Part shown: in pieces, positions 1-24,223 of the stretch
Layout: each line of letters opens with the position of its first letter
How positions within the stretch are numbered: the first letter of the stretch is position 1
From: a virus
IMG/VR virus record: IMGVR_UViG_3300009168_000109
Span: 1-24,223 of that record
Direction: 5' to 3' (one strand)
DNA length: 24,223 nucleotides
The notes under the pieces: generated by a model
Seen by the model: the letters and a program-made list of their open reading frames with translations, nothing else
What the model was told of the DNA's origin: nothing
Databases searched by the model: none
Made by a program: the position numbers and the translations under genes

Positions 1-46
1 GCCCCACGCGATCCGCTGCAGGTTACGCCGCGGGGGGGGTTGATCC

Positions 47-517
47 ATGCCGGGTCCGAAGCCGATCCCGACGGCGTTAAAGGTGCTTCGCGGCAACCCC
101 GGCCAGCGTCGCCTGCCGGAGGGGGAACCGCAGTTGCCGGTCGCGGCCGCGTCGGCCGCGCCGCCCGAGGAGCTCGCCGGCGATCCGATCGCGCTCGCGG
201 AGTGGCAGCGCCTCGAGCCGCTCCTGCGCGGCGCCCGGGTGTTGACCGAGGGCGACCGGGCCGCGCTCCTGGCGCTGTGTCAGCAGTGGTCACAGTATCG
301 CGGCGCCCAGGCGCGCGTGCTGGCCGAAGGGCGGCTGGTGAAGGCCGGCCCGCGGAGTACGGCGCTCGTGCAGAATCCCCACCTGCCGATCGCGAATAAG
401 GCGCTCCTGTTGTGCCTGCGCCTGTGGACCGATCTCGGCCTGACGCCGGCGGCGCGCACCCGCGTCACCGCGGCGCGTGAATCGTCGGCCGACGAGCTCG
501 ACGCCTTCCTGCAGTGA
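47..517 (+). CDS. terS: Terminase small subunit, P27 family
   Basis: This 156-residue protein probably recognises phage DNA and hands it to the large terminase for packaging into proheads. The N-terminus MPGPKPIPTALKVLRGNPG is the hallmark opening of P27-type small terminases. The central helical part (LAEWQRLEPLL, then LTEGDRAALLALCQQW) and the later NPHLPIANKAL segment also match that family, and the length is usual. The ATG at 47 is preceded by a G-rich run that may act as ribosome binding site. The stop codon overlaps the GTG start of the large terminase, so the two are translationally coupled. Family assignment is from recognised motifs; the DNA site it binds is not known. Confidence 0.93.
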   Translation: MPGPKPIPTALKVLRGNPGQRRLPEGEPQLPVAAASAAPPEELAGDPIALAEWQRLEPLLRGARVLTEGDRAALLALCQQWSQYRGAQARVLAEGRLVKAGPRSTALVQNPHLPIANKALLLCLRLWTDLGLTPAARTRVTAARESSADELDAFLQ

Positions 518-2217
518 GTCCCGGCCCGCGCGTGTCGCGCACGATCGCCAAGGCGCGATCGCGCGCGCTGCGTGACGGGTGGGCGCCGCGCTGGGTCCGC
601 ACCGAAGCCGACGCCCAGGCGGTGCTCGACCACGGCTGCTATTTCGACCAGGCGGCGACCGCGCGCTTCCTGAACTTCGCCGCGACGTTCTGTCGGCATT
701 CGAAAGGCGAATGGGCGCGGCAACCCTTTGTGGCGATGCGCTGGCAGCGGGAGCAGTGGTTTGGGCCGCTCTTCGGCTGGAAGCGCGCCGACGGCACGCG
801 CCGCTATCGCCGCGGCGGCGTGTGGATTCCGAAAAAGAACGGCAAGACCAGCTGCGCCTCGGTGATTGCGCTGTACCTGCTGGTCGGCGATCGCGAGCCC
901 GGCGCCGAGGTCTACAGCGCGGCGAACGATCGCGATCAGGCCGGGCTGATCTATCGCGAAATGGCAGCGATGGTGCGCCAGTCGCCGGCGCTCGCCTCCC
1001 GGCTGCATCCGATCGACTCGCGCAAAACCATCGCCTATGAACGCATGGCGGCGTTCTATAAAGCGCTGTCGGCCGACGTGCCGACGAAGGAAGGGATCAA
1101 CGCGCACGGCGTGATCGTCGACGAGCTGCACGCGCTGCAGGTGCGCGAGCTGTGGTCGACGCTCGCCTATGCCGGCGCGGCGCGGCGTCAGCCGCTGTTG
1201 CTCTCGATCTCGACGGCCGGCGTCTACGATCCGGCGTCGATCGGGTGGGAGCAGTACCAGTACGCGAAGCACGTGCTCGACGGCACGCGCGAGGACTGGT
1301 CGTTTTTCGCCCTGGTCTACGAGGCGCCGCCCAAGGCGAACTGGCGCAGCCCGAAGGTGTGGCGCGCCGCGAATCCGGCCTACGGCGTGACCGTCCGAGA
1401 GGATCAATTCGAGGAACACGCGCGCGAGGCGTCGGATTCGCTCGACAAACAAAACGATTTCCAGCGCTATCGCCTCAACATCTGGCCGCAGCAGGCGCTG
1501 CGCTCGATCGATCTGCGCGTGTGGGACGAGAACCATAAGCACCCACTGCCGCCGCCGGCGGCCGACGCGGCGCCGGCCCGCCAGTGGTACGGCGGGCTCG
1601 ACCTCGGCGGGACGTCGGATCTCTCCGCGTGGGTACGTGTCAGTACGTGCCCCCACGATCCCGAGGCCGTCGACGTGCGCTGCCGCTTCTGGCTGCCCGA
1701 GGCGCTGCTCGGCCCGGACTCCCGCCACCGTAACAAGACGCTCTACCAGCAATGGGCCGACCAGGGCCTGCTGACACTCACGCCGGGCAACGTCGCCGAC
1801 GAGCCGGCGATCCAGGCGGCGATCCTCGCCGACGCCCAGGCCGTCAACCTGGTGGCGGGGCGCATCGATCAACTGTTCCAGGGCCTGCGCCTGGCCACTG
1901 ACCTGACGGCCGAGGGGATCGTGATGGCGCCGATGGGCCAGGGCTTCGCGGCGATGGCGGCACCGACCAAGAAATTCTTCGACCTGGTGCAGGCGCGGCG
2001 CTTCCACCACGGCGGGCACCCGGTGCTGCGGTGGATGGCCGATAATGTCGTTACGCGCAGCGACCCGGCGGGCAATCGGAAGGTCGACAAGGCGCGGTCA
2101 CCGCAGAAAATTGACGGCATCGTGGCGGCGATCATGGCGATCGCCGGCTGGATCACGGTCGATGATGCGCCGACCTATCAGGTGGTGATCATCGGCGGCC
2201 CGGGAGCGCATCCATGA
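514..2217 (+). CDS. terL: Terminase large subunit (HK97-type packaging ATPase/nuclease)
   Basis: This 567-residue packaging motor cuts concatemeric or circular phage DNA and pumps it into the prohead. The ATPase domain shows a Walker A-like loop GVWIPKKNGKT near residues 100-112 and a Walker B GVIVDELHA near 199-207. The nuclease domain starts near residue 357 with GGLDLGGTSDLSAW, where the first Asp is a likely metal ligand, and continues to the C-terminal KARSPQKIDGIVAAIMA segment. The length fits the HK97-type terminase family. A GTG start at 514 overlaps the stop of the small subunit, and the 3' end overlaps the next ATG. Assignment is firm; catalytic residues are read from motif positions only. 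Confidence 0.96.
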   Translation: MSPGPRVSRTIAKARSRALRDGWAPRWVRTEADAQAVLDHGCYFDQAATARFLNFAATFCRHSKGEWARQPFVAMRWQREQWFGPLFGWKRADGTRRYRRGGVWIPKKNGKTSCASVIALYLLVGDREPGAEVYSAANDRDQAGLIYREMAAMVRQSPALASRLHPIDSRKTIAYERMAAFYKALSADVPTKEGINAHGVIVDELHALQVRELWSTLAYAGAARRQPLLLSISTAGVYDPASIGWEQYQYAKHVLDGTREDWSFFALVYEAPPKANWRSPKVWRAANPAYGVTVREDQFEEHAREASDSLDKQNDFQRYRLNIWPQQALRSIDLRVWDENHKHPLPPPAADAAPARQWYGGLDLGGTSDLSAWVRVSTCPHDPEAVDVRCRFWLPEALLGPDSRHRNKTLYQQWADQGLLTLTPGNVADEPAIQAAILADAQAVNLVAGRIDQLFQGLRLATDLTAEGIVMAPMGQGFAAMAAPTKKFFDLVQARRFHHGGHPVLRWMADNVVTRSDPAGNRKVDKARSPQKIDGIVAAIMAIAGWITVDDAPTYQVVIIGGPGAHP

Positions 2218-2399
2218 GCGACCAGCCCACCGCCGGAAGCAAGCGCGGGCGCCCGCGGGCCGCCGTGCCAGGCATCACCGTCAGCACCTGGCTGCGCACG
2301 ACCGAGTACGATCGCCTCCTGCGCCAGGCGCAGCGCCGGGACGAAAGCCTATCGGCGATGCTGCGCCGCCTCCTCATCAAACGCCGCGCCCGCCGGTAA
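2214..2399 (+). CDS. Small ribbon-helix-helix DNA-binding protein
   Basis: This 61-residue basic protein has the layout of a CopG/Arc-like ribbon-helix-helix domain. A possible DNA-contacting strand, GITVSTWLRTTEYDRLL, is followed by two helices (RLLRQAQRRDESLSAMLRRLL) and a very basic tail. The first 20 residues carry a GSKRGRPR stretch like an AT-hook. Its start overlaps the terminase stop by ATGA. It sits between the terminase and capsid genes, where some phages carry a small regulator. What it regulates cannot be seen; the gap after it (2400-2453) contains the only AT-rich patch nearby and could hold its operator, which is an inference. Confidence 0.75.
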   Translation: MSDQPTAGSKRGRPRAAVPGITVSTWLRTTEYDRLLRQAQRRDESLSAMLRRLLIKRRARR

Positions 2400-2453
2400 T
2401 TTCTCACTAGTACAAATTTGGCGCCGGTCGATCGCGCGTAGGCTTGACGGCCG
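2400..2453. promoter_or_regulatory. AT-rich gap ahead of the capsid gene
   Basis: This 54-bp gap follows the ribbon-helix-helix gene and contains an AT-rich patch with ACTAGT and AAATTT, both palindromic, in an otherwise very GC-rich stretch of tightly overlapping genes. It may contain a promoter or an operator for the upstream-encoded DNA-binding protein, or increase capsid expression. No convincing -35/-10 pair is visible and the Shine-Dalgarno before the capsid ATG is weak. Confidence 0.3.
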
Positions 2454-4385
2454 ATGTCCGACCGCACGCGCTACGACATCCGCGAGCTCACGATCAAGTC
2501 GTTCGAGGAAGAGCCCCAGGCGCCCATGCGCCTGCGCGGCGTCGCCTCGACGCCCACCGAGGATCGCCACGGCGACATCATCGAGCCCGGCGGCGCGACC
2601 TTCCCGGTCGAGATGCCGCTGCTCCTGCATCACCAGCACCACGATCCGGTCGGCACGGCGCGGCTGCGCCACGTCGGCGGCGTGCTCGAGTTCGACGCGG
2701 AGCTGCCCTATGTGACCACGCCCGGGACGGTGAAAACGAAGGTCGACCAGGCGCGCGACTCCATTCGGCACAAGCTGATTCGCGGCGTGTCGATTGGCTT
2801 TCGCCCGCGGGGCGCGCCCGACGACGTCATCGAACGGCGCAAGGGCGGCGGGCTGCGCTTTCTCAAAACCGAGATCCTCGAGCTCTCCCTTGTCACGGTG
2901 CCGGCGAATTCGGACGCGAGCTTTGCGGTCCTGAAGCAGCTGGACACCGGCTACCAGGCCGCGGCGGGCCGCTCACCTTTGCCCGGCGATACGGGCCCTT
3001 TGCGATCCGTAGGTACCATGACCACCGAGACCCTCAACGAATCGATCCGCGCGTACGAGACGAGCCTGGCGGCCAAGCAGGCGCAAATTGACGGCCTCCT
3101 CAATACCGCGAAGGACGCCGGCCGCACGCTCGACGCGACCGAGCGCGAGCGCTGCGACACCTTGCAGAGTGAATCCGACGGCATCATCGACACGATCAGC
3201 CGCTTCCGCGCCCGCGAGAAAAGCGCGCTGCTCCTGGCCACCCCGGTCCCGGCCACGGCGAACGGCCGCCCCGCGGCGGTCGCGGCGATCAGTGTCAGGC
3301 CCAACCAAGCGCCGGGCGCCACGTTCACGCGCGCGATGATGGCGCAGATCGCCTGCTACGGGAAGAACATCGACGTCGCGCAGTATGCCGCGCAGCGCTG
3401 GCCGGACGCCCCCGACGTGGCGCTCTACGTCAAGGCGGCGGTGGCCCCGGGCACCAGCACCGCGGCGGGCTGGGCGGCGGAACTCGTTGGCGCCACGACG
3501 GAATTTATCGCGCTGATGTGGCCGAAGACCGCCATCGGACAGATCCAGGGGATGCTCAAGGTGCCGTGGGGCATCAAGGTTCCGGCGCAAACCGGCGGCG
3601 GCACCTACAACTGGGTGGGGGAAGGCAAGCCGAAGCCCGTCACCGCGCTCGCCTTCACGTCGCAAATCCTGCCGATCGCGAAGGTCGCCGGGATCATCGT
3701 GATGAGCAAGGAGCTCGTGATGTCGTCGTCGCCCTCCGCCGAGGAGCTGGCCCGCGACAGCATGATCAAAGGGATCACCAAGTTCGTCGATCAGCAGTTC
3801 ATCGATCCGACGGTGGCCGCGGTGGCGAATGTCAATCCCGCGAGCATCACCAACGGCGTCACGCCGATCGCGAGCGTGGGGCCGCTCAGTGACATCGTCG
3901 CGATCGCGAACGCGTTCACGGCCGCGGGGGTACCGCTCGAGGGGCTCACCTACATCATGTCGCCCAACAATGCGCTGGTGCTCTCCTTCCAGCGCGAGAG
4001 CACCGGCGCGCTGCGCTTCCCGGGGATGAGTGCGGATGGCGGCAGCGTGAGCGGCCTCAAGATCGTGACCAGTGCCGCCGCGGGGAACAACGTGATCGGC
4101 CTGATCCCGCAGCTGATTCTCTACAACGATGAGGGCGGGATCACCGTCGACGTCAGCCAGGAAGCCTCGCTCCAGATGGACAGTGCCCCGGCGAGTCCCG
4201 CCGATGCGACGACCGTGTTCGTGTCGCTGTGGCAGAACAACTTCATCGGGCTGCGCGCCGAGTGGTTCATTTCGTGGCTGAAGGCGAACGCGAACGCCGT
4301 CAAGTACGTGAACAACGCCGGCTACACGATCCCGGCGCCGACCGGCCTCGAGGCGACGACGGCCGGCAACGGCAAGACGAAGTAA
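2454..4385 (+). CDS. Fused prohead protease and major capsid protein (HK97 fold)
   Basis: This single 643-residue frame joins two proteins that are separate genes in HK97. Residues 1 to about 165 are an HK97 gp4-like prohead protease: MRLRGVASTPTEDRHGDIIEP, the His cluster LLLHHQHHDPVG (H62 is the best catalytic candidate) and ELSLVTVPANSDA with the probable nucleophile near S145. A linker follows, then a helical, likely coiled-coil segment at about 189-260 resembling the delta/scaffold domain. The HK97-fold capsid starts near residue 275 (WAAELVGATTEFIALMWPKT, later EASLQMDSAPASPADATTVFVSLWQNN). An in-frame ATG at 3018 (M189) could yield the capsid part alone, but has no clear ribosome binding site. 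The protease would release itself and trim the delta segment during maturation. Confidence 0.93.
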   Translation: MSDRTRYDIRELTIKSFEEEPQAPMRLRGVASTPTEDRHGDIIEPGGATFPVEMPLLLHHQHHDPVGTARLRHVGGVLEFDAELPYVTTPGTVKTKVDQARDSIRHKLIRGVSIGFRPRGAPDDVIERRKGGGLRFLKTEILELSLVTVPANSDASFAVLKQLDTGYQAAAGRSPLPGDTGPLRSVGTMTTETLNESIRAYETSLAAKQAQIDGLLNTAKDAGRTLDATERERCDTLQSESDGIIDTISRFRAREKSALLLATPVPATANGRPAAVAAISVRPNQAPGATFTRAMMAQIACYGKNIDVAQYAAQRWPDAPDVALYVKAAVAPGTSTAAGWAAELVGATTEFIALMWPKTAIGQIQGMLKVPWGIKVPAQTGGGTYNWVGEGKPKPVTALAFTSQILPIAKVAGIIVMSKELVMSSSPSAEELARDSMIKGITKFVDQQFIDPTVAAVANVNPASITNGVTPIASVGPLSDIVAIANAFTAAGVPLEGLTYIMSPNNALVLSFQRESTGALRFPGMSADGGSVSGLKIVTSAAAGNNVIGLIPQLILYNDEGGITVDVSQEASLQMDSAPASPADATTVFVSLWQNNFIGLRAEWFISWLKANANAVKYVNNAGYTIPAPTGLEATTAGNGKTK

Positions 4386-4388
4386 GCG

Positions 4389-5732
4389 ATGCGGCTGCCA
4401 GGCGGGTACTCCCTGACGCTCGCACGCACGCCGGCCCCCGTCCTCTCGTCTTCGCCGAGAGGCGACGGGTGGATCCCGGTGGTGCGCGAGCCGTTCACGG
4501 GCGCCTGGCAGCGCAACCTCGAGATCACCAACGACACGGCGCTGAGCTATGCGCCGGTCTTCGCCTGCGTCGATCTGCTCTCGAGCGACTGCGCGAAGCT
4601 GCGCTGGCGCCTGGTCGAATACGACCGCGGCGTGTGGCTCGAGACCGACAACACCGCCTACTCCCCGCTGCTGCGCACGCCCAATCGCTACCAGGTGCCG
4701 CTGCAGTTTGTGCAGCAGTGGATGGTCAGCAAACTCATGCACGGCAACACCTACGTGCTGAAGCAGCGCGATCAGCGCGGGGTGGTCAACGCGCTCTACG
4801 TGCTCGACCCGACGCGCGTGCAGCCGCTGATCGCCACTGATGGCGCCGTGTATTACCAGCTGCAGCGGGACGACCTGGCGGGCCTCCCCGAGGTCATCCC
4901 CGAGGCGATCCCGGCCCGCGAGATCATCCACGACCGGATGATGTGCCCGTTTCACCCGCTCTGCGGCGTGTCGCCGATCTTTGCCGCCGCGCTGCCCGCC
5001 CTGCAGGGCCTGTCGATCGCCCGCAACAGCGAAGCGTTCTTTCGCAACGGGAGTTCACCGGGCGGGATTCTGCTGGCGCCCGGGAAGATCAGCGACGAGA
5101 CGGCGACGCGGCTCAAGGAGTACTGGACGACGAACTTCAGCGGCGCCAACGTCGGCAAAGTAGCCGTGCTCGGCGACAACCTGAAGTATGAAGCGCTCTC
5201 AGTGAACGCCGTCGATGCGCAGCTGATCGATCAGCTGAAGTACACCGGCGAGATGATCTGCGCGGTGTACCACGTGCCCGCCTACATGGCCGGCATCGGG
5301 CCGCCGCCGCCGTACGCGAATGTTGAGCCGCTCCTGCAGTTGTATTACTCGCAGGGGCTGCAGCGGCTGCTGGTGAGTGCGGAGCAGGTGATGGACGAGG
5401 GCCTCGAGTTCAACCGCTCCACGCTCGGCACCGAGTTCGACATCGACGATCTGATCTGGATGAACGCCGAGACGCGCACGAAGGCCGCGCACGACGCGGT
5501 CGCCTCGGGCGCGATGTCGCCCGACGAAGCGCGCCGCAAGTACTACAGCCTGCCGCCAGTGCCGGGCGGGGATACGCCGTATCTGCAGCAGCAGTACTAC
5601 TCGCTGAAGGCGCTGGCCGCGCGCGACGCCGATGATCCGTTTGCGAAGCCGGCGCCGCCGCCGGCGTCTCCGGATCCGGAGGATCTCGACGCGGCCGCGG
5701 CGGAGTTCGGGTCTCTCTTGAGGGCTGCCTGA
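4389..5732 (+). CDS. Portal protein, HK97 family
   Basis: This 447-residue protein should form the dodecameric ring at one head vertex, through which DNA passes. Family features include REPFTGAWQRN near residue 36, APVFACVDLLSSDCAKLRWRL, the HGNTYVLKQRD strand, FFRNGSSPGGILLAPG and the late CAVYHVPAYMAG segment followed by the EFDIDDLIWMNAETR region. The C-terminal tail is acidic, alanine- and proline-rich, as is common. The ATG at 4389 lies 3 nt after the capsid stop. A strong hairpin in the first 30 codons may limit its translation, which would suit the low portal-to-capsid ratio. Confidence 0.95.
   Translation: MRLPGGYSLTLARTPAPVLSSSPRGDGWIPVVREPFTGAWQRNLEITNDTALSYAPVFACVDLLSSDCAKLRWRLVEYDRGVWLETDNTAYSPLLRTPNRYQVPLQFVQQWMVSKLMHGNTYVLKQRDQRGVVNALYVLDPTRVQPLIATDGAVYYQLQRDDLAGLPEVIPEAIPAREIIHDRMMCPFHPLCGVSPIFAAALPALQGLSIARNSEAFFRNGSSPGGILLAPGKISDETATRLKEYWTTNFSGANVGKVAVLGDNLKYEALSVNAVDAQLIDQLKYTGEMICAVYHVPAYMAGIGPPPPYANVEPLLQLYYSQGLQRLLVSAEQVMDEGLEFNRSTLGTEFDIDDLIWMNAETRTKAAHDAVASGAMSPDEARRKYYSLPPVPGGDTPYLQQQYYSLKALAARDADDPFAKPAPPPASPDPEDLDAAAAEFGSLLRAA
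4437..4469. repeat. Strong hairpin in the 5' end of the portal gene
   Basis: CCCGTC and CTCTCG on the left pair with CGAGAG and GACGGG on the right around a 7-nt loop, with only a 2-nt bulge, giving about 12 base pairs. It lies roughly 50 nt after the portal start codon. It encodes an ordinary serine/proline-rich stretch, so the symmetry is not explained by obvious protein constraint. It could slow translation between capsid and portal or mark an RNA processing site; neither can be shown here. Confidence 0.5.
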
Positions 5733-5733
5733 C

Positions 5734-6321
5734 ATGACACGCGACGACCTCTCGGCGATTGTCCGCGCCCTGGCGCCCATGCTGCGCGAGTATGTGGCCG
5801 AGCAGACCGCGCCCCTGCGTGAGACGATCACGCGCGTCGCCGCGCTGGAAACTGACCGCCCGGCTCTGGCTGAAGTGCCGGTTCTGCACGACCGGCTCAC
5901 GCGGCTCGAGGCCAGCGCGGCGGCCGCACTCGCGGACGTGTCGCTCATCGGCGCGCTGCGCGAGCGTGTGGCGGTGGTCGAGGCGCGCGCCCCGCTCGCC
6001 GGCCCGCCCGGGCCGCCCGGGGCCGAGGGCCTCGGCTTCGGGGATCTTCAAGCCGACTACGACGGCGAGCGCACGGTGACCCTCAAGGCGGTGCGCGGCG
6101 ACCAGGTCAAGACGCTCACCACGCTCGTGCTCCCGATCGATCTCTATCGCGACGTCTACGTGCCGGGGAAGAGCTACCAGGTCGGCGATCGCGTGACCTG
6201 GGAGGGATCGGAGTGGCGCTGCCGGGAAGCCGGGACGACCAAACCGCAGGACGGCGCGAAGGCCTGGAAGCTGGTGGTGAAGCGCGGGCGCGATGGCAAA
6301 GATGCGCGAGGGGCGGCGTAA
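5734..6321 (+). CDS. Head-module protein with coiled coil, collagen-like turn and carbohydrate-binding-like domain
   Basis: This 195-residue protein starts with a long helical, likely coiled-coil region (residues 1-88, repeated leucine/alanine heptads). A short collagen-like GPPGPPGAEG follows near residue 90. The beta-rich middle (FGDLQADYDGERTVTLKAVRGDQVKTLTTLVLP) leads into DVYVPGKSYQVGDRVTWEGSEWRCREAGTTKPQ near 147-180, which resembles CBM5/12 chitin-binding modules. Similar proteins occur beside portal genes in other phages, without firm function. It might decorate the head or neck and bind glycans; this is inferred from the fold-like pattern and location. The start lies 1 nt after the portal stop, and the stop overlaps the next ATG. 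Confidence 0.85.
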   Translation: MTRDDLSAIVRALAPMLREYVAEQTAPLRETITRVAALETDRPALAEVPVLHDRLTRLEASAAAALADVSLIGALRERVAVVEARAPLAGPPGPPGAEGLGFGDLQADYDGERTVTLKAVRGDQVKTLTTLVLPIDLYRDVYVPGKSYQVGDRVTWEGSEWRCREAGTTKPQDGAKAWKLVVKRGRDGKDARGAA

Positions 6322-6635
6322 TGGCGGTGCCGCTGCTCTCGCTCGCCGACGCGAAAGCGCACCTGAAGATCCCGCCGGCGGATACGCGGGACGATGCCGA
6401 TCTGACGGTGAAGATTCTGCAGGCCTCCGCGATCATCGTGGGCCTGCTCAAGTTACAAGCCGATCCGAGCTGGGACGCGCTCACGGTGCCGCCGCCCATC
6501 CAGTGGGCCGTGCAGCTGATGCTCGGCCACCTGTGGGCGAACCGCGGCGATGCCGCGGCCTCGGCCGGCGACGCGGAACTCTGGGAGGCGATCGATCGCG
6601 TGCTCATCCCGTATCGCGATCCGGCGCTGGCGTGA
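6321..6635 (+). CDS. Head-tail connector, HK97 gp6-like
   Basis: This 104-residue protein matches the short helical adaptor that binds the portal ring. Typical features are the opening LLSLADAKAHLKIPPADTRDDADL, a central ILQASAIIVGLL helix and the PIQWAVQLMLGHLWANR helix followed by a mostly helical end. Its ATG overlaps the preceding TAA (TAATG). Position directly after the portal region and before the head closure protein fits the standard order of HK97-type phages. Confidence 0.85.
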   Translation: MAVPLLSLADAKAHLKIPPADTRDDADLTVKILQASAIIVGLLKLQADPSWDALTVPPPIQWAVQLMLGHLWANRGDAAASAGDAELWEAIDRVLIPYRDPALA

Positions 6636-6638
6636 CGT

Positions 6639-6983
6639 ATGGCCCTGGGAGCCCTGCGACCGATCGGCGCCCGACGGCACTGGGTCCGCGTCTATACCGC
6701 GGGGCCGGTGCTCGGCGATGGCGACGGCGCGCCGGTGCCGGATCCGATCGATCACGGCGATTGGGCGGTGGAGATTCGGGCGGCCACGACCGCCGACCTC
6801 GAGCGCTACGCCGCCGGGACGATCGTCGCGGACGCCACGCACATCCTGATCGGGCGCTATCACCCCGACGTGAAGGCGACCAGCGCGCTCGTCTTTCGCG
6901 GGCGCACGTTCCAGGTGGCCGGCGTGCGGACGGTGCAGGAGCTCGACACGGAAACGATCGCGATCTGCCGGGAGGTCTTCTAG
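6639..6983 (+). CDS. Head closure / head-tail adaptor protein
   Basis: This 114-residue mostly beta protein fits the head-tail adaptor family (SPP1 gp16-like). It contains WVRVYTAGPVLGDGDG near the start, the long strand-rich centre and the ending DVKATSALVFRGRTFQVAGVRTVQELDTETIAICREV, which matches the conserved end of this family. It sits between the gp6-like connector and the tail completion protein, exactly where this component is expected. The start is 3 nt after the preceding stop. Confidence 0.8.
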   Translation: MALGALRPIGARRHWVRVYTAGPVLGDGDGAPVPDPIDHGDWAVEIRAATTADLERYAAGTIVADATHILIGRYHPDVKATSALVFRGRTFQVAGVRTVQELDTETIAICREVF

Positions 6984-6984
6984 C

Positions 6985-7404
6985 GTGGTGAAGTTCGAGT
7001 GGACCGGCCTCACCGAGCTGCGCGCGGCGATCGCGGCGCTGCCCGCCGAGCTCACCGGCGAGGCCGAGAAGATCGTGACCGGGCACGCCAATGCCGCCGG
7101 CGTCGCGATCCGCTCGGGCTATGGCTTCAAGACCGGCACCCTGCGCCGCGGCGTGACGGTCGAGGTCAAGGCAACGAAGACCCTCGCCGTCAATGCGCGC
7201 ATTGCGAGTACGGCGCCGCATGCGTGGATCTTCGAGAACGGCACCGAGGCGCGGAAAACGAAACACGGCTGGAATCGCGGCCGGATGGCGCCGGGCCGGG
7301 TGTTCATTCCGGCGATGATTCGCTATCGGCAGCGGCTCTATACCGATCTGGCGGCGCTGCTCGAGCGGCATGGGCTGCGGGTGACGATGGATGCCGCCGC
7401 CTGA
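6985..7404 (+). CDS. Tail completion protein, HK97 gp10-like
   Basis: This 139-residue protein matches the HK97 gp10-like family that joins head and tail. The N-terminal half is helical (LTELRAAIAALPAELTGEAEKIVTGHA). It is followed by the characteristic TGTLRRGVTVE strand, then TAPHAWIFENGTEARKT and PGRVFIPAMIRYRQRLYTDLAALL. The start is a GTG at 6985 immediately after the previous stop; a second GTG at 6988 is an equal possibility. The end overlaps the next gene by 14 nt. Confidence 0.85.
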   Translation: MVKFEWTGLTELRAAIAALPAELTGEAEKIVTGHANAAGVAIRSGYGFKTGTLRRGVTVEVKATKTLAVNARIASTAPHAWIFENGTEARKTKHGWNRGRMAPGRVFIPAMIRYRQRLYTDLAALLERHGLRVTMDAAA

Positions 7405-7825
7405 CTCGGGCGCGATTGACGTCGCCTTGCTGACGCTGCTGCAGACCGACGCGGCGCTCCTGGCAGCGATGCCCGACGGCGTGTGGTACGACGTGGCGCC
7501 GGCGGGGGCTGCGCGGTTTGTGATCGTGTCGCTCCTGCACGAGGCCGACGCGAGCGGCTTCGAGGGGCGGGCCTTCGAGGATGCGCTCTACCTGGTCAAG
7601 GCGGTGGCGCGCTCGACGGTGTCGACCGCCCACGCGGATGTGAAGGCGGCGGCGACGCGGATCGAGGCGCTGCTCGAGCGGCAGGTGCTCACGGTCGACG
7701 GCTACACGTCGCTGCTCATGGAGCGACGCGAGCGGGTACGGGTGACCGAGGTCGATGACGTCGATCAGGATTTGCGGTGGTATCACCGCGGCGGCCACTA
7801 CGCGGTGGTGATGAGTACTCAGTAA
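7391..7825 (+). CDS. Tail terminator-like protein
   Basis: This 144-residue protein is likely the ring that stops tail tube growth and binds the head. It resembles the DUF3168/gpU-like group by length and pattern: IDVALLTLLQTDAALLAAMPDGVWYDVAP, then FVIVSLLHEADASGFEGRAFEDALYLVKAVARS and a helix AHADVKAAATRIEALLE, ending with RWYHRGGHYAVVMSTQ. It overlaps the end of the gp10-like gene and lies directly before the tail tube gene, which supports the role. Function is inferred from family resemblance and order. Confidence 0.8.
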   Translation: MPPPDSGAIDVALLTLLQTDAALLAAMPDGVWYDVAPAGAARFVIVSLLHEADASGFEGRAFEDALYLVKAVARSTVSTAHADVKAAATRIEALLERQVLTVDGYTSLLMERRERVRVTEVDDVDQDLRWYHRGGHYAVVMSTQ

Positions 7826-7835
7826 GGGAGGCCCG

Positions 7836-8303
7836 ATGGCACGGCGACACGGTAGCACCGGAGAAATCTTGATCGATCCCACGGGCACGACCACCTACGT
7901 CCGGGTGGCCTCGCTCAACGCCTGGACGCTCGATCGCGCGCGGGACAAGGCCGACGTCACCGCGTTTGGCGATGTGAACAAGCAGTACGTGGTCGGCCTG
8001 CCCGACGTGAAAGGCACATGGAGCGGCTGGTGGGATGAAGCCACGTCACCCGACGAGATCTGGGCGATCGCCGGCCTCGACACGCCGGTCGGCCTCAAGC
8101 TCGTGCCGTCGACCGTCACGCCGACCTTCTTCTTCTCCGGGCTCGCGTATGTCGATGCCTCGATCGAGGTGAAGTCGGACGGCGCGATCGCCATCTCGGG
8201 AGACTGGGTGGCGGCCGGGCCGTGGACGCTCGCCGGCGGCACGACCACGCTGCTGGGGCGCCGCGCTGACGGCGAAGGCCGCGACCGCGCTGACGGCGAA
8301 TGA
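7836..8303 (+). CDS. Major tail tube protein
   Basis: This 155-residue protein should polymerise into the tail tube. Its pattern GSTGEILIDPTGTTTYVRVASLNAWTL, then KADVTAFGDVNKQYVVGLPDVKGTWSGWWDEA and IEVKSDGAIAISGDWVAAGPWTL, matches siphophage tube proteins. A strong ribosome binding site GGGAGG sits 5 nt before the ATG, unlike the overlapping starts around it, which fits the need for many copies. A short charged repeat (RADGEGRDRADGE) ends the protein. The stop overlaps the next ATG. Confidence 0.87.
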   Translation: MARRHGSTGEILIDPTGTTTYVRVASLNAWTLDRARDKADVTAFGDVNKQYVVGLPDVKGTWSGWWDEATSPDEIWAIAGLDTPVGLKLVPSTVTPTFFFSGLAYVDASIEVKSDGAIAISGDWVAAGPWTLAGGTTTLLGRRADGEGRDRADGE

Positions 8304-8560
8304 TTCGCGGCGTCGTCGGGATCATCACCTGGGCGTACTACCGAGCGGCCGCGCTCGAGGGGTACGCGGTGACGCGGCCCGGCGGCGCCTGGCGGCTGGA
8401 AGGGACGATCGTCGATCGCGATCCCTTCAAGCTGGCGCAACAGCCGCTCATGTTCAACGCGCCGACGAAGCTCGGCACCTGGCGCTGGCCGATCCTCGAG
8501 CTGGAGATCGTGGCTGACCGGATCACGGCGCGCCTCGGGCCGCCAGAGAAGCCTTCATGA
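8300..8560 (+). CDS. Small conserved tail-module protein
   Basis: This 86-residue protein belongs to a widespread but unnamed phage family recognisable by MIRGVVGIITWAYYRAAALEGYAVTR, then DRDPFKLAQQPLMFNAP and WRWPILELEI, ending in LGPPE. In other siphophages it is found, as here, between the tail tube and the tail assembly chaperone. The start overlaps the tube gene stop (ATGA) and the stop overlaps the next ATG. No enzymatic motif is visible; a structural or assembly role in the tail is inferred from position only. Confidence 0.78.
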   Translation: MIRGVVGIITWAYYRAAALEGYAVTRPGGAWRLEGTIVDRDPFKLAQQPLMFNAPTKLGTWRWPILELEIVADRITARLGPPEKPS

Positions 8561-9000
8561 CTAGCCGCATTGTGCTGCCCGATCTCGTGGTGCTGCCGCT
8601 GACCGACAGCGACACGATCACCGTCAAGAAGCGCCTGAGCTCGGGCGAAGAGCGGCGCATGCTTCGCCGCGGCATCTCGTATGCGGCCGACGGCACGCGC
8701 AAGTTCGATCCGATCGAGGGCGGCCTCTCGAAGGTGCTCGCCTTCCTGGTCGACTGGACCTTTACCGGCCCGGACGGCAAGCGCCTGGCGATTCGCGATC
8801 AGCCGCCGTCGATCGTCGAGGCCGCGCTCGACCTGCTCGATCCGGAGAGCTACACCGAAGTCCTGCGCGCGATCGAGGCGCACGAGAAAGCCATGGCGGC
8901 CGAGCGCGAGGCAGAAAAAAAAACCCGGAGTGGCGGCGTGACCTCGTCCGTGATCTCGCCATGGCCCGCCGCTGCGGCTGGCGGTACGAGTGGATCGTGA
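8557..9000 (+). CDS. Tail assembly chaperone, unshifted (G-like) product
   Basis: This 147-residue frame is the short form of the tail assembly chaperone, which binds the tape measure protein before the tube forms around it. The first 120 residues look like a real folded domain (KKRLSSGEERRMLRRGISYAADG, LAFLVDWTFTGPDGKRL, ALDLLDPESYTEVLRAIEAHEKAMAAE). After the A-run at 8915-8923 the protein becomes low-complexity (TRSGGVTSSVISPWPAAAAGG), as expected if the unshifted tail is unimportant. The position between tail tube and tape measure is standard. The longer shifted form is listed separately. Confidence 0.85.
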   Translation: MTSRIVLPDLVVLPLTDSDTITVKKRLSSGEERRMLRRGISYAADGTRKFDPIEGGLSKVLAFLVDWTFTGPDGKRLAIRDQPPSIVEAALDLLDPESYTEVLRAIEAHEKAMAAEREAEKKTRSGGVTSSVISPWPAAAAGGTSGS

Positions 9001-9074
9001 GTCTCGACGCCGACGTGTATAACGTGCTGCTCGAGCTCCTGCTCGAGGAAGACGCCGCCGCCCGCACCGCGTAA
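8557..9074 (+). CDS. Tail assembly chaperone, -1 frameshifted (GT-like) product
   Basis: Slipping back one base at the A-run replaces the poor zero-frame ending by a 50-codon segment that reads NPEWRRDLVRDLAMARRCGW, then RYEWIVSLDADVYNVLLELL and an acidic end, stopping at TAA 9072-9074. The product would be 172 residues: 122 codons in frame 0 (8557-8922), then frame -1 starting at 8922. This segment is much more protein-like than the unshifted one and resembles the T-domain that recruits tube protein. The two-product arrangement before the tape measure is established for lambda-like tails; its use here is inferred from sequence. Confidence 0.75.
8915..8923 (+). other. Slippery site for programmed -1 frameshift
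   Basis: Nine consecutive A bases occur where the zero frame reads GAA AAA AAA ACC, so the heptamer A AAA AAA (8916-8922) is the classical slippery form. It lies about 80% through the chaperone gene, just where G/GT shifts occur in other phages. Runs of nine A are conspicuous in this GC-rich genome. Confidence 0.78.
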
Positions 9075-9079
9075 CCCAC

Positions 9080-10744
9080 ATGGCCATCACCGGCACGCTC
9101 CTCGCCGACTTCTCTGCCTTCGATGCCGCCGCGCAGAAGACGGAGGCCCGCCTCGAGGCGATGGCCAAGGCGGCCGGCGGCACGACGACAGAGGTCACCG
9201 CGGCCGATAAGGCGCTGCAGGGGCTGGGCGCCACGGCCACCACGTCCACCGCGCCGGCGCTGACCACCGTCGGCACCACGGCGGGCACCACGACCGGCAA
9301 GGTGTTGTCCTTCCAACAGTCCTTCCAGCAGGTCGATAAGACGCTCGCGGCCGTCGGCGTCAACCTCGGACCGCTACCCGCCGCGATCACGGAACTGGGG
9401 TCGGCCGTGGGCAAGACCGCGGGCGAGCTCGGCGCGCTGCAGACGGCGGGCCTCGCCGCGGCGGCGTTTCTCGGCGGCTGGACCATCGGCAAAAAGATCG
9501 ACGAGTGGACCGGATGGAGTGATGCGATCGGGCGCACCACGGCGAAGCTCCTCGGCTGGGGCGATGTCGCGGCGGTGGAAGCGGCCGAAGGCGCGCGCAC
9601 GCTCGAGCAGGCCTCGAAGCTCGCCGGGCGGGAGATCACCTCGATGGACGAGGCGATCCGGATCATCACGGCGGACACGAAGACGTACGTCGAAGATGCC
9701 AAGCTGCAGGCCGCGGCGCTCGATCGGATCAAGCTCGCCGCCGAACAGGCCGCCGAGTTCTCCGGAAAACTCTTCAGCCTCGACGACATCGCGCGCGCGG
9801 ATCAGTACGTGGAAGCCCTCGGCGGCGTCGAGAACATCACCCGGCTGACGAAGGACAAGAAGGAAGAACTCCGCAAGGCGATCGGCGATGCCCTGGCCGC
9901 CTACAAAGCGCTCGGCACCCAGGCACCGCCGGAGCTGCAGAAAATCTACGACGCGACGACGGAGCTGATCGGCGTCTCGCGGTCCTTCTCGGATCCCGCG
10001 TCAGGCATGTGGGCGCCGTACAAGGAGGGGCTTGATGATGCGGTGGCGAAGACCGAGGTCGCGACCGCGCAGATGCGGCTGAAGGTGGAAGCGGCGGAAG
10101 CGCCCTGGCGCGAGCTCGGCGGCACGTCGCGCGAGGAGCTGCAGGCGATCGCCGACACGGCCGCGGCGAAGTATGCGACCGCGCTCGCGCATAGCGATCA
10201 CTTCACGGCGCAACAGATCGCCGACTTCAAACGCGTGGCCGAGGAAGCACAAACCGCGGCCAACAACTGGGGCACCGCCCTCGAGCAGAAGTACGAGGAA
10301 GTCGCGGACGCCGGCGACCGCGCGGCCGATCGGCAGGTCGCGGCGGCCCAGCGCGTGTCGCTGACGTGGTCCGAAGCCATGGACGCCGTGCGGCGCGGCG
10401 AAGGCACGATGAGCGGTCAGATCAGCCTGGGCAGTGGACCGGTCAGCCAGAGCGAGATGGCCGCCGCCGAAGCGGCGCACGCCGCCGGCAACTATTTCGG
10501 CCCGGTCACCAACGTCAAGAAAAACGCCTGGGGCGGGGTGATCAGCAGCGACATCGACTGGGGCGCCATCAACGCGGCGCGCGGCGTGCCGGCGGCCTCC
10601 GCGGCCGGGGGCGGCGGCGTCAACACCAACGTCACGGTCAATGGCTCGGTGCTCAGCAATCCGCGCGAGCTCGCGAAGGTGGTCGGCGATGCCGTGATGA
10701 GCAGCCTGCGCGCCGGCGGCGTGCGGCTGCCGGCCGGGGCGTGA
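9080..10744 (+). CDS. Tape measure protein
   Basis: This 554-residue protein sets tail length and is ejected ahead of DNA. It opens with MAITGTLLADFSAFDAAAQKTEARLEAMAK, then has long alanine-rich helical stretches, a hydrophobic glycine-rich segment near residues 115-140 (AALGGW-like), and a glycine-rich end with VTVNGSVLSNPRELAKVVGDAV, a typical tape measure C-terminus. The rule of about 1.5 angstrom per residue predicts a tail near 80 nm, short for a siphovirus. No peptidoglycan hydrolase domain is visible. It directly follows the chaperone. The ribosome binding site is weak, so coupling with the shifted chaperone reading is plausible. Confidence 0.88.
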   Translation: MAITGTLLADFSAFDAAAQKTEARLEAMAKAAGGTTTEVTAADKALQGLGATATTSTAPALTTVGTTAGTTTGKVLSFQQSFQQVDKTLAAVGVNLGPLPAAITELGSAVGKTAGELGALQTAGLAAAAFLGGWTIGKKIDEWTGWSDAIGRTTAKLLGWGDVAAVEAAEGARTLEQASKLAGREITSMDEAIRIITADTKTYVEDAKLQAAALDRIKLAAEQAAEFSGKLFSLDDIARADQYVEALGGVENITRLTKDKKEELRKAIGDALAAYKALGTQAPPELQKIYDATTELIGVSRSFSDPASGMWAPYKEGLDDAVAKTEVATAQMRLKVEAAEAPWRELGGTSREELQAIADTAAAKYATALAHSDHFTAQQIADFKRVAEEAQTAANNWGTALEQKYEEVADAGDRAADRQVAAAQRVSLTWSEAMDAVRRGEGTMSGQISLGSGPVSQSEMAAAEAAHAAGNYFGPVTNVKKNAWGGVISSDIDWGAINAARGVPAASAAGGGGVNTNVTVNGSVLSNPRELAKVVGDAVMSSLRAGGVRLPAGA

Positions 10745-10748
10745 CCCG

Positions 10749-13700
10749 ATGGCCATCACGGGCGCGCAGCCGGCGATCACGCCCGCCCGGTCGGGCCTGC
10801 TCCGATCCGGCGCCGGCCGATCCGGCTGGCCGATCCTCGTCGGTAAGAAAGCGTGGCTCTATGCGCTGTCCAACATCGCCCGCAGCGGTGCGACGCGCTC
10901 GAACTATCACTCGTCGCGCGCCTTCATCAACATCGGCGGGATCTGGTCCGGCGCCGAGGACTCCGCGGCGCGCGTCCTGCTCGAGTCGCTGACGGTGACC
11001 GACCGGCTCGATCACGAGCCCGCGACCGCCGCCTTCCGGGTGCAGAGTCCGATCAGCGTGCCGCCCGTCGGCCAGTCGATTGTCGTCACGCTCGGCAGCC
11101 AGAACACCTTGCAGCGGCTCTTCGCCGGCCAGATCCTGTCGACGAGTCTCACGCACGTCACCAGCGATCGCCGGCACACGGTCACCGACGTGCAGGCGAT
11201 CGACTGGACGTATCGGCTCAACCATCGCCGGTTTTCGCGGCGCTGGACGAATCGATCGGCGACGACGATCGCGCAGGAGATCGTGGCCGTGGGCGCCCCC
11301 GGCTACAGCGCCGCCTACGTGGCCGCGGGGCTGCCGACGCTCGACGAGTTCACCGTGACGGATCAGGACACGGGCGGCGCCCTCACAGCGCTGGTGCATC
11401 GCATCGGCGGCTACTGGTACGTCGACTATTTCAAGACGGTGCATCTCTTCGTCGACGGCGACCCGTACCCCGCGACCGATCCGACGGTGCTCAATCCGGT
11501 GCATCCCACGCTGGCCGATCTGGTGATCGACACCGACGGCAGCCAGCTCGTAACGCGCGCCTTCGTGGAAGGCGGCGGCAGTGTGGCGCAGACCGAAGTG
11601 GCGCCCGGCGAAACGCTCCTCCCGGTGGTCACGGCCGCATGGTACGAGGCCGCCGGCGGCGTCGTGAAGGCCGGGCCGCAGCGCCTCACCTACACCGGCC
11701 GGCACCTGGGCGGCGGCGGCTCACTGGTCGGCCCGGGCGCCGCGCCGGCGGCGGCGCCGATTGCGCTGGCCACCGCCGGCCTCGGGATCGAGACCGGGGC
11801 GCATGACTACGCGATCGTGTTTGTCACCGCGGGCGGCGTGTCGCTGCCAGGCCCGCGCGCGAGCGTGGTCGTGGGCGCCGTCAGCGCGCCGCCGGCGCCG
11901 CCGCAGATCGGGGCGACGCATGCCGGCGCCGGGCCTGAGCCGGGCTACCACGAGTGGGGCGTCACCTTCGTCACGCCCGACGGCGAAACGGTCCTCGGCC
12001 CGCGCATTGGGCTGATCATCCCGGCCGGGGCGCAGCCGCTCGCCGCGCCGGCGCCCGCGACGCCCACCTTCGGCGGCGCGATCGAGCCGGGCTCGTTCGA
12101 GTACGCGATGACGTTTCAGACCGCCAGCGGCGAGTCGACGCCGGGCCCGCTCTCCAGCCTCGTGACCCTGACTGCGGCCGCGGCGGCGCCGCAGCCGGCC
12201 ACCGCGCCGACGCCTGGCACGCCGACCGCCACGGGCGGGAACGTCGACTATCTGAACTACACCTACGTGACGACGTTCGAGACGGCGCTGGGCGAAGGCA
12301 GTAATGGGCCGCAGTCGGCGATCGTGACGCCACCGCTCCCGCCGCCGGTGGCCGCGCCCGCGACGGCGCCGACCTTCAGCGCCTACATCGGCGGCAGCGC
12401 GCAGATCGGCGGCACGCTCACCTGGGTGGTCACGTTCCTGACGGCCAACGGCGGCGAGACCACCGCGGGCCTGCTGAGCGCGCCCACCACCAGCGGCAGC
12501 GGCATCACCGGCGGCGTGCGCCTGGCGAACGTGCCGACCGGCGGGCCGACGGTCACCGGCCGGCGCGTCTATCGCGCGAAGCAGCCGGGGACGGATACCC
12601 TGCACCCCGCCGGGCACCCGTTGGCGCTGGCCGGCACCCTGTCGAACAACACCGCCACCACCTTCGACGACACGATCGGCGTCCTCGGCGCGGCGCCGCC
12701 GGCCACCAATACGAGCCAGGGCCCGTCGACGGCCACGATCCCACTGAGCAACATTCCGATCGGCCCGGCCGGCGTGATCGCGCGCTCGGTGTACCGCTCG
12801 GTCGTGCCGGGCGGCGCCTATCAGCGTGTGGTGCGCCTCGCCAACAACAGCGCCACGACCTTCACCGACACGCTGGCGACCGCGGCGCTGGGCCCGGTCC
12901 TCGGCGCCGGCGCCACCGCCACGCAGAACGCGATCCCGCTGGCGCTGCCGCTGGCGCCCTCGGGCCAGGGCGTGACCAGCCGGCACATCTACCGCTCGAA
13001 GCAGGGCGGCCCGCTGCAGAAGCTCGCGACCTTTGCCAACAACACGACCACGAGCTACACCGACACGACGCCCACCGCGAGCCTGGGTGCGGCGCCGCCG
13101 ACCATCAGCCGCACCGGCGCCGCGGAGGTGGACCTGCGGGCGATCCCGACCGGCGGCCCGGATGTCACCGCCCGGCGTGTGTATCGCACGGCCTCGCCGG
13201 ACGTCACCGCCTTCGGCCTGGTGCTGACGCTGGCGGATAACGTCACCACCACCGCGACCGATACCGTGCGCGACGACGCCCGCGGCGCGGCGCCGCCGAC
13301 GGTCACGACCGCCTCAGCCAATCGGGTGCAGCTCTCCGCGATCCAGATCGGGCCGAGCGGCACGACGGCGCGGCGCCTCTACCGCACCGCGGCGAATGCG
13401 AGCGGCCTGCAGCTGCTGACCACGCTCGCGGAGAACACGTCGACGAGCTATCTCGACGCGGCCGCCGATGCGACGCTCGGCGCCATCGCCCCGACTGATG
13501 ACACCTCAGGGCTGACGCAGCCGGCCGGCATCGTGCGCGCGGGGGCCGCGACGCTCCCGGTCGCCGGCGCCGGCGGCTTTCCGCCCGCGGGCTGGGCGGT
13601 GATCGGCAACGGGCAGCAGGTGATCCGCTATAGCGGCCTGATCGGCTCGACGCTGACCGGGATCCCGGCGAGCGGCCCGGGCGCGGTGACGGCGACGATC

Positions 13701-14207
13701 GCGTACAACAGCACCGTCACGGCGAGCCCGATGCTCATCGGCCTGCCGGCGAGCGGCGCCGGCGCGATCCTCTATGCGATTCGGCGCGGCGACGACATCA
13801 ACCTCTGGATCCAGGTCGATGATCTCAACGCCCAGGCGCTGGTGGCGGCGCTCTTCACCTCGAGCATCAGCGGCCCGCATGACGGCATCATCGAAGACGT
13901 GATCCAGGACCGGCGGCTGTCGGCGACCGAAGCGCGCGCCCGCGGCCGCGCCCACCTGCAGCAGCGGCGCACCACCGAGATCCGCGTGCGCTATCGCAGC
14001 CGCGATCTCAATTCGCGGGCGGGCCGCACGGTGACGGTCACGCTGCTGGGGCCGCCCTACTACCTCTCGGCGCAGTTCGTGATCCAGACCGTGACGATCG
14101 GCGACTTCACGCTGACGCCGCCGGTCTGCACCGTCGAGGCCTCGTCGACGCGCTTTAGTTTTGAAGACTTGCTGCGGCGCCTCAGCGCGGCGCCGGTCGA
14201 CACGTAG
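10749..14207 (+). CDS. Large tail hub protein with inserted repeat arrays
   Basis: This 1152-residue protein combines a split tail-hub fold with a long insert. Residues 1 to about 330 resemble gpD/gp27-like hub domains (VVTLGSQNTLQRLFAGQIL, RRHTVTDVQAIDWTYRLNHRR, IGGYWYVDYFKTVHLFVDGD). Residues about 345-590 hold five fibronectin/Ig-like units around a Y/W-x-VTFxTxxGE core. Residues about 590-920 hold five different units around R-R-x-YR followed by NNTTTSYTDT-like strands and GAAPPT. The hub resumes near 930-1152 (GAILYAIRRGDDINLWIQVDD, IIEDVIQDRRLSATEARARG). The repeats probably project from the tail tip and contact the host surface. The start lies 4 nt after the tape measure stop. Confidence 0.82.
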   Translation: MAITGAQPAITPARSGLLRSGAGRSGWPILVGKKAWLYALSNIARSGATRSNYHSSRAFINIGGIWSGAEDSAARVLLESLTVTDRLDHEPATAAFRVQSPISVPPVGQSIVVTLGSQNTLQRLFAGQILSTSLTHVTSDRRHTVTDVQAIDWTYRLNHRRFSRRWTNRSATTIAQEIVAVGAPGYSAAYVAAGLPTLDEFTVTDQDTGGALTALVHRIGGYWYVDYFKTVHLFVDGDPYPATDPTVLNPVHPTLADLVIDTDGSQLVTRAFVEGGGSVAQTEVAPGETLLPVVTAAWYEAAGGVVKAGPQRLTYTGRHLGGGGSLVGPGAAPAAAPIALATAGLGIETGAHDYAIVFVTAGGVSLPGPRASVVVGAVSAPPAPPQIGATHAGAGPEPGYHEWGVTFVTPDGETVLGPRIGLIIPAGAQPLAAPAPATPTFGGAIEPGSFEYAMTFQTASGESTPGPLSSLVTLTAAAAAPQPATAPTPGTPTATGGNVDYLNYTYVTTFETALGEGSNGPQSAIVTPPLPPPVAAPATAPTFSAYIGGSAQIGGTLTWVVTFLTANGGETTAGLLSAPTTSGSGITGGVRLANVPTGGPTVTGRRVYRAKQPGTDTLHPAGHPLALAGTLSNNTATTFDDTIGVLGAAPPATNTSQGPSTATIPLSNIPIGPAGVIARSVYRSVVPGGAYQRVVRLANNSATTFTDTLATAALGPVLGAGATATQNAIPLALPLAPSGQGVTSRHIYRSKQGGPLQKLATFANNTTTSYTDTTPTASLGAAPPTISRTGAAEVDLRAIPTGGPDVTARRVYRTASPDVTAFGLVLTLADNVTTTATDTVRDDARGAAPPTVTTASANRVQLSAIQIGPSGTTARRLYRTAANASGLQLLTTLAENTSTSYLDAAADATLGAIAPTDDTSGLTQPAGIVRAGAATLPVAGAGGFPPAGWAVIGNGQQVIRYSGLIGSTLTGIPASGPGAVTATIAYNSTVTASPMLIGLPASGAGAILYAIRRGDDINLWIQVDDLNAQALVAALFTSSISGPHDGIIEDVIQDRRLSATEARARGRAHLQQRRTTEIRVRYRSRDLNSRAGRTVTVTLLGPPYYLSAQFVIQTVTIGDFTLTPPVCTVEASSTRFSFEDLLRRLSAAPVDT

Positions 14208-14222
14208 AAAGGGAAGAGACCG

Positions 14223-14723
14223 ATGGCGATCACCCGCACGGCGATGGTCGATGACGACGGCACCGGCACGACCGGCACGATCATTAACAACGCCTGGAAG
14301 ACGGAGCTCTATAACCAGATCGATGGGGCGATCGTGCCGCTGGGCGCATGGACCGATGTGCCCTTCAACGCGGCGAACTATGTCGCGGACGCCGGCGCGT
14401 GGACGGTGGCCGCCGGCAACGTCGGGACGCATGCCTACACGGTGATCAATAAAACCTTGCTGGTGTTTCTCCACATCACCGGCAGCGCGTTGACTGCCCC
14501 GACGTCCGTGATCCGGGTGCAGCATCCGGCCGGCCTGACGATCGCGAATCGGCCGAATCTCGGCAACGGGGCCATGTCGTGGGCGAACGCGGGGGCGACC
14601 GGGACCGGTCTCTCGTTGCACAGCACCTCGCAGCTGGCGCTCGTGCGGGATATCAGCGTCAGTGCGCCCTGGGCGGCCGGGGCGACCAGTATCAGCGGGA
14701 TCTTTTTCGTGCCGCTGGCCTAG
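14223..14723 (+). CDS. Small tail-tip or fibre protein, beta-rich
   Basis: This 166-residue protein begins with MAITRTAMVDDDGTGTTGT, IINNAWKTELYNQIDGAI, an opening common to phage fibre-module proteins. It continues with alternating strands (GAWTVAAGNVGTHAYTVINKTLLVFLHITGS) and ends in SISGIFFVPLA, typical of a beta-sandwich. A good purine-rich ribosome binding site (AAAGGGAAGAG) precedes the ATG. It lies between the hub and the spike-like protein, so a tail-tip attachment or receptor role is likely; no specific family is certain. Confidence 0.72.
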   Translation: MAITRTAMVDDDGTGTTGTIINNAWKTELYNQIDGAIVPLGAWTDVPFNAANYVADAGAWTVAAGNVGTHAYTVINKTLLVFLHITGSALTAPTSVIRVQHPAGLTIANRPNLGNGAMSWANAGATGTGLSLHSTSQLALVRDISVSAPWAAGATSISGIFFVPLA

Positions 14724-14869
14724 CGCAGCAGCACGTACACGAGCCAGCCGATCGCGCCGAGGACGGCGAGCCCCGCGGTCCCGACCATCAAGGCGACGAG
14801 CGCGCAGCCGCGGATATTATCCGGCGGGCTGCCGACGAGAATGCGCTGCGACTGCGGGGGGCGCGTCAT
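14720..14869 (-). CDS. Possible 49-residue single-helix membrane protein on the minus strand
   Basis: On the minus strand an ATG at 14869 opens a 49-residue frame: a polar N-terminus MTRPPQSQRILVGSPPDNIR, then a clear hydrophobic helix, CALVALMVGTAGLAVLGAIG, ending WLVYVLLR. Its stop codon overlaps the stop of the tail protein on the other strand. It fills an otherwise empty stretch between two plus-strand genes. No strong ribosome binding site or promoter is seen, and its orientation is against the late genes, so it may be a chance frame. If real, it could be a membrane lysis or exclusion protein. Confidence 0.35.
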   Translation of the reverse strand: MTRPPQSQRILVGSPPDNIRGCALVALMVGTAGLAVLGAIGWLVYVLLR

Positions 14870-14961
14870 CACGGCGCGCTATTGTGTCCCAAGCTGACCG
14901 GGCGAACCAAGCCGCCCTTTTCCATTGATCGGCGCCGCCGCGCGCCGGGAAAGGGCCGCGC

Positions 14962-16809
14962 ATGTCGACGCTCCCGCAGACGAATTTCCGCAGCCATCAC
15001 GGCCCGTACCTCAACGCGTACTTTGGCGGCGGGCCGCAGGGCCAGGAGATCGAGGGCGTGCCGGTCGGCCTGCTGACGGCGGCGATGGGCGACGGCGTGG
15101 AGCCCGGCCCCGATGAGACGTTCGGCGTCGAGGTGCTCGACCCGCCCGAGTGGATCGCGCTGCGCTCGTTCAACGGCTGCTATGTCTGCGCCGAGGGCGG
15201 CGGCGGCGGCCTGGTGATCGCCAATCGCGAATACGACACGCCGGGGCCCTGGGAAACGTTTACGGTGTTCATCGTCGACGACGCGGCCGGGATCGTCGCG
15301 CTGCAAACGCACAACGGCCAGTACCTGACCGCCGAGCCCGATGGCACCGTGACCGCGACGCGCCCAAACACCGAGGCGCCGGGGCCCTGGGAATGCTGGA
15401 CCAGTGCGCTGCGCTGGTGGGTGGTCGAGATCGATGGCACGGTGCCGCCCGAGGGCGGGAACCGGGTGCCGGCGGGCCCGGTGCGTCTCGCCGGGCGTAT
15501 CTGCACCGATGACGCCGGGCCGTTCCTCGCCCTGGGCGCGTCGTTCTTCTGGACGCCGCGCGCGTGGAAGGACTACCGCGATCGCTACGACGCCAACATG
15601 GCGTGGCTGCAGAAGAGCGGCTTCAACTTCTATCGCGCGCTCGTGCTCACCGGCGGCTGGCCGGAGCCGGATGGCTGGGCGCATGCCGGCGCGTTCCTGC
15701 CGTGGGCGCTCGACGTGTTGCCGGAGTACTTGGACGACGCCTTCACTCGCTACAACCTCCGGTGCAGCCTGACGCTCTTCGACGGCGAACATCAGACGCC
15801 GACCGACAGCGAGCAGGATAGCTTCGTCCATGCGGTCTGTGATCGGCTGCTGTCGCGGCTGCACACGCTGCAGGACGTCCAGGTCGCCAACGAATACAAC
15901 CCGTGTGGGTGGGACTATCCGAAGGGCATCGAGCGGCTGCGGCGTCACGCGCGCACGCTCCGCGAGCGCCTCGGCCCCGCGATCCCGCTCAGCATCAGCT
16001 CACGCACGACGGCGATGGCCGGCGGCACGGCGCAAGACCATTACGACGAGTGCCACAAACTGTTCGACGGCCTGCTGCCCGACATCGTGACCACCACCTG
16101 CAATCACGACTCGCGCGAGACGACGCTGATCGACGGCCACTGGCGGCATGTGCGCCAAGGCTGGGAGCGCGTGGTGCATGACGCGCAGGGCCGCCCGCTC
16201 GAGCCCGACGCCTCGATCGATGACGAGCCGATGGGCCCGCGCAGCTCGGTGGCGGAAGAGGACAATCCGTCGCTCATCGTGGGCAAGGCGCTGGTGTCTT
16301 ACATCTCCGGGCGGCATCAGTACGTCTACCACCCAGACGCCGGCATCTGGTCGGACCTGCTCAATCCGCCGCAGCGCGGCATGGGCGAGTTCCGGCTGAT
16401 CGAGGATCATCCGACCTCCGGCCTGGTGGCGGCGTCGTTCCAGCAGTTGATGCCCTTGCTACCGCCCGAGATGACGACCTGGGCGCGCACGTCGCACCAC
16501 ATCGTCGGCCATCCCTTCGCGGCCAGCTTCGAACAGGTGGGCGACGTGTTCACGCAAATCTGGCCAGACCAGGTCACCGCCCACGGCGTGGTGCGCGCGT
16601 TCGGCGTAATCGACGGCGCGTCGTTCCTCATCGCGCTGACCGGCGTGAAGGATCGGTTCGATATGCAGTGGATCGAGGCGCTCGAGTTCGACGTCTACCG
16701 CTGCGGGACCGGCGAGCGCGTCGAGACGGTGAGCAGCGAGGGCGGCGGGATCCTCACGCTGCGCGCGAGCCTGGACACCGACTATCTCGTGGTCGGGCGC
16801 TGGCGCTGA
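14962..16809 (+). CDS. Tail spike-like protein: fascin-like beta-trefoil plus glycosidase-like barrel
   Basis: This 615-residue protein has a short N-terminal segment, then a fascin-like region at about 60-150 with two similar units (EWIALRSFNGCYVCAEGGGG and GIVALQTHNGQYLTAEPDG, each followed by a PGPWE motif). Residues about 170-490 resemble a clan-A glycoside hydrolase barrel: FLALGASFFWTPRAWKDY, LQKSGFNFYRALVLTGGW, and VQVANEYNPCGW, where E311 is the likely acid/base. E476 in GMGEFRLIED is a possible nucleophile. A beta-rich end finishes with YLVVGRWR. It probably binds and cleaves a surface polysaccharide at the tail tip. The substrate is unknown, and the second catalytic residue is a guess. 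Confidence 0.72.
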   Translation: MSTLPQTNFRSHHGPYLNAYFGGGPQGQEIEGVPVGLLTAAMGDGVEPGPDETFGVEVLDPPEWIALRSFNGCYVCAEGGGGGLVIANREYDTPGPWETFTVFIVDDAAGIVALQTHNGQYLTAEPDGTVTATRPNTEAPGPWECWTSALRWWVVEIDGTVPPEGGNRVPAGPVRLAGRICTDDAGPFLALGASFFWTPRAWKDYRDRYDANMAWLQKSGFNFYRALVLTGGWPEPDGWAHAGAFLPWALDVLPEYLDDAFTRYNLRCSLTLFDGEHQTPTDSEQDSFVHAVCDRLLSRLHTLQDVQVANEYNPCGWDYPKGIERLRRHARTLRERLGPAIPLSISSRTTAMAGGTAQDHYDECHKLFDGLLPDIVTTTCNHDSRETTLIDGHWRHVRQGWERVVHDAQGRPLEPDASIDDEPMGPRSSVAEEDNPSLIVGKALVSYISGRHQYVYHPDAGIWSDLLNPPQRGMGEFRLIEDHPTSGLVAASFQQLMPLLPPEMTTWARTSHHIVGHPFAASFEQVGDVFTQIWPDQVTAHGVVRAFGVIDGASFLIALTGVKDRFDMQWIEALEFDVYRCGTGERVETVSSEGGGILTLRASLDTDYLVVGRWR

Positions 16810-16819
16810 GGCGTTCCAC

Positions 16820-16930
16820 GTGCCACACCGTACGGACCCGGAGCTCCTCACCTGGATCCTGATCGCCCTGGGGATCGCCGCGGTGGTCGCCACGATCCTG
16901 GCGGTCGTCGTGACGTGGCTGCTCGCCTGA
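16820..16930 (+). CDS. Tiny single-helix membrane protein, holin candidate
   Basis: A GTG at 16820 opens a 36-residue frame: polar start VPHRTDPELLTW, then one uninterrupted hydrophobic helix ILIALGIAAVVATILAVVVT and the end WLLA. A GAGG sequence ends 8 nt before the GTG, a good ribosome binding site. It starts just after the spike gene, where many phages place lysis genes. The short charged head and single helix would suit a small holin or another membrane peptide. There is no recognisable endolysin beside it, so the role is tentative. Confidence 0.5.
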   Translation: MPHRTDPELLTWILIALGIAAVVATILAVVVTWLLA

Positions 16931-16987
16931 CGCGCGGGGCATCCTCCCGACGGCAGATCGCGGCGGCGGCCCGTACACTGGAAGAGG

Positions 16988-17209
16988 ATGAACGACCGCA
17001 CGCTGCACTGCGCGCACGTCTGGATCCACCCGAACGATCCGCTGCGCCGCCCCTATGTCCCGATCATCGGGCCGGGGCGCTATCAGATGAAACTCGGCGA
17101 GGTCTATCGCTGCCGCTACTGCCAGGTCGCGCTGCCGATTGGCGCCGCGGCGCTGACCCGCCTGCCCATCGCCTCGGAGCTGCCTGAGGCCCCGCCTGAG
17201 GCCCCCTAA
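16988..17209 (+). CDS. Small zinc-ribbon-like protein
   Basis: This 73-residue protein has a good ribosome binding site (GGAAGAGG) just before its ATG. It reads MNDRTLHCAHVWIHPNDPLR, then VYRCRYCQVALPIG. The CAH and CRYC pairs could bind a zinc ion. Its C-terminal PEAPPEAP is encoded by a 19-bp sequence that recurs exactly in the attP region, so the gene end may double as an integrase arm site. No function is known. Confidence 0.65.
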   Translation: MNDRTLHCAHVWIHPNDPLRRPYVPIIGPGRYQMKLGEVYRCRYCQVALPIGAAALTRLPIASELPEAPPEAP

Positions 17210-17251
17210 GGAACGCGAGGTCTAAGGCAGTTTTGTCCGCCCTGGGTTCAA

Positions 17252-17272
17252 TTTATACCGGGGGTGTATAAA
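17252..17272. repeat. AT-rich inverted repeat
   Basis: TTTATAC and GTATAAA face each other across a 7-nt G-rich spacer, close downstream of the last late gene. The stem is AT-rich inside a GC-rich region. It may end late transcription or be a protein-binding site such as a bending-factor site for integration; no U-run follows. Confidence 0.4.
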
Positions 17273-17430
17273 ACCAAGTCTGCAGGTTAGCTCGGCCGCA
17301 CACGAGGCCCGTAGGCGCGTTCAAACGGCGCCGCGCCTATCGGTCGGGGGTGGGCGGCGCTGACGCGCCCTGGGGCCGCGTGGCGCGCCGGGCGGCCGCG
17401 CGGCGTCGCCGTGGCCACCGGGGCCGGTGC

Positions 17431-17468
17431 TGAGGCCCCGCCTGAGGCCACCGGTTGAGGCCACATCA
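17431..17468. repeat. Left attP arm-like repeats
   Basis: TGAGGCCCCGCCTGAGGCC at 17431-17449 is an exact second copy of 17185-17203, and GGCCACATCA at 17459-17468 recurs at 17679-17688 on the other side of the core. Direct repeats on both sides of a tRNA-derived core are the pattern of integrase arm-binding sites. Binding is inferred. Confidence 0.6.
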
Positions 17469-17555
17469 GGCCCTGCGGGGCGGGTTCTAGCGGGCCGTTA
17501 TGGGGTCTCGTTCTGAAACACTTCGCAGAATCCCTAAGAAATCCGCGTATTTGGG

Positions 17556-17603
17556 CGCGGCCGACAGGGCTCGAACCTGTGACCCTCAGCTTCGAAGGCC
17601 GAT
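17556..17603 (-). other. attP core: 3' half of tRNA-Arg(UCG)
   Basis: Read on the minus strand, this is a tRNA from the anticodon stem to the discriminator base. The stem pairs TCGGC with GCTGA, the anticodon loop is CTTCGAA (anticodon TCG, arginine), and the variable loop is GGGTC. The T-arm is ACAGG-TTCGAGC-CCTGT, followed by the acceptor strand CGGCCGC and a G discriminator. The D-arm and 5' acceptor strand are absent, so this is not a working tRNA. Phages that integrate into tRNA genes carry such a 3' end so that the host gene is restored. It lies about 220 bp from the integrase stop. Confidence 0.85.
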
Positions 17604-17662
17604 CGGACGATTCGCCGCAAGCGATAGACCATATACGGCTTACCTACGATTTCGGCGAGGCC

Positions 17663-17688
17663 TGAGGCCCCGCGCTAGGGCCACATCA
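17663..17688. repeat. Right attP arm-like repeats
   Basis: TGAGGCCCCGC (17663-17673) and GGCCACATCA (17679-17688) repeat, in the same order and orientation, the sequences of the left arm. Together with that arm they bracket the tRNA-derived core almost symmetrically. Confidence 0.6.
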
Positions 17689-17790
17689 CCGAAAAGGGCC
17701 CCGTTACAACCACACACATCGTTCAGCTCTGTGACGGTTCTGTTGCGTGGCTGAATTTTCTCGCGGCGCTGAATTTCCACGCGCGGACGT

Positions 17791-17812
17791 GGCCCTGGCT
17801 GCAGCCAGGGCC
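17791..17812. terminator. Perfect 22-bp palindrome after the integrase gene
   Basis: GGCCCTGGCTG is followed at once by its own reverse complement, beginning 10 nt beyond the integrase stop codon. As RNA it would form a very stable hairpin in either direction. No U-run follows on either strand, so termination would be weak or factor-aided. It could also protect the transcript or be a binding site. Confidence 0.5.
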
Positions 17813-17821
17813 GGGTGTGCG

Positions 17822-18904
17822 TCACGCCGCCCGCCCGTTGATGCGATCGGCGACATCCTGCAGCCGCCGGCTGACGACGCGCCGGGTGTAGCGCATGGTC
17901 GTGCTGATGTGCAGGTGCTGCGCGTAGACCTGGACGATCGCCGCGTCCTCGCAGTGCACGTGCAGCCAGCTGAGAAAGCTATGGCGCAGGTGCTTCGGCG
18001 TCAGGCCGGCCGGGAGCGTCACGGTACGGCCCTCGGCGGCCTCGCGGGCGACGTAGGACCGCACGGCCGTATGAAAGGCGCGGCCCAGGGCGCGCGTCCC
18101 GCAGGGGCCCCACGCAAACGCCCGCAGCCAGGCGGCGGCGGCCTCGGGCGCCTTGCCGAGGAGCGGCAGCGTCACGGCCTCGACGCCCTCGCCTTTCTCG
18201 CGCGGCGGCAGCGTGATCGTGCCGCGCGCCAGGTCGATGTCGGTGGCCTGCAGGCGCTGCTGCGTCGCCGGCTCGGCGCCGGTCCACAGCCACAGCAGCA
18301 GACGGCCGCGCGCTTTGTTGCGAAACATTCGACCGCCGCGGCCCGGGTGGCGCGCCGTGCGGTGTTCGTCCATGCCGCTGATGATGGCATGCAGGAGATC
18401 CATCTCGGCGCCGCGCGGCGGCGTCTTCGGCTCGCGCGGCGTTTTCAGCCCGCGCACGATCGCCTCGAGCTCGTGATCCTTGACGGCCTCCAGGAACTTC
18501 GCGAGCTCGCGGCGCCGGTGCTTCAACGTGCTGGCCGCCACGCCGGCGTCGATCCAGTCGGTCACGATCTGCGCCAGCCGGCCCGCGGTCACCGCCTTGC
18601 GGCCAACGTCGCCGAGCGCATGCGCCCAGGCCATGAGATAGCTGCGGGTGTTCGCCCGGCTGCGGCCCTTCGGCAGACCCGCGACATACAGCCCGATCTC
18701 GCCGGCAATCTGGCCCTTGAGCCGCTGCTGCGTGCGCTTCTGCTTCCGCAGCTCGGCGCAGGTGTCGTCAATCCAGGTGGTGATCGTGCGGAGCGGGGTG
18801 GTGCGGGGGAAGCGTCTGCGGCGGCGGCGGTCGCGGCCGACCTTCGCGGTCGCGATGTAGCGGCGCCCGTCGTCGACGACGTTGGGCGCGATCGAGGTAC
18901 TCAC
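17822..18904 (-). CDS. int: Tyrosine recombinase (phage integrase) with unusual active site
   Basis: This 360-residue protein should integrate the phage at a tRNA-Arg gene. An N-terminal arm-binding part is very basic (RRRRRRFPRTTPL), and a core-binding helical domain spans about 80-150. The catalytic domain follows from about 165. The box-II motif PKHLRHSF (R307), H330 in AQHLHIS, and the nucleophile Y339 in TTMRYTR are clear, and K237 may be the beta-hairpin lysine. However, the first catalytic arginine expected in TGLR is E211 in TGAEP, and the box-II histidine is K304. The GTG start follows a strong AAGGAG. It may be a variant family or impaired. It lies next to the attP core, on the opposite strand to both the late genes and the early operon. 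Confidence 0.88.
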   Translation of the reverse strand: MSTSIAPNVVDDGRRYIATAKVGRDRRRRRRFPRTTPLRTITTWIDDTCAELRKQKRTQQRLKGQIAGEIGLYVAGLPKGRSRANTRSYLMAWAHALGDVGRKAVTAGRLAQIVTDWIDAGVAASTLKHRRRELAKFLEAVKDHELEAIVRGLKTPREPKTPPRGAEMDLLHAIISGMDEHRTARHPGRGGRMFRNKARGRLLLWLWTGAEPATQQRLQATDIDLARGTITLPPREKGEGVEAVTLPLLGKAPEAAAAWLRAFAWGPCGTRALGRAFHTAVRSYVAREAAEGRTVTLPAGLTPKHLRHSFLSWLHVHCEDAAIVQVYAQHLHISTTMRYTRRVVSRRLQDVADRINGRAA

Positions 18905-19028
18905 GGCGGAGCTCCTTGACGCGTGCCAGCGGGGCTGGCCAGGTGCGCGTCGGTCTTGACAGCCACCAAAATTGGGATTAGCTGCGCCTCGATTCTACGG
19001 CCGGTGGCGCCGAAAGCTCAAACCGGCT

Positions 19029-19478
19029 TTAGCGCCGGGCGTGGGGATTGAGGAAGATCCGCGCGATGAGGTGCAGCACGGCGCCGATCACGGCCTGCTG
19101 CGCCGGCGGCAGCGTGTCGCGTAGCGCCTCGAGCTCCTGCACGGTCAACGGGAGCGGGGGCGCGGGCCCGATCTGCTTGCGCAGCTCAGTCTCGGCGGTG
19201 AGTTTCAACGCGTCGCAGTATTTCGCCAACATCCGCCAGGTGTAGGTGAGCTGGCCCTGTTCGATCTTCCGCAGCGTCGGCACTGAGGGCCCGCCGAGAT
19301 CGTTCACCTTCCGGAGTGTGAGGCCCTGGCGCTTGCGCTCGAATTGCAACTGCCCGCCCAAGGCGATCGTGATGTCTTTCAGTTTGCGCGCGCCCAAAAC
19401 CTTTTGGTATTTCCCCGCCACAGCTAGCCTATGACGCGGCCCAACTTGGAATGTCAAATTAATTTGCACGCTTGACAT
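19029..19478 (-). CDS. XRE-family repressor-like protein
   Basis: Read from the ATG at 19478 this is a 149-residue protein. A helix-turn-helix lies at about residues 38-85 (LGGQLQFERKRQGLTLRKVN, then PSVPTLRKIEQGQLTYTWRM, LAKYCDALKL). The C-terminal part is helical and hydrophobic (LPLTVQELEALRDTLPPAQQ, AVIGAVLHLIARIFLNPHAR) and lacks the serine-lysine peptidase of CI-type repressors. It is transcribed divergently from the Cro-like gene, so it is the best candidate for the lysogeny repressor. The start is uncertain: no clear ribosome binding site is visible, and a minus-strand TCTAAT at 19495-19500 would give an almost leaderless mRNA. A later GTG is possible. Confidence 0.78.
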   Translation of the reverse strand: MSSVQINLTFQVGPRHRLAVAGKYQKVLGARKLKDITIALGGQLQFERKRQGLTLRKVNDLGGPSVPTLRKIEQGQLTYTWRMLAKYCDALKLTAETELRKQIGPAPPLPLTVQELEALRDTLPPAQQAVIGAVLHLIARIFLNPHARR

Positions 19479-19502
19479 CAAATGGAAACTTGGAATTAGA
19501 TC
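19443..19502. promoter_or_regulatory. Probable operator and divergent promoter region
   Basis: This AT-rich stretch contains an exact direct repeat AACTTGGAAT (19443-19452 and 19487-19496, 44 bp apart). It also has an inverted repeat ATGTCAA/TTGACAT (19451-19457 and 19472-19478) and the palindrome AAATTAATTT (19456-19465). TTGACA at 19472-19477 is a perfect -35 box for rightward transcription, with a poor -10-like TTAGAT about 18 bp on. On the other strand TCTAAT (19495-19500) is a good -10. The layout suits repressor and Cro-like protein competing for the same sites. Confidence 0.6.
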
Positions 19503-19592
19503 CGGCCTCTCTCCGCGGCGGCGTGCGTTTGGCGTGTGTTGTTTCTTCGCCCACCATGACAGCTGCGGTCGTTGGATGTCTGGGAGGGACGT

Positions 19593-19973
19593 ATGAGCAA
19601 GACGACGCCCACGCCGACCCCAACGCCGCCGACGATCCGCGACCTGCGCGATCAGGCTCACCTGACGCCAGCTGATGTCGAGCGGATCACCGACGGCGCT
19701 GTAAAGCGCGGCGCGCTCAGTGCGATCGAGCGTGGCCTCGTGCCGACTCCCCGCTATGCGACGCTGACGCGCCTGGCCCAGGCCCTCGGCGTCGACCCCG
19801 ATGAGTGCCAGGCGGCCGTCCATGCCACGGTCGCCGCCCGGCAGTCGCATCGTCTGACCCGCGGATCGCCCGGCCGACCGAAGGCCGCGCCGATGACCCT
19901 CGCGGCGGCGCTGCAGCAAGCGCGGCAGTTGTGCGCCGCGCTCGAAGTCCTGGCGGCCGCCCCCGGCCGCTGA
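19593..19973 (+). CDS. Cro-like helix-turn-helix regulator
   Basis: This 126-residue protein starts at the ATG at 19593, 4 nt after a strong GGGAGGG. It has a threonine-proline-rich opening, then an XRE-type helix-turn-helix (TIRDLRDQAHLTPADVERIT, GALSAIERGLVPTPRYATLT, RLAQALGVDPDEC). It ends with a basic linker RGSPGRPKAAP and a leucine-rich helix (LAAALQQARQLCAALEVLAA) that may dimerise. It is the first gene of the rightward early operon and faces the repressor, which suggests a role in the lysis-lysogeny switch. Specific binding sites are not known. Confidence 0.78.
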   Translation: MSKTTPTPTPTPPTIRDLRDQAHLTPADVERITDGAVKRGALSAIERGLVPTPRYATLTRLAQALGVDPDECQAAVHATVAARQSHRLTRGSPGRPKAAPMTLAAALQQARQLCAALEVLAAAPGR

Positions 19974-19999
19974 CGCCGGTCAGGAAGGGATCGAACCTC

Positions 20000-20251
20000 A
20001 TGGCGAACCTAATCGCGATCCGCCCAATTCTCACGATCGCCGACATCTGCGAGCTGCTACGGATCAGCCCGACGCAGTTTCACGACATCAAAGACACGCT
20101 GAGCGCGCTCGGCCTGCTCAAGCCGGTGTACCCCGAGATCGATCGCAAACGGCGCTACCACGGCGAACCGTTTGTCGAATGGCTCTCGGACAAACGCCAG
20201 GCCGCGCTGCTGCGCGAAACGATCACCGCCTTCGCGGGCGGGCGCTCGTGA
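20000..20251 (+). CDS. Small winged-helix protein, excisionase-like
   Basis: This 83-residue protein starts at ATG 20000 after AGGAAGGGA. ILTIADICELLRISPTQFHD is a helix-turn-helix like those of MerR/Xis-type proteins. It is followed by a wing-like LLKPVYPEIDRKRRYHGEPF, VEWL, a typical ending for such proteins. Small basic winged-helix proteins next to a phage switch often act as excisionase or as an early activator. Its stop overlaps the next GTG. The Xis role is inferred. Confidence 0.65.
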   Translation: MANLIAIRPILTIADICELLRISPTQFHDIKDTLSALGLLKPVYPEIDRKRRYHGEPFVEWLSDKRQAALLRETITAFAGGRS

Positions 20252-20646
20252 AAGTCGGCGAGCTCTTCCAAAGCCGGTTCCTACGCGCCGACGATCTCGG
20301 CCGCAGTCACGTGCGCGTCACGATCGAGAAGGTCGCGATCGAGGCGATGCACGGCAGCCGCAAACCGGTGCTCTATTTCCGCGGCAAGTCGAAAGGCCTG
20401 GTCGTGAACCAGACCCGCGCGCGCAGCCTGACGAAGGTGCTCGCGACCGACGAGACCGAGGCCTGGGTCGGCTGCCAGGTGTCGCTCTACGTCGACAGCA
20501 TCGAGACCAGCGACGAAACGACCGGCCGCAAGCGGCGCGTGCAAATGATCTGCGTCGACGAGCGGCCCGAGTCGGCGCTGCGGCCGCGGCGCGACGGCGA
20601 ACCCGCCACCGGCCCGCTCACCGCCGCGGACGTGAAGCGATGGTGA
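20248..20646 (+). CDS. Conserved phage protein of unknown role (early region)
   Basis: This 132-residue protein begins at a GTG that overlaps the previous stop. It reads VKVGELFQSRFLRADDLGRS, HVRVTIEKVAIE, then KPVLYFRGKSKGLVVNQTRA, LATDETEAWVGCQVSLYVDS and RKRRVQMICVDERP. The combination of the SRFL start, PVLYFxGKxKGLVxNxT and WxGxxxxLY motifs is found in many phage proteins near replication or recombination genes and has no established function that I know of. It is basic and beta-rich, so nucleic acid binding is possible. The stop overlaps the next ATG. Confidence 0.75.
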   Translation: MKVGELFQSRFLRADDLGRSHVRVTIEKVAIEAMHGSRKPVLYFRGKSKGLVVNQTRARSLTKVLATDETEAWVGCQVSLYVDSIETSDETTGRKRRVQMICVDERPESALRPRRDGEPATGPLTAADVKRW

Positions 20647-20951
20647 CGCGCCTGGCGGCCAGCGTGACGGCCTACCACACGACGCTGACCCGCGCCGAGC
20701 TGCTGCGCGTGCTGAAGCAACACGGCCCCGAGGCGGTGCTGCCCGGGTTCACCGGCACGCTCGAGGAAGCGCGGGCCGTGATCGCGAAAGATCCGCGCGA
20801 GGTGTTTGTGCTCGATCGCAATTGCGATCGCCAGGATACCAAGGGCCAGTGCCTCGGGCATCGGCACGTCCGGTGCGCCGGCTGCGGCGGCTGGCTCGCG
20901 GTCCTCGAGGTCGGCGATCCGGTATGCCTCACGTGCGGCGGTGACTTGTGA
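20640..20951 (+). CDS. Small protein with C-terminal zinc ribbon
   Basis: This 103-residue protein overlaps the end of the previous gene by 7 nt (ATGGTGA). The N-terminal part is helical (TLTRAELLRVLKQHGPEAVL, ARAVIAKDPREVFVLDRNC). The end forms a zinc ribbon: CAGC and, about 20 residues on, CLTC, with an extra HRH before it. The GTGA junction couples it to the next gene. No known function; DNA or RNA binding is likely from the zinc ribbon and operon context. Confidence 0.68.
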   Translation: MVTRLAASVTAYHTTLTRAELLRVLKQHGPEAVLPGFTGTLEEARAVIAKDPREVFVLDRNCDRQDTKGQCLGHRHVRCAGCGGWLAVLEVGDPVCLTCGGDL

Positions 20952-21529
20952 CGCGGCGCCGCGATCCCCTGGCCGCGCTGCAGCTGCGCCTCGTGCTCGA
21001 GCTCGAGCGGCGCCGCAGCAACGATCGCGAGCGCCAGGCGCGCCGGCGCGCGACACACCGCCAGAAAAAAATGTCACAGTCACAATCCGTCACTATGGGC
21101 TCTGGCGGTCCGTTATGGGGACAAGTGTCACGTGACATCGAAACTCCACAACAGCCCACGACCAATGAATCCGGGCCGAAATTCGCCGACGTGTCACGTG
21201 ACTGTCACAGCGCCCTCGCGCGCGGCGATCAAGATCCCGTAGTACGTTCTTCTGTACTTAGTACGTACGTACGTACAGCGGCGCTGCCGCGCCGCGATTT
21301 CCACATGGCCAAAGCCACGCTGTGGAAACGCGCGATCGCCATCGCCCACCAGGCGATCGACGAGTGGCCCACCGACAGCGCGAGCCAGGCCGAGGCCTTC
21401 AAACAACACTGCGCCGATCAGGGCCTGCCCTACGCGGAGCGATCGCCCGACAACCCGCGGCCGCTCTACGTGCGCGCGCTCGAGGCCGCGCACATGCAGC
21501 GGCGCCGACGAAAGGTCGCCAATGGCTGA
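20948..21529 (+). CDS. Early protein of unknown family containing an origin-like DNA cluster
   Basis: This 193-residue protein starts at a GTG overlapping the previous stop. The first 45 residues are a very basic helix (ERRRSNDRERQARRRATHRQ, KK). Residues 46-115 are polar and low-complexity with the repeated VSRD, and this is where the DNA has the palindromes and GTAC repeats listed next. The C-terminal part (AKATLWKRAIAIAHQAIDEW, FKQHCADQGLPYAERSPDNP, RPLYVRALEAA) is compact and helical. A helix pattern plus an internal origin recalls lambda O-type initiators, but no family match is visible. An alternative is two genes, the second from ATG 21305, but that ATG has no ribosome binding site. 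Confidence 0.62.
   Translation: MTRRRDPLAALQLRLVLELERRRSNDRERQARRRATHRQKKMSQSQSVTMGSGGPLWGQVSRDIETPQQPTTNESGPKFADVSRDCHSALARGDQDPVVRSSVLSTYVRTAALPRRDFHMAKATLWKRAIAIAHQAIDEWPTDSASQAEAFKQHCADQGLPYAERSPDNPRPLYVRALEAAHMQRRRRKVANG
21071..21278. repeat. Cluster of TGTCAC sites, palindromes and GTAC repeats (origin-like)
   Basis: GTGTCACGTGAC occurs twice exactly (21125-21136 and 21191-21202, 66 bp apart), each containing the perfect palindrome GTCACGTGAC. Further TGTCAC or GTCAC half-sites lie at 21072, 21079, 21089 and 21203. About 60 bp on, GTAC occurs six times between 21242 and 21276, including four in tandem (21261-21276), framed by CTGTAC and GTACAG. The region is clearly less GC-rich than its surroundings. 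Such iteron-like clustering inside an early gene fits a replication origin or operator. Confidence 0.6.
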
Positions 21530-21761
21530 CACCTGCACACGCGAGCTCGAGGACGGGACGCTCTGCGGCGGCCGCCTGGCGCCGGCGATTCTTGGCCGGC
21601 ACACCGGGCGCTGGCTGCGCACGTGTACGCGCTGCGTCGAGACGATCACCGTCGAGGAGCCGCCCGAGATCCGCGACTCGGCCCGGCCGGTGATCGGGTT
21701 CGCCGTCGCGCACGATCTGCCGCTCACCTGGCAGCAGCGCCACGAGGAGCGCGAACCATGA
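21522..21761 (+). CDS. Small zinc-ribbon protein
   Basis: This 79-residue protein has its ATG overlapping the end of the previous gene. It shows MADTCTRELEDGTLCGGRL, then WLRTCTRCVETITVEEPPEI. Cys residues in CTRELEDGTLCGG and CTRC form a four-Cys zinc site. The rest is acidic and helical (PLTWQQRHEEREP). It lies in a tight ATGA-coupled series of small early genes. No function can be assigned. Confidence 0.65.
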   Translation: MADTCTRELEDGTLCGGRLAPAILGRHTGRWLRTCTRCVETITVEEPPEIRDSARPVIGFAVAHDLPLTWQQRHEEREP

Positions 21762-21970
21762 GGCGCCGCGTCGATCCGCGCACCGCGCATTGTGCGCCGC
21801 CCAGCGAGCCGACATGTTCGCTCGCCGGCGCTGCCCCGCGGGGCGTGCTGGTGCCGATGGTGCCGCCCTGGGAGCTCGAGGAGACCGGCGATCTGCAGAA
21901 CACGATGCACAACGCGGACGAGCGGATCCGGCAGATGACGCGCCGGGGCGCGGCGACGGGGGCGCGATGA
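21758..21970 (+). CDS. Small unknown early protein
   Basis: This 70-residue protein is in the same translationally coupled series, with ATGA overlaps at both ends. It reads MRRRVDPRTAHCAPPSEPTC, then VLVPMVPPWELEETGDLQNT and HNADERIRQMTRRGA. The PPWELEETGDLQNTMHNAD segment is compositionally ordinary and looks real; the N-terminal part is arginine-rich. No family is recognised. Confidence 0.5.
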   Translation: MRRRVDPRTAHCAPPSEPTCSLAGAAPRGVLVPMVPPWELEETGDLQNTMHNADERIRQMTRRGAATGAR

Positions 21971-22194
21971 ACGAAGACAGGACGCAACGCCTGGCGCGAC
22001 TACTCGATGCGCAGGCCGCGGTCGATCTCGTGCTCTCGCGCGACCAGCAAGAACGTGAACGACAGGCCGACGGCAGCTTTCGCGTGCGCTGCTGCCGCTG
22101 CGGGACGTCGGTCAGCAACCCGCTTCCGGTCGCGGTGATCGTGCGCGCCTGGGTGGAGTGTCCCGAGTGCGCCGCGCGCGAGGCCGATCGATGA
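21967..22194 (+). CDS. Small protein with zinc ribbon
   Basis: This 75-residue protein overlaps the stop of the previous gene by ATGA. A helical N-terminus (MNEDRTQRLARLLDAQAAVD, RDQQERERQADG) is followed by a zinc ribbon CCRCG and WVECPECA. The layout of a helix plus a four-Cys ribbon is common in small phage regulators and RNA-binding proteins. Its stop overlaps the VRR-NUC start. Function unknown. Confidence 0.62.
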   Translation: MNEDRTQRLARLLDAQAAVDLVLSRDQQERERQADGSFRVRCCRCGTSVSNPLPVAVIVRAWVECPECAAREADR

Positions 22195-22550
22195 CGACAC
22201 GCCTCGAAAAAATCGAGCAGGCCGAGACCGTGCGGCTGCTCGAAACGATCGGCGCCGCGGTGTGGGTGCTCGGCACCAGGCGCCCGCGGGGCCACGCCTG
22301 CCCGAGTTGCGGCACGTTTGTGGCCGAGTCGCAGAGCACGCGGCAGACGCCCGGGATTAGCGACCTGGTGGCCTTCCTGCCCGGCCTGCCGTCGCCGGTG
22401 CTGTTCATCGAACAGAAGCGCGCGGGCGGCACGCTCTCGCCGGCGCAGCAAGATTTTCGCGCGATCGTCGAGTGCTCGACGGCGCGCTACGTCACCGGCA
22501 CGCTCGACGATGTGATCGCCTGGCTGAAGGCGGCGGGGTACGTGCGGTGA
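22191..22550 (+). CDS. VRR-NUC domain endonuclease with zinc-knuckle insert
   Basis: This 119-residue protein is a small PD-(D/E)xK-type nuclease of the VRR-NUC family, which cuts structured DNA. The motif TPGISDLVAFLPG carries D58, FIEQKRAGG carries E74 and K76, and LSPAQQDF carries Q86. The end (TLDDVIAWLKAAG) matches the family. An extra CPSC (C37, C40) lies between the first helix and the catalytic motifs and is not part of the usual core. It could resolve recombination or packaging intermediates, a common role for phage VRR-NUC proteins. Start and stop overlap their neighbours. Confidence 0.85.
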   Translation: MTTRLEKIEQAETVRLLETIGAAVWVLGTRRPRGHACPSCGTFVAESQSTRQTPGISDLVAFLPGLPSPVLFIEQKRAGGTLSPAQQDFRAIVECSTARYVTGTLDDVIAWLKAAGYVR

Positions 22551-22801
22551 GGATCATTTGCTGGATCCTCGGGCATGGCCCGACGACGCTCGAGCGCAGC
22601 GCCGAGGGCCGGCCGATGTACCGCTGTCTCAGTTGTTGGGAAACGTGGCCGCGGCCGATCACGGCGTGGCCCCCGCGAGGGCCGTATGGCAGACAACTCG
22701 AAGAAACGACCGGCCATGACGATCGAGGCGCCGCCGCGCCTAAGCCTGATCGAGATGATGGATCGCTACATGCGCCTCACGCCCGACCTGCTGATCGCTG
22801 A
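22547..22801 (+). CDS. Possible small CxxC protein
   Basis: A GTG at 22547 overlaps the previous stop and opens an 84-residue frame. The first part, VRIICWILGHGPTTLERSAE, followed by MYRCLSCWETWPRPITAW, looks real (a CILGH start and CxxC, as in many short phage zinc proteins). The remaining 35 residues are rich in Arg, Pro, Ala and His and overlap the next gene by 116 nt, so they may be a reading-through tail. Included as a moderately supported gene. Confidence 0.45.
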   Translation: MRIICWILGHGPTTLERSAEGRPMYRCLSCWETWPRPITAWPPRGPYGRQLEETTGHDDRGAAAPKPDRDDGSLHAPHARPADR

Positions 22802-22934
22802 AGCGCGGCGCCTCGAGGCGCGCGATCACGTGCGCGCCGATCCCGAGGTGCAAGTGTTTCTCGGCGTACTGACCGGGCGGATCGCCGCGCTCGAGGATCG
22901 CCTCGCCGATATCCGGCGCGTCACGCTCAATTGA
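22686..22934 (+). CDS. Small helical early protein
   Basis: This 82-residue protein starts at ATG 22686 (GAGGGCC upstream gives a weak ribosome binding site; a second ATG lies 10 codons on). It has MADNSKKRPAMTIEAPPRLS, then helices LIEMMDRYMRLTPDLLIAEA, RRLEARDHVRADPEVQ, VFLGVLTGRIAALEDRLADI. The amphipathic helices suggest a small oligomer. No family is recognised; it overlaps the possible CxxC gene. Confidence 0.6.
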   Translation: MADNSKKRPAMTIEAPPRLSLIEMMDRYMRLTPDLLIAEARRLEARDHVRADPEVQVFLGVLTGRIAALEDRLADIRRVTLN

Positions 22935-22952
22935 ACGAAGGGACACAGAGCC

Positions 22953-23135
22953 ATGGGACTGATAAGCGTGCTGATCGTGCTCATCGTCGTCGGCGTGCTG
23001 CTCTGGCTGGTGGAAACCCAGATCCCGATGGCGCCGCCGATGAAAGTGATCATCCGGGTGGTGGTCGTGATCGTCGTGGTGCTCTGGCTGCTCCGCCTGT
23101 TCGTCGGCGACATCCCCTTCCCCATGGTGCGCTGA
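22953..23135 (+). CDS. Small two-helix membrane protein (Thivi_2564-like)
   Basis: This 60-residue protein has two hydrophobic helices, MGLISVLIVLIVVGVLLWLV and, after a short ETQIPMAPPMK turn, VIIRVVVVIVVVLWLLRLFV. It matches the small Thivi_2564-type membrane family seen in phages and bacteria, whose role is not established. A ribosome binding site GAAGGGA precedes the ATG, and the TGATG junction couples it to the next gene. A lysis role is possible, but the location in the early operon argues against a simple holin. Confidence 0.75.
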   Translation: MGLISVLIVLIVVGVLLWLVETQIPMAPPMKVIIRVVVVIVVVLWLLRLFVGDIPFPMVR

Positions 23136-23347
23136 TGGCGAAAACCTATCTCGGCGACAGCGTCTATAGCGAGGACACCGACGACGGGCTGGTGCTCACG
23201 ACGGAGAACGGCGGCCCGCCGTCCAACACCATCGTGCTCGATGCCGTCGTCGCCGCCTACCTGACGGTGATCATTGAACGCCGCTTCGCCGGCCCGCCGC
23301 TGCGGCCTAGCACCGGCGCCGGGCGCTCACAGTGGGAGGAAAGTTGA
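23135..23347 (+). CDS. Small conserved phage protein (YLGDSVY family)
   Basis: This 70-residue protein begins MAKTYLGDSVYSEDTDDGLV and continues with LTTENGGPPSNTIVLDAVVA, the recurring pattern of a very common, unnamed phage protein. It is coupled to the membrane protein by TGATG. The end is arginine-poor and proline-rich. No function is established for the family. Confidence 0.72.
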   Translation: MAKTYLGDSVYSEDTDDGLVLTTENGGPPSNTIVLDAVVAAYLTVIIERRFAGPPLRPSTGAGRSQWEES

Positions 23348-23472
23348 CGCCGATCCCGTGCGTGCCGAGTGGCCCGGAGCGGCGGCAGGGCCACGTGTGG
23401 TCGAGCCGTGACGCCGCGGCCGTGTGTGGATGTCCGATGCGCCTGACCTGGGCGCAGAGCGTAGGAGGAGTG

Positions 23473-23811
23473 ATGGCGAAGCGAGCGAAGGCACCAAAGA
23501 CCGTGAACGGACGCCCGGCGCGCAAGCCGCAGAAGCAGCGGCCACTGCCGGGCATGGAGGATCGGGCGAATCGTGAGCTCGAGGAGATCGCGCTGGCGTA
23601 CGCTGACGTGCGCGATCGCCGGGTCGCACTCCTCGCCGAAGAGGTGACGCTCAAGCAGCGGGCCTTTGCGACGCTGAAGCGGCTGGGCCGGCAGACGTAT
23701 CACCGTGACGGGATCGATATGGCGATCGTGCCGGGCGAGGAAACGCTGAAGGTAAAGGTGTCGCCGCCACCGGTCGACGCCCAGGCCGTGATCGACGAGG
23801 CGACGTCGTAA
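23473..23811 (+). CDS. Coiled-coil early protein of a common phage family
   Basis: This 112-residue protein starts at ATG 23473 with GGAGGAG just before it. A basic start (MAKRAKAPKTVNGRPARKPQ) leads to LPGMEDRANRELEEIALAYA, a long helix likely to coil (DVRDRRVALLAEEVTLKQRAFATL) and YHRDGIDMAIVPGEETLKVK. This pattern is common in phage proteins of unknown role, sometimes compared with Gam-like DNA-end proteins. The frame is open upstream to GTG 23332 or TTG 23344, with GGAGG nearby; the extra 43 residues include HVW and CGC and might be a fused zinc-binding part. Confidence 0.72.
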   Translation: MAKRAKAPKTVNGRPARKPQKQRPLPGMEDRANRELEEIALAYADVRDRRVALLAEEVTLKQRAFATLKRLGRQTYHRDGIDMAIVPGEETLKVKVSPPPVDAQAVIDEATS

Positions 23812-23812
23812 G

Positions 23813-24148
23813 GTGCCTCTCGCGCCGCCCCGGGCGTGCTGGTGCGGGCGCATCGCCTGCCCCGTGCACCGGCGCCAAGACGGCGCCTGGGCGGGCCGCC
23901 GGGTGGTCCCGCCGCGCCTCCGGGGCCGAGCCCTGCAGCGCGCACGTGTGCAACTGTTCGACCGACAGCCCTTATGCGAGCCATGTCGAGAAGCCGGCCG
24001 CACGACCGTGGCGACCATCCGTGATCACCTGGTCCCGCTCGCCGAAGGAGGCCCCGACAATGAGACCAATACCCAGGCGATCTGCAAAACCTGCCACGAT
24101 GCGAAAACCGCGCGAGAAGCGACGCGCGGCCGCGGCCGATCCCGGTGA
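23813..24148 (+). CDS. HNH endonuclease
   Basis: This 111-residue protein begins at a GTG next to the preceding stop. Zinc-binding Cys pairs frame a beta-beta-alpha-metal fold: LCEPCREAG, then TIRDHLVPLAEGGPDNETNT, QAICKTCHDAKTARE. The DHLVPLAEGG motif carries the catalytic His. In many cos phages of the HK97 type such a nuclease lies just before the small terminase and takes part in packaging cleavage. Here it is the last gene, and the small terminase is first, so the two would meet on a circular map. An N-terminal CWCGRIACPVH motif is an extra metal-site candidate. Confidence 0.88.
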   Translation: MPLAPPRACWCGRIACPVHRRQDGAWAGRRVVPPRLRGRALQRARVQLFDRQPLCEPCREAGRTTVATIRDHLVPLAEGGPDNETNTQAICKTCHDAKTAREATRGRGRSR

Positions 24149-24154
24149 TCCAAA

Positions 24155-24174
24155 TGGAAGTGATTTCACTTCCA
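24155..24174. repeat. Inverted repeat after the HNH gene
   Basis: TGGAAGTGA and TCACTTCCA form a perfect 9-bp stem with a 2-nt loop, starting 7 nt after the HNH stop. It is followed by a run of seven G (24184-24190), and another run of eight G lies at 32-39, before the small terminase. No U-run follows, so it is not a classical terminator. The site may be part of the cos or terminase-binding region, judged by position. Confidence 0.55.
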
Positions 24175-24223
24175 CCACAGCCCGGGGGGGCGTTGGGATG
24201 TTTGGTGCCGCGACTCGGGAAAC

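Follow-up and report, generated by a model that had tools for sequence, protein, structure and literature searches.

A repeat-rich patch within an early gene of this phage is very probably its replication origin, located inside the gene for its own putative initiator, a short protein without a winged-helix domain that we call P0001. Its probable reader is an arginine-rich helix encoded immediately before it, and in our best reading the origin belongs to the initiator-embedded kind already known, the winged-helix-less form being a variant. Throughout, 'the window' denotes the whole stretch of DNA analysed (24,223 bases), and coordinates refer to it unless a locus is named.

Repeats in a linker-coding patch

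The original prediction had singled out two exact copies of a repeat with palindromic cores, and both were found: GTGTCACGTGAC starts at 21125 and 21191 and has no third copy in the record (24,223 bases). The cores, at 21127 and 21193, are copies of the palindrome GTCACGTGAC (hereafter the box), of which an exact search of the whole window gave no others. The further half-sites, at least four, and the six GTAC in 35 bp that had also been reported are present as well, the former as GTCAC at 21073, 21079, 21089 and 21204 and the latter at 21242-21276. The GTAC block can alternatively be described as two tandem 19-bp units (21240-21257 and 21259-21276). The features are collected in Table 1.

Table 1. 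Features of the candidate origin and of the gene that contains it.
Feature	Coordinates	Strand	Basis or remark
P0001, candidate initiator gene, 193 aa	20948..21529	+	open frame; strong codon-position signal on either side of the patch
Single long helix, residues 7-44 (Leu-rich start; Arg-rich residues 21-41)	20966..21079	+	AlphaFold2 single-sequence model
Basic region RRSNDRERQARRRATHR, residues 22-38, common to other box-carrying initiators	21011..21061	+	profile match
In-frame linker patch, DNA-constrained; candidate replication origin	21045..21275	+	codon-position GC signal lost, frame open, GC lower
Three GTCAC half-sites (21073-21077, 21079-21083, 21089-21093)	21073..21093	+	exact matches
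Palindromic box 1, GTCACGTGAC	21127..21136	.	exact match
Palindromic box 2, GTCACGTGAC	21193..21202	.	exact match; 66 bp after box 1
Half-box GTCAC	21204..21208	+	exact match; 11 bp after box 2
GTAC-rich tandem repeats; candidate unwinding or second-site element	21240..21276	+	
C-terminal helical domain, residues 115-192, family not recognised	21290..21523	+	AlphaFold2

The clustering of these repeats is not due to chance. Of 400 dinucleotide shuffles of the entire window, made block by block, 392 had no exact box, 8 had one and none had two. When the patch alone was shuffled (n=5000), at least 8 half-sites were obtained in 0 of 5000 and at least 6 GTAC in 11 of 5000. A survey of 6-mer clustering over the whole 24 kb returned ACGTAC and TGTCAC/GTGACA as the two strongest clusters.

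The patch is also less GC-rich than its surroundings, as had been predicted: its GC content is 0.52-0.62 against about 0.69, and in a ranking of 2403 windows of 200 bp by GC that of the patch is 18th from the bottom. A melting-prone element was sought here; the patch is among the lowest-GC windows and holds the GTAC repeats, yet its AT-richness is not strong. GC skew over the window has no single clear switch and so is uninformative. At third codon positions GC is about 0.9 on either side of the patch and drops to 0.3-0.7 over ~21045-21275, where coding preference is found in no frame; the flanks are both strongly coding and in the same frame. This collapse between same-frame coding flanks, the strongest addition to the original observation, indicates that the patch is translated but shaped by something besides its protein. 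The proposal that it codes for a linker held up, since the frame stays open while the codon-position signal is lost, and the encoded segment is disordered between helices in the AlphaFold2 model.

The gene starts with GTG, in a GTGA overlap with the stop codon of the upstream gene. AlphaFold2 models P0001 as a high-confidence long helix (residues 7-44; pLDDT block means of 94, 96 and 88 across residues 11-40), a disordered linker and a less confident helical domain with helices at 115-139, 144-157 and 173-192 (block means 51-80). No homologue of P0001 was found in PHROGs, Pfam, IMG/VR, INPHARED, PLSDB or 18 viral records, and sequence and fold searches of the PDB gave nothing meaningful. Neither Pfam nor PHROGs matched a winged-helix domain, and the model has only the one long helix before the linker; nor did the C-terminus match an O-like, DnaD-like or primosomal family in these two collections.

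The same box in initiator genes of other phages

Because P0001 had no detectable relatives, we took the DNA motif itself as the query. The box occurs twice at a gap of 40-70 in 22 IMG/VR stretches, compared to 2 for a control palindrome of equal composition, GACTCGAGTC, in the same pair search; box pairs at a gap of 1-31 were found in 102 stretches. In about 62 of the 112 loci examined the pair lies in a mid-protein linker, usually with an Arg-rich stretch or helix just upstream, while some 45% of box-pair loci fall outside any recognised initiator. When the 62 box genes were scanned against PHROGs, 28 matched phrog_2447 (replication initiation protein), 23 a DnaD-like loader and 18 a replisome organizer; Pfam PF09681 matched 17 of them. 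Box proteins scanned individually matched replication-initiator families in 18 of 20 cases (9/10 and 9/10), one of them weakly (E 0.007). The PHROGs and Pfam labels on box genes are thus replication initiation protein, replisome organizer, O-like and DnaD-like, and the GC content of the loci ranges from 0.33 to 0.75.

Across the 62 genes the box is read in two frames, as SRD (119 times) or HVT (36 times), with both used in 32 genes. The exact box codes for 160 of the 174 SRD/HVT tripeptides in these genes, about 124 of the 160 being forced by the search; with search-forced cases left out, it still accounts for about 36 of the remaining 50. The distances between boxes concentrate at 10-12, 20-24 and 30-33 bp, with none of 13-19 bp, within a range limited by the search gaps, which suggests that boxes tend toward one side of the DNA helix. 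In the window a half-box follows box 2 at 11 bp, and the double boxes that code for SRD[S/C]HVT at other loci are phased alike. In Mammaliicoccus phage phi6223 (L186, 1001-2000), stop codons around the GTCACGTGAC box of the initiator gene apparently interrupt it, and the annotation gives two ORFs.

In the literature searched, which included few subscription papers and in one listing the 20 best of 98, we found no description of GTCACGTGAC or of GTAACGTTAC (see below) as phage origin boxes. Many papers on bHLH-zipper factors of the TFEB/TFE3 type do contain GTCACGTGAC. The resemblance to basic regions that read CACGTG is no more than convergence.

A basic helix as the probable reader of the boxes

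A simple count of basic residues upstream of the boxes was positive for 54% of loci and for 20% of random positions, a weak discriminator because of the GC-rich background; we therefore relied on family matches and a position-specific profile instead. With the window left out of its building, the basic-region profile placed RRSNDRERQARRRATHR of P0001 first among 154 window ORFs, at 18.3 bits, the next scoring 7.3. Two arginine columns five residues apart in the aligned basic regions, R20 and R25, are kept in 60/64 and 62/64 sequences, and P0001 has both. It thus carries an Arg-rich helix with R-x4-R upstream of its boxes, as do the other basic-helix initiators with GTCACGTGAC boxes. A model of the L086 initiator, made with 14 relatives, has the basic region as one long helix (144-173) after a winged-helix domain. 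Five box-carrying initiators (L120, L152, L091, L095 and L118) have no evident winged-helix domain, and their C-terminal parts match initiator families.

Pairs of closely related staphylococcal phages bear on which element recognises the boxes. The initiators of CNPx and phiIPLA7 are identical at 104/105 aligned N-terminal positions, at 18/45 in the middle and at 94/101 in the last part. CNPx combines the basic region REQNRLRKQKQR with GTCACGTGAC boxes, and phiIPLA7 the basic region REKNRLRQQRYR with GTAACGTTAC-type sites. PV83 and phi11 differ by the same exchange of basic helix and box, with N-terminal identity of 103/105, and Streptococcus and Listeria phages have yet another basic region, carrying GTAACGTTAC. 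Judging from these alignments, box type appears to be tracked by the basic helix and not by the winged helix. A winged helix that stays constant while the boxes change is unlikely to be the specificity determinant, and as a candidate reader the N-terminal winged helix is disfavoured by both swap pairs. We infer instead that the basic helix reads the boxes, and in P0001, which has no winged-helix domain, it is the likely reader. Helix and boxes are physically adjacent, so their joint transfer could also be mere linkage. A one-residue code relating the basic helix to C-type or A-type boxes was dropped, since L142 (RLRQQRHR) has GTCACGTGAC though it resembles phi11 (KLRQQRYR).

Among Staphylococcus phages (L173, L174, L177, L184 and L185), basic helix and origin boxes have apparently been exchanged as a cassette between nearly identical N-terminal flanks; for CNPx and phiIPLA7 the C-terminal flanks are nearly identical too. 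We give even weight to a broader proposal and its contrary: that the basic helix and ACGT-core boxes form a portable origin-recognition cassette in phages of 33% to 75% GC, in which a long arginine-rich helix, not the winged helix, would read the palindrome as the basic regions of eukaryotic bZIP and bHLH proteins read CACGTG, and which would swap as a unit and work without a winged helix, as in the window.

The boxes might also be read in trans, by a host factor or by a separate phage HTH protein such as the small one encoded upstream of the P0001 gene (20000-20251), with P0001 simply carrying the origin and a linker. The presence of that protein and the missing winged-helix domain of P0001 both fit such an arrangement. 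We nevertheless regard it as unlikely: a basic-helix element lies immediately upstream of the boxes in many phages as well as in the window, and it is exchanged together with box type.

Genome context and alternative roles for the boxes

The window encodes a terminase, a portal protein, an integrase, a fused protease/capsid protein, a divergent repressor and Cro-like pair and a string of small early genes. The fusion is a single ORF (2454-4385) joining a head-maturation protease (phrog_80) to a major head protein (phrog_617). None of the window proteins scanned was recognised as a helicase, loader or primase; a weak VRR-NUC-like nuclease (22191-22550) might be an early-operon partner for replication or repair. 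The genome had been taken to be circular, a point that did not stand: the IMG/VR record is linear and without end repeats, and a circle is not proven.

Searches with neighbouring genes as bait gave no close relative of the early region. A TerL search did lead to phage relatives, among them L006, whose terminase is 82% identical, and none of these carried a copy of the P0001 gene; genome scans with TerL gave no usable prophage. L006 encodes at 199-420 a relative (73% identity) of window gene 21967-22194, directly before its small terminase gene, so in L006 the early genes run into the packaging genes.

The palindromes could instead be operators, bound by P0001 or an early regulator to control transcription of the early operon, with replication starting elsewhere. 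Repressor and Cro-like genes are indeed near in the window, and some of the IMG/VR GTCACGTGAC pairs adjoin XRE-type regulator genes: those at L058 (11151-11225) and L065 (10330-10404) lie upstream of such genes, in a probable operator setting. However, initiator linkers are the dominant context of GTCACGTGAC, operators in mid-gene are rare, and the repressor/cro intergenic region of the window (~19440-19560) has different repeats, the box being confined to the patch; an operator role here appears quite improbable. The stretch between the divergent repressor and Cro-like genes (~19400-19560) contains direct repeats of AACTTGGAAT and an inverted repeat, TGTCAA...TTGACA. Neither resembles the GTCACGTGAC boxes, and binding of the boxes by a regulator alone is for that reason not favoured.

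That the repeats are incidental, reflecting a low-complexity linker or a recent insertion, is highly improbable: the relatives of P0001 that would prove conservation were not found, but the shuffles argue against it, and so does the fact that box and upstream helix recur together independently. CACGTG-core palindromes have a superficial likeness to parS, but a centromere-like (parS-like) site bound by a ParB-like protein is exceedingly improbable, since no ParB was found among the window genes scanned and the box genes elsewhere are initiators.

A model for the candidate origin

If the patch is an origin read by the basic helix, initiator dimers would dock their Arg-rich helices into the major groove, one per palindrome half, and several dimers could align on one face of the DNA, since the spacings come close to multiples of 11 bp. 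Opening of the neighbouring repeat or lower-GC stretch would follow, and the C-terminal domain might recruit the host helicase machinery.

A few model phages are known to have their origin inside the initiator gene, and the mode of origin recognition is known for a minority of phage initiators. With a box that is shared and can be searched for by DNA alone, origins can be called even for initiators that lack any detectable homologue, P0001 being an example. CNPx and phiIPLA7 constitute a natural domain swap, which makes the recognition question directly testable.

Comparison with known systems

Two marks of an initiator-embedded origin were found: repeated palindromic sites in the linker-coding DNA of an early gene of the window, and the same sites recurring in the initiator genes of other phages. 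The window was not filed under PF09681 because the N-domain of that family was not found.

For phage 80alpha, complementation in trans did not rescue an ORF20 deletion, and a suicide plasmid given ORF20 and ORF21 replicated in S. aureus; from these two results the authors concluded that the origin lies within ORF20, like that of SPP1 within gene 38 (PMC5499656). The 80alpha record likewise annotates a putative origin within ORF20. The window resembles 80alpha ORF20 and SPP1 gene 38 (G38P) in having its candidate origin embedded in the initiator gene, and the 80alpha stretch has the same anatomy, palindromes followed by short tandem repeats, which are AT-rich in 80alpha. In contrast to the window, ORF20 has the palindromes CCAACGTTGG and CCGTTAACGG, no GTCACGTGAC and no comparable basic helix that we noted. 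With this precedent (PMC5499656), the same palindromes in the linkers of other initiators and the common upstream basic helix, the original proposal of an origin inside an initiator gene is supported.

Closer in their boxes are the Staphylococcus replisome organizers phiPV83 orf20 and CNPx gp49, with a PF09681-type N-domain, and Ruminococcus phiRgPS_6 gp42. Like the window, they have GTCACGTGAC linker boxes right after an Arg-rich helix and then short repeats; they differ from P0001 in their N-terminal winged-helix domain and in their C-terminal domain. The initiators of L120 (192 aa), L095, L091, L152 and L118 share with P0001 a short N-terminal segment and a box-carrying linker, L120 being also near it in overall length, and in L120 and L091 a basic helix precedes the boxes. 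Their C-terminal parts are O-like, DnaD-like or primosomal, whereas that of P0001 matches none of these.

In phage lambda, the iterons of ori-lambda lie in the linker-coding DNA of the O initiator's own gene, beside a less stable stretch, a layout common to the window. The suggested likeness to lambda O survives as the idea of an origin within the initiator gene, and not literally: no sequence relation was found, the iterons differ, and P0001 lacks the winged-helix, O-type N-domain and has neither a recognisable helicase loader nor a recognised P-type partner. The candidate origin of the window most likely works as those of lambda O and G38P do, as a member of neither group.
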